From assembly GCA_944326155.1 (NCBI GenBank), contig CALVCV010000011.1, forward strand, positions 1 through 45,622: a stretch of 45,622 nt of DNA. Direction: 5' to 3'. Origin of the DNA: an uncultured Bacilli bacterium. Its GTDB lineage: Bacteria; Bacillota_I; Bacilli_A; ML615J-28; CAG-313. A program made the translations under genes and the position numbers. How positions within the stretch are numbered: position 1 is the stretch's first letter; the number at the start of each line of letters is the position of its first letter. The notes under the pieces are model-generated. The model was not told where the DNA came from, searched no databases, and saw only the letters and a program-made list of their open reading frames with translations. Of the stretch, positions 1 through 45,622 are shown piece after piece.

Positions 1-470
1 GTAGGACCAGTAGGGCCAGTATCACCAGTTAAACCAACAGCACCAGCATCTCCGGTAGGGCCAGTAGGGCCAGTAGGGCCGGTAGGACCAGCAGGAATTG
101 TTAAATTTAATATGAAATTAGGTGATGTTCCGGTAATTGTTGCACTTGCAGCAGATCCTGGGTTTCCAGTAGTTACAGTACCTATCGTTAAATTAGGTGT
201 TGGCGCATTAGCACCAGTGGCACCAGTGGCACCAGTAGGACCGGTAGGGCCTCCAGCAGGACCGGTAGGACCAGTAGGGCCTGTGGCACCACGAAAACCT
301 CTTGGTCCCATTGGTCCCATAGGGCCAGTAGGACCGGTAGGTCCAATTATACATTTATTATGATTACAAAAACTGCAATTACTACAATTACAATTATTAT
401 TTGGCATTTGGTTATATCGGCAATTATTATCTAATCTTTGTGGAAAACCATAATTATTATTAAAATTCAT
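1..470 (-). CDS. collagen-like surface/exosporium-type protein, 3' end outside window
   Basis: Read on the minus strand from the ATG at 470-468, with AGGAG at 476-480. About 156 codons are visible and the frame runs off the window edge. The N-terminus (residues 1-42) is Asn-rich with six cysteines (C17, C27, C29, C32, C35, C40). Gly-X-Y triplets follow, mostly GPT, GPM and GAT. They are broken by a non-collagenous stretch of about 45 residues rich in Thr, Asn and Gly, after which GPT triplets resume to the edge. Collagen-like proteins of this kind (BclA family) form hair-like filaments on spores or cells of Firmicutes, and the Thr residues of GPT triplets are O-glycosylated in BclA. The start overlaps the end of the upstream glycosyltransferase gene by 11 bp, so translation is probably coupled. 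Spore-surface location is inference; the collagen nature is certain. Confidence 0.9.
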
Positions 471-1557
471 TTTTTCTCCTTTCGTTTTTTAATAACTTTT
501 CAAAAAATTTTTTATTCATCTTATAATTGTTATCATTTGGTTTTAATTTTCCTGCTTTTTCATTGAAATCATTGGCAATTTCATATTTCCCTAAGTGGTA
601 ATAACAAACACACAATTGAATGCTCGGAATATAACCATAACAATCAGATAAAATAAAAGCACCTGATTTAGTATTTTGTGGTCTTGATAGGGCAAGTTCA
701 TACCAAAAAACAGCTAATTTATATTGTTTTTTATTTAAGAAATATTGACCAATTTCACAGCATATTTCTGCTCGTGGAGTATCTAATTCTAGGCTAGATA
801 ATAAGGTAGGAAGAATTTTTTCTATCATATTTAGTTGAGCGTAACAAATAGATAGAATTCTTATTGCGTCTAATCTATTTTCTAACCAAGCATTTTGATT
901 TTTGATAAAATTTTCAAAGTATATAATTGCTTCTTGATATCTTTGATGATAAAATAATTCTCTTGCATAATAAAATTGCTGTCTTAATGATAATTGTTTT
1001 CCTTTTTTAATTAATTTTTCGAATAATTCAATATTTCTATTTTGATCTGTAGTACGAACTTTTTTATGAGTTATGATAACATCTGAATAAATTATATTTC
1101 CTTTTAGTGGAATAACTTCGTGAATTTCATCTTCCCATAAATATTTTTTGTTGTTTCGAATTAATCGTTCTCGATAGTATGTAAACGTAGGATTATTAAA
1201 TTCATCCCATGCAATTTGATATTGCATCATAACAATGTCTATATCGAAAGTTAAACTTTCCTTTAATTTTTTTAGTTTTTCTTGTTCGCTTTCTAATAAG
1301 ATATCATCAGCATCTAACCAAAAGCAATAATCCATTGTAGCTTTAGAAAAAGAAAAGTTACGAGCTGCTGAAAAGTCATCTATCCATGTAAAATCATATA
1401 CTAAATGAGTATAATTATTTGCGATTAATTTAGTTTGATCTGTTGATCCAGTATCAACAATAATAATTTCATCTACAATATCTTTAACACAATCAAGACA
1501 ACGTGCTAAAGTTGCTTCCTCATTTTTAACAATCATACATAAACTAATAGTAGCCAT
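460..1557 (-). CDS. family 2 glycosyltransferase with C-terminal TPR-like repeats
   Basis: 365 aa; ATG at 1557 with AGGAGG at 1562-1567. The N-terminal GT-A domain (about 1-200) opens with a typical [10 protein letters not shown] strand, has VDTGSTD around residue 35 and the metal-binding LDADD at 81-85. The C-terminal half (about 200-355) holds helical TPR-like repeats. This is the SunS/SgtA-like class of peptide or protein glycosyltransferases. There is no signal peptide or membrane span, so it should act in the cytoplasm. Its last codons overlap the start of the collagen-like gene, making that protein the obvious acceptor. In Clostridioides difficile a similar enzyme, SgtA, is encoded beside bclA3 and affects spore glycosylation. 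Substrate assignment is inference from linkage. Confidence 0.88.
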
Positions 1558-1591
1558 TTGTTCCTCCTTTAATACACTATCAGGTTCTTTA

Positions 1592-1618
1592 TATAATATG
1601 TACTAATAGATAAAATGT
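1592..1618 (-). promoter_or_regulatory. candidate SigK-type sporulation promoter for the glycosyltransferase/collagen operon
   Basis: On the minus strand the sequence reads AC (1618-1617), a 16-nt spacer, then CATATTATA (1600-1592). This matches the mother-cell SigK consensus AC-N16/17-CATANNNTA. No good sigma-A -35 box is positioned here, although the -10 region also contains TATTAT. The site lies 35 nt upstream of the glycosyltransferase start. The region is AT-rich, so a chance match is possible. Confidence 0.4.
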
Positions 1619-1650
1619 TATTGGTAAAAACACAATTTTGATAAATAAAT

Positions 1651-1685
1651 AAAAAATCCCTTTAATTAAATTAAAGGGATTTTTT
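1651..1685 (-). terminator. intrinsic terminator, possibly bidirectional
   Basis: A perfect 15-bp inverted repeat (1651-1665 with 1671-1685) encloses a 5-nt loop. The core is ATCCCTTTAA. A-rich and T-rich flanks would give U-tracts in both directions. It lies 3' of the zinc-ribbon gene on the minus strand and upstream of the glycosyltransferase promoter, so it isolates the two minus-strand units. Confidence 0.8.
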
Positions 1686-1770
1686 ATTTATAATGTTATA
1701 AAAGATGAATTAAAATGTAAAAAATATTAGAAAGTTAAATAGTAATACCAAATTTAATAATTAAAGTGAC

Positions 1771-1804
1771 AAAAAAAGAGATAAAAAATTATTTTATCTC
1801 TTTT
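1771..1804 (-). terminator. terminator overlapping the end of the zinc-ribbon gene
   Basis: A 13-bp perfect stem (1774-1786 with 1792-1804) has a loop AATTA at 1787-1791. The minus-strand stop codon TAA (1791-1789) sits in the loop and the last four sense codons form one stem arm. The run of seven A at 1771-1777 becomes a U-tract in the transcript. Confidence 0.75.
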
Positions 1805-2349
1805 CCACATTCAGGGCAGAATTTGTCATTAGGACGTAGTTCAGCCCCACAATTTACACACATTTTTACAAAATATTCATTTTTTATTTCTTTAGGTTTT
1901 TCAATACTATTATTTTTAATCATCAGTTGATTTGAGTTATTTTTAATTTTAAATGCAACAATAAAAGCTTGAATTGTTTTAATAATTAGTAAAATAGCAA
2001 CTAAAATAAAAGGAACAAAAGCAACTTGCATATAACCTGTAGAAATAGAAAAACTCATAATAATTATGAAAATTAAAATGCCAATCCACAAAGTACTAAA
2101 AATACAAAGATAGATTGCTGAAGCAAAAGCCTTTTTTGGCAGATTTGCTGGAGTATAATTTGAATCATAATATGTAATTGTTGATGAATCTTGATTATTT
2201 TCAGGTTTTATATCATTAACAACATAATTGGTATCATGTTCTGTTTTTTTCTTTTTAAAAGATTTCACAATAAGCATAATAATAAGGACACAAAAGTAAA
2301 TAAAAATAATACTAGAAAAGATAATTGAAATATAGAAAAGTTTTGGCAT
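1789..2349 (-). CDS. membrane protein with C-terminal zinc ribbon
   Basis: 186 aa. The start is the ATG at 2349-2347, preceded by a strong AAAGGAGG (2354-2361). A frame continuing further upstream would cross the promoter and was rejected. Hydrophobic segments lie at about residues 3-26, 75-98 and 103-127, with a Lys-rich loop after the first. The C-terminus (about 163-184) is a CxxC...CxxC zinc ribbon (CVNCG and CPECG). Such zinc_ribbon_2-type membrane proteins are common in Firmicutes and mostly uncharacterised. It is transcribed divergently from the glycogen operon. No specific function can be assigned. Confidence 0.8.
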   Translation of the reverse strand: MPKLFYISIIFSSIIFIYFCVLIIMLIVKSFKKKKTEHDTNYVVNDIKPENNQDSSTITYYDSNYTPANLPKKAFASAIYLCIFSTLWIGILIFIIIMSFSISTGYMQVAFVPFILVAILLIIKTIQAFIVAFKIKNNSNQLMIKNNSIEKPKEIKNEYFVKMCVNCGAELRPNDKFCPECGKEIK

Positions 2350-2371
2350 AGGGACCTCCTTTTGTATATAA

Positions 2372-2400
2372 ATAATATCATAATTATAGTAAAATGTAAA
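2372..2400 (-). promoter_or_regulatory. sigma-A promoter for the zinc-ribbon gene
   Basis: Minus strand: TTTACA (complement of 2395-2400), 17-nt spacer, TATTAT (complement of 2372-2377). It is 23 nt upstream of the chosen start. Confidence 0.65.
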
Positions 2401-2472
2401 GAATTTTAGTTTTAAAGAAGGAAAAAATCGCTTTGTATAATTTTCTAGATTAAAATAAATATTTATTAACAA

Positions 2473-2501
2473 TTGCATATATTTTCTATTTATGGTATAA
2501 T
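2473..2501 (+). promoter_or_regulatory. sigma-A promoter of the glg operon
   Basis: TTGCAT (2473-2478), 17-nt spacer, TATAAT (2496-2501), with a TGG extended -10 just upstream. The predicted leader is only about 17 nt. No operator-like dyad was seen between this and the divergent promoter. Confidence 0.75.
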
Positions 2502-2524
2502 AAGACAAAAGGCAGGAATATATA

Positions 2525-4366
2525 ATGGAAGAACAAGGAATTTATTATTTTCATCAAGGAACCAATTATCGTTCATATGAATTATTGGGTGCCCATTATA
2601 ATCTGGAATATACCATTTTTAGAGTATTTGCGCCAAATGCGAAGATTGTATCAGTTGTTGGTGAATTTAATAATTGGGATACGAGAGCAAATGTTATGCA
2701 AAGGATTTCAAATAATGGATTATATGAGGCAAAAATTGACCATATTGCAGAATACGCTTGTTATCAATATGCTATCTTAACCCAAGATGATCGATTGCTT
2801 TTTAAAAGTGATCCTTATGGTTATCATTCAGAGTTACGTCCCTCAAAAGCATCAAAAGTGTATAACTTAGAAGGATATGAGTTTAATGATCAAAAATGGC
2901 TAGAGAATAGAAAAAAGTATCAATCACTTTGTGCACCAATTAATATCTATGAATTACATTTGGGTTCATGGCGTCAATATGAAAATGGTAAACCATTTAA
3001 TTATCAAAAAATAGCAGTAGAACTGGCTAAATATGTTAAAGATATGGGATATACACATATTGAAGTGATGCCCCTTTCAGAATATCCATATGATCCATCT
3101 TGGGGTTACCAAGTAACTGGGTATTATGCAATAACATCTAGATATGGTACTCCCAAAGATTTTATGAAATTTGTTGATATTATGCATCAAAATAACATTG
3201 GTGTAATCATGGACTGGGTGCCAGGCCATTTTACGAAAGATGCACATGGATTAATTGATTTTGATGGTAGTGCTTTATATGAGCCAAGTGATCCAACAAG
3301 AAAAGAACATCTAGGTTGGGGAACGCGTTGCTTTGATTATGGACGAAATGAAGTACAATCTTTTTTAGTATCTAATGCCATCTTTTTATTTGATAAATTT
3401 CATATTGATGGTATTCGGGTAGATGCGGTCGCATCGATGTTATATCTTGATTATGGGCGGAATGAAGGAGAATGGCATCCCAATAGTTATGGGACCAATA
3501 TCAATTTAGAAGCTGTAGCCTTTTTACAAAAAGTAAATGCTATCGTTCATGAATATTATCCGGGAATCTTAATGATTGCTGAAGAATCAACTGCTTTTCC
3601 ACGAATTACTGTACCAACCAATTATGGAGGATTGGGCTTTGATTACAAGTGGAATATGGGGTGGATGAATGATACAATTGAGTATATTAAAACAGATCCG
3701 TTATTTAGACGTTATAAACATGATAAATTAACTTTTCAACTGACCTATATTTTTAGTGAACATTTTATTTTGGCACTTAGTCATGATGAAGTGGTGCACA
3801 TGAAAGGGTCAATGATAAATAAAATGCCTGGTGATTATGAACAAAAGTTTGCTAGTTTAAGAGCTTATTATTTGTATATGATGACTCATCCTGGTAAAAA
3901 ATTATTATTTATGGGAGGTGAGATAGGTCAATTTAGAGAATGGAGCGAATCAAGAGAATTAGATTGGAGCGTTTTAAATTATGATAATCATCGAAAATTA
4001 CAAATATTTGTAAAAAAATTAAATCATATTTATAAAAAAGAAAAAGCCTTATTTGAAAATGAAGTAAATTGGGATGGATTTAGATGGCTAGTTGTAGATG
4101 ATAAAGATCATAATGTTTTGGCTTATGAAAGAATTTCTTTTAATAATCGCCGATTAATTATTGTATTGAATTTTTCTTTTAATGAATGGAAAGAATATTT
4201 AATATATATTGAGGATGGAAAATATGAATTTATTATGTGCAGTGATGATGAAAAATATGGAGGAAGAAGCGAGTTAGAAGGAAAGAAAATTCATACTCAA
4301 AATGGAATATTAAAACTAGACTTACCATATAGTTGTGGAATAATATTAAGGAAGGTGAAAAAATAA
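2525..4366 (+). CDS. glgB: 1,4-alpha-glucan branching enzyme GlgB
   Basis: 613 aa. GlgB cuts alpha-1,4 glucan chains and re-attaches them through alpha-1,6 bonds during cytoplasmic glycogen synthesis. An N-terminal CBM48-type domain (about 20-115) precedes the GH13 barrel. Visible GH13 motifs are DWVPGHF (230-236), GIRVDAV with nucleophile D300, AEES with the acid/base glutamate at 353, and SHDEVVH with D421. An all-beta C-terminal domain follows. The length matches the short Bacillus-type GlgB, which lacks the extra N1 domain of the 728-residue E. coli enzyme. The Shine-Dalgarno is weak (GGCAGGAA). It is the first gene of glgBCDAP, one base ahead of glgC. Confidence 0.97.
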
Positions 4367-4367
4367 T

Positions 4368-5576
4368 ATGTATAGTCAAAAAAAATGTGTAGCTATGCTT
4401 TTAGCAGGTGGCCAAGGCAGCAGATTAAAAGCACTAACTACAAAGGTTGCTAAACCTGCAGTATCTTTTGGAGCAAAATATCGTATTATTGATTTTACAC
4501 TATCAAATTGTGTAAATTCTGATATTGATACCGTTGGCGTTTTAACACAATATCAACCTCTTGTTTTAAATGAATATATTGGCAATGGGCAACCATGGGA
4601 CTTAGATAGAACTTTTGGCGGAGTTCATATTCTACCACCATATCAAGCTAAATCAGGCAGTGAGTGGTATAAGGGTACCGCAAATGCTATTTATCAAAAT
4701 TTAGGATTTATTGAAAATTATGATCCTGAACATGTGTTAATTTTATCAGGTGATCATATTTATAAAATGGATTATAATATGATGTTAAACGAACATATTA
4801 GAACAAATGCGGATTGCACAATTGCTGTATTAGAAGTACCACTAACAGAAGCTAGTCGGTTTGGAATTATGAATACTGATGAAAATAATCGTATTATTGA
4901 ATTTGAAGAAAAGCCAAAATATCCAAAAAGCAATTTAGCCTCAATGGGGATTTATATTTTTAAAAAAGATAAATTATTTAAATATTTAAAAGAAGATGCT
5001 GAAGATCTAAATAGCCAAAATGATTTTGGTAAAAATATTATTCCAACAATGCTATCAAGTGGTGAAAAGATGATTGCATATCCTTTTAAAGGATATTGGA
5101 AAGATGTAGGTACAATCAAGAGTTTATGGGAGGCTAATCAAGATTTAATTGGCGAAGACCCTGCTTTTGATATTTATAATCCATTTTGGAAAATTCATTC
5201 TCGAAATGTTGGTATTGAGCCTCAATATATTGCAAAAGACGCTATTCTAACTAATTCGCTTGTTACAGATGGTGCTAAAATTTATGGTACTATCATAAAT
5301 AGTATTATTGGCTCAAATGTTATTGTTAAAAAGGGTGCAATTGTTAAAGATAGTGTGATTTTTTCCAATACAGTTATTGGAGAAAATTCCGTTATTGAAT
5401 ATAGTATTATTGATGAAAAAGTTACCATTGGTAAAAATGTTAAAATTGGTAAGCCTAAAACTGATGATGTTGAAATTGCAGTAGTAGGCCGAGGTGTAAC
5501 AATTGGCGATAATGTTGTGATTGATCAAGGTGCTAATATTGAAGAAGATATACAAAATGAAGGAAAGGAAGAATAA
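4368..5576 (+). CDS. glgC: glucose-1-phosphate adenylyltransferase GlgC
   Basis: 402 aa. It makes ADP-glucose from ATP and glucose-1-phosphate, the committed step of bacterial glycogen synthesis. The nucleotidyltransferase domain has LAGGQGSRL (12-20), the KPA lysine at 29, LSGDH (126-130) with the metal-binding Asp, and FEEKP (179-183). The C-terminal third (about 295-395) is an isoleucine/valine-periodic left-handed beta helix. Spacing from glgB is one base, and GGAAGGTG in the end of glgB serves as ribosome site. The adjacent glgD encodes a catalytically altered paralogue, so the active form is probably a GlgC-GlgD hetero-oligomer, as described for Geobacillus/Bacillus. Confidence 0.97.
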
Positions 5577-5579
5577 TTT

Positions 5580-6695
5580 ATGAAAGCATTAGGCATAATA
5601 TTTTCGAATATTCATAATGAAACAATTGATGAATTAACCCGAAAAAGAACCACTGCTTCAATTCCTTTTGGTGGTAGATATCGCTTAATTGACTTTGCTT
5701 TATCTAATTTGGTTAATTCTGGTGTTGATAATGTTGGTATTTTAGCACAAACAAATTACCAATCTTTAATGGACCATTTAGGTTCAGGAAAAGATTGGGA
5801 TCTTTCACGCAAAAATGGAGGATTAATTATTTTTCCTCCTTTTGGTAGTTATAAAAATGATACTTTATACAAAAGTAGACTAGAAGCCCTAATAAGTATT
5901 AAAGGTTTTATTGAAACTCAACAAGAAGAATTGGTAATATTAATGGATTGTGATAGTGCCAACATTATTAATTTTAATGATGTAATTGATAAACATATTC
6001 ATAAAGGCGCTGATATGACTATCTTATATAAGCATGGTAAATGCGAAAAAGATTTACAACAAAATATGAATTTTGTTCTTAATGAAGATGATAGAATAAT
6101 TAAGATTGATTTAAAATCTGAAGTAGGTAAAGTTACGAACTCATGTATTAACATAGTTGTTATAGGTAGAAGACTTTTACAAGGATTACTAGAAGAGGCT
6201 ATTTCACAAGGAATGCAATCTTTTCATCGAGATCTAATTTTTAACAATATTAAAAGTTTAAAAATTTATGGATATGAACATAAAGGTGTTTATCTTCATG
6301 TTAATTCCATGGAAAATTATTTCAAATATAATATGGCTCTTTTAGATAAAGATACAAGAGATGCTTTATTTGGTAATAAGAACCAACGTGTTTATACAAA
6401 AGTAAGAGATTCAGCACCAACTAGATATGGCTTTAATACTAAAGTAGAAAATAGTTTTATTGCTGATGGATGCGAAATTGAAGGAACAGTTATTAATAGC
6501 ATCTTATTTAGAGGAGTCAAAGTAGGACGAGGAACAATAGTAAAAAATTCAATTTTAATGCAAGGCACTGTCACAGGTGATAATGTTAAATTAAATTATG
6601 TTATTACAGATAAAAACGTTGCTATTCGTAGTCGTAATAATTTATCAGGCTGTGAAAAAATTCCTTATTATCTTGGAAAAAATATAATGGTATAA
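5580..6695 (+). CDS. glgD: GlgD, regulatory paralogue of ADP-glucose pyrophosphorylase
   Basis: 371 aa. It shares the GlgC fold, including GGRYRLIDFALSN (31-43) and a C-terminal beta helix. It lacks the N-terminal GGxGxRL nucleotide loop: residues 7-20 there are IFSNIHNETIDELT. The metal-site SGDH is replaced by MDCDS (122-126). These losses are typical of GlgD, which is thought to modulate GlgC rather than catalyse. It lies 3 nt after glgC with GGAAAGGAAG upstream. Its function is inferred from the family. Confidence 0.93.
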   Translation: MKALGIIFSNIHNETIDELTRKRTTASIPFGGRYRLIDFALSNLVNSGVDNVGILAQTNYQSLMDHLGSGKDWDLSRKNGGLIIFPPFGSYKNDTLYKSRLEALISIKGFIETQQEELVILMDCDSANIINFNDVIDKHIHKGADMTILYKHGKCEKDLQQNMNFVLNEDDRIIKIDLKSEVGKVTNSCINIVVIGRRLLQGLLEEAISQGMQSFHRDLIFNNIKSLKIYGYEHKGVYLHVNSMENYFKYNMALLDKDTRDALFGNKNQRVYTKVRDSAPTRYGFNTKVENSFIADGCEIEGTVINSILFRGVKVGRGTIVKNSILMQGTVTGDNVKLNYVITDKNVAIRSRNNLSGCEKIPYYLGKNIMV

Positions 6696-6717
6696 AAATA
6701 TAAGGAGGACTATAATT

Positions 6718-8178
6718 ATGGGTGAAAATCAAACAAAGAAAATATTTTTTGTGGCAAGTGAGGCACAACCATTTTTTGCTTCAGGCGGCCTTGGTGATGT
6801 AATTGGTTCGCTTCCTAAAAGAATATTAAAAAATTCTAAAGGTAATTTTGAAGTAAGTGTTATCTTACCACTATACGCAAAATTGAACCAAGCATATAAA
6901 AATAAACTTATATATGTTGGCCAAACGATAACAAATCTTTCTTGGCGTAAACAATATTGTGGTATTTTCAAATATGAAGAAAATGGCGTAAAATACTATT
7001 TTATTGATAATGAATATTATTTCAAACGTGATAATTTCTATGGTTATTTTGATGATGCTGAAAGATTTGCTTTCTTCAGTAAGGCAGCTATTGATGTAAT
7101 GCTTTTCTTAAATGAGATTCCTGATATCATTCATGTTCATGATTGGCAAGCGGGAATGCTTCCTATATATCTTAGAACTCTTTATTATCATGATGAACGC
7201 TTTGCTAAAGTGAAAACCATCTTTACAATTCACAATATTGAATATCAAGGTATTTATTCATTTGATCAAGATATTATTGAAGACGTATTTGGTCTATCAA
7301 TGAATGATGGATACTTACTTGAATATTTAGGAAAAGTAAACATTATGAAAGGCGCAATGGAATCTGCTAATTTTGTAACAACAGTCAGTCCTACGTACGC
7401 TGAAGAGATTTTACAAAAAGATTTTGCCCATGGTCTAGAACATGAAACTCTTAGAGTAAAAAAAGAAGGTAAACTCAAAGGAATTTTAAATGGTATTGAT
7501 AAAGTATTTTATAACCCTGCTAAGGACAAAGCTTTATTTGAAAATTATGATAAAAAACATTTTGAAGTAAAATCAAAAAACAAAGAAGAACTTCAAGATA
7601 TGTTAAATTTACCAGTAGATAAAGATATTCCCATGATAGGAATGGTTACAAGATTAGTAGCTCATAAAGGATTAGACTTTGTAAAAGAAATTATTGAAGA
7701 GTTATTAAACCAAAAAATACAATTTGTTATACTTGGTACTGGTGATCCATATTATGAAGGCTATTTTAAAGATTTGGAATATCGACATAAAAATAAATTA
7801 AGGGTAATTATTGCGTTTAATCAAGATTTATCACGCAAAATTTACGCTTCAAGCGATATTTTTTTAATGCCATCTAAATCAGAACCTTGTGGCTTATCAC
7901 AAATGATTGCATCAAGATATGGTGCGATTCCTGTTGTTCGAGAAACTGGTGGTTTAAAGGATAGTATTAGTGATTTTTCAACAAATAATGGTAATGGATA
8001 TACATTTAATGGGTATGATTCTCACGAAATGCTAAATACTATTTTAAGAGCCTTAAAGGATTATCAAGATAAAGAACTTTGGGATAAACAAGTAGAGACA
8101 GTAATGAATAAGGATTTCGGATGGAGTACATCTGCAAAACAATATGTGAAGATGTATGAGGAAATTTTAGAAAAATAG
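6718..8178 (+). CDS. glgA: glycogen synthase GlgA (ADP-glucose dependent)
   Basis: 486 aa, GT5 family; it transfers glucose from ADP-glucose to the non-reducing end of glycogen. AAGGAGG precedes the ATG. The N-terminal starch-synthase domain begins FFVASEAQPFFASGGLGDV. The usual KTGGL ADP-glucose loop is ASGGL here (21-25), so the classical Lys is absent. The C-terminal GT-B domain has GMVTRLVAHKGLD (308-320) and SKSEPCGLSQ with E389, then RETGGL. The length is normal for bacterial GlgA (about 477-490). It is the fourth gene of glgBCDAP. The GGL loop variant is noted as a finding; the overall assignment is firm. Confidence 0.96.
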   Translation: MGENQTKKIFFVASEAQPFFASGGLGDVIGSLPKRILKNSKGNFEVSVILPLYAKLNQAYKNKLIYVGQTITNLSWRKQYCGIFKYEENGVKYYFIDNEYYFKRDNFYGYFDDAERFAFFSKAAIDVMLFLNEIPDIIHVHDWQAGMLPIYLRTLYYHDERFAKVKTIFTIHNIEYQGIYSFDQDIIEDVFGLSMNDGYLLEYLGKVNIMKGAMESANFVTTVSPTYAEEILQKDFAHGLEHETLRVKKEGKLKGILNGIDKVFYNPAKDKALFENYDKKHFEVKSKNKEELQDMLNLPVDKDIPMIGMVTRLVAHKGLDFVKEIIEELLNQKIQFVILGTGDPYYEGYFKDLEYRHKNKLRVIIAFNQDLSRKIYASSDIFLMPSKSEPCGLSQMIASRYGAIPVVRETGGLKDSISDFSTNNGNGYTFNGYDSHEMLNTILRALKDYQDKELWDKQVETVMNKDFGWSTSAKQYVKMYEEILEK

Positions 8179-8189
8179 GTGAAAAAAAT

Positions 8190-10616
8190 ATGCCCAAACT
8201 GCAAGTAGAGGTTGACAACGTAAAGATAAATATAGAAGATAAATTAGCTAGTTACTTTGGTGTTACACCAAGTGATGCTAGTATTGATCAAATGTATAAA
8301 GCAGTTAGTATGTCAGTTTTAGATATTCTGCTAGAAAAAAAGAAACAATTCAATCGTAAAGTAAAAGAGAAAAAATCAAAAAGAGTATATTATCTTTGCA
8401 TGGAATTTTTAGTTGGAAGAAGTTTAAAAACAAATTTATACAATCTTAGTATCGTTGATGCCTATCGTGAAGCGTTAAAAGACTATGGCTTTGATTTAGA
8501 AGAAATATATGAACAAGAAACAGATGCTGGTCTTGGCAATGGAGGGTTAGGAAGACTTGCTGCATGTTTTATGGATTCTCTTGCTTCATTAGATTATCCA
8601 GCCACTGGTTTTTCTATTCGCTATGAATATGGATTATTCAAACAAAAAATTGTTAATGGATGGCAAACTGAAATGCCAGATGTTTGGCTACCTGGAGGTG
8701 AAGTTTGGTTAGTCCCAAGAAGTGACCGTCTTTTAAAAGTAAGATTTGGCGGTTGGGTAAGCGAATATCAACAAGACGGCAAGATGAAAGTTGAGTATCA
8801 TGACTCTAAAGTGATTGAAGCTGTTCCATATGATTTATTAATTTCAGGTGGTGATAGTCAAGCCGTTTCTACTCTTAGATTATGGAAAGCCCGTAATGCC
8901 GATCAATTTGATATGAAATCTTTTTCTCAAGGAGATTACATGAAAGCAATTATGGAAAATCAAGAAGCTGAATTAATCTCAAAAGTGCTCTATCCTTCTG
9001 ATGATCATTATGAAGGAAAAACGTTAAGATTAAAACAACAATACTTTTTAGTCAGTGCTTCAATGCAAAATATTATTAATGATCATATTAAACGTTATGG
9101 TGATTTACATACATTGCCACAGTATGCAGCAATCCATATTAATGATACTCACCCAGCTTTATGTATTCCTGAATTAATGCGTATCTTAATGGATGAACAT
9201 GAATTTGATTGGGATGAAGCATGGAATATTGTAACTAAGGCGGTTGCTTATACCAATCATACGATTTTAGTCGAAGCATTAGAATCATGGAGTGAAGAGT
9301 TAGTTTCTAAGACTATTCCAAGAATTTATGCTATTTTACAAGAAATTAATCGTCGTTACACAACTGATTTATGGAATGTTTATCCTGGTGATTGGGATAA
9401 AATTAGTAGAATGGCTATCATTGCCAATAACCATATAAAAATGGCAAATTTAAGTGTTATTGCAAGTCATAAAGTCAATGGTGTATCAGCCCTTCACAGC
9501 GATATTATCAAAAGAAGTATTTTTAGTGACTATTATCAAATGACACCAGAAAAGTTTACCAATGTAACAAATGGTATTGCACATCGAAGATGGTTACATC
9601 AATCTAATCCACGTTTATCTAATTTATTAGATGAAACAATAGGCCATGGTTGGTATAAAAATCCTGAAGAACTTAAAAAATTTGCAATTTATTATGATAA
9701 TGATAAAATTATTGATGAACTTGGCCGCATTAAATATTTAAATAAATGTGATTTTGCTAATGTCATTTATAAAAAACAAGGCATTGTATTAGATCCTAAT
9801 ACAAGATTTGATGTTCAAGTTAAGCGACTTCATGAATATAAAAGACAACTTTTAAATGTATTAAAAATAATTAGTTTATATAATATGTTAAAAGAAAATC
9901 CAGATATCAATATGACACCACAAACTTTTATTTTTGGTGCCAAAGCTGCTCCAGGATATTATCTTGCTAAAGAAATTATTGAACTTATTAATTATATTTC
10001 TAAAGATATTGCATTAAATCCTAAAATAAAAGAAAAACTGAATGTTATTTTTATGGAAGATTATTGTGTTACTTTAGCTGAATATTTAATGCCAGCAAGT
10101 GAAATAAGTGAACAAATTTCACTTGCTGGATTTGAGGCAAGTGGTACTGGTAATATGAAATTTATGATTAATGGCGCAATTACTTTTGGCACAATGGATG
10201 GCGCTAATGTCGAAATTTGTGACGCAGTAGGGGATAAAAATATTTTTATCTTCGGTATGAGCGCAAAAGAAGTAGACGAAATATGGAAAAACGGCTATAA
10301 TTCAACTTATTACTATAACAATAATAAAGAATTAAGAGGTGTTATAAATACCCTTAAAAAAGGTTTTGCCGGCAAGAGCTTTGAAAATATTGCAAACTAT
10401 TTATTAACATCAAATGGAATTGCGGATCGTTATATGTGTCTTGCGGATTTTGAAGATTACATGCGTGTACATCAGAAAATGGATGAAGTATATAGCAATA
10501 AAAAAGCCTTTAATCGGATGTCACTTGTGAATATTAGTGAAGCAGGTAGATTTGCGGCAGACCGCAGTATCAAAGAATATGCTAATCGTATTTGGAATTT
10601 AAAATCATTAAAATAA
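8190..10616 (+). CDS. glgP: glycogen/maltodextrin phosphorylase GlgP
   Basis: 808 aa, GT35 family. It phosphorolyses alpha-1,4 glucan ends to glucose-1-phosphate using pyridoxal phosphate as cofactor. Seen: GLGNGGLGRLAACF near residue 113, TNGIAHRRW near 462, and the PLP site GTGNMKFMING with the Schiff-base lysine at about 657, followed by GTMDGANVEI. The length is typical (about 800). AGGTGA precedes the ATG and the gap after glgA is 11 nt. As last gene of the operon it lets the same transcript code for synthesis and breakdown; its product can enter glycolysis through the following pfkA. Confidence 0.97.
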   Translation: MPKLQVEVDNVKINIEDKLASYFGVTPSDASIDQMYKAVSMSVLDILLEKKKQFNRKVKEKKSKRVYYLCMEFLVGRSLKTNLYNLSIVDAYREALKDYGFDLEEIYEQETDAGLGNGGLGRLAACFMDSLASLDYPATGFSIRYEYGLFKQKIVNGWQTEMPDVWLPGGEVWLVPRSDRLLKVRFGGWVSEYQQDGKMKVEYHDSKVIEAVPYDLLISGGDSQAVSTLRLWKARNADQFDMKSFSQGDYMKAIMENQEAELISKVLYPSDDHYEGKTLRLKQQYFLVSASMQNIINDHIKRYGDLHTLPQYAAIHINDTHPALCIPELMRILMDEHEFDWDEAWNIVTKAVAYTNHTILVEALESWSEELVSKTIPRIYAILQEINRRYTTDLWNVYPGDWDKISRMAIIANNHIKMANLSVIASHKVNGVSALHSDIIKRSIFSDYYQMTPEKFTNVTNGIAHRRWLHQSNPRLSNLLDETIGHGWYKNPEELKKFAIYYDNDKIIDELGRIKYLNKCDFANVIYKKQGIVLDPNTRFDVQVKRLHEYKRQLLNVLKIISLYNMLKENPDINMTPQTFIFGAKAAPGYYLAKEIIELINYISKDIALNPKIKEKLNVIFMEDYCVTLAEYLMPASEISEQISLAGFEASGTGNMKFMINGAITFGTMDGANVEICDAVGDKNIFIFGMSAKEVDEIWKNGYNSTYYYNNNKELRGVINTLKKGFAGKSFENIANYLLTSNGIADRYMCLADFEDYMRVHQKMDEVYSNKKAFNRMSLVNISEAGRFAADRSIKEYANRIWNLKSLK

Positions 10617-10626
10617 AAGCAAATTT

Positions 10627-10656
10627 TTGTTGATTTTTGCCATTTTGTAGTATAAT
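10627..10656 (+). promoter_or_regulatory. probable pfkA promoter
   Basis: TATAAT at 10651-10656, with TTGTTG at 10627-10632 (18-nt spacer) or TTGATT at 10630-10635 (15-nt spacer) as the -35 box. No clear terminator separates it from glgP, so some read-through from the glycogen operon is possible. Confidence 0.5.
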
Positions 10657-10705
10657 TGTATAACGATATAAGTATTGACAATAATTTTAAAAGTGGAGGC
10701 TGTCA

Positions 10706-11674
10706 ATGGAAAAGAAAGTTAAAAAAATTGCAGTGCTAACATCAGGCGGTGATGCACCTGGTATGAATGCAACCATTCGTGCAGTTGTACGGGCAGGAAT
10801 TAGTGAGGGCCTAGAAGTTTTTGGTGTTGAAGATGGATATAAAGGGTTAGTTGAAGGACGTATTTATCCAATGACTCGTGACAGTGTCACGAATATTATT
10901 AATCGTGGTGGTACTATTCTTGGTTCGGCACGTTTAGCTGAATTTAGTAAGGATGAAGTAGCACAAGTAGCTTTAGAACAATTAAAAAAACGTGGTATTG
11001 ATGCACTGGTTGCCATTGGTGGCGATGGGACCTATCGTGGTGCTTTAAAACTTAGTAAAATGGGCGTTTATTGTATTGGACTTCCTGGCACAATTGATAA
11101 TGATATTGCTTCAAGTGAATTTACGATTGGTTTTGCAACAGCAGTAAATACAGCTGTTGATGCAATTGATAAACTAAGGGATACTTCTAATTCTCATCAA
11201 CGTTGTTCTATCGTTGAGGTAATGGGTAGATATTGTGGTGACATAGCTTATGCTGCAGCTCTTGCGACGGGAGCCGATTTGGTTATCACATCAGAAACAG
11301 GTTATAGTTTAGAAGAAGTTATTGAAACAGTTAGAAAGTGTCAAACCCATAAGAGTAGACATGTTTTAATCATCATTACGGAACATATTACAGATGTTCG
11401 TGAACTTGCTAAACAAATTCAAGAATATACTGGCTTTGATTCTCGAGCAACTATTTTAGGCCACGTACAAAGAGGAGGTTCTCCAACACCTTTTGATCGT
11501 GTGTTAGCAAGTAGATTAGGTATTGCCGCAGTAGAAGAATTGATTAAAGGTGAAGGCGGAAAATGCATTGGAGTTTTTAATAATGAAATTGTTGCAACGC
11601 CGATTGAAGAAGCACTTAACATGAAAAAGCAAATGTTTAAAGGATATAAAGAATTAACAACGAAAATATCATAA
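10706..11674 (+). CDS. pfkA: ATP-dependent 6-phosphofructokinase
   Basis: 322 aa. It phosphorylates fructose-6-phosphate to fructose-1,6-bisphosphate in glycolysis. The motifs are classical: GGDAPGMNA near the N-terminus, IGGDGTYRGA, LPGTIDNDI with the catalytic Asp region, VEVMGRYCG, and GHVQRGGSPTPFDR. Gly in GGDG and PGTIDND, rather than the Asp/Lys pair, marks the ATP-using and not the PPi-using type. The length matches the bacterial tetrameric enzyme (about 320). GTGGAGG provides the ribosome site. It ends in a strong terminator. Confidence 0.98.
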   Translation: MEKKVKKIAVLTSGGDAPGMNATIRAVVRAGISEGLEVFGVEDGYKGLVEGRIYPMTRDSVTNIINRGGTILGSARLAEFSKDEVAQVALEQLKKRGIDALVAIGGDGTYRGALKLSKMGVYCIGLPGTIDNDIASSEFTIGFATAVNTAVDAIDKLRDTSNSHQRCSIVEVMGRYCGDIAYAAALATGADLVITSETGYSLEEVIETVRKCQTHKSRHVLIIITEHITDVRELAKQIQEYTGFDSRATILGHVQRGGSPTPFDRVLASRLGIAAVEELIKGEGGKCIGVFNNEIVATPIEEALNMKKQMFKGYKELTTKIS

Positions 11675-11678
11675 TTTT

Positions 11679-11710
11679 AAAAAACTGATTAAACATAATC
11701 AGTTTTTTAT
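11679..11710 (+). terminator. intrinsic terminator of pfkA
   Basis: A 13-bp perfect stem (11679-11691 with 11696-11708) has loop AACA and ends in a T-tract. It lies 5 nt after the pfkA stop codon. Confidence 0.9.
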
Positions 11711-11820
11711 TTTTATTAAAATAATTTCCTTTTTTCATCAAAAAAATAATATTAGATGCAATATAATAATACAACGAAACATGATTTTATTTTTAAATAT
11801 ATCTTATGAGGTGAAAAAAT

Positions 11821-13818
11821 ATGATGACTAAAAATATCAAAAAAATTAATATAAAAATAATAATAGGTATTGCTATTTTTATATTGATGGTTGCTAGTTC
11901 TATTAAAAAAACTTCATTGGTATTGGCAAATACCAGTCAATTTGCTAAATTATATCTAGTCTTTGACCAAAAAACATATGAAGTTGGAGATACTGTTGAA
12001 TTAAATATTAACTTGGATCAATTTGCTTCTTTAAATGAAATTAAATTACAAATAAAAATTGACGAATCTTATTTAGAACCAATAAAAATAGAAGATAAGT
12101 ATTTCTATTTTTCGACTTCATCTATTTTTAATAACGATATTATTAATGATTATGTGGATAATCATTACGTAAGACTTCGCCTGTTAAAAGACAAAAATAT
12201 AGAAGAAGGTTTTTTTTCAAGTTATAAAAATAATATTTGTAATATTAAATTTAAAGTAAAAAAAACAATTGATGATATTGCAAAATTTTTTACTCTTGAA
12301 AATTATAATGAAATGGGTATTAGTATATATCTATTTGATATTAATGATCAACTTATTCCATATCAGATTTATAATCGTGAGAAAATAAAAGTAAAGTGGG
12401 ATGTAGATAACTATGAACTAAATGTTTATAGTGAATTACCAGATTTTAAAAAAGATATTATTATTTTAAATCGTGAAGTAGATGAATATGAATATTTAAT
12501 TGAAAAGCAAGTTAATACAGCAGTTATTGGTCTTGATACGGTTCACATTGGTATTTATGATAAAAGTTCTGCTGATTATATTGTGTTGTCTAAAGCTATA
12601 TCCATTGTTGATTTAATAGCACCAACAATTGACTTTCCCTTAACAATTGAAATAATAGATGAGTTAATAGATACGACTGATTATTTTAATTATATTTCAA
12701 TCCATGATAATTATGATAGCAATTTAGAATCGCAAATTAAATACTATGATGATGAATTAAATGAAATTTCTTCAGTCGAATCATTTAAAGACTTTCTTTT
12801 AAGTAGTCCTAAAGGATATATTCAGTTTCTTGTCGAAGATACAAGTGGTAATGAAACATCAACTCCTCATATCGAAGTCCAAATTATTGATACAAAAGCT
12901 CCTACAATTCATAAAGTAGAAAAGATCATTCTTAATGATATAGATGTGGATTCTTTTATTTTAGAGGATTACTTTATAATAGAGGATAATTATGATGATA
13001 GTCCACAAATTGTTTTTGATTTTGGAGAACATAATGCTCTTTCTTTTTTGGAGATAAAAGAAATTTTAAAAAAAGGGATAGCAATTCCTTTTTCTTATTT
13101 TGCAATTGACAAAAGTATGAATTATAGTCAATCTTTTGATAGTGTAATTGAAGTAATTGATACAACTTGTCCAACTTTAAGCGTAAGTGATATTATAGTT
13201 GAAGATGTAGAATATGATAAGGTTCATTTTGATGAATTTGTTAATGTCAAAGATAATTTTTTAGATTCTTGTATACTAGAAACAAATTATTATATTGAAA
13301 ATCAAAAAGAAAGCAAAGATAGGTTTGATGAATTAATTCAAAAAGGATATAGTGGTTATATTTCATATGTAGCAATTGATAAAGCAGGAAATAAATCACA
13401 AAGTGTTAAACAAAATGTTACAGTAATTGATACTATTCCTCCACAAATTATTATTAAAAATATTCAAAATGGTCAAAAATATGTAAAACTTAATCAAATT
13501 GAATATGAAATTATTGAAAATTTTGATCATGTTGAAGTAATAATTTTACTAGATGATCAAATCTATACAGATGAAATGCTTCAGTTAGGAAAACATAAAT
13601 TGTATATTAAGGCTCAAGATACATCAGGACATGAAACTGAAGTTTTACTTGAATTTGAGATAATTGAAGATAATTTAATTGGTTGTTTAAATGATTTTGG
13701 TTGTTATATTAATAATTATATTGAGGTGGTTATTATTGTTACTATATTACTCATTTTTGTGATTATTATGATTATTGTCAAATTGATTCTAAAAAGGCGT
13801 AAGCATAAAATCGTTTAA
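11821..13818 (+). CDS. membrane-anchored surface protein: cohesin-like domain plus four Ig-like repeats
   Basis: 665 aa. The ATG at 11821 (or 11824) follows AGGTG. There is an N-terminal signal/anchor segment at about 11-37. Residues 43-190 resemble the cohesin fold (FDQKTYEVGDTVELNINL and a following strand ending YLEP). Four units of about 90 residues follow, each opening with a D-x-x-x-P-T-like strand: IVDLIAPTI (262-270), IDTKAPTI (356-363), IDTTCPTL (446-453) and IDTIPPQI (536-543). Units contain DNYD or DNFLD and a closing A-x-D-x-x-G-N-x-S-like turn. A C-terminal span (634-657) and KRRKHK tail anchor it; there is no LPxTG. It is flanked by pfkA and metG with no linked enzyme. A surface adhesin or scaffold role is inferred from architecture. 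Confidence 0.75.
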   Translation: MMTKNIKKINIKIIIGIAIFILMVASSIKKTSLVLANTSQFAKLYLVFDQKTYEVGDTVELNINLDQFASLNEIKLQIKIDESYLEPIKIEDKYFYFSTSSIFNNDIINDYVDNHYVRLRLLKDKNIEEGFFSSYKNNICNIKFKVKKTIDDIAKFFTLENYNEMGISIYLFDINDQLIPYQIYNREKIKVKWDVDNYELNVYSELPDFKKDIIILNREVDEYEYLIEKQVNTAVIGLDTVHIGIYDKSSADYIVLSKAISIVDLIAPTIDFPLTIEIIDELIDTTDYFNYISIHDNYDSNLESQIKYYDDELNEISSVESFKDFLLSSPKGYIQFLVEDTSGNETSTPHIEVQIIDTKAPTIHKVEKIILNDIDVDSFILEDYFIIEDNYDDSPQIVFDFGEHNALSFLEIKEILKKGIAIPFSYFAIDKSMNYSQSFDSVIEVIDTTCPTLSVSDIIVEDVEYDKVHFDEFVNVKDNFLDSCILETNYYIENQKESKDRFDELIQKGYSGYISYVAIDKAGNKSQSVKQNVTVIDTIPPQIIIKNIQNGQKYVKLNQIEYEIIENFDHVEVIILLDDQIYTDEMLQLGKHKLYIKAQDTSGHETEVLLEFEIIEDNLIGCLNDFGCYINNYIEVVIIVTILLIFVIIMIIVKLILKRRKHKIV

Positions 13819-13827
13819 TCATTTCCC

Positions 13828-13856
13828 TTTATAAAAAAAATATAATATGGTATAAT
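13828..13856 (+). promoter_or_regulatory. probable metG promoter
   Basis: TTTATA (13828-13833), 17-nt spacer, TATAAT (13851-13856) with extended -10 TGG. It starts 10 nt after the upstream stop codon. Confidence 0.6.
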
Positions 13857-13894
13857 TAATTGGTTAAAATTTGTCCTTTTTAGGAGGTATAAAA

Positions 13895-15829
13895 ATGTGT
13901 AAAAAATGCTATGTTACAACACCTATTTATTATGCTAGTGGTAAAGTACAAATTGGTAATACTTATACAACTGTTGCTTGTGATACTTTTGCTAGATTTA
14001 ATCGTCAAATGGGTAGAAATACATTCTATTTAACAGGAATGGATGAACATGGTCAAAAGATTGAAGAAGCAGCTATTAAAGCAAATATGACTCCACAAGC
14101 TTTTGTAGATAAAGTAGCAGCTGAAACTAAAGAATTATGGAAAGTAATGAAAATCAATTATGATGGTTTTATTAGAACAACTGATAAACATCATGAAGAA
14201 ATAGTAGCAAGGGTATTTGAAAGATTATTAGCTAACGATGATATTTATCTTGGTACTTATAGTGGAAATTATTGTGTTTCTTGCGAGACTTTTTTTACAA
14301 AATCACAATTAGGAGAAAATGATACTTGTCCAGATTGTGGAAAACCTACCAAAGTTGTTTCTGAGGAAAGTTATTTTTTACGTTTGAAAAAATATGCTAC
14401 TCAATTATTAACATATATTAAAGAACATCCTAATTTTATTTGTCCTGAGACAAGAAGAAACGAAGTTATTTCTTTTATTGAATCAGGACTTGAAGACTTA
14501 TGTGTAAGTCGCACATCTTTTAATTGGGGAATCAAAGTTCCTTCTAATCCTAAACATATTATTTATGTTTGGATTGATGCACTATTTAATTATTTAACAG
14601 CTCTAGGCTATGATACAAAAGAAAATCAACTTTATAAAGATTTTTGGCTTAATAATAATCGCATTTATCATGTTGTAGGTAAAGATATTTTACGATTTCA
14701 TGCAATTTATTGGCCTATTATGCTTATGGCCTTGGATATTCCAATCCGTTTTAAACTGATTGTACATGGTTGGATTTTAACTAAAGAAGGAAAAATGTCT
14801 AAATCAAGAGGTAATGCAGTATATCCAATGGATTTAATTAGTCGTTATGGTGTAGATGCAGTAAGATATTATTTAGTAAAAGAATTACCACTTGGTAATG
14901 ATGGACTTTTTAGTTATGAAAGATTTGTTGAAAGATATAATTATGAATTGGCAAATGATTTAGGAAACTTAGTTAGTAGAAGTATTTCAATGATTAATAA
15001 ATATTGTGATGGTATCGTTCCTAGTAATCAACTTCCTACTAGTGTACTTGATGAATCACTTGCAAAATTTGCTAACGAGACTATTACGAAAACAATTCAA
15101 TGTTTTGAACAATTTAAATTACAAGATGGTATTGGAGAAACTTGGCAGTTAATTAGAAGAGTAAATAAATATATTGATGAAACTGCTCCTTGGGTGCTTG
15201 CCAAAGATCAAAGTAAAAAAATAGACTTAGATAGTGTCATGTATCATTTAGCAGAAGCACTACGTGTTATTGCTATCTTAATTGCGCCATATTTAGTTGA
15301 TACATCAAATAAAATTTTACAAGCGTTAAATCAAACAAATACTAATATGCGCTTAGATCAACTTCAATTTGGTGAAAAATTTTCAAATGAAAAAGTCTTT
15401 CTAAAAGAAAATTTATTTCAAAGACTTGATATGGAAAAAGAATTAGAATATTTTGCAAGTCAAAAACAAAACGAGATAAAAGAAAAATTGGAAAGTAATA
15501 CAGTAAAAGTTAAAATAGGAATTGAAGATTTTAATAAAATTTCTCTTGTGGTTGGGGAAATAATTGAATGTAAAAAACATCAAAATGCCAATAAACTCCT
15601 TGTTTCTAAAGTAAAAATTGGTCAAGAAATAAGACAAATTGTCTCAGGTATTGCAAATTTTTATCATCCTGATGAATTAATTGGCAAAAAAGTAATTGTA
15701 GTTGAAAACTTAGCACCATCTAAAATTAGAGGTGTAGAATCACAAGGCATGTTACTTTGTGCTACAGATCAAGATAAACTAGAATTAGTAGAAGTAAGAA
15801 ATCTTCCATGTGGTTCTATAGTGAGATAG
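13895..15829 (+). CDS. metG: methionyl-tRNA synthetase
   Basis: 644 aa. The ATG at 13895 is preceded by TAGGAGG (13881-13887). A TTG eight codons upstream stays in frame but would place the Shine-Dalgarno inside the gene, so it is rejected. The enzyme charges tRNA-Met. The class I signature that is normally HIGH reads QIGN (19-22). KMSKS is intact (300-304). A four-Cys zinc knuckle (CVSC and CPDC) lies around 127-150. The C-terminal 100 residues form a Trbp111/EMAP-II-type tRNA-binding domain (SLVVGEI, ANKLLVSKV, SQGMLLCA). This is the long, single-knuckle Firmicute form. One base separates it from the antiporter gene, so they are probably cotranscribed. Confidence 0.96.
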   Translation: MCKKCYVTTPIYYASGKVQIGNTYTTVACDTFARFNRQMGRNTFYLTGMDEHGQKIEEAAIKANMTPQAFVDKVAAETKELWKVMKINYDGFIRTTDKHHEEIVARVFERLLANDDIYLGTYSGNYCVSCETFFTKSQLGENDTCPDCGKPTKVVSEESYFLRLKKYATQLLTYIKEHPNFICPETRRNEVISFIESGLEDLCVSRTSFNWGIKVPSNPKHIIYVWIDALFNYLTALGYDTKENQLYKDFWLNNNRIYHVVGKDILRFHAIYWPIMLMALDIPIRFKLIVHGWILTKEGKMSKSRGNAVYPMDLISRYGVDAVRYYLVKELPLGNDGLFSYERFVERYNYELANDLGNLVSRSISMINKYCDGIVPSNQLPTSVLDESLAKFANETITKTIQCFEQFKLQDGIGETWQLIRRVNKYIDETAPWVLAKDQSKKIDLDSVMYHLAEALRVIAILIAPYLVDTSNKILQALNQTNTNMRLDQLQFGEKFSNEKVFLKENLFQRLDMEKELEYFASQKQNEIKEKLESNTVKVKIGIEDFNKISLVVGEIIECKKHQNANKLLVSKVKIGQEIRQIVSGIANFYHPDELIGKKVIVVENLAPSKIRGVESQGMLLCATDQDKLELVEVRNLPCGSIVR

Positions 15830-15830
15830 T

Positions 15831-17087
15831 ATGTTTAATTATTTATCAACGACTTTTGATTTAACAATTTTATTACCAATTGTTATTTTACTTGGTATTG
15901 CTGCAATTATTCCAGTTCTTTTGACTTTACTTAAGATTAAATTTATTCCTGTTTTGGTTATTGAAATTTTATCTGGCATTTTACTTGGTAGTTTTGCATC
16001 AAAAAATTTATTTATAAACAATGGTGAATTAACACCTTTGATGGAAGGTTTATATACTTTTGGAATGGGATTTCTATTATTTTTAAGTGGTTTGGATACT
16101 GATTTTAGTGTTTTAATTAAACAGCCAAAAGGTGTCTCTTCCATTCATATTACTCGCCTTACAAGTATTTTACTACTTATAGTTATTGCTATAAGTATTG
16201 GAGGATCCTTTATTTTCCTTAAATATATGAATAATAAAGTTATTGGTGTGATTTTATTAACAATTGTGTTTTCAAGTACTTTTGCATCAATTGTAATTCC
16301 TTTAGTTCATGATGAAGGCCTTGCTCATACGACTATTGGCAAAATTATTAGTAGTTATTCTACAAAAGCGGAATTTTTATCTATCATTGCTCTTAGTAGT
16401 TTAATGCTTTATCGAGGAATTTTTGAAGAACAAAAACCATGGCATTTATTTATTTTAGTCATTGTTTTAATTTTTGTTTATATTTTTAATCGCTATCTTA
16501 AATTAGATTGTTTTAAAAAAATTTCAGATGGTATTGTTCATTTTGGCGTTAGAATTACTTTAGCTTTATTAATAGGCTTAATGATTCTTTGTAGTATCTC
16601 AGGTGTAGAATATATTTTAGGTGCTTTTTTAGCAGGTATGGTAATCAAATTTGCAAAGCCAAGTATTTTTACGATTCATAAACTTGAAACAATAGGATAT
16701 GGAATTTTTGTTCCCATTTTCTATATGTTAGTTGGAGTAAAAATTGGACTTTTGATGCCAATACAAGAGATATTTAAATGGGAAAATTTATCACTTATTT
16801 TAATTTTATTTGTTATGCTTGTTGTTGTAAAAATTCCTTTCATCTATTTGGGTCGATGGTTTAACTGGTCAACCATTATTCAAACAACATTATTTGTTGC
16901 ATGCACGTTAATTGTTGCGATTGCTTCAGAAGAATTTGGTGTTTTTACACATCATTTTGTGAATGCTTTAATTATTGCTTCATCTCTTACATGCATTATT
17001 CCACCGATTTTATTTGATATTACAAAAAAGTTTGGATATAGTAAAAAAGAAAATGATATAAGGATTATTAATCCCACTAAGAAATAG
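15831..17087 (+). CDS. monovalent cation:proton antiporter, CPA2 / Na_H_exchanger family
   Basis: 418 aa, almost entirely hydrophobic with about 12 predicted membrane spans. Family hallmarks are an early helix pair ending ILSGILLGSF, FLLFLSGLDTDF (around 78-92), and a later LGAFLAGMVIKF. There is no C-terminal TrkA-N/RCK domain, unlike KefC-type members. It probably exchanges Na+ or K+ for protons across the cytoplasmic membrane. The ribosome site is weak (GTGAG in the end of metG) and the gap is one base, suggesting coupling. The ion cannot be told from sequence. Confidence 0.85.
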   Translation: MFNYLSTTFDLTILLPIVILLGIAAIIPVLLTLLKIKFIPVLVIEILSGILLGSFASKNLFINNGELTPLMEGLYTFGMGFLLFLSGLDTDFSVLIKQPKGVSSIHITRLTSILLLIVIAISIGGSFIFLKYMNNKVIGVILLTIVFSSTFASIVIPLVHDEGLAHTTIGKIISSYSTKAEFLSIIALSSLMLYRGIFEEQKPWHLFILVIVLIFVYIFNRYLKLDCFKKISDGIVHFGVRITLALLIGLMILCSISGVEYILGAFLAGMVIKFAKPSIFTIHKLETIGYGIFVPIFYMLVGVKIGLLMPIQEIFKWENLSLILILFVMLVVVKIPFIYLGRWFNWSTIIQTTLFVACTLIVAIASEEFGVFTHHFVNALIIASSLTCIIPPILFDITKKFGYSKKENDIRIINPTKK

Positions 17088-17119
17088 ATTAATTTTAATA
17101 TTATAAAGGAAGAAATAAT

Positions 17120-18184
17120 ATGGAAAAAGAAGAATCTAAAAAGAGTCGTTATGTTTTCACAGATCATATAGAATGTAGAAATGATAAATGCGAAACAAAT
17201 AAAATGATAAAATCCACTATTCTTGTTGTTATAGGATCTATTATTTATTCTTTTGGTGTTGTTTGGATTTTACAACTTGGTGGTTTTTTTTCAGGTGGAG
17301 TAACTGGAGCATCACAATTAATAGTAGGATTGATTGAAAAATTTGGTGGTTCGACAGCAATTAGAGGATATATAGGTTTTTTTGTTGGAATAATTAATAT
17401 TCCATTGTTGTTGATTGGTTGGCGAGGTGTTAGTAAACATTTTGCTATTTTAACGGTAGTATCCATTGCTATCCAATCTATCTTAATGTCATTAATTTCT
17501 AATCTATCAGTTAGCCCTTTCATTTATTTATTAAGCGATGGCGGTGAATTTGGTGGTGGTTTAATTGACGTATTAAATGGTGATTTTAATATTATTCATA
17601 ACGCTGAAACATTTAAACTAGAACTAGAGTTTAGTCAAAATATGCAACCTGGCACAAGATTATTACTTGCTATCATTGGTGGTTTAATAACAGGATATGG
17701 TGCTGCTATTTGTCTAAAAGGTGGTGGTTCAACAGGAGGAATGGATATTATTTCCAATTATTTGGTAATGAAAAAAAGAATACCTTTTACCAAATATCAA
17801 TTTATGTTTGATTTTTCTATTATTGTTGCCTCATCTTTAATAAGTGTAGAAAATGTTTTGCATACCATTATTAGATTAATTGTCTATATGAAAATCTTAC
17901 AATCTGTATATCAAACTTATCAAACAACAAGAATTGAAGTAATAACTGATAAAGCTGAAGAACTAAAGAAAGTTTTACTTGAACATTTTAATCATAGTAT
18001 GACAATCTATGATGCCATAGGTGGATACACCAATGCTGCAAGAAAAGTAATTGAAATTTATGCTAGTAATTTTGAAACTTCTGAATATTTAGCAATCATT
18101 CATTCGATTGATCCGAAAGCCTTTATTATTACTACAAAAGTAAAGATGATTAGTGGCAATTATGTTCAAAGAAGTGTAATTTAA
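17120..18184 (+). CDS. YitT family membrane protein (DUF161 plus DUF2179)
   Basis: 354 aa; ATG preceded by AAAGGAAG. After a charged N-terminus come five to six membrane spans with the YitT signatures GGVTGASQL (about 55-63) and GGSTGGMDII (about 196-205). A soluble C-terminal DUF2179 domain (about 265-345) follows, with the DAIGGYT turn and a late TTKVKMISGNY segment. YitT proteins are widespread in Firmicutes and their substrate is unknown. It lies 32 nt after the antiporter gene and is likely in the metG transcript. No terminator is seen before the rplM promoter. Confidence 0.88.
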   Translation: MEKEESKKSRYVFTDHIECRNDKCETNKMIKSTILVVIGSIIYSFGVVWILQLGGFFSGGVTGASQLIVGLIEKFGGSTAIRGYIGFFVGIINIPLLLIGWRGVSKHFAILTVVSIAIQSILMSLISNLSVSPFIYLLSDGGEFGGGLIDVLNGDFNIIHNAETFKLELEFSQNMQPGTRLLLAIIGGLITGYGAAICLKGGGSTGGMDIISNYLVMKKRIPFTKYQFMFDFSIIVASSLISVENVLHTIIRLIVYMKILQSVYQTYQTTRIEVITDKAEELKKVLLEHFNHSMTIYDAIGGYTNAARKVIEIYASNFETSEYLAIIHSIDPKAFIITTKVKMISGNYVQRSVI

Positions 18185-18207
18185 CAAAATTAAAAAGGTT
18201 TTATCAT

Positions 18208-18236
18208 TTGACAATTTATGTAATTTAGTGTATAAT
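18208..18236 (+). promoter_or_regulatory. rplM-rpsI promoter
   Basis: TTGACA (18208-18213), 17-nt spacer, TATAAT (18231-18236): a full consensus sigma-A promoter, as expected for a ribosomal protein operon. Confidence 0.9.
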
Positions 18237-18248
18237 TTATATGATACA

Positions 18249-18300
18249 TTTAGTCGAGAGACTTAAAACCCACAAATTAAGCCCTTCAAATATAAATTTT
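18249..18300 (+). ncRNA. candidate L13 ribosomal-protein leader
   Basis: The 5' UTR of rplM contains a hairpin with stem AGTC/GACT closed by a GAGA (GNRA) tetraloop at 18256-18259. The stem extends through TTT/AAA with one bulged T (18249-18267). A less AT-rich tract with ACCCAC and AAGCCC follows before the ribosome site. Position and appearance fit the L13 leader family of Firmicutes, thought to mediate autoregulation by L13. I could not run a covariance search. Confidence 0.5.
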
Positions 18301-18316
18301 TAGGAGGAAATAAAAA

Positions 18317-18763
18317 ATGCGTACAACTTATATGGATACAGTTAAAAGCGCAAACGAAAATCGTAAATGGTATGTAATTGACGCAACCGATTTAGTTTTA
18401 GGTAGAATGTCAGTTGCAATTGCTACAGTTTTAAAAGGTAAACACAAACCAACATATACTCCACATATTGATGGTGGCGACTATGTTGTTGTTGTTAATG
18501 CTGAAAAAGTAGTTTTAACCGGAAATAAAATGTTAGGTAAAAAATATTATCGTCATTCACAATATGCAGGTGGTTTAAAAACTCGTACAGCTAGAGAAAT
18601 GATGGAAAAACAACCACAAAAAATTGTTGAGTTAGCAGTAAGAGGCATGCTTCCAAAAGGCCCTCAAGGCGATAATATGTATCGTCGCCTTTATGTTTAT
18701 GTTGGTCCTGAACATGGACAAGGTGCTCAAAAACCTGAAGCATTCCCATTAGAGATTAAATAG
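18317..18763 (+). CDS. rplM: 50S ribosomal protein L13
   Basis: 148 aa. L13 is an early-assembling 23S rRNA-binding protein. The N-terminus ([20 protein letters not shown]), the [21 protein letters not shown] segment and the [12 protein letters not shown] motif are characteristic, as is the length (about 145). TAGGAGG precedes the ATG. It is the first gene of the rplM-rpsI operon, followed 11 nt later by rpsI. Confidence 0.98.
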
Positions 18764-18774
18764 GAGGAATTAAA

Positions 18775-19167
18775 ATGGAAAAAGCAGTTTATCAAGCTAC
18801 TGGTCGTCGTAAAAGTTCGGTTGCAAGAGTACGTTTAATTCCAGGCAATGGAAAATTTGTAATAAACGATCGCAATTTTGCAGAGTATATTCCTTCAGCC
18901 GCTGTTCGTCTTGACGTTTTACAACCACTTAATTTAACTGAAACAGGTACTCAATACGATATTTTTGTTAATGTAAATGGTGGTGGAATTAGTGGCCAAG
19001 CTGGAGCAATTCGTCTTGGTATCAGCCGTGCATTATTATTAGTTAATCCAGAATATCGTTCAGTTCTAAAAAAAGCCGGTTTACTTACTCGTGATCCACG
19101 TGCTATCGAACGTAAAAAATACGGTCTTCGTAAAGCTCGTCGTGCACCACAATTTTCTAAACGTTAA
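18775..19167 (+). CDS. rpsI: 30S ribosomal protein S9
   Basis: 130 aa, the usual S9 length. It starts [16 protein letters not shown] and ends in the conserved basic tail [18 protein letters not shown], whose terminal K-R contacts tRNA in the P site. TAGGAGG overlaps the end of rplM. It is followed by a strong terminator. Confidence 0.98.
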
Positions 19168-19202
19168 TCGTATTTTACGCACAAGCTTAGTTTATGTTTA
19201 TT

Positions 19203-19236
19203 TAAGACCACAAAATATTTTGTGGTCTTATTTTTT
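19203..19236 (+). terminator. intrinsic terminator of rplM-rpsI
   Basis: A 13-bp stem TAAGACCACAAAA (19203-19215) pairs with its complement (19218-19230), followed by six T. It lies 36 nt after rpsI. Confidence 0.92.
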
Positions 19237-19258
19237 CAAAAAAATTAAGGAGAAAAAT

Positions 19259-19501
19259 ATGCAAGAAAATAAAATGTTTATTACAGGTCTTATCTTATTT
19301 ATAGGAGGAATTCTAGGGGCTGGTTTATTTGCGATTAGCCAAAGTATTTCTGATAGCTATAGTTTATTAGAAAAAACACCTGATACCATTTGTGGTGTAA
19401 TATCTTTTTTATTTTTAATAGTTAGTATTGTGGGCATCTTTATGACGATTTTACAAATCGTTAAATACCCAAATAGAGGTAAAAATTATGATAAAAAATA
19501 A
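19259..19501 (+). CDS. small two-span membrane protein, unknown
   Basis: 80 aa. The ATG at 19259 follows AAGGAG (19247-19252); this start was chosen because the frame upstream runs through the rpsI terminator. Two hydrophobic segments at about 7-26 and 43-67 are joined by a polar loop, and the tail is basic (KYPNRGKNYDKK). Its 3' end overlaps the cysS start by 14 bp, so the two are translationally linked, and the cysS ribosome site lies inside this gene. I do not recognise the family. Confidence 0.65.
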   Translation: MQENKMFITGLILFIGGILGAGLFAISQSISDSYSLLEKTPDTICGVISFLFLIVSIVGIFMTILQIVKYPNRGKNYDKK

Positions 19502-20837
19502 TATTAAAGTTTACAATTCTTTAACCAATAAAGTAGAGGACTTTGTTCCGCTTAAGGAAAATGAAATTTCAATGTATGTTTGTGGGCCAACTGTTTACAA
19601 TCATATGCATATTGGTAATGCAAGACCTGTTATCTTTTTTGATACAGTAAAAAGATTTTTTGAATATATTGGCTATAAAGTAACAATGGTATCTAATTTT
19701 ACCGATATTGATGATAAAATAATTAAAAAAGCCATTGAAGAAAACACCACTGAAGAACAAATTAGTGAAAAATATATTCAAGCTTATCTCGATGCTTGTG
19801 ATAAAATAGGCTGTTGTAAAGATGTTATACATCCAAGAGTAACGGAAAATATCAATGAAATTATCGATTTTATTAATCGCTTAATTCAAACATCTCATGC
19901 CTATCAAAATGGTGATGATGTTTATTTTGATGTAAATAATATTTCTGAATATGGTGTTTTAAGCAATCAAAAATTAGAAAAATTAGAAAGTGGATCAAGA
20001 GTTGATATTAATCAAAACAAAAAGAATCCTGCTGACTTTACTTTGTGGAAAAAAACAAATGATATTGGTAAAAAATGGCCGAGTCCTTTTGGTCTTGGTA
20101 GACCTGGATGGCATACGGAATGTGTAGTCATGATTGATAAAATATTTGGTTCAAAAATTGATATTCATGGCGGTGGTAATGATTTGAAATTTCCTCATCA
20201 TGAAAATGAAATTGCGCAGTCGATTGCACTACATCAACACATGATTGCTAATTATTGGATTCATAATGCTAGAATTGATTTAAGCGGTGAAAAAATGAGT
20301 AAATCCTTAGGTAATGTTATTTGGTTAAAGGATATTATTACTAAATATCCACCTCAAGCATACCGTTTATTTGTTCTTTCTAATCATTATCGACAAACCA
20401 TCAATTATACTGATGAGTTAATGCAAAAGATGGCTATTGAATGGGAGAAATTTGCAAATACCTATCGTAGTTTATATCGAAAAATTGAATTAAGTAATGT
20501 GTCATTTAATGGACAAGTGATAGATTTAATGAATGACTTTTTAAAAGAAATGGCATTTGACTTTAATACAGCTAATGCATTAAGCGTTCTTTATACACTT
20601 CAAAAGAAAATAAATAAAGATTTAAGAAATAAAGAATGTACATTAGATGAATTAAAAGATGATTTTAAAACGCTTCAAGATATGTTTTCTATTTTTGGTC
20701 TTTATGTTTTAATAGACCCATTAACGGAAAAAGAAAAAACTTTAGTTGCCAATTGGCAACTTGCAAGAGAGAATAAAGATTTTGCGACAGCTGATATGCT
20801 AAGGGCAAAAATAACAGAAATGGGTATCAAATTATAA
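19488..20837 (+). CDS. cysS: cysteinyl-tRNA synthetase
   Basis: 449 aa, close to the usual 450-465. The class I HIGH motif is HIGN (41-44), normal for CysRS. The zinc ligands are present: C32, the Cys of GWHTEC, and the His/Glu of FPHHENE. KMSKS is intact. The start ATG at 19488 follows AGAGGT. It begins the conserved cysS-mrnC-rlmB run of Firmicutes, overlapping mrnC by one base (TAATG). Confidence 0.97.
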   Translation: MIKNNIKVYNSLTNKVEDFVPLKENEISMYVCGPTVYNHMHIGNARPVIFFDTVKRFFEYIGYKVTMVSNFTDIDDKIIKKAIEENTTEEQISEKYIQAYLDACDKIGCCKDVIHPRVTENINEIIDFINRLIQTSHAYQNGDDVYFDVNNISEYGVLSNQKLEKLESGSRVDINQNKKNPADFTLWKKTNDIGKKWPSPFGLGRPGWHTECVVMIDKIFGSKIDIHGGGNDLKFPHHENEIAQSIALHQHMIANYWIHNARIDLSGEKMSKSLGNVIWLKDIITKYPPQAYRLFVLSNHYRQTINYTDELMQKMAIEWEKFANTYRSLYRKIELSNVSFNGQVIDLMNDFLKEMAFDFNTANALSVLYTLQKKINKDLRNKECTLDELKDDFKTLQDMFSIFGLYVLIDPLTEKEKTLVANWQLARENKDFATADMLRAKITEMGIKL

Positions 20838-21229
20838 TGAATAATTATCAATTATTAAATGGTAGCAATTTGGCCTATATTGGAGATGCCTATTATGAAT
20901 TAAGAGTAAGAATGCATTTATTAAATAAAGGAATAACTAAGAATGCTGAATTGCGAAAAGTTAGCATTAAATATGTTTCAGCTGTAGCCCACCAAAAAAT
21001 ATTTTCAAAAATTAAAAATGAGTTAAATGCTGAAGAATATACATATTTTTTAAGAGGACGTAATAATGCGCCACATGGGTATCGTAAAAATGTAAACCAT
21101 GTATCATATGTTGTTTCTACTGGCCTTGAAGCTGTGATTGGTTTTTTATATTTGAAGCAAGATACTGATAGATTAGATGAACTCATTAATAAAATTTTTT
21201 TGATAGTTGAAAGTAGTGAAGGTGAATAA
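20837..21229 (+). CDS. mrnC: mini-ribonuclease III
   Basis: 130 aa. Mini-RNase III is an RNase III catalytic domain without the dsRNA-binding domain; in Bacillus it matures 23S rRNA ends. The catalytic segment LAYIGDAYYELRVR carries D17, and RGRNNAPHG with the downstream helix matches the family. The overlaps with cysS and rlmB (TAATG on both sides) indicate tight translational coupling. Confidence 0.93.
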   Translation: MNNYQLLNGSNLAYIGDAYYELRVRMHLLNKGITKNAELRKVSIKYVSAVAHQKIFSKIKNELNAEEYTYFLRGRNNAPHGYRKNVNHVSYVVSTGLEAVIGFLYLKQDTDRLDELINKIFLIVESSEGE

Positions 21230-21954
21230 TGTATATATATGGTAAAAATGCTGCAATAGAGAGTCTAAAAACCAATCGTAATATTAAAAAAATCTTTTTA
21301 TTAAAAAAAGAAAAAGGATTTTTGAATGATACTTTAAATATGCTGATTAAGGGTCGAAAAATTGAAGTTATAGAGTTAACCCAATTAGAATTAAATACAA
21401 AATTTGGAACTAATCATCAAGGAATTGTCATTGAAGTAGAAGATTACGCGTATACACAATTAGATCAAATGATTGAAAAATTAAAAAATAAAGAGAACGT
21501 GACACTGGTTATTTTAGATGGTTTAGAAGATCCTCATAATTTAGGAGCTATTATGCGAACTGCTGATGCAACAGGTGTAGATGGAATTATTATTCCTAAA
21601 AATCGTACTGTTTCTGTTAATCAAACCGTTGCTAAAGTATCAACTGGTGCAATTGAATATGTCAAAGTATCACAAGTTACGAATTTGGTACAAACAATTA
21701 AAAAATTAAAAGCTGCTGGATATTGGGTGATTGGTTTAGATATGCAAGGATCAATCGATTATCGTAAACAAGATTATAAGGGGAAAATTGTGGTCATAAT
21801 CGGTTCAGAAGGTTTTGGCATTTCTAGGTTAGTAAAAGAAAATTGTGATTTTTTTGTCCATATTCCAATGATTGGACACATTACATCACTCAATGCTTCA
21901 GTGAGCGCAGGTATAATTTTTTATGAAATAATGCGCAATCGTTTTGAATATTAA
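21229..21954 (+). CDS. rlmB: 23S rRNA (guanosine-2'-O-)-methyltransferase RlmB-type (SpoU family)
   Basis: 241 aa. An N-terminal substrate-binding domain (about 1-75, with NHQGIVIEV) precedes a SPOUT fold. The three SpoU motifs are visible: DGLEDPHNLGAIMRTADATG, IIGSEGFGISRL, and IPMIGHITSLNASVSAGI. It uses SAM to methylate a ribose in 23S rRNA, or possibly tRNA as TrmH-like enzymes do. Synteny with mrnC supports RlmB (YacO). The yacP/rae1 gene that usually follows is absent. Confidence 0.92.
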   Translation: MYIYGKNAAIESLKTNRNIKKIFLLKKEKGFLNDTLNMLIKGRKIEVIELTQLELNTKFGTNHQGIVIEVEDYAYTQLDQMIEKLKNKENVTLVILDGLEDPHNLGAIMRTADATGVDGIIIPKNRTVSVNQTVAKVSTGAIEYVKVSQVTNLVQTIKKLKAAGYWVIGLDMQGSIDYRKQDYKGKIVVIIGSEGFGISRLVKENCDFFVHIPMIGHITSLNASVSAGIIFYEIMRNRFEY

Positions 21955-21979
21955 TGATAAAAAATAGGGGGGAATTATT

Positions 21980-22510
21980 ATTCAAAAATACAATGACAAC
22001 GAATTATTGTATTTAATTTATGAAAATGATGATTTAGCGACTGAATTATTAATTGATAAGTATAAACCTTTGATTTTATCTAGTATTAGCAAATTAAATT
22101 TAACCAAAGAAGAAAAAGAAGAGTTTTATGCAGAGGGATTAATTTATCTAGTAAAAGCGATTCATTCTTATAATGAAAGATTTTTTATGAGTTTCAATAG
22201 CTATTTTACATTGATTTTGAAAAGAAGATTTATTGATCTTTTAAGAAAAAAGAGTCATAAAACTAAAATTGTTTATTTAGATAATATTGAAGAATTTATT
22301 GTAGATAATTCAAATAAACTAGAAAATCAAATTTTAAGAGAAGATAAAATATTGTTATCTGCTTTTGAAAGACGCATATATGAATTAAAATTTATCAATA
22401 ATGAAACACCAAGAAAAATTGCCAAAGAATTAAATTGTGAAGTTAAAAAAATTTATGATGCGATTGATCGAATTCGAAAAAAACTACGTAAAAATAACTT
22501 AAATGGTTGA
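21980..22510 (+). CDS. sigma-70 family factor at the sigH locus, probable ATT start
   Basis: 176 aa if started at ATT 21980. In frame, a TAG stop lies at 21965-21967 and no ATG or GTG follows before the conserved sequence. GGGGGG (21967-21972) is 7 nt from ATT at 21980, while TTG at 22007 has no ribosome site and would remove part of region 1.2/2.1. Region 2 spans about 30-90 (FNSYFTLILKRRFIDLLRKK) and region 4 about 125-170 (ERRIYELKFINNETPRKIA, then a helix-turn-helix). Its place between rlmB and rpmG-secE-nusG is that of sigH in Bacillus. The sequence is divergent, so the regulon is unknown. Confidence 0.82.
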   Translation: MQKYNDNELLYLIYENDDLATELLIDKYKPLILSSISKLNLTKEEKEEFYAEGLIYLVKAIHSYNERFFMSFNSYFTLILKRRFIDLLRKKSHKTKIVYLDNIEEFIVDNSNKLENQILREDKILLSAFERRIYELKFINNETPRKIAKELNCEVKKIYDAIDRIRKKLRKNNLNG

Positions 22511-22535
22511 CTTTTATGTGTAAATTTAGTATAAT
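22507..22535 (+). promoter_or_regulatory. rpmG-secE-nusG promoter
   Basis: TTGACT (22507-22512), 17-nt spacer, TATAAT (22530-22535). The -35 box contains the TGA stop codon of the sigma-like gene. Confidence 0.85.
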
Positions 22536-22563
22536 AAATTAGTCAAGGTGGTATTATAAAAAT

Positions 22564-22713
22564 ATGAGAGAAAAAGTAATACTAGTATGTGAAGAGTGTT
22601 TATCTCGTAATTACATAACGGAGAAAAACAAATTAAATACAAATCAAAGAGTAGTGATTAAGAAGTTTTGTAAACGTTGTAATAAGCATACCATACATAA
22701 AGAAACAAAATAG
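22564..22713 (+). CDS. rpmG: 50S ribosomal protein L33
   Basis: 49 aa, [17 protein letters not shown] at the N-terminus, ending HTIHKETK. Two CxxC pairs (CEEC and CKRC) show the zinc-binding form of L33. The ribosome site AAGGTGG is about 12 nt upstream. Position before secE-nusG is the standard Firmicute arrangement. Confidence 0.95.
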
Positions 22714-22725
22714 GAGGATTATGTC

Positions 22726-23151
22726 ATGGCTGAAAAAGTTAAAGCAGAAAAGAAAAATCGTGTTGTAGAATATCTACTTGCGGAACATAAGTTAGAAAAT
22801 TATTTATTATTATTTTTAGGACTTTTTGCAATTGAATTAGGAGTTATTTTACTACAAGGTAACTTATTAACCATTCCTGAAGAAGCATGGTTAATAGGTG
22901 GGAAAACTAATACAATTGTTTTCTCATGGGTATTAATTGGTTTAGGTGCAATTTCTATTGTCCTTGTTGCATCATCGTTTTATCGTCCATCTTTTTCTGA
23001 AGTGAAACATATCACGGGCTTAAAATGGAAAGAATTTTTATGGAATGTTGTGAAGGTGGTAGTATTCTCAGTTGTTTTAGCATTATTCTTTATTGGATGC
23101 GATTTTGTAATTGAAAAAATTATTCAATTATTAAAGAATCTTTTATATTAG
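22726..23151 (+). CDS. secE: preprotein translocase subunit SecE, with two extra N-terminal spans
   Basis: 141 aa. SecE clamps SecY in the translocon. The C-terminal part (about 88-140) is the SecE core: an amphipathic helix SFSEVKHITGLKWKEFLWN, then a membrane span at 107-128. The usual Trp-Pro of the core is not present. Unlike the 60-residue single-span SecE of most Firmicutes, about 85 residues precede it with spans at 24-43 and 62-83, giving three spans as in E. coli SecE. TAGGAGG precedes the ATG at 22726. Its location between rpmG and nusG fixes the identity despite low conservation. Confidence 0.85.
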   Translation: MAEKVKAEKKNRVVEYLLAEHKLENYLLLFLGLFAIELGVILLQGNLLTIPEEAWLIGGKTNTIVFSWVLIGLGAISIVLVASSFYRPSFSEVKHITGLKWKEFLWNVVKVVVFSVVLALFFIGCDFVIEKIIQLLKNLLY

Positions 23152-23159
23152 GAGTTTTC

Positions 23160-23717
23160 ATGTATACTGAAGATACAGATAACGAAAGAGCTTGGTATAT
23201 TATTCAATCATATGCTGGAATGGAGTATGCCGCAAAGCGTAATTTAGAACGAAGAATTGTCTCGATGAATATGGAAGACTATATCTTTAATGTACTGATT
23301 CCTGAAGAAGTCCATATGGAAAAAAAGGCTAATGGTGAAATGAAGGAAGTAATTGTCAATCCATATCCAGGATATATTTTTGTTGATATGATTGTTACAG
23401 ATGAATCTTGGTTTATTGTTAGAAATACACCGATGGTTACAGGCTTTTTAGGCTCTAGTGGTGGGCGTGCTAAACCAGTACCAGTTCCGCCACATGAAAT
23501 GATTCCTATTTTAAAAAATAGTGGCATTTCTATTACAACAGATATTAAATTTGCTGTAGGCGATAAAGTTAAAGTTGTTTCTGAAACTTTTTATGGTCAA
23601 GAAGCCGTTGTTGAAAAAATTGATTTTGAAAATCAAATTGTAACAGTCTTAATAGATATGTTTGGTCGTCAAACACCAAATGAACTTCGTTTTGATGAAG
23701 TTGAAGCAATCAAATAG
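23160..23717 (+). CDS. nusG: transcription termination/antitermination factor NusG
   Basis: 185 aa. The NGN domain starts AWYIIQSYAGMEYAAKRNL and contains NPYPGYIFVDM and FLGSSGG. The C-terminal KOW domain begins FAVGDKVKV. NusG binds RNA polymerase and affects pausing and transcription-translation coupling. TAGGAG precedes the start. The stop codon lies inside a terminator stem. Confidence 0.97.
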   Translation: MYTEDTDNERAWYIIQSYAGMEYAAKRNLERRIVSMNMEDYIFNVLIPEEVHMEKKANGEMKEVIVNPYPGYIFVDMIVTDESWFIVRNTPMVTGFLGSSGGRAKPVPVPPHEMIPILKNSGISITTDIKFAVGDKVKVVSETFYGQEAVVEKIDFENQIVTVLIDMFGRQTPNELRFDEVEAIK

Positions 23718-23742
23718 TAGGTATAAAGCCTGCTATTTTTTA
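23714..23742 (+). terminator. terminator overlapping the nusG stop codon
   Basis: An 8-bp stem, ATAGTAGG (23714-23721) with CCTGCTAT (23729-23736), has one T-G pair and a 7-nt loop, followed by six T. The nusG TAG (23715-23717) is in the left arm. Confidence 0.75.
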
Positions 23743-23755
23743 ATAGGAGGAAGAA

Positions 23756-24865
23756 ATGAGAAATAAAAAACAAAACATAGTCAAAAAAGAGGCTAAAAAA
23801 CTTTTTAAAAAAGCACCGTTTTTATTACTTTTAGTTGTAGTCATAGTTTGCGCAATCGCTTTTTACTTACATTATCAAAAAGAAAAAAATAATGTTTCAG
23901 GCTTTCTTACAAAGGGTGGTGTTCTTTATCTTGCTAGCGAAGGTACAGCGGTTGATAAAGTTGATATTACATTTTTAGAATTATTAGGTACTGACCAAAA
24001 TCCTCAAATTGGTGATAGTATTTTTATTGAATGTGGTGATATTGATATTTTAATTGATGCTGGAGAAAAAGCAAGTGGCTCTAATACTGTTGTACCTTTT
24101 ATTGAAGAACATGTTACAGATGACATTTTAGAACTTGTTATTATCACCCATGCAGATAGTGACCATTTAGGCGGTATGGTGGGGCTTTCTACTAGTTATG
24201 GTGCCTTAGATGTACCTAATATTGATTATAAATATATTGTTGATTTTGGCTATGAAGGGACTACCCAATTATATGAAGATTATCTTGAGATTCGCAATCA
24301 AAAAGAAGAATTAGGTACGAATTATATTAATATAGCAAGTTGCTTTAATCAAAGTAATCCTAATGCGATTACGAGATTTTATTTAGGTGATAATACCTAT
24401 CTAGATTTATTAGATTATCAAACTTATGGTATGAATGAAATAACCGATGATAATGATCGTTCAGTTAGTTGTCTTTTAACATGCGAAAATCGTAAAGTTT
24501 TGCTTTGTGGAGACGCAGAAAAAGAAGAAGAAACCTATTTGACAAATCTAAATATTGGCCATGTTGATGTTTTTAAAGCCAATCATCATGGCTCACCAAC
24601 TTCAAATACAACGGCTTTTTTGAATAATATTACACCAGAATATGTGATTATTTCTTCAAGTGCTGAAAATAAATATAACTTACCCAAAAAGACAATTGTT
24701 GCTAGATTAAATACTTATACCAAAAAACTTTTTGCTACCTTTATTAATGGTACAATAGTGGTCACTATAGAAAATAATGATATAAAAATTCAAACTGAAA
24801 GAGGATTAGAATATGTTCAAGATTCAACTTGGTATCTAAATGATAATCCAGAAAATCCTAGATAA
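23756..24865 (+). CDS. ComEC-type metallo-beta-lactamase fold protein, membrane anchored
   Basis: 369 aa; TAGGAGG precedes the ATG. A basic N-terminus and one span (21-40) suggest a signal anchor with the catalytic domain outside. The MBL metal motif is THADSDH (131-137); LLCGDAE and ANHHGSPTSNT supply further ligands. This arrangement is that of the ComEC/Rec2 C-terminal hydrolase domain, but no ComEC channel domain is present. Related stand-alone proteins are thought to be phosphodiesterases or nucleases; the substrate here is unknown. It sits between nusG and rplK, where Bacillus has no gene. No clear promoter of its own was seen, so partial read-through of the nusG terminator may express it. 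Confidence 0.8.
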   Translation: MRNKKQNIVKKEAKKLFKKAPFLLLLVVVIVCAIAFYLHYQKEKNNVSGFLTKGGVLYLASEGTAVDKVDITFLELLGTDQNPQIGDSIFIECGDIDILIDAGEKASGSNTVVPFIEEHVTDDILELVIITHADSDHLGGMVGLSTSYGALDVPNIDYKYIVDFGYEGTTQLYEDYLEIRNQKEELGTNYINIASCFNQSNPNAITRFYLGDNTYLDLLDYQTYGMNEITDDNDRSVSCLLTCENRKVLLCGDAEKEEETYLTNLNIGHVDVFKANHHGSPTSNTTAFLNNITPEYVIISSSAENKYNLPKKTIVARLNTYTKKLFATFINGTIVVTIENNDIKIQTERGLEYVQDSTWYLNDNPENPR

Positions 24866-24895
24866 TGTAGTTGAAACAAATAAATTTCAAAAGTC

Positions 24896-24924
24896 TTGTT
24901 TTTAAAAAAATATTATAGTATAAT
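24896..24924 (+). promoter_or_regulatory. promoter of the double-GNAT gene
   Basis: TTGTTT (24896-24901), 17-nt spacer, TATAAT (24919-24924), 26 nt upstream of the chosen ATG. Confidence 0.6.
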
Positions 24925-24950
24925 GATGATGTTACAAAGAGGTGAATGTT

Positions 24951-25937
24951 ATGATAAATTATTGTTCTTACGAAGAAAAATATCAAGATCAAATGTATGA
25001 TGTTTTTTATGAATTAACTCAAGAAGAAGTTTTCTTTAAAGAATTAAGCAAAGAGGAGTTTAAAAATCAGTTATTTAATAATCCTTTTTTTAAATTAGAT
25101 GGTACTTTTGTTGCGTTGAAAGATGAAAAAGTTGTTGGTTTTATTAGTAGTAATGTTCGCGACATGGATAAGGATAATGAAAAAGCTTCTGGATATATCA
25201 ATACTTTAATTGTCAAAAAAACATATCGTAGACAAGGAATTGGCTCTAAATTATTATCGCTAGCTGAAAATTATATTAAAAAAAATAATATGAAATCAGT
25301 TCGTTTTGTTTTCTTAAGCCAAATTAATTGGCCATGGTATATTCCTTATACAAATAAACATGAACATCCAGGTATGCCTGCAGTTAGAATGAATTCTGAT
25401 TTCTATTTATTTTTATATCATCATGGATATTTTGTAAACAGCATTCACGAAGGATTTCATTTGGATTTAGACAAATATACAATGCCAGAAAAAGTAGTTA
25501 AACAAATGGCAGAAAATGAGAAACGTGGATTAACAGTTGAAGTGTATGATTCTAATAAGCATTATGGTATTGAAGAATTTTGCGAAGCAATTAATAACCC
25601 TGGTTTTGCAAGTGCCATTAGAGGCAATTTGAAACGTGAACAACCAAGACCATTCTTAGTTGCGGCGCACAATAATAAAGTCGTTGGTTGGACAGGCGCT
25701 ATGTATACTGAAGCAACAGGTAGAGGCCACTTAGATGGTATTTGTGTAGATCCTAATGAGCGTGGTGGTGGGCTTGGTAAGGGTTTATTTTGCAATTTAT
25801 GTGAATATTTAAAAAAACATGGTTCAACTTATATGACTTTTTTTACTGGGCTTGATAATCCAGCACGTTATATCTACTTGTTGGCGGGATTTAAAATTGC
25901 TCAAAGTTTTGCTGATATGAAAAAGAATTTAGAATAA
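24951..25937 (+). CDS. tandem GNAT-domain acetyltransferase
   Basis: 328 aa. The ATG at 24951 has AGAGGTG (24938-24944) at good spacing; an in-frame GTG inside that ribosome site is rejected. Two GNAT domains are visible. The first (about 1-145) has an acetyl-CoA loop RRQGIGSKL. The second (about 185-325) has ERGGGLGKGL and ends in a typical DNPARYIYLLAGF strand-helix. Two-domain GNAT proteins acetylate small molecules or proteins; the substrate cannot be inferred. It is a monocistronic gene with its own promoter and terminator, inserted in the nusG-rplK interval. Confidence 0.85.
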   Translation: MINYCSYEEKYQDQMYDVFYELTQEEVFFKELSKEEFKNQLFNNPFFKLDGTFVALKDEKVVGFISSNVRDMDKDNEKASGYINTLIVKKTYRRQGIGSKLLSLAENYIKKNNMKSVRFVFLSQINWPWYIPYTNKHEHPGMPAVRMNSDFYLFLYHHGYFVNSIHEGFHLDLDKYTMPEKVVKQMAENEKRGLTVEVYDSNKHYGIEEFCEAINNPGFASAIRGNLKREQPRPFLVAAHNNKVVGWTGAMYTEATGRGHLDGICVDPNERGGGLGKGLFCNLCEYLKKHGSTYMTFFTGLDNPARYIYLLAGFKIAQSFADMKKNLE

Positions 25938-25990
25938 ATAAGTAATTTGTAGATATTTTTTAAAATAGATTTGATTAATGATAAAGAATT

Positions 25991-26022
25991 AAAGTCACAA
26001 TTTAAAGATTGTGACTTTTTTA
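25991..26022 (+). terminator. intrinsic terminator of the GNAT gene
   Basis: An 11-bp perfect stem AAAGTCACAAT (25991-26001) pairs with 26008-26018 around a 6-nt loop, followed by T residues. It lies 22 nt before the rplK promoter. Confidence 0.88.
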
Positions 26023-26043
26023 AAAAATAAAAGAATAAATAGA

Positions 26044-26072
26044 TTGACTTTTTAACAAAAAAAATGTATAAT
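26044..26072 (+). promoter_or_regulatory. rplK-rplA promoter
   Basis: TTGACT (26044-26049), 17-nt spacer, TATAAT (26067-26072). It leaves a leader of about 100 nt before rplK. Confidence 0.88.
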
Positions 26073-26118
26073 ATGAGATGCGTGCAATGACGCTTTATAC
26101 TATGAATTATTTAAAAAT

Positions 26119-26149
26119 GTGGGAGAACATCATAGTGTTCATAAACCAC
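26119..26149 (+). promoter_or_regulatory. L1-binding operator 1, rplK leader
   Basis: The mRNA can fold GTGG (26119-26122) with CCAC (26146-26149). An asymmetric internal loop has GA on the 5' side and ATAAA on the 3' side. The inner stem is GAACA/TGTTC with a 6-nt loop. This resembles the mRNA mimic of the 23S rRNA L1 site that represses L11-L1 operons. It ends 30 nt before the rplK start. Confidence 0.65.
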
Positions 26150-26178
26150 ATCACGGACAAAATAAGGAGGTGTGTCTC

Positions 26179-26613
26179 GTGGCAGCTAAAGTTAAACAAG
26201 TTAAAAAAGTTGTTAAACTTCAAATTCCTGCGGCAAAGGCTAATCCGGCTCCACCAGTTGGACCAGCACTAGGGCAAGCAGGTGTTAACATTCAACAATT
26301 CTGCAGCCAATTTAATGAAAAAACTGCAAGTATGGCAGGATATGTAATTCCAGTTGAAATTTACGTGTACGAAGATCGTACTTTCACATTTATTACAAAG
26401 ACTCCTCCGGCTTCAGACTTATTAAAAAAAGCAGCAGGCATTCAAAAAGGTTCCAATAATGCGAAAAAGAATAAAGTTGCAACTATTACTCGTGCTAAAT
26501 TACTAGAAATTGCACAAATGAAGATGCCAGATCTTAACGCATATACGGTTGAAGCAGCCGCAAATATTGTGGAAGGTACTGCTCGCAACATGGGAATCGT
26601 TGTAGAAAAATAA
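26179..26613 (+). CDS. rplK: 50S ribosomal protein L11
   Basis: 144 aa. The start is GTG at 26179, after AAGGAGG (26164-26170); frames upstream run through the leader RNA. L11 forms the GTPase-associated centre with 23S rRNA. The N-terminal domain has [27 protein letters not shown] and the C-terminal domain [19 protein letters not shown], both highly conserved. The length is as expected (141-144). It is cotranscribed with rplA. Confidence 0.98.
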
Positions 26614-26656
26614 GTTTCTATCACTCTCTTTAAATTGGTTGAATAATTCAACTAGC

Positions 26657-26681
26657 GTGGGAGGAGATTCCGTTAGACCAC
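26657..26681 (+). promoter_or_regulatory. L1-binding operator 2, rplK-rplA spacer
   Basis: GTGG (26657-26660) pairs with CCAC (26678-26681). The 5' internal-loop residues are GA and the 3' side is GTTAGA. The inner stem is GGA/TCC closed by GAT. It shares the GTGGGAG...ACCAC frame of the site upstream of rplK and lies 21 nt before the rplA start. Confidence 0.6.
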
Positions 26682-26702
26682 ATTTAGGAGGTAAATTAAC
26701 AA

Positions 26703-27392
26703 ATGGCAAAAAGAGGTAAAAAATATCTAGAAGCTTTAAAACTAGTAGATCGTTCAAAAAGATATAGTCTTGATGAGGCTGTAGAACTAGTTAAGAAGAC
26801 AAATGTTGCTAAATTTGATGCAACAGTCGAAGTATCTTTTAAATTAAATATTGATCCTCGTAAGGCTGAACAAAATTTACGTGGAGCAGTTTCACTTCCA
26901 AATGGAACTGGTAAAGCAGTCCGCGTATTAGTAATCGCAAAAGGCGCAAAAGCACAAGAAGCTCTTGCGGCAGGTGCAGATTATGCTGGTGATGCTGAAT
27001 ATCTTGAAAAGATTAAAGAGGGCTGGTTTGATTTTGATACAATTATTGCTACACCAGATATGATGGGTGAACTTGGTAAATTAGGTCGTATTTTAGGTCC
27101 TAAAGGTTTAATGCCAAACCCTAAAACTGGTACAGTAACGATGAATGTTGAACAAACAGTAAAAGAATTTAAGGCTGGTAAAGTTGAATATCGTACTGAT
27201 AAAGTTGGTAATGTTCAAGTTCCAGTTGGTAAAGTTTCATTTGAAAATGTTAAACTTGCTGAAAATATAAAAGCAATTTATAATCAAATGCTACGTATTA
27301 AACCACAAACTGTTAAAGGTGTTTACATTCAAAATTTAACTATTACTTCAACAATGGGCCCTGGTATTAAAGTTACTACAGACCTTGCATAA
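26703..27392 (+). CDS. rplA: 50S ribosomal protein L1
   Basis: 229 aa, normal length. L1 forms the mobile stalk at the E site and represses its own operon. Family segments seen: [20 protein letters not shown] at the N-terminus, [17 protein letters not shown], the [17 protein letters not shown] signature, and a C-terminal [17 protein letters not shown] precedes the ATG. Confidence 0.98.
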
Positions 27393-27450
27393 GAAGTAAT
27401 ATCTAATCATTATAGAATTCATAATAAAATAGTATATAAGTAGTATAAAT

Positions 27451-27530
27451 AGTCTCTGCCGTAGACAGTAGGTGCACCTAAAATAAGAAAAATTTAGGAG
27501 CTTAATTACGCCTACCGAGGAAAATTTTCA
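27451..27530 (+). ncRNA. L10 ribosomal-protein leader
   Basis: The 5' UTR of rplJ contains CTGCCGTAGACAGTAGGTG and, about 35 nt later, CGCCTACCGAGG, the hallmark of the Firmicute L10 leader. GTAGGTG (27468-27474) pairs with CGCCTAC (27509-27515), and CCTAAA (27477-27482) pairs with TTTAGG (27493-27498) as an inner hairpin. The L10-L12 complex is thought to bind here and repress rplJ-rplL. Confidence 0.88.
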
Positions 27531-27543
27531 GGAGGTGAAAACA

Positions 27544-28032
27544 ATGAATGAAGCGACAATCGCTAAAAAACATGAAGAGGTCCAAGCAATTAGAGAAAAA
27601 ATATCAAAAGCTGGATCAACATTATTCGTTGATTACCTAGGATTAACTGTAGCAGAAGTTACTGAACTTCGCGTTAAGCTACATACTGAAAACTGTGAAA
27701 TGAAAGTTGTTAAAAACAACATCTTACGTCGTGCAACTAAAGAAGCAGGATATGATGGCATTGAGGAACATTTAGTAGGACCAAGTGCTATTGTTGTTGG
27801 TACTGATGAAGTTTCTGCAGCAAAAGTGGTTTATGATTTTGCAAAAGATCATGATAAATTAAGTGTAAAGGTTGGTATTGTTGACAAAGCAGTTACTAAT
27901 GAAGCAGATTTAAAAGCTTTATCAAAATTACCAAACAAAGAAGGTATGTTATCTATGTTACTAAGTGTTTTACAGGCACCTATTCGCAATCTTGCTTGTG
28001 TTGTTAAAGCAGTATCAGAAAAAGAAAATTAA
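27544..28032 (+). CDS. rplJ: 50S ribosomal protein L10
   Basis: 162 aa. The ATG at 27544 is 6 nt after GGAGGTG (27531-27537); an in-frame GTG within that ribosome site is rejected. L10 anchors L12 dimers to the ribosome. The N-terminal rRNA-binding region has TLFVDYLGLTVAEVTELRVKL and VVKNNILRRA, and the C-terminal helix binds L12. It is 18 nt ahead of rplL. Confidence 0.97.
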   Translation: MNEATIAKKHEEVQAIREKISKAGSTLFVDYLGLTVAEVTELRVKLHTENCEMKVVKNNILRRATKEAGYDGIEEHLVGPSAIVVGTDEVSAAKVVYDFAKDHDKLSVKVGIVDKAVTNEADLKALSKLPNKEGMLSMLLSVLQAPIRNLACVVKAVSEKEN

Positions 28033-28050
28033 TTAGGAGGAACAAACGAA

Positions 28051-28419
28051 ATGGCAAAACTTAATAAAGAAGAATTTATCGCATCTTTAAAAGAAATGAG
28101 CGTTTTAGAATTAAATGAACTTGTAAAGGCAATTGAAGAAGAATTTGGCGTTACAGCGGCTGCTCCAGTTGCAGTTGCAGCAGGCACAGCAGCAGTTGAA
28201 GAAGGACCTACAGAAGTTAGTGTAATTCTTAAGAGTGCTGGTGCATCTAAATTAAACGTTATCAAATTAGTTCGTGAAGTTACTGGTCTAGGCTTAAAAG
28301 AAGCTAAGGATTTAGTTGATAATGCTCCAAAAGCTGTTAAAGAAAAGATAACTCCAGAAGAAGCTGAAGCATTAAAAGTTAAATTAGTTGAAGCTGGCGC
28401 TGAAGTAGAAGTTAAATAA
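28051..28419 (+). CDS. rplL: 50S ribosomal protein L7/L12
   Basis: 122 aa. The N-terminal dimerisation domain is followed by an Ala/Val-rich hinge (about 30-50). The C-terminal domain has [20 protein letters not shown] and ends with the typical GAEVEVK. L12 recruits translation factors. TAGGAGG precedes the ATG. Confidence 0.98.
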
Positions 28420-28439
28420 ATTCTTAAATTAAAAATACT

Positions 28440-28470
28440 ATAGTCTGAGGAAACTCAGACTATTTGTTTC
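28440..28470 (+). terminator. attenuator-like hairpin after rplL
   Basis: A 10-bp perfect stem ATAGTCTGAG (28440-28449) pairs with 28454-28463 around a GAAA tetraloop. Only a broken T-run follows (TTGTTTC), so termination is probably partial and the next gene may be reached by read-through. Confidence 0.7.
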
Positions 28471-28482
28471 ATTGGGGTAAAT

Positions 28483-29079
28483 ATGAGTAATCAATATTTT
28501 GAAAACAATCCTAATTTAAGTAGCGACGAACGAATCATTACCTATTATTTTAAAGGAAATACTTTTCGGTTCATTACTGACAATGGCGTCTTTTCCAAAA
28601 AAGGCGTTGATTTTGGTAGCAGTCTATTATTGCAAAATTTTTATACTGAAAAAACGATGACTAAAATTTTAGATGTCGGTACAGGATATGGTGTCATAGG
28701 ACTTGTTATTGCAAAAACTAATCCACATGTTTTAGTAGATATGGTAGATGTAAACGAGCGTGCACTGGTTTTAGCAACACGAAATATGGCCTTAAATCAT
28801 GTCGAAAACGGGGAAATATTCGCTAGTAATATTTATCAAAATATTATAAAAAAATATGATATTATTGTGAGCAATCCCCCGATTCGTGCAGGAAAAGCGA
28901 TTGTACATGAGATAGGTAGTAAAGCATTTGATTATTTAGTAGAAGGGGGAACTTTTTGGTGTGTAATCCAAAAAAAACAAGGTGCAGAGTCAATGCTAAA
29001 ACTATTATCTGATATATTTACAAAGACCATCGTTGTTACAAAAGACAAAGGATATTGGATTATCAAAGCAAAGAAATAG
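28483..29079 (+). CDS. RsmC-like class I SAM methyltransferase (YbxB type)
   Basis: 198 aa. It has the MTS domain: SAM loop ILDVGTGYGVIGL (about 64-76), acidic VDVNERAL, and the catalytic VSNPPIRAGK (about 129-138). The NPP motif marks N-methylation of a base; the family includes RsmC, which makes m2G1207 in 16S rRNA. It corresponds to B. subtilis ybxB, which occupies the same place between rplL and rpoB. The ribosome site is GGGGT. The stop codon lies in a terminator arm. Confidence 0.9.
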   Translation: MSNQYFENNPNLSSDERIITYYFKGNTFRFITDNGVFSKKGVDFGSSLLLQNFYTEKTMTKILDVGTGYGVIGLVIAKTNPHVLVDMVDVNERALVLATRNMALNHVENGEIFASNIYQNIIKKYDIIVSNPPIRAGKAIVHEIGSKAFDYLVEGGTFWCVIQKKQGAESMLKLLSDIFTKTIVVTKDKGYWIIKAKK

Positions 29080-29126
29080 TAAAAGTTGTGATGAGGGTAA
29101 GCAAATAAATTTACTATTTTTTATTT
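29074..29126 (+). terminator. terminator overlapping the stop codon of the methyltransferase gene
   Basis: AAATAGTAAA (29074-29083, containing the TAG stop) pairs perfectly with TTTACTATTT (29110-29119). The loop is long (26 nt) and is followed by a T-rich tract. The long loop makes this less certain than the others. Confidence 0.55.
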
Positions 29127-29172
29127 TTTACCAAAATATTAAAAAATAAATATAAAAAAACGTATATTTTAG

Positions 29173-29201
29173 TTGACAAAAATAATGTTTTAACTTATAA
29201 T
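29173..29201 (+). promoter_or_regulatory. rpoBC promoter
   Basis: TTGACA (29173-29178), exactly 17 nt, TATAAT (29196-29201): a perfect consensus promoter. A second TATAAT at 29215-29220 may be a weaker alternative -10. The leader to rpoB is about 77 nt. Confidence 0.92.
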
Positions 29202-29284
29202 ATACAAGATACGATATAATGCGGTAAATTGCAATTTTTTACTGATTATATTTATGCTCAAAATTACAAAAAGAGGTGAATAAT

Positions 29285-32200
29285 TTGGGTTATAAAAATG
29301 TTAAATATGGTAGAACAAGAGTTCGTCGTAATTATGCAAGTGTTCAAACAAATGTAGAATTACCTAATTTAATTGAAATTCAAACAAAGTCTTTCGCTTG
29401 GTTTATGGATGAAGGGTTGAAAGCTTTATTTAAAGAAATTTCCCCTATTAAAGATCATGGTGATGGAGAAAAATTTGAGTTACATTTTATGGAACACTAT
29501 TTTGAAGAACCAAAATGTTCTATTAAAGAAGCAAAATTACATAAGGTTAACTATTCACGTTCGCTAAAAGTTCATGTTGCTTTAGAAAATAAGGAAACTG
29601 GCGAATTCAAAGATGATACGATTTTCATGGGTGAATTCCCAGTAATGACGCCATGGGGAACTTTTATTTTTAATGGTTCTGAACGTGTTGTTGTTACACA
29701 AATCGTTCGTTCAGCAGGTGTTTTCTTTTCTGAAGAAGTAGATAAAAAATCAGGTCAATCTATTTTCTCAGGCCAAATTATTCCGACTCGTGGAGCATGG
29801 ATAGAATTTGAAAAAAGTAATAAAAATATTTGGTATGCAAAACTAGATCGTTCTAAAAAAGTTTGCTTACCTACTTTTATCAGAGCATTAGGTGTAAAGA
29901 GTAACCTTGAAATGGTAAATTTATTCCTTGGTGAAAAAGAAGATGTCGATTTAAGACCAAAGAATATTCTTGAAATTTTTCAAAATAGTTTTGATAAAGA
30001 TGAATCATTTGGCGAAGATGATGCTGTAAAAAAATTATATGATAATTTAAGACCTGGTGAAAAAACTTCTGCCGATACTGCAAGGAAATTCATTGCCAGT
30101 CGTCTTTTTGAAGTTAGAAGATATGACCTTGCAAAAGTTGGTCGTTATAAAGTAAATAAAAAACTTGATGTTGTTGCTAGAGCTGTAGGTCATCGTCTTG
30201 CTAATGACTTAATCAATACTAATACTGGAGAAGTCATTTTAGAAAAAGGTACGGAAATTACTCATCGTAAAGATTCACAAACTGGTAAGAGTACCTTTGA
30301 TATCTTATGTGAAAATCGTGAATTCTTTAGAAAAACTTATGAATATGAACTTATGTTACAAGGTGATAGTGTCGTTCTTGAAACATTAGATATTTTAGTA
30401 AAGACAAACGAAGGTGACGTAAAGGTAAGATTACTTGGTAATGACCAAAGAGAAGATCGTTGTCACATTGTTCTTTCTGATATTTTTGCGACAATCAGTT
30501 ACTATATTAATTTACATGTTGGTGTAGGAAAAGTTGTTGGTAAGATTGATGATATTGACCATTTAAGTAATCGCCGTTTAAGATTAATTGGTGAATTGTT
30601 ACAAAATCAATTTAGAATGGGTATGGTTAAGATAGAAAAGAATATTCGTGATAGAATGTCAACTTCTGCTGAAGTGAAGAATGTAACTGCTCAAAGTTTA
30701 GTGAATATTCGACCACTTACTTCAACATTTAGAGAGTTCTTTGGTAGTAGCCAATTATCACAATTTATGGATCAAATTAATCCACTTTCTGAACTTACAC
30801 ATAAACGTCGTCTATCGGCTCTTGGTCAAGGAGGTATTTCGCGTGATCGTGCTGGTTTTGAAGTACGTGACGTACATTCATCACATTATGGTAGAATTTG
30901 TCCAGTTGAAACACCAGAAGGTCAAAACATTGGTTTAATTAACTCTCTTGCTTCGTATGCAAGAGCTAATGAGTTTGGTTTTATTGAAACACCTTACTTA
31001 GTAGTTAAAAAAGATTTAAAGAATAAACGCGCTATTATTACTGATGAAATGAAATATTTTACAGCTGATAAAGAAGAAGAATATATTATTGCTGAAGCAA
31101 ACGTTCATATGAATAAAGATCCAAATACTGGTGAATTAGTTATTCTTGATGAAAAAGTAATTGCTAGACAATTTGGTGAATTTATTGAAACTGATAGTAT
31201 GAATGTTGATTTAATTGACGTATCACCTAAACAAGTAGTAGCAGTTTCAACAGCATGTATTCCATTCCTAGAACATGATGATACAACTCGTGCTTTGATG
31301 GGTGCCAACATGCAACGTCAAGCTATTCCACTTTTAAAACCAGAAGCGCCATTTGTAGGTACAGGTATTGAATATAAGGCCGCAAAAGATTCTGGTGTTG
31401 CAATTTGTGCTGATGTTGATGGTGTTGTTGAATATGCTGATGGCTTAAAGATTGTTGTACGTGATATGGGAGGAAGCAAGCATACTTATGAACTGAATAA
31501 GTATGAACGTTCTAATCACTCAACTTGTGTTAACCAACGGCCTATCGTTGTACCTGGCGAAGTTGTAAAAGTAGGTGACGTACTTGCTGACGGCTCTTCT
31601 ATGGATCAAGGTGAACTTGCTCTTGGAAGAAATGTTGTTATCGCCTTTATGACTTGGAATGGATATAATTTCGAAGATGCTGTTATTATGAGTGAAAGAT
31701 TAGTACAAGATGATGTTTATACATCAATTCATATTGAAGAATATACTTGTGAAGTACGTGATACAAAACTTGGTAAAGAAGAAATTACAAGAGATCTAGA
31801 TGGCGAAAGTAAAGATTCAATTGCTAACTTAGACGAAGAAGGTATCATTAGACTTGGTGCTGAAGTAAAAGAAGGAGATACATTAGTAGGTAAAGTTTCT
31901 CCAAAAGGTATTACTGAACCTACTCCAGAAGAAAGACTTACGCAAGCCTTATTCTCAGATAATTCAAAAGATGTTCGTGTTACTTCATTAAAAGTTCCAC
32001 ATGGTGGTGGCGGTATCGTTCATAAGATTGAAAGATTTAGTCGTAAAGATGGCGTTGAACTTCCACCAGAAGTAAATGAAGTTGTTCGTGTCTATATTAC
32101 CCAAAAACGTAAAATATCTGAAGGAGATAAGATGTCAGGACGTCATGGTAATAAAGGTGTTATTTCTAATATCTTGCCAATTGAAGATATGCCATTTATG

Positions 32201-32926
32201 TCAGATGGTACACCAGTTGATATTATGTTAAATCCACAAGGTGTTCCATCACGTATGAATATTGGTCAAGTACTTGAAATTCATTTAGGTATGGCAGCTA
32301 AGAAACTTGGTGTTCACGTTGCAACACCAGTATTTGATGGTCTAACACATCAAGATTTAGTGGATATTATGAATGAAGCGCGTGCAAAAGATGAAGAAAT
32401 TGTAAGAGAAAATCCTGCTGAAGCACGTGCAATTATTGATGAAAATGGAAAAACATATTTATATGATGGTCGTACAGGACGTCAATTTGATAATAAAATT
32501 TCGGTTGGTGTCATGTATATGATTAAATTAGCTCATATGGTTGATGATAAACTTCATGCAAGAAGTGAAGGACCTTACACACTTGTTACCCAACAGCCAA
32601 TGGGTGGTAAAGCCCAAAATGGTGGTCAACGTTTTGGTGAAATGGAAGTTTGGGCTCTTGAAGCATATGGAGCTGCCCATACTCTACAAGAAATGATGAC
32701 AATTAAGTCTGATGATATCATTGGACGTAATAAAGTATATAAAGCTATTGTTGATGGTGAGCCATTACCAACTCCAGGTATTCCAGAAGCTTTCCGTGCT
32801 TTAATTAAGGAATTACAAGGTTTAGGACTCAGTGTTAAACTAGTTGATAATAATGGTGTTGATGTTGCCAATAAGAGTCTAGTGAGTGAATTTGTCGAAG
32901 CACAAGCTAGTAAACGTGGCCTATAA
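29285..32926 (+). CDS. rpoB: DNA-directed RNA polymerase beta subunit
   Basis: 1213 aa from TTG 29285, which is 6 nt after AGAGGTG; an in-frame GTG inside that ribosome site is rejected. Bacillus rpoB also starts with TTG. All beta landmarks are present. In the rifampicin cluster the key residues are D496, H506 and S511, equivalent to E. coli D516, H526 and S531, so no resistance change is seen there. GVISNILPIEDMPF and MGGKAQNGGQRFGEMEVWA appear later. One base feature in the cluster is GQGG where E. coli has GPGG. It is followed by rpoC after 15 nt. Confidence 0.98.
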   Translation: MGYKNVKYGRTRVRRNYASVQTNVELPNLIEIQTKSFAWFMDEGLKALFKEISPIKDHGDGEKFELHFMEHYFEEPKCSIKEAKLHKVNYSRSLKVHVALENKETGEFKDDTIFMGEFPVMTPWGTFIFNGSERVVVTQIVRSAGVFFSEEVDKKSGQSIFSGQIIPTRGAWIEFEKSNKNIWYAKLDRSKKVCLPTFIRALGVKSNLEMVNLFLGEKEDVDLRPKNILEIFQNSFDKDESFGEDDAVKKLYDNLRPGEKTSADTARKFIASRLFEVRRYDLAKVGRYKVNKKLDVVARAVGHRLANDLINTNTGEVILEKGTEITHRKDSQTGKSTFDILCENREFFRKTYEYELMLQGDSVVLETLDILVKTNEGDVKVRLLGNDQREDRCHIVLSDIFATISYYINLHVGVGKVVGKIDDIDHLSNRRLRLIGELLQNQFRMGMVKIEKNIRDRMSTSAEVKNVTAQSLVNIRPLTSTFREFFGSSQLSQFMDQINPLSELTHKRRLSALGQGGISRDRAGFEVRDVHSSHYGRICPVETPEGQNIGLINSLASYARANEFGFIETPYLVVKKDLKNKRAIITDEMKYFTADKEEEYIIAEANVHMNKDPNTGELVILDEKVIARQFGEFIETDSMNVDLIDVSPKQVVAVSTACIPFLEHDDTTRALMGANMQRQAIPLLKPEAPFVGTGIEYKAAKDSGVAICADVDGVVEYADGLKIVVRDMGGSKHTYELNKYERSNHSTCVNQRPIVVPGEVVKVGDVLADGSSMDQGELALGRNVVIAFMTWNGYNFEDAVIMSERLVQDDVYTSIHIEEYTCEVRDTKLGKEEITRDLDGESKDSIANLDEEGIIRLGAEVKEGDTLVGKVSPKGITEPTPEERLTQALFSDNSKDVRVTSLKVPHGGGGIVHKIERFSRKDGVELPPEVNEVVRVYITQKRKISEGDKMSGRHGNKGVISNILPIEDMPFMSDGTPVDIMLNPQGVPSRMNIGQVLEIHLGMAAKKLGVHVATPVFDGLTHQDLVDIMNEARAKDEEIVRENPAEARAIIDENGKTYLYDGRTGRQFDNKISVGVMYMIKLAHMVDDKLHARSEGPYTLVTQQPMGGKAQNGGQRFGEMEVWALEAYGAAHTLQEMMTIKSDDIIGRNKVYKAIVDGEPLPTPGIPEAFRALIKELQGLGLSVKLVDNNGVDVANKSLVSEFVEAQASKRGL

Positions 32927-32941
32927 TAAGAGGTGAATCAT

Positions 32942-35900
32942 TTGAGAAAATATAAATATTTACAAATAGGAATTGCATCACCCGAAGAAATAATTTCTTG
33001 GGCAAATCCTGAATTACAAGGTAAACAGTTTACATATAATCCTCAAAAGAAGGATAAAGTAACATATATTAATGAAAATGGTGAACAAGTAGAATATACC
33101 CTAAAAGGTGAAGTTAAAAAATCAGAAACAATTAACTACCGTACATTAAAGCCAGAAAAAGATGGGTTATATTGTGAAGTAATTTTTGGTCCTACAAAAG
33201 ATTATCAATGTGCTTGTGGTAAATCACGTAAGAACACTAGTGAACAAAAAGTTTGTGAAAAATGTGGTGTAGAACTTACAACTAGTAAAGTTCGTCGTGA
33301 GAGAATGGGTTACATTGCTTTAGCAGCGCCAGTTGTTCATATTTGGTATTTAAGAAATACACCAAGTAAAATTGCAATTTTGCTTGATATGAAAACAAAA
33401 GATGTATTAGAAGTTGCCGCATTAACATCATATATTGTTACTGAAGTAAGTGATCCATCTATTGATCTTACTCTTGGTCAAGTAATTACTGAACAAGATC
33501 ATAGTAGAAAAAGTAGAGAATATTTTGGTAAATATAAAGTTAAAACCGGAGCGGAAGCAATTAAATTTTTACTTCAAAGTCTTGACTTAAAAGAAACAAT
33601 TGATGAAATTAGGGCTGAATTAAAAACTGCTACTAAGCAAAGACGTGAAAAATTAATTAAACGTCTAGAAATTACGGAAGCTTTCTATCATTCAAATAAT
33701 AAACCTGAATGGATGGTAATGGATGTTATCCCAGTTATTCCACCTGATTTAAGACCAATGGTTCAACTTGATGGTGGCCGTTTTGCAACAACCGATTTAA
33801 ATGATTTATATCGTCGAATCATTTCTCGTAATATTCGTTTAAGAAAACAAATTGAATCTCGTTCACCAGAGATGATTGTAAAGAATGAAAAAAGAATGTT
33901 ACAAGAAGCTGTTGATTCTTTAATCGATAATGCAAAACGCAAGAATAAAGCAGCACTGGATAAAAATCGTCCTCTAAAATCATTATCTGATATCTTAAGA
34001 GGTAAACAGGGTCGATTCCGCCAAAATTTACTTGGTAAACGTGTTGACTATTCGGGTCGTTCAGTTATTGTTATTGGACCAGATTTAAAAATGTATCAAG
34101 CAGGTATTCCACGTGAAATGGCATTAATCTTATTTAAACCATTTATTATAAACTATTTACGTCAAAAAGAACAAATGGAAATTGCGCAAGCAACTGGTGA
34201 AAATATTGCCCAAGTTGCCATTTCCAAAGATAAAGCAGGTGTAAAAAGAGCCAAAGAACTTATTGAACGTGGTGCGCCTGAGGCTATGGAAGCTCTTGAA
34301 AAAGTAGTAGTAGAACATCCAGTTTTACTTAATCGTGCTCCTACTCTACATAGACTTTCTATTCAAGCTTTCGAACCAAAATTAGTTGAAGGGAAAGCTA
34401 TTAGACTTCATCCACTTGTAACTACAGCATTTAATGCCGATTTTGATGGCGACCAAATGCCAGTGCATGTACCGCTTTCAGAAGAAGCGCAAGCTGAAGC
34501 AAGATTACTAATGCTAGCTTCAAAGAACATTCTTGCGCCAAAAGATGGAAAACCAGTTGTTACACCATCACAAGATATGATTATTGGTAACTATTATTTA
34601 TCAATTGAACGTTCACAAATTGATCGTGAATATAAAACTTTTGAAGATGTTTATGCAGCATATTTAAAATATGATATTGAGTTTAATAATCATATCATTG
34701 TCAATGATGAAGATGAATATCGTGATATCATGGCTCTTAAGAATGATGTTGAAAAAGGTCTTGCACCAAGTGTAGCTAGATTCTTTGTACCGGGTCGTGA
34801 GGGTAAAGCTTTTGCCACAGAAGATGAAGTTATCCATGCTTATGAAAATGGTGATATTGACTTTCATACGCGTTTTGTTATACCAGGTTATGCAATCGGA
34901 AAACCATTTGTCCACTTAGATGAAAAAGATCCAAAATATGAAGAAAAGCGTCTTCTTAATGAACAATTAAAGCATGAATACTTAATTACAACTTATGGTA
35001 AAATGATATTTAACCAAGTATTCCCTGATAACTTTGTGTATGTTAATGAACCTACACATGATAATCTAGCAAATGGCACACCACTTAAATATTTTGTAAA
35101 ACATGGTGAAAATTATAAAGAAGTAATCAAAAATGCACCACTTGTTGAACCATTTAAGAAGAGTATGCTAAGTATGAGTATCAGTGAAGTATTTAGACAG
35201 TCTAAACTTGCTGAAACATCTAAGACCTTAGACAAGATGAAAGATTTAGGATTTAAATATTCTACTATTGCAGGGATTACTGTGTCAGCATTTGATGTAG
35301 TAGTAGCTGAAGAAAAATATGAAATTATCGCTAAGGCTGAAGAAACTGTTAAAAAATACAATCAAATGTATAGACGAGGAACAATGCTTAGAGCAGAAAA
35401 GACTCGTATGGTAATTGATGTATGGAATTCTGCAACTAAAGAAATAGAAAAGTCAATTAAGCAACGAATGAAAGAAGATGCAACTAAGAATCATATATTT
35501 ATGATGGCTGATTCAGGTGCTCGTGGTAGTTCATCTAACTTTACACAACTTGCAGGTATGCGTGGACTTATGTCAAAGCCAAATGGTGAATCAATGGAAA
35601 TCCCAGTTAAAGGATGTTTTATTGAAGGTATGTCAATGTCAGAATTCTTTATTTCAACACATGGTGCTAGAAAAGGTTCTACAGATACAGCCTTAAAGAC
35701 CGCAGAGTCAGGTTATTTAACAAGAAGACTTGTTGACGTATCACAAGATATTACGATTACTTGTGAAGATTGTGGTACAGATAAGGGAATGGTTATTGAA
35801 ACTTTATATAATAAAGATCCAGCTAAAACACCTAATGGCTATTCAGAAGACAATATTTGCGTTGAATTAAAAGATCGTATTATCGGTCGTTTTGCGGCAA

Positions 35901-36970
35901 AAACGGTTGTTGCCAAAGTTGATGGTAGAAAAACTGTTTTAGTTGAACGTGGTCAATTTATTACTGAAGATATTGCCCAAAAAATTGTTGATGCAGGCGT
36001 GCAATCTGTAACAGTTAGAACATTGTTAACATGCGATGCCAAAGTTGGTGTATGTGTAAAATGTTATGGATCTGATTTATCTACTACTGATATCGTTGAA
36101 AAAGGTGAAGTGGTAGGTATTGTCGCGGCTCAATCTATTGGTGAGCCAGGTACTCAGCTTACAATGCGTACTTTCCATAGTGGTGGTGTTGCCACATCAG
36201 GCGATGATATTACACAAGGTCTTCCAAGAATTCAAGAACTATTTGAAGCAAGAGAGCCTAAAGGTAAAGGAATTATTTCTGAAATTAAAGGTGTTGTTAA
36301 GTCAGTTAATGTAAGAGCTGATAATCGTACAGAAATTGTTGTAGAAAGCCCAATTGAAAACAATAGTAAGAGTTACTTAACCGATGCGGGTAAAAAAGCC
36401 ATCGTTGAAGTTGGTGAAAAGATTGAAGCAGGTGATTTACTTTCTGAAGGTCTTATTCATCCAAAAGAACTTTTGCGTGTTTCATCAGTTGATAAGGTAG
36501 AAAAATATATTTTAAAAGAAGTTCAAAAGGTATATCGTTCTACTGGTGTTGCCATTTCTGATAAGCATATTGAAATTATCGTAAAACAAATGTTACAAAA
36601 AGTTGTTGTTATCGATGAAGGTGATACTGAACTATTACCTGGAACCTTTATTTCAAAAGCTGAAATTTATAAAGTAATTAAAGATTGCTTAGAAAAAGGT
36701 CGTAGAATTCCTGCTGTTAAACCAATTATTCTAGGTATCACTAGAGCTTCATTAAAAGCTGATTCTTTCCTTTCTGCCGCAAGTTTCCAAGAAACAACAA
36801 GAGTATTAACCGAAGCGGCTATTCGTGGTAAGATTGATACCCTCGATGGTTTAAAAGAAAATATTATTATTGGTGGTTTAATTCCAGCAGGTACTGGTTT
36901 AATTAGCGAAGATGAAGTAAAAATTGAGGAGGATTACAATGCCCCTCAATACGATATCAAAGCTAGATAA
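32942..36970 (+). CDS. rpoC: DNA-directed RNA polymerase beta' subunit
   Basis: 1342 aa from TTG 32942 after AGAGGTG, mirroring the rpoB start. The N-terminal zinc finger is CACG...CEKCG. The catalytic loop is NADFDGDQMPVHVPL (498-512) with Mg-binding D500, D502 and D504; P507 replaces the near-universal Ala. The second zinc site is CEDCG plus CDAKVGVCVKC. The trigger loop reads MRTFHSGGVATSGDDITQGLPR. It is longer than B. subtilis RpoC (1199 aa), with an insert around 560-690. A strong terminator follows. Confidence 0.98.
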   Translation: MRKYKYLQIGIASPEEIISWANPELQGKQFTYNPQKKDKVTYINENGEQVEYTLKGEVKKSETINYRTLKPEKDGLYCEVIFGPTKDYQCACGKSRKNTSEQKVCEKCGVELTTSKVRRERMGYIALAAPVVHIWYLRNTPSKIAILLDMKTKDVLEVAALTSYIVTEVSDPSIDLTLGQVITEQDHSRKSREYFGKYKVKTGAEAIKFLLQSLDLKETIDEIRAELKTATKQRREKLIKRLEITEAFYHSNNKPEWMVMDVIPVIPPDLRPMVQLDGGRFATTDLNDLYRRIISRNIRLRKQIESRSPEMIVKNEKRMLQEAVDSLIDNAKRKNKAALDKNRPLKSLSDILRGKQGRFRQNLLGKRVDYSGRSVIVIGPDLKMYQAGIPREMALILFKPFIINYLRQKEQMEIAQATGENIAQVAISKDKAGVKRAKELIERGAPEAMEALEKVVVEHPVLLNRAPTLHRLSIQAFEPKLVEGKAIRLHPLVTTAFNADFDGDQMPVHVPLSEEAQAEARLLMLASKNILAPKDGKPVVTPSQDMIIGNYYLSIERSQIDREYKTFEDVYAAYLKYDIEFNNHIIVNDEDEYRDIMALKNDVEKGLAPSVARFFVPGREGKAFATEDEVIHAYENGDIDFHTRFVIPGYAIGKPFVHLDEKDPKYEEKRLLNEQLKHEYLITTYGKMIFNQVFPDNFVYVNEPTHDNLANGTPLKYFVKHGENYKEVIKNAPLVEPFKKSMLSMSISEVFRQSKLAETSKTLDKMKDLGFKYSTIAGITVSAFDVVVAEEKYEIIAKAEETVKKYNQMYRRGTMLRAEKTRMVIDVWNSATKEIEKSIKQRMKEDATKNHIFMMADSGARGSSSNFTQLAGMRGLMSKPNGESMEIPVKGCFIEGMSMSEFFISTHGARKGSTDTALKTAESGYLTRRLVDVSQDITITCEDCGTDKGMVIETLYNKDPAKTPNGYSEDNICVELKDRIIGRFAAKTVVAKVDGRKTVLVERGQFITEDIAQKIVDAGVQSVTVRTLLTCDAKVGVCVKCYGSDLSTTDIVEKGEVVGIVAAQSIGEPGTQLTMRTFHSGGVATSGDDITQGLPRIQELFEAREPKGKGIISEIKGVVKSVNVRADNRTEIVVESPIENNSKSYLTDAGKKAIVEVGEKIEAGDLLSEGLIHPKELLRVSSVDKVEKYILKEVQKVYRSTGVAISDKHIEIIVKQMLQKVVVIDEGDTELLPGTFISKAEIYKVIKDCLEKGRRIPAVKPIILGITRASLKADSFLSAASFQETTRVLTEAAIRGKIDTLDGLKENIIIGGLIPAGTGLISEDEVKIEEDYNAPQYDIKAR

Positions 36971-36988
36971 ATAATCACTAATATCATA

Positions 36989-37030
36989 AAAAAGGATAAT
37001 AATTAGTAATAATTACTATCCTTTTTATTT
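36989..37030 (+). terminator. intrinsic terminator of rpoBC
   Basis: A 16-bp stem with one mismatch (36989-37004 with 37011-37026) ends in a T-tract. It begins 18 nt after the rpoC stop. Confidence 0.88.
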
Positions 37031-37054
37031 TATAAATCGTTTTATCAAATGTGG

Positions 37055-37083
37055 TTGTCAATAAAACTAAAATATGATATAAT
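37055..37083 (+). promoter_or_regulatory. promoter of the priA-like/fmt operon
   Basis: TTGTCA (37055-37060), 17-nt spacer, TATAAT (37078-37083) with extended -10 TGA. It lies 22 nt before the priA-like start. Confidence 0.85.
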
Positions 37084-37104
37084 AAATAACGAGGAGGTAT
37101 CATT

Positions 37105-39429
37105 ATGATTGCAAAAGTAATAGTCAATATTCCCAATAGTAATGTTGATCAACTTTTTGATTACATTGTTCCTTTTCAATTTAGTGAATTTGCAAAAGTA
37201 GGATCTAGAGTAAAAGTACCTTTTGGTGATGCTAATCGCCAAATTATGGGTTTTATTCTTGAAATTACGACGAAATCAACTTATGAAGGAAACATAAAAG
37301 AAATAACGGAAGTAATTGATTATGAGCCTATTTTAACAGAAGAACAATTAAAAATTTCTACTTTTATTAAAGAAGATGCGATTTGCCCTCTTAGTAGAAT
37401 TTTAAATTTAATGATTCCTGATGCCTTACAATTAAAAACAAAGAAATATTTAACAGCTGTGGATATTAGTAGCCTTGATGCACGATTGGCTATCTTATTT
37501 CATTCAAATCAGACAATTGAATATAAAACAACGTTAAAAGAATATGATAATAGTATTGCAAGAGAAGTAAAAAAAGGCAATATCATAGTATCATATCAAG
37601 CTATTCAAGTTGTAAAAGATAAAATGGTTACCAAATATCAACTTGATAAAAAAGTTACAAGTTTGAGCATGACAAGTCTAAAAAGTGAAAATCAAAGAGC
37701 CTTTTTGGATAAAATTAAAGGGGATATTCCAAGAACATCATCAGAGCTCATGGAAATGTATGATATTAGTGTTGCTTCAATTGTTACGCTTACTAAAAAA
37801 GGTTTTCTTACCAAGATGGTTGAGAAAGCCTCACGCATTAAAGTAAGAAATATTCCAGTTGAAAAACGTATTCGCAAGACAGATGACACTACTATTAATA
37901 AATTATTGAATAATTTAGTAGCATATACAAAACCCATATTATATATGCCAAATGATGAAAATCAGCTACTAGAGGCCATATTACAAGTTATCAATATGAA
38001 TCAAAAAGAAGGTAAAAATACCATCATTTTGGTACCTAATATTTTAGCAAGTTATAAAATAGAAAATATAATTCGCAAAAATACATTACTAAGCGTTGCT
38101 TTAATTAATTCAAACCTTTCCGAAGGTGAAATCCTCGATTATTATAATGAAATTAAAAATGATACATATACAGTTGTTGTAACAACTGCAAAAGGTGCAT
38201 TATTCCCATATCAAAGAGTTGGTACATACTTTTTATTAAATTCTGAAAATGATAATTATTATAATAGCCAAAGTCCTAGGTACGATTTACATCAAGTGAT
38301 AGAGTTTGCCTCATGCATTAATCATGCCAAAGTTGTTAGAGTATCCTATGCGCCAACAGTATTAGAATATACTTATGCACTTAAAGGTCATTTAGATATT
38401 ATAGAAGATTTTAAAAAAACCAATCAAGATGTCACAACAGAAATTATAGATTTAAAAAAAGAATTACAAATTGGAAATAATTCTTCCTTATCATCAAAGT
38501 TATTGAAAAAAATACAAATTAATCAAGCTAAAGGTAAAAAAAGTCTGTTAATTTTAAATAATCCTAGTTATAGTTCTTACGTTATTTGTCGGTCATGTGG
38601 AAATGTAATCAAATGTCCACGTTGTAATACTTCTTTTCAATATAGCAGAAAAAATAATCAACTAGTTTGCCCTAGTTGTAATTATCGCGAACTTTTTGAA
38701 AATAAATGCCCAACATGTGCTAGTGATCAATTAAAATTCGGTGGGATTGGTATTGAACAAGTTGAAGAAGATTTAAAAGAATATCTACCTAGTTTTAAAA
38801 TTGCTAGTCTAGCAACCAATCATTTTGATACCTATTGTAGTATTGAAAGTGACTTTGAAGATGGCGATATTGATATTTTAATTGTGACAGTCACTACTGC
38901 GCAAAGTATATTAGGAAAAAATATTGGTTTAATTGCATTTGTCAATATAGATGCTATTGCAAAAAGTACTGATTTTGACGCGACATATCGTGCTTATAGT
39001 GCACTAAAAGCAGCCGAGATGAAATTAACACCGATGAGTGATGCCCAAATCGTTGTTCAAACCTATAATCCGATGGATGATTATTTAAAAGATTTTATTG
39101 TCGGTGATTACCATGATTATATAAAACATGAACTTTCAATTCGCAAAATATTACGAAATGAACCTTTTTACTATATTAACCGGATTTTAGTAAAAGGTAA
39201 ATATGAAGAAATTTTTCAAGAAGCATATAAAATTAAACAATTATTACAAACAAATTATGAAAAAGCAATTTTCATTTTAGGACCTACGTATAATTATCAA
39301 TATGCTTCAGCACAATTAATTGTTAAACATAAAATTGCTGATATTAGCACATATTATCAAAAAATTTATCAAGGGTATCAATCTAGTAGTGTAATGGTCT
39401 TTTTTGATAAATATCCTAAAAATATATAG
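37105..39429 (+). CDS. PriA-family primosomal protein with degenerate helicase motifs
   Basis: 774 aa, full PriA length; ATG after GAGGAGG. The N-terminal 3'-end-binding domain is recognisable (VIVNIPNSNVDQLFDYIVP, GSRVKVPFG). The zinc-binding domain keeps eight cysteines (C495, 498, 504, 507, 522, 525, 535, 538). The ATPase core has eroded. The GVTGSGKTEVYL region reads MPNDENQLLEAI (281-292). DEEH is NSEN (379-382), though PRYDLHQ (391-397) keeps the following PRYH pattern. GSATPS is VSYAPT (413-418), and QVAGRAGR is lost near 636-645. The reading frame is uninterrupted and the promoter strong, so this is not a recent pseudogene. PriA reloads the replicative helicase at stalled forks; E. 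coli helicase-dead PriA still assembles primosomes. It precedes fmt, the usual priA position. Confidence 0.85.
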   Translation: MIAKVIVNIPNSNVDQLFDYIVPFQFSEFAKVGSRVKVPFGDANRQIMGFILEITTKSTYEGNIKEITEVIDYEPILTEEQLKISTFIKEDAICPLSRILNLMIPDALQLKTKKYLTAVDISSLDARLAILFHSNQTIEYKTTLKEYDNSIAREVKKGNIIVSYQAIQVVKDKMVTKYQLDKKVTSLSMTSLKSENQRAFLDKIKGDIPRTSSELMEMYDISVASIVTLTKKGFLTKMVEKASRIKVRNIPVEKRIRKTDDTTINKLLNNLVAYTKPILYMPNDENQLLEAILQVINMNQKEGKNTIILVPNILASYKIENIIRKNTLLSVALINSNLSEGEILDYYNEIKNDTYTVVVTTAKGALFPYQRVGTYFLLNSENDNYYNSQSPRYDLHQVIEFASCINHAKVVRVSYAPTVLEYTYALKGHLDIIEDFKKTNQDVTTEIIDLKKELQIGNNSSLSSKLLKKIQINQAKGKKSLLILNNPSYSSYVICRSCGNVIKCPRCNTSFQYSRKNNQLVCPSCNYRELFENKCPTCASDQLKFGGIGIEQVEEDLKEYLPSFKIASLATNHFDTYCSIESDFEDGDIDILIVTVTTAQSILGKNIGLIAFVNIDAIAKSTDFDATYRAYSALKAAEMKLTPMSDAQIVVQTYNPMDDYLKDFIVGDYHDYIKHELSIRKILRNEPFYYINRILVKGKYEEIFQEAYKIKQLLQTNYEKAIFILGPTYNYQYASAQLIVKHKIADISTYYQKIYQGYQSSSVMVFFDKYPKNI

Positions 39430-39440
39430 AGGTGAAAAAA

Positions 39441-40358
39441 ATGTTAAAAATTGTATTTATGGGAACTCCTAACTTCAGTGTCCCAATTTTAGAGGCATTA
39501 ATTGCAAAATATGAAGTAATTGGAGTTGTAACACAACCTGATAAACAAGTTGGTAGAAAAAAAGAATGGCAACAATCACCAGTAAAAAAATGTGCACTAG
39601 CACATAATATTAAAGTATTTCAACCAGTTAAAATTAGACAAGATTATCAAGATATTGTTGACTTACATCCAGACCTAATTGTAACAGCAGCTTATGGTCA
39701 AATTGTAGGTATGAAACTTTTAAACTGTCCAAAATATCGTTCAATCAATGTCCATGCTTCTCTTTTACCACTTTATAGAGGTGGCGCTCCAGTTCATCAA
39801 GCTATTAAAGATGGCCAAAAAGAAACGGGAGTAACCATTATGTACATGGAAAAAGATATGGATGCTGGAGATATCTTAGCCCAAAAAACTATACCTATCG
39901 AAGAAAAAGATAACTGTGGCACAATGTTTGAAAAATTATCCTATCTTGGTCGCGATTTGTTACTAGAAACAATTGAAAAATTAATAAATAATCAGATTGA
40001 ACCAGTAAAACAAGATCAATCTAAAGTTACTTTTGCTTATAACGTTACTAAAGAAGAAGAATTATTAGACTTTTCAAAACCTGCCAATGTTGTATATAAT
40101 CACATTCGTGCTTATAATCCAGCACCAATTGCCTACACAGTATTAGGTGATGAAATATTAAAAATTTATGAAGCACAGGTATTAAATGAAACAACTGATA
40201 AAAAAGAAGGTACATTTTTTTTAAAAGATAAAAATAGAATTTGTGTTGCTTGTGGAAATCATAGTCTTTTAGAATTATTAGTCATTCAACCAAGTGGTAA
40301 AAAGATGATGTATGCTAAAGACTATGCAAATGGCGGTTTTAAAAAACATCTTAAATAA
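39441..40358 (+). CDS. fmt: methionyl-tRNA formyltransferase
   Basis: 305 aa. The ATG at 39441 follows GAGGTG; an in-frame GTG within the ribosome site is rejected. It formylates initiator Met-tRNA using 10-formyl-THF. MGTPNFSVPILEAL opens the protein. The catalytic triad is N103 and H105 (INVHASLLPLYRGGAP) and D141 (DMDAGDIL). The C-terminal tRNA-binding domain includes AYNPAPIAYT. It follows the priA-like gene directly, as in many bacteria, although def and rsmB are absent here. Confidence 0.97.
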   Translation: MLKIVFMGTPNFSVPILEALIAKYEVIGVVTQPDKQVGRKKEWQQSPVKKCALAHNIKVFQPVKIRQDYQDIVDLHPDLIVTAAYGQIVGMKLLNCPKYRSINVHASLLPLYRGGAPVHQAIKDGQKETGVTIMYMEKDMDAGDILAQKTIPIEEKDNCGTMFEKLSYLGRDLLLETIEKLINNQIEPVKQDQSKVTFAYNVTKEEELLDFSKPANVVYNHIRAYNPAPIAYTVLGDEILKIYEAQVLNETTDKKEGTFFLKDKNRICVACGNHSLLELLVIQPSGKKMMYAKDYANGGFKKHLK

Positions 40359-40378
40359 AATAAAAATAGGAGAAAAAT

Positions 40379-40909
40379 ATGAATAAAGTATATTATTCAA
40401 GAGAAGAAATGCAACGAATTAATACTGAAAAATTATTAGAAAGAGGGGTTACAATAGACGAAATTGCTAAAATTGCTTATAATCAACAATATCGCTATAA
40501 TAAAGATATCAAAATGGAAGATTGTATTGAAAGCGTTGAAAAAATATTATCATTAAGAGATATTTTTCATTTATTGCAACTCGGAGCGGAAATTGATCGT
40601 TTGGTAGAAGAAAAAGCTTTTAAAGGACCAATTCAAGATATCATGGCTAGTGATTTAGGTGTTTTTGGTGTGGATGAAATTTTTGGCTTAGATATTGCAA
40701 GGCTTTATGGAGCCATAGGACAAACCAACTTTGGTGATATTGATGTTAATAAACCAGGTATTGTGGCTAAACTAAATGAACAAGGTAAATCAGGATCTAT
40801 GCATTGTCATACTTTTTTAGATGATATAGTAGGAGCAATTGCTGCTGCAGCATCAACAAGAGTGGCACAAATTTGGTCAGAAGACGAAGCCAATCGTAAT
40901 AAAAAATAA
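40379..40909 (+). CDS. phosphatidylglycerophosphatase A-like protein (YutG type)
   Basis: 176 aa; AGGAG precedes the ATG. The sequence follows the YutG/PgpA pattern: an N-terminal helix LLERGVTIDEIAKIAY, central GVFGVDEIFGLDIARLYGAIGQTNFG, and the C-terminal HTFLDDIVGAIAAAASTRVAQ. PgpA removes the phosphate from phosphatidylglycerophosphate to make phosphatidylglycerol. The soluble YutG branch lacks the membrane spans of E. coli PgpA, and its activity is less certain. It lies 20 nt after fmt and 2 nt before the serine dehydratase gene. Confidence 0.75.
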   Translation: MNKVYYSREEMQRINTEKLLERGVTIDEIAKIAYNQQYRYNKDIKMEDCIESVEKILSLRDIFHLLQLGAEIDRLVEEKAFKGPIQDIMASDLGVFGVDEIFGLDIARLYGAIGQTNFGDIDVNKPGIVAKLNEQGKSGSMHCHTFLDDIVGAIAAAASTRVAQIWSEDEANRNKK

Positions 40910-40911
40910 AT

Positions 40912-42102
40912 ATGGAATCAATTAAGGAAATATTTAAAATAGGCTATGGACCATCTAGTTCACATACGATGGGACCTGCAATAGCTAGTAAAAAATTTTT
41001 AGATAAGAACCCTCAAGCCACTCATTTTAAATGCATTTTGTATGGTTCTTTGGCACAAACTGGGAAAGGCCATTTGACAGATTATATTATCAAAAAAACT
41101 TTTGGTGATAAAAAAGTTGAAGTGGTTTTTGATTATAATAAAGTCTATGAATATCATCCTAATGGCATGCATTTTTTCGCTTACAAAGATGAGAGTTTAG
41201 TCGATGATTGGCTAGTTTTCAGTGTTGGTGGTGGAAGTCTAAAAGAACATAATGAAAAGCGAGATAGATTTTATAATACGATTTATCCTCATCAAAAAAT
41301 GAATAATATTTTAGACTATACAAAAAAAATAAATATCAGTTTTGACGAATATGTTTTAAAATATGAGGGGGAAAGCATAATTCATTATTTATATAATATT
41401 TTACACCAAATGAAAAAAACAGTAAATAATGGTCTTTTCACAGATGGTATTTTACCAGGAGGCCTAAAAGTTCGACGAAAAGCTAGCAAATTTTATGCTA
41501 AGTATATGAAAAATCCATGTCTTGAATATTTAGTCTATGCATATGCACTTGCTAGCAGTGAAGAAAATGCTTCAGGCCATATTATTGTAACTGCACCTAC
41601 TTGTGGATCTTGCGGTGTTGTTTCAGCTGTTTTGCTTAGTTATCAAAAATTAAATCAAATTGATGATGAAAAATTAGTTAAAGCTTTAATGGTTGCGGGA
41701 CTAATTGGTAACCTTGTCAAAACCAATGCTTCAATTTCAGGTGCTGAAGTAGGTTGCCAAGGTGAAATTGGCGTTGCTTGTTCAATGGCAGCTGCAGCCC
41801 TCAGTTATCTAACAGGTAAAACCAACGAAGAAATTGAATATGCGGCCGAAATTGCATTAGAACATCATTTAGGAATGACTTGTGATCCAGTAGATGGTTT
41901 AGTTCAGATTCCTTGCATTGAAAGGAATGCTGTTGCTTCCATGCAAGCATATAATATTGAAAAATATATTGAACTTACAGGAAGTAGTCATAGTATTACT
42001 TTAGATAGTGTTATTTCCGTGATGGATGAAACAGGACGCGATATGCATGCCAAATATCGTGAAACATCTACTGGTGGTCTTGCTATTCACAAAAAAGGAT
42101 AA
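40912..42102 (+). CDS. L-serine dehydratase, iron-sulfur dependent, single chain
   Basis: 396 aa. It deaminates L-serine to pyruvate and ammonia with a 4Fe-4S cluster. The N-terminal beta-type domain opens IKEIFKIGYGPSSSHTMGP. The alpha-type domain has TAPTCGSCGVVSAV, GAEVGCQGEIGVACSMAAA and LGMTCDPVDGLVQIPCIERN, which supply the cluster cysteines. Both domains are in one chain, as in E. coli SdaA (454 aa), but it is shorter. There is no clear Shine-Dalgarno; the 2-nt gap from the pgpA-like gene suggests translational coupling. It indicates amino-acid fermentation under low oxygen. Confidence 0.92.
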   Translation: MESIKEIFKIGYGPSSSHTMGPAIASKKFLDKNPQATHFKCILYGSLAQTGKGHLTDYIIKKTFGDKKVEVVFDYNKVYEYHPNGMHFFAYKDESLVDDWLVFSVGGGSLKEHNEKRDRFYNTIYPHQKMNNILDYTKKINISFDEYVLKYEGESIIHYLYNILHQMKKTVNNGLFTDGILPGGLKVRRKASKFYAKYMKNPCLEYLVYAYALASSEENASGHIIVTAPTCGSCGVVSAVLLSYQKLNQIDDEKLVKALMVAGLIGNLVKTNASISGAEVGCQGEIGVACSMAAAALSYLTGKTNEEIEYAAEIALEHHLGMTCDPVDGLVQIPCIERNAVASMQAYNIEKYIELTGSSHSITLDSVISVMDETGRDMHAKYRETSTGGLAIHKKG

Positions 42103-42106
42103 AAAT

Positions 42107-43525
42107 ATGGAAACAAATCAAATGAAAGAACTCAATAAAATTACATATGGTGCTAAAATTATAGCGAATTGTACAGGATTAAATCATGAGGGAGAAGGAA
42201 TTTGTAAAATTACGGGAATAAAAGATGGCCAAGAAATTGAAAATTATGTCTTATTTGTCAATAATATGCTACCTGGCGAAAAAGGTCAAATTGAAATTGG
42301 TAAAATCCATAAAAGCTATGGATATGCCAATCTTTTAAAAGTGTTTAGTGATAAAAAATCACCCAATCGCGTAGTGCCTTTTTGCAAGCATTATGAATCT
42401 TGCGGTGGTTGTAATATTATGCATTTAGACTATAAGGCACAATTAGAATTCAAAAAAGATATGATTGTAGAAACTTTAAAAAAAATTGGTGGATTTTCCA
42501 ATCCTATTGTAAACACTGTACTTGGCATGCAAAATCCTAATTATTATAGGAATAAAGTTCAAGTTCCATTTCGCGAACTTAATTTTAAAGTAAATTGTGG
42601 TTTTTTTGCTAAAGAATCACATCACATTATTCCTATTGATGAATGTTTAATTCAGCCTCAACTTACCACTGATATTATCAAATTTATACGAAATATTTGT
42701 AATGAATTTAAAATTGAAGGATATAATGAAACAAATCATAGTGGTCTTATAAGACACGTCCTAATAAGGACTAACCACACTTTAGATGAAATTATGATTG
42801 TCTTAGTTTTAACAAAAGCTATTTTGAATGATAAAGAAAAACTTATTCATAAAATTATTAATCGTTATAAAAATGTAAAATCAATCATTATTAATGTGAA
42901 TGATAAATTAGGAAATACCATTTTAGGAGATAAATGTATAACCATTTATGGCAACGATTATATTACGGATGAATTGTGTGGTTTAAAATTTAGAATTGAT
43001 GCAAAATCTTTCTATCAAATTAATCATACTCAAACAGAAGTATTGTATAATAAAATAATAGAAATAGGAAAGTTTAATACAGAAGATGTTATTATTGACG
43101 CATATTGCGGCATTGGAACGATTGGCTTGATTGCTTCAAAATATGCTAAAGAAGTGCTGGCTGTAGAAATTGTAGAAGAAGCAATTTATAATGCCAAGAT
43201 TAATGCAAAAAATAACAATATTACTAACGTTACTTTTGAATGTAATAAAGCTGAGGAACAAATTATTAAGTGGGCTAATGAAAATAAAAAAATTGATGCA
43301 ATCATTGTTGATCCTCCAAGAAAAGGATGTGACCAAAAATTATTAAATACAATTGATTTGATGAAAATTCCTAAAATTATTTACATTTCTTGTAATCCTT
43401 CTACTTTAGCAAGAGATTTGAAAATATTAGTGGAAAAAGACTATGACATTATCCAAATTCAACCGATTGATATGTTTCCTTATACATCAAATGTTGAGTG
43501 TGTAGTTTGCCTTAAGAGAAGATAG
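42107..43525 (+). CDS. RlmD/RumA-type 23S rRNA (uracil-5-)-methyltransferase
   Basis: 472 aa. The ATG at 42107 follows AAAGGA in the end of the serine dehydratase gene. An N-terminal TRAM domain (about 10-78) is followed by Fe-S cysteines C93, C99 and C102 (CKHYESCGGC) and a later Cys in IPIDECLIQP. The methyltransferase domain has VIIDAYCGIGTIGL, VDPPRKGCDQ and the catalytic SCNPSTLARD with C429. It methylates uracil C5 in rRNA, or in tRNA for some homologues. It is the last gene of the priA-like operon, and no convincing terminator hairpin was seen right after it. Confidence 0.92.
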   Translation: METNQMKELNKITYGAKIIANCTGLNHEGEGICKITGIKDGQEIENYVLFVNNMLPGEKGQIEIGKIHKSYGYANLLKVFSDKKSPNRVVPFCKHYESCGGCNIMHLDYKAQLEFKKDMIVETLKKIGGFSNPIVNTVLGMQNPNYYRNKVQVPFRELNFKVNCGFFAKESHHIIPIDECLIQPQLTTDIIKFIRNICNEFKIEGYNETNHSGLIRHVLIRTNHTLDEIMIVLVLTKAILNDKEKLIHKIINRYKNVKSIIINVNDKLGNTILGDKCITIYGNDYITDELCGLKFRIDAKSFYQINHTQTEVLYNKIIEIGKFNTEDVIIDAYCGIGTIGLIASKYAKEVLAVEIVEEAIYNAKINAKNNNITNVTFECNKAEEQIIKWANENKKIDAIIVDPPRKGCDQKLLNTIDLMKIPKIIYISCNPSTLARDLKILVEKDYDIIQIQPIDMFPYTSNVECVVCLKRR

Positions 43526-43904
43526 CAAAAAGTAGAAAGTTTAATGTCTCTTTGAATTAAAAGTTGATATAACAAATTTAGGATACATTAAAATAATAAT
43601 ATATACCTTTGTTCAGTTTAATCAATGTTGAGACTATAGCTTTGTTGACTAAATTTAATGCCAAACAACTATGAGGTAAAGTTAAATCTCAATAGATTAA
43701 ATTTGACAATATGTGAGTAAACACCATTAAGGAAGTGCAGTATGTAGTTATATCTGATTGTTTGTAATGTAAATAGCTTAGTAGAAATTTATTTCAATAT
43801 AGAAATAATTAGGTGGAGAAATACTATTAAAACAACAATAAAATCATAATCTAAAAAATATTAAAAAAAAACAGTGAAACATATAAAAGCAAGAATAACA
43901 TTTA
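43526..43904 (+). other. 379-bp stretch without a protein gene; possible structured RNA
   Basis: No open frame of note was found on either strand. TTTAATC (43617-43623) can pair with GATTAAA (43695-43701), and TTGAGA (43628-43633) with TCTCAA (43687-43692), as two stacked helices separated by a small internal loop. Inside, ATAG (43636-43639) can pair with CTAT (43669-43672). The helices enclose about 53 nt. A TTGATA at 43564-43569 is the nearest -35-like box, but no good -10 is spaced from it. The right end is the recombinase terminator. This could be a small RNA gene or decayed mobile DNA. Confidence 0.3.
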
Positions 43905-43916
43905 TTATTCTTGCTT
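43882..43916 (-). terminator. terminator overlapping the end of the serine recombinase gene
   Basis: A 12-bp perfect stem (43887-43898 with 43905-43916) has a 6-nt loop. On the minus strand the TAA stop (43907-43905) and the last three sense codons form one arm. The following TTTTATA gives a short U-rich tail. Confidence 0.65.
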
Positions 43917-44504
43917 GGTAGTCATTTTAGAATATTTTAAAAAAGTTGCTTTTGACATATTTAAAATATTTGCTGCTTGTTGATGATTTATTTCTTTATT
44001 GTGATATTTTGTTGCAATTTCATTAAAGTTATGAGGTAGTTTATACTTTGGTCTTCCCATATGAACTCCTTTTTCCTTTGCTATTCTAATACCTTCTGCT
44101 TGTCTTTGTTTGATGTTTTCTCTTTCTGTTTGGGCTACAAATGATAATATTTGTAAGATAATATCATTTATAAATTTACTAATTAAATTGTTATTTTCAA
44201 ATTTTGTATCCATTAGTGGAAAGTCAATGATGTAAATATTAGCTTCAATAATTTTGGTAATTTCCCGCCACTCTTTGATAATCATTTCATAATTTCTACC
44301 CAAGCGATCGATAGATTTAATAATTAAGGTGTCATCTTTTTTTAATTTATTTTTTAATAACTGATATTTTGGTCGATCAAAATCTTTTCCACTTTGCATA
44401 TCAATATAAATGTTTTCATTTAAAAGACCAAATTTATACATCTCATTTAATTGTCTATCAACATTTTGTGTATTTGTAGATACTCTTACATAACCATACT
44501 TCAT
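43905..44504 (-). CDS. small serine recombinase (resolvase/invertase family)
   Basis: 199 aa. ATG at 44504-44502 with GGAGG at 44510-44514; a TTG four codons upstream sits on the ribosome site and is rejected. The catalytic domain has YGYVRVSTNTQNVDRQ with S9, KSIDRLGRNYEMI, and the long E-helix with QTERENIKQRQAEGI. The C-terminal domain carries a helix-turn-helix (NHQQAANILNMSKATFLKY). This is the compact Tn3 resolvase/Hin type rather than a large serine integrase. Such enzymes resolve or invert DNA at short dyad sites usually next to their own gene. No transposase is linked. Confidence 0.92.
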   Translation of the reverse strand: MKYGYVRVSTNTQNVDRQLNEMYKFGLLNENIYIDMQSGKDFDRPKYQLLKNKLKKDDTLIIKSIDRLGRNYEMIIKEWREITKIIEANIYIIDFPLMDTKFENNNLISKFINDIILQILSFVAQTERENIKQRQAEGIRIAKEKGVHMGRPKYKLPHNFNEIATKYHNKEINHQQAANILNMSKATFLKYSKMTTKQE

Positions 44505-44527
44505 ATATACCTCCAATAAATAAAATA

Positions 44528-44556
44528 ATTATACCAAAAAAATGATAGTAAATAAA
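44528..44556 (-). promoter_or_regulatory. probable promoter of the serine recombinase
   Basis: Minus strand: TTTATT (complement of 44551-44556), 17-nt spacer, TATAAT (complement of 44528-44533) with extended -10 TGG. The -35 is weak. Confidence 0.5.
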
Positions 44557-44569
44557 GATATACTTTTTA

Positions 44570-44593
44570 ATTGTAAGCTAAAGTAATTACAAT
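44570..44593. repeat. 24-bp dyad between recombinase and cysK
   Basis: ATTGTAA (44570-44576) and TTACAAT (44587-44593) form a perfect inverted repeat with 10 bp between the arms. It lies 66 bp upstream of the recombinase start, where Tn3-type resolvases often have their binding subsites. It could equally be a repressor site for cysK. Confidence 0.35.
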
Positions 44594-44613
44594 CACCTAA
44601 AATGGTGTTTTAA

Positions 44614-44627
44614 CATATTATAATATG
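44614..44627 (+). promoter_or_regulatory. cysK promoter region with palindromic -10
   Basis: TATAAT at 44619-44624 is embedded in the perfect 14-bp palindrome CATATTATAATATG. No -35 box is found 16-18 nt upstream; instead CACC-N6-GGTG (44594-44607 area) occupies that place. The promoter may depend on an activator, or the palindrome may be an operator. Confidence 0.4.
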
Positions 44628-44637
44628 GTGGTAATAA

Positions 44638-45555
44638 GTGAAAGTATTTCAAAACGTTTGTGAATTAATAGGAAATACACCTCTTGTTCAATTAAAAAAA
44701 ATTGAACAAGAGTATAATAATGAAAACATTTTGATTGCAAAATTAGAAAAATTTAATCCAGGTGGTTCTAGTAAAGATAGAGTAGCATTTGAAATAATTC
44801 AAAAAGGATTAAAATCAGGGAAAATCAACGCTGATACAACCATTATTGAAGCCACTAGTGGAAATACTGGAATTGGACTAGCAATGGTTTGTGCATATTA
44901 CAAATTAAAATTGATGATAATAATGAGTGAAAGCGCTACGATAGAAAGAGTGAAATTATTAAAATTATATGGTGCAAAAGTTATTTTAACTAAAAAAGAG
45001 CTGGGTATAGAAGGAGCAATTCAAAAAGCAAAAGAACTGACAAACACTATTTTTAATAGTTATTTTATCAATCAATTTAATAATTTGAATAATCCTTTAG
45101 CTCACTATCTAACAACAGCAAAAGAATTAATAAACGATTTAGAAGGAAAGTTGGACATAGTAGTAGCAGGAATGGGTTCTGGTGGAACAATTACTGGAAT
45201 TTCCCAAGGAGTAAAAGAATTTAACAAGGAAATAAAGATGATTGGTGTAGAACCATCAAAATGTCCCTATTATGCTAAAGGAGAAATTGGTGAGTATAAT
45301 ATACCTGGAATAGGTACAACCTTTATGCCTAGTATTATCAATATGAATCAAATAGATGAGATTATTGGAGTTGATGATAAAGAAGCAAAAACATACACTG
45401 AACTACTTGCAAAAGAAGAAGGAATATTAGTAGGATATTCATCAGGTGCAGTATTGGCTGCAACATTAACCTATTTAAAAAAATATCGAATTAAGAATAA
45501 AATAGTAGTTATGATATTTCATGACACTGGTGAAAGATATTTATCTATGATATAA
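44638..45555 (+). CDS. cysK: cysteine synthase (O-acetylserine sulfhydrylase), CysK type
   Basis: 305 aa from GTG 44638, with GGTGG (44627-44631) upstream. It is a fold-type II PLP enzyme that makes cysteine from O-acetylserine and sulfide. The N-terminus has IGNTPLVQL. The PLP lysine is K46 in PGGSSKDR, where the common form is PGGSVKDR. TSGNTGIGLA is the substrate/PLP loop, GMGSGGTITG binds the PLP phosphate, and GILVGYSSGA closes the site. It is divergent from the serine recombinase and not in an operon within the window. A cystathionine beta-synthase-like activity cannot be excluded from sequence alone. Confidence 0.88.
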   Translation: MKVFQNVCELIGNTPLVQLKKIEQEYNNENILIAKLEKFNPGGSSKDRVAFEIIQKGLKSGKINADTTIIEATSGNTGIGLAMVCAYYKLKLMIIMSESATIERVKLLKLYGAKVILTKKELGIEGAIQKAKELTNTIFNSYFINQFNNLNNPLAHYLTTAKELINDLEGKLDIVVAGMGSGGTITGISQGVKEFNKEIKMIGVEPSKCPYYAKGEIGEYNIPGIGTTFMPSIINMNQIDEIIGVDDKEAKTYTELLAKEEGILVGYSSGAVLAATLTYLKKYRIKNKIVVMIFHDTGERYLSMI

Positions 45556-45585
45556 TAAACATAAGTATTCAAGTAATATGATAAT

Positions 45586-45612
45586 AAAAAAATACTCATT
45601 TCGAAAAATGAG
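45586..45612 (-). terminator. terminator of a minus-strand gene beyond the window, possibly shared with cysK
   Basis: CTCATTT (45595-45601) pairs with AAATGAG (45606-45612) around CGAA. Seven A at 45586-45592 give a U-tract on the minus strand. On the plus strand there is no T-tract, so it would serve cysK poorly. Confidence 0.6.
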
Positions 45613-45622
45613 CGTGACAAGG

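Follow-up and report, generated by a model that had tools for sequence, protein, structure and literature searches.

In the stretch of DNA analysed here (45,622 nucleotides in its full length, referred to as the window), a SigH-like gene of the sigma-70 family (21980 to 22510, 176 codons plus stop) probably starts at an AUU codon, at position 21980, and this codon, rare and weak as a start in comparison with AUG, would work as a translational brake on the sigma factor. Two judgements, neither of them computed, enter into this reading of the sequence: that initiation takes place at AUU 21980 is considered very probable and, given initiation there, a braking of translation is considered just as probable by analogy with known systems. 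What was observed is that the frame has no standard start ahead of its conserved region, that a codon of the AUU class occupies the place of the homologous start, and that a Shine-Dalgarno (SD) site precedes this codon at the proper spacing. The genes and sites located between 21229 and 23717 are all on the + strand.

Identity of the gene and its neighbourhood

A preliminary description of the sequence had spoken of a sigma-like gene, and this is borne out by the Pfam match of its product to sigma-70 region 2 (PF04542, 35.4 bits, above the cut-off of 24) and by the best solved relative found with a profile of 43 orthologues, which is an RNA polymerase sigma-H factor (3mzy). For sigma-70 region 4 (PF08281), the window protein scored 19.2 bits with a cut-off of 25.7, and the same family matched 17 of the 43 orthologues at E 0.001 or better. 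The score obtained with NCBIfam TIGR02859, the equivalog model of the sporulation sigma factor SigH, was 57.7 bits, below the cut-off of 294.8. So, the gene is named SigH-like and not sporulation SigH equivalog.

The gene occupies the expected position in the order rlmB, SigH-like sigma gene, rpmG, secE and nusG. The neighbours, assigned with Pfam, are an rlmB-like gene for an rRNA methyltransferase of the SpoU family (21229 to 21954), rpmG for ribosomal protein L33 (22564 to 22713), secE (22726 to 23151) and nusG (23160 to 23717). Further upstream there are two genes which, recognised by eye from the list of open reading frames, we take to be cysS and an mrnC-like gene. No anti-sigma gene adjoining the sigma gene was recognised. 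A promoter-like sequence, TTGACT-17-TATAAT (22507 to 22535, 11 of 12 matches), overlaps the end of the sigma gene ahead of rpmG-secE-nusG, in a region where promoter-like sites are no more numerous than in shuffled sequences. The idea that the sigma gene belongs within the strongly expressed rpmG-secE-nusG transcript is weakened, because this promoter-like site follows the sigma gene.

Start region and alternative readings

The sigma frame is closed upstream by an in-frame TAG stop, read directly from the sequence (21965 to 21967), and it is open from there to 22510. The stop is followed by GGG GGA, by ATT codons at 21974, 21977 and 21980, and by CAA AAA TAC AAT GAC AAC GAA TTA TTG, this last codon (22007 to 22009) being the first standard one in frame. 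From the TAG up to TTG 22007, there is no in-frame ATG, GTG, TTG or CTG, and the near-cognate in-frame start codons are the three ATT only. The run of six G spans 21967 to 21972, and 7 nt (21973 to 21979) separate it from the ATT at 21980 to 21982. The bases, the frame and the position of the G-run had been described correctly, base for base, as had the lack of ATG or GTG ahead of conserved sequence: the motif NDNELL, located upstream of and across TTG 22007, is conserved across the class, and its N and D do not vary among 43 aligned orthologues.

The sequence AGGGGGG (21966 to 21972) is a strong SD site, with a duplex of -10.4 kcal/mol when paired with the 16S tail of a congener, from which the anti-SD was taken; the assembly of the window contains no 16S of its own. 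The SD core is 7–8 nt away from ATT 21980 and 4–5 nt away from ATT 21977 (21977 to 21979), while in the window genes with a clear SD the spacing peaks at 7–9 nt. At TTG 22007, the pairing is essentially nil (-0.6 kcal/mol), in agreement with the earlier statement that this codon has no ribosome site. ATT 21980, proposed as the start in the preliminary description, was thus upheld as the best one by the SD, by its spacing and by the ATG of congener G004, which aligns exactly with it. Initiation at ATT 21977 is less likely.

Five genomes are available for the genus, the window having ATT at the start and the other four ATG, ATG, TTG and TTG. The two ATG belong to the closest relatives, G004 and G003, and are located at the same codon as ATT 21980, a place where ATG is found in 14 of the 46 orthologues compared with the window. 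With respect to the conservation of ATT and G-run that was to be looked for in orthologues, the run stood, since six or seven G precede the start in all four congeners, while the ATT did not, being present in one of the five genomes. It should be said that finding normal starts in orthologues is not in itself a sign of a sequence error in the window. As a local control, 34 window genes were tested, 33 of them with an orthologue in G004, and the orthologue started upstream of the first standard codon of the window gene in one case out of 33, that of the sigma gene. The search for a second genome of the species gave one distant locus in contigs and no match in a pattern scan of viral contigs.

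The possibility that 21980 really carries ATG, and that the ATT comes from an erroneous sequence or consensus or from a minority allele, is in keeping with the ATG of G004 and G003 and with the single draft assembly (37 contigs) on which the reading of AUU 21980 rests, where one base separates this codon from ATG. We consider it unlikely, as it needs a specific single-base mistake placed exactly at the start codon. In addition, the replacement of ATG by TTG in two other congeners indicates that the start of the sigma gene does drift, and a like replacement is seen in other lineages, in a number of independent assemblies, among them those of all six species read in one genus. If, on the other hand, the start codon was truly lost and the gene survives as a remnant, decaying or hardly expressed, one would understand the occurrence of ATT in one of the five species of the genus. 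This is, however, very improbable for a gene that keeps a full-length open frame and a strong SD at the right spacing, and whose identity to the outgroup congener G002 (44.1%) is not below that of the ATG-start relatives (42.2 and 44.7%), with no sign of decay.

The other two alternatives make use of an ATG or a TTG of the window, and the probability of either is very small indeed. TTG 22007, as the first standard start codon, would be the choice of a routine gene caller and would shorten the protein by 9 residues. It was rejected as the start because it has no SD and would split the conserved motif NDNELL. Besides, the codons upstream of it change synonymously only: when the NDNEL codons of the window were compared with those of the four congeners, the 20 codon pairs, which are not independent of each other, were 14 identical, 6 synonymous and 0 non-synonymous, to be compared with 116 identical, 62 synonymous and 182 non-synonymous for codons 5–40 in all pairs of the five genomes. 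A recent loss of the start would have left NDNEL no time to erode, so this test is weak for the window alone and strong for genus g70, dealt with below. Concerning the ATG at 21954, it overlaps the rlmB stop and opens an out-of-frame ORF of 20 codons (21954 to 22016), from which ribosomes could enter the sigma frame by a -1 shift on the G-run; the TAATG overlap and the run of six G lend themselves to this uORF or frameshift route, as a -1 slip there would join both frames. The route was nevertheless judged unlikely, since ATG 21954 has no SD (-0.9 kcal/mol), an overlapping ATG is found at the same place in none of the four congeners, and in all four the G-run occupies the SD position before ordinary starts.

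A hairpin of 11 base pairs is predicted just 3′ of AUU 21980 (21986 to 22014), with a fold z of -1.65 and 15 of 200 shuffles giving equally good folds. The NDNELLY codons favour pairing of this kind.

Start codons of sigH, rpmG and infC in other genomes

The survey of sigH starts was extended to the class, where 247 of 395 genomes searched gave a match. A portion of these matches was retrieved in descending order of score, followed by a fuller search of one genus and one order; the 177 genomes considered therefore do not sample the class at random. In 126 of these 177, an ATG occurs no more than 14 codons from the conserved ND, and in 41 only GTG or TTG occurs in that range. In the remaining 10 sigH orthologues, the conserved place has no standard start: nine have no standard in-frame codon at all, and G406 has only a TTG 17 codons up. 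The ten cases are the window (ATT), G056 (ATA or ATT), six species of genus g70, and G400 and G406 (CTG). The order of the surrounding ORFs, judged by eye, is the same in the non-standard cases. A quick tree built from 176 of the proteins requires five or more changes of the non-standard label, or four when only well-supported branches are considered. The SD median was -10.3 for non-standard starts versus -8.2 for ATG starts, a comparison that is like-for-like, as each start was picked by the best SD in every group, yet not blind; the SDs at GTG/TTG starts were also stronger than those at ATG starts. The CTG found at the sigH start in G406 (L203) and G400 (L218), which belong to another family, falls outside the usual three codons.

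Genus g70 is an unrelated genus of the class for which 7 genomes were searched, 6 were matched and all 6 lacked a standard start. The codon at the start is ATT in G103 and G349 and ATA in G319, G172, G397 and G395, and a perfect AGGAGG lies 7–8 nt ahead of it in five of the six species. The codon pairs of the ND.ELLY motif were 60 identical, 28 synonymous and 17 non-synonymous, while the five codons before it gave 15, 10 and 50, respectively. This conservation indicates that the ND.ELLY codons of g70 are translated, though no standard codon precedes them.

A similar rule was applied to the neighbouring gene rpmG at these 177 loci. The starts counted were 151 ATG and 7 GTG/TTG; 18 loci showed no rpmG, and one locus scored as having no start was discarded as a false match to the motif. 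Non-standard starts were thus found in 0 of 158 rpmG versus 10 of 177 sigH (Fisher p 0.002), and non-ATG starts in 7 of 158 versus 51 of 177 (p about 1e-9), these p values being indicative only because the genomes are related. The comparison of non-standard starts indicates that weak starts arose repeatedly at the sigH gene.

The gene infC encodes IF3 itself and is thereby autoregulated. It was present in 35 of 40 genomes of the order searched, and in each of the 30 loci read the homologous start is ATT, ATC or ATA, with no ATG. The infC of the genome under study starts at ATC, with L036 1455-1470 reading AGAGG-TGAAAGTT-ATC AGT AAA. In this infC locus and in some of the others, the SD shares bases with an in-frame GTG. 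As infC starts are of the AUU class in all the loci read, the ribosomes of the order are expected to initiate at such codons. The sigma gene of the window resembles infC in the class of the codon (AUU, AUC, AUA) and in the strong SD, and differs from it in that it would be a target of IF3 only, without autoregulation.

Possible translational control of the sigma factor

In the mechanism proposed, the strong SD (AGGGGGG) would recruit 30S subunits to AUU 21980, and the poor pairing of fMet-tRNA with AUU, policed by IF3, would let a small fraction of them proceed. As a result, little sigma factor would be made from a transcript shared with housekeeping genes. We infer both the low yield of sigma factor and its sensitivity to IF3, the latter being reasonable in view of the sigR precedent. 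That the cell uses the AUU start to sense the balance of initiation factors, as had been suggested in the preliminary description, is speculative and rather unlikely.

A literature search, with most subscription papers outside its reach, yielded Streptomyces sigR (PMC5472188) as the only earlier report joining IF3, a noncanonical start codon and a sigma factor. According to that report, sigR starts at GTC and is repressed by IF3, and a standard start in place of GTC deregulates the regulon (PMC5472188). The likeness lies in the combination of an alternative sigma gene, a non-standard start codon and a strong ribosome site; the difference is that Streptomyces is an actinobacterium in which SigR has a cognate anti-sigma, RsrA, and starts at GTC (PMC5472188), whereas the window contains a SigH-like factor with a predicted AUU start.

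In Staphylococcus aureus, one report describes two genes, cvfC1 (AUU) and ccpN (AUA), for which reporter output was about 10% of that with AUG, reaching up to 30% in rich medium for ccpN (PMC13009471). Like the window start, both are non-canonical starts of Bacilli preceded by an extended SD, and both are conserved (PMC13009471); neither gene, though, encodes a sigma factor. In the same species, sigH is held low at translation, in accordance with what is proposed here; its native start, however, is a standard TTG, and the braking is done by an inverted repeat of 13 bases in the 5′-UTR (PMC3486894). With the S. aureus and Streptomyces precedents, it is plausible that sigH is braked at translation. 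In E. coli, a change of the rpoS start from ATG to ATA is reported for one isolate (PMC12864459).

A wider interpretation can be offered only tentatively, and we lean somewhat against it. In the class as a whole, SigH-type genes might have come repeatedly under IF3-gated AUU, AUA or CUG starts behind a strong SD, a state that would have become fixed in one genus, as a selected and convergent brake setting how much sigma factor is made and coupling this production to the fidelity of initiation. Such a brake would be to Bacilli what sigR is to Streptomyces. Provided that selection acts on the weak starts, an alternative sigma factor has a regulatory element in its very start codon. Their recurrence at sigH, and their absence from the neighbour rpmG, amounts to a natural comparative experiment on the translational control of sigma.

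Since ATG, GTG and TTG are the only start codons that gene callers allow, starts of this kind are mis-annotated, with the protein truncated inside a conserved motif. In the window, the lister of open reading frames put the starts of genes 24942, 27535, 29276, 32933 and 39432 at a GTG within a GAGGTG Shine-Dalgarno site, the true start of each being probably the ATG or TTG located 6 nt past this GTG.
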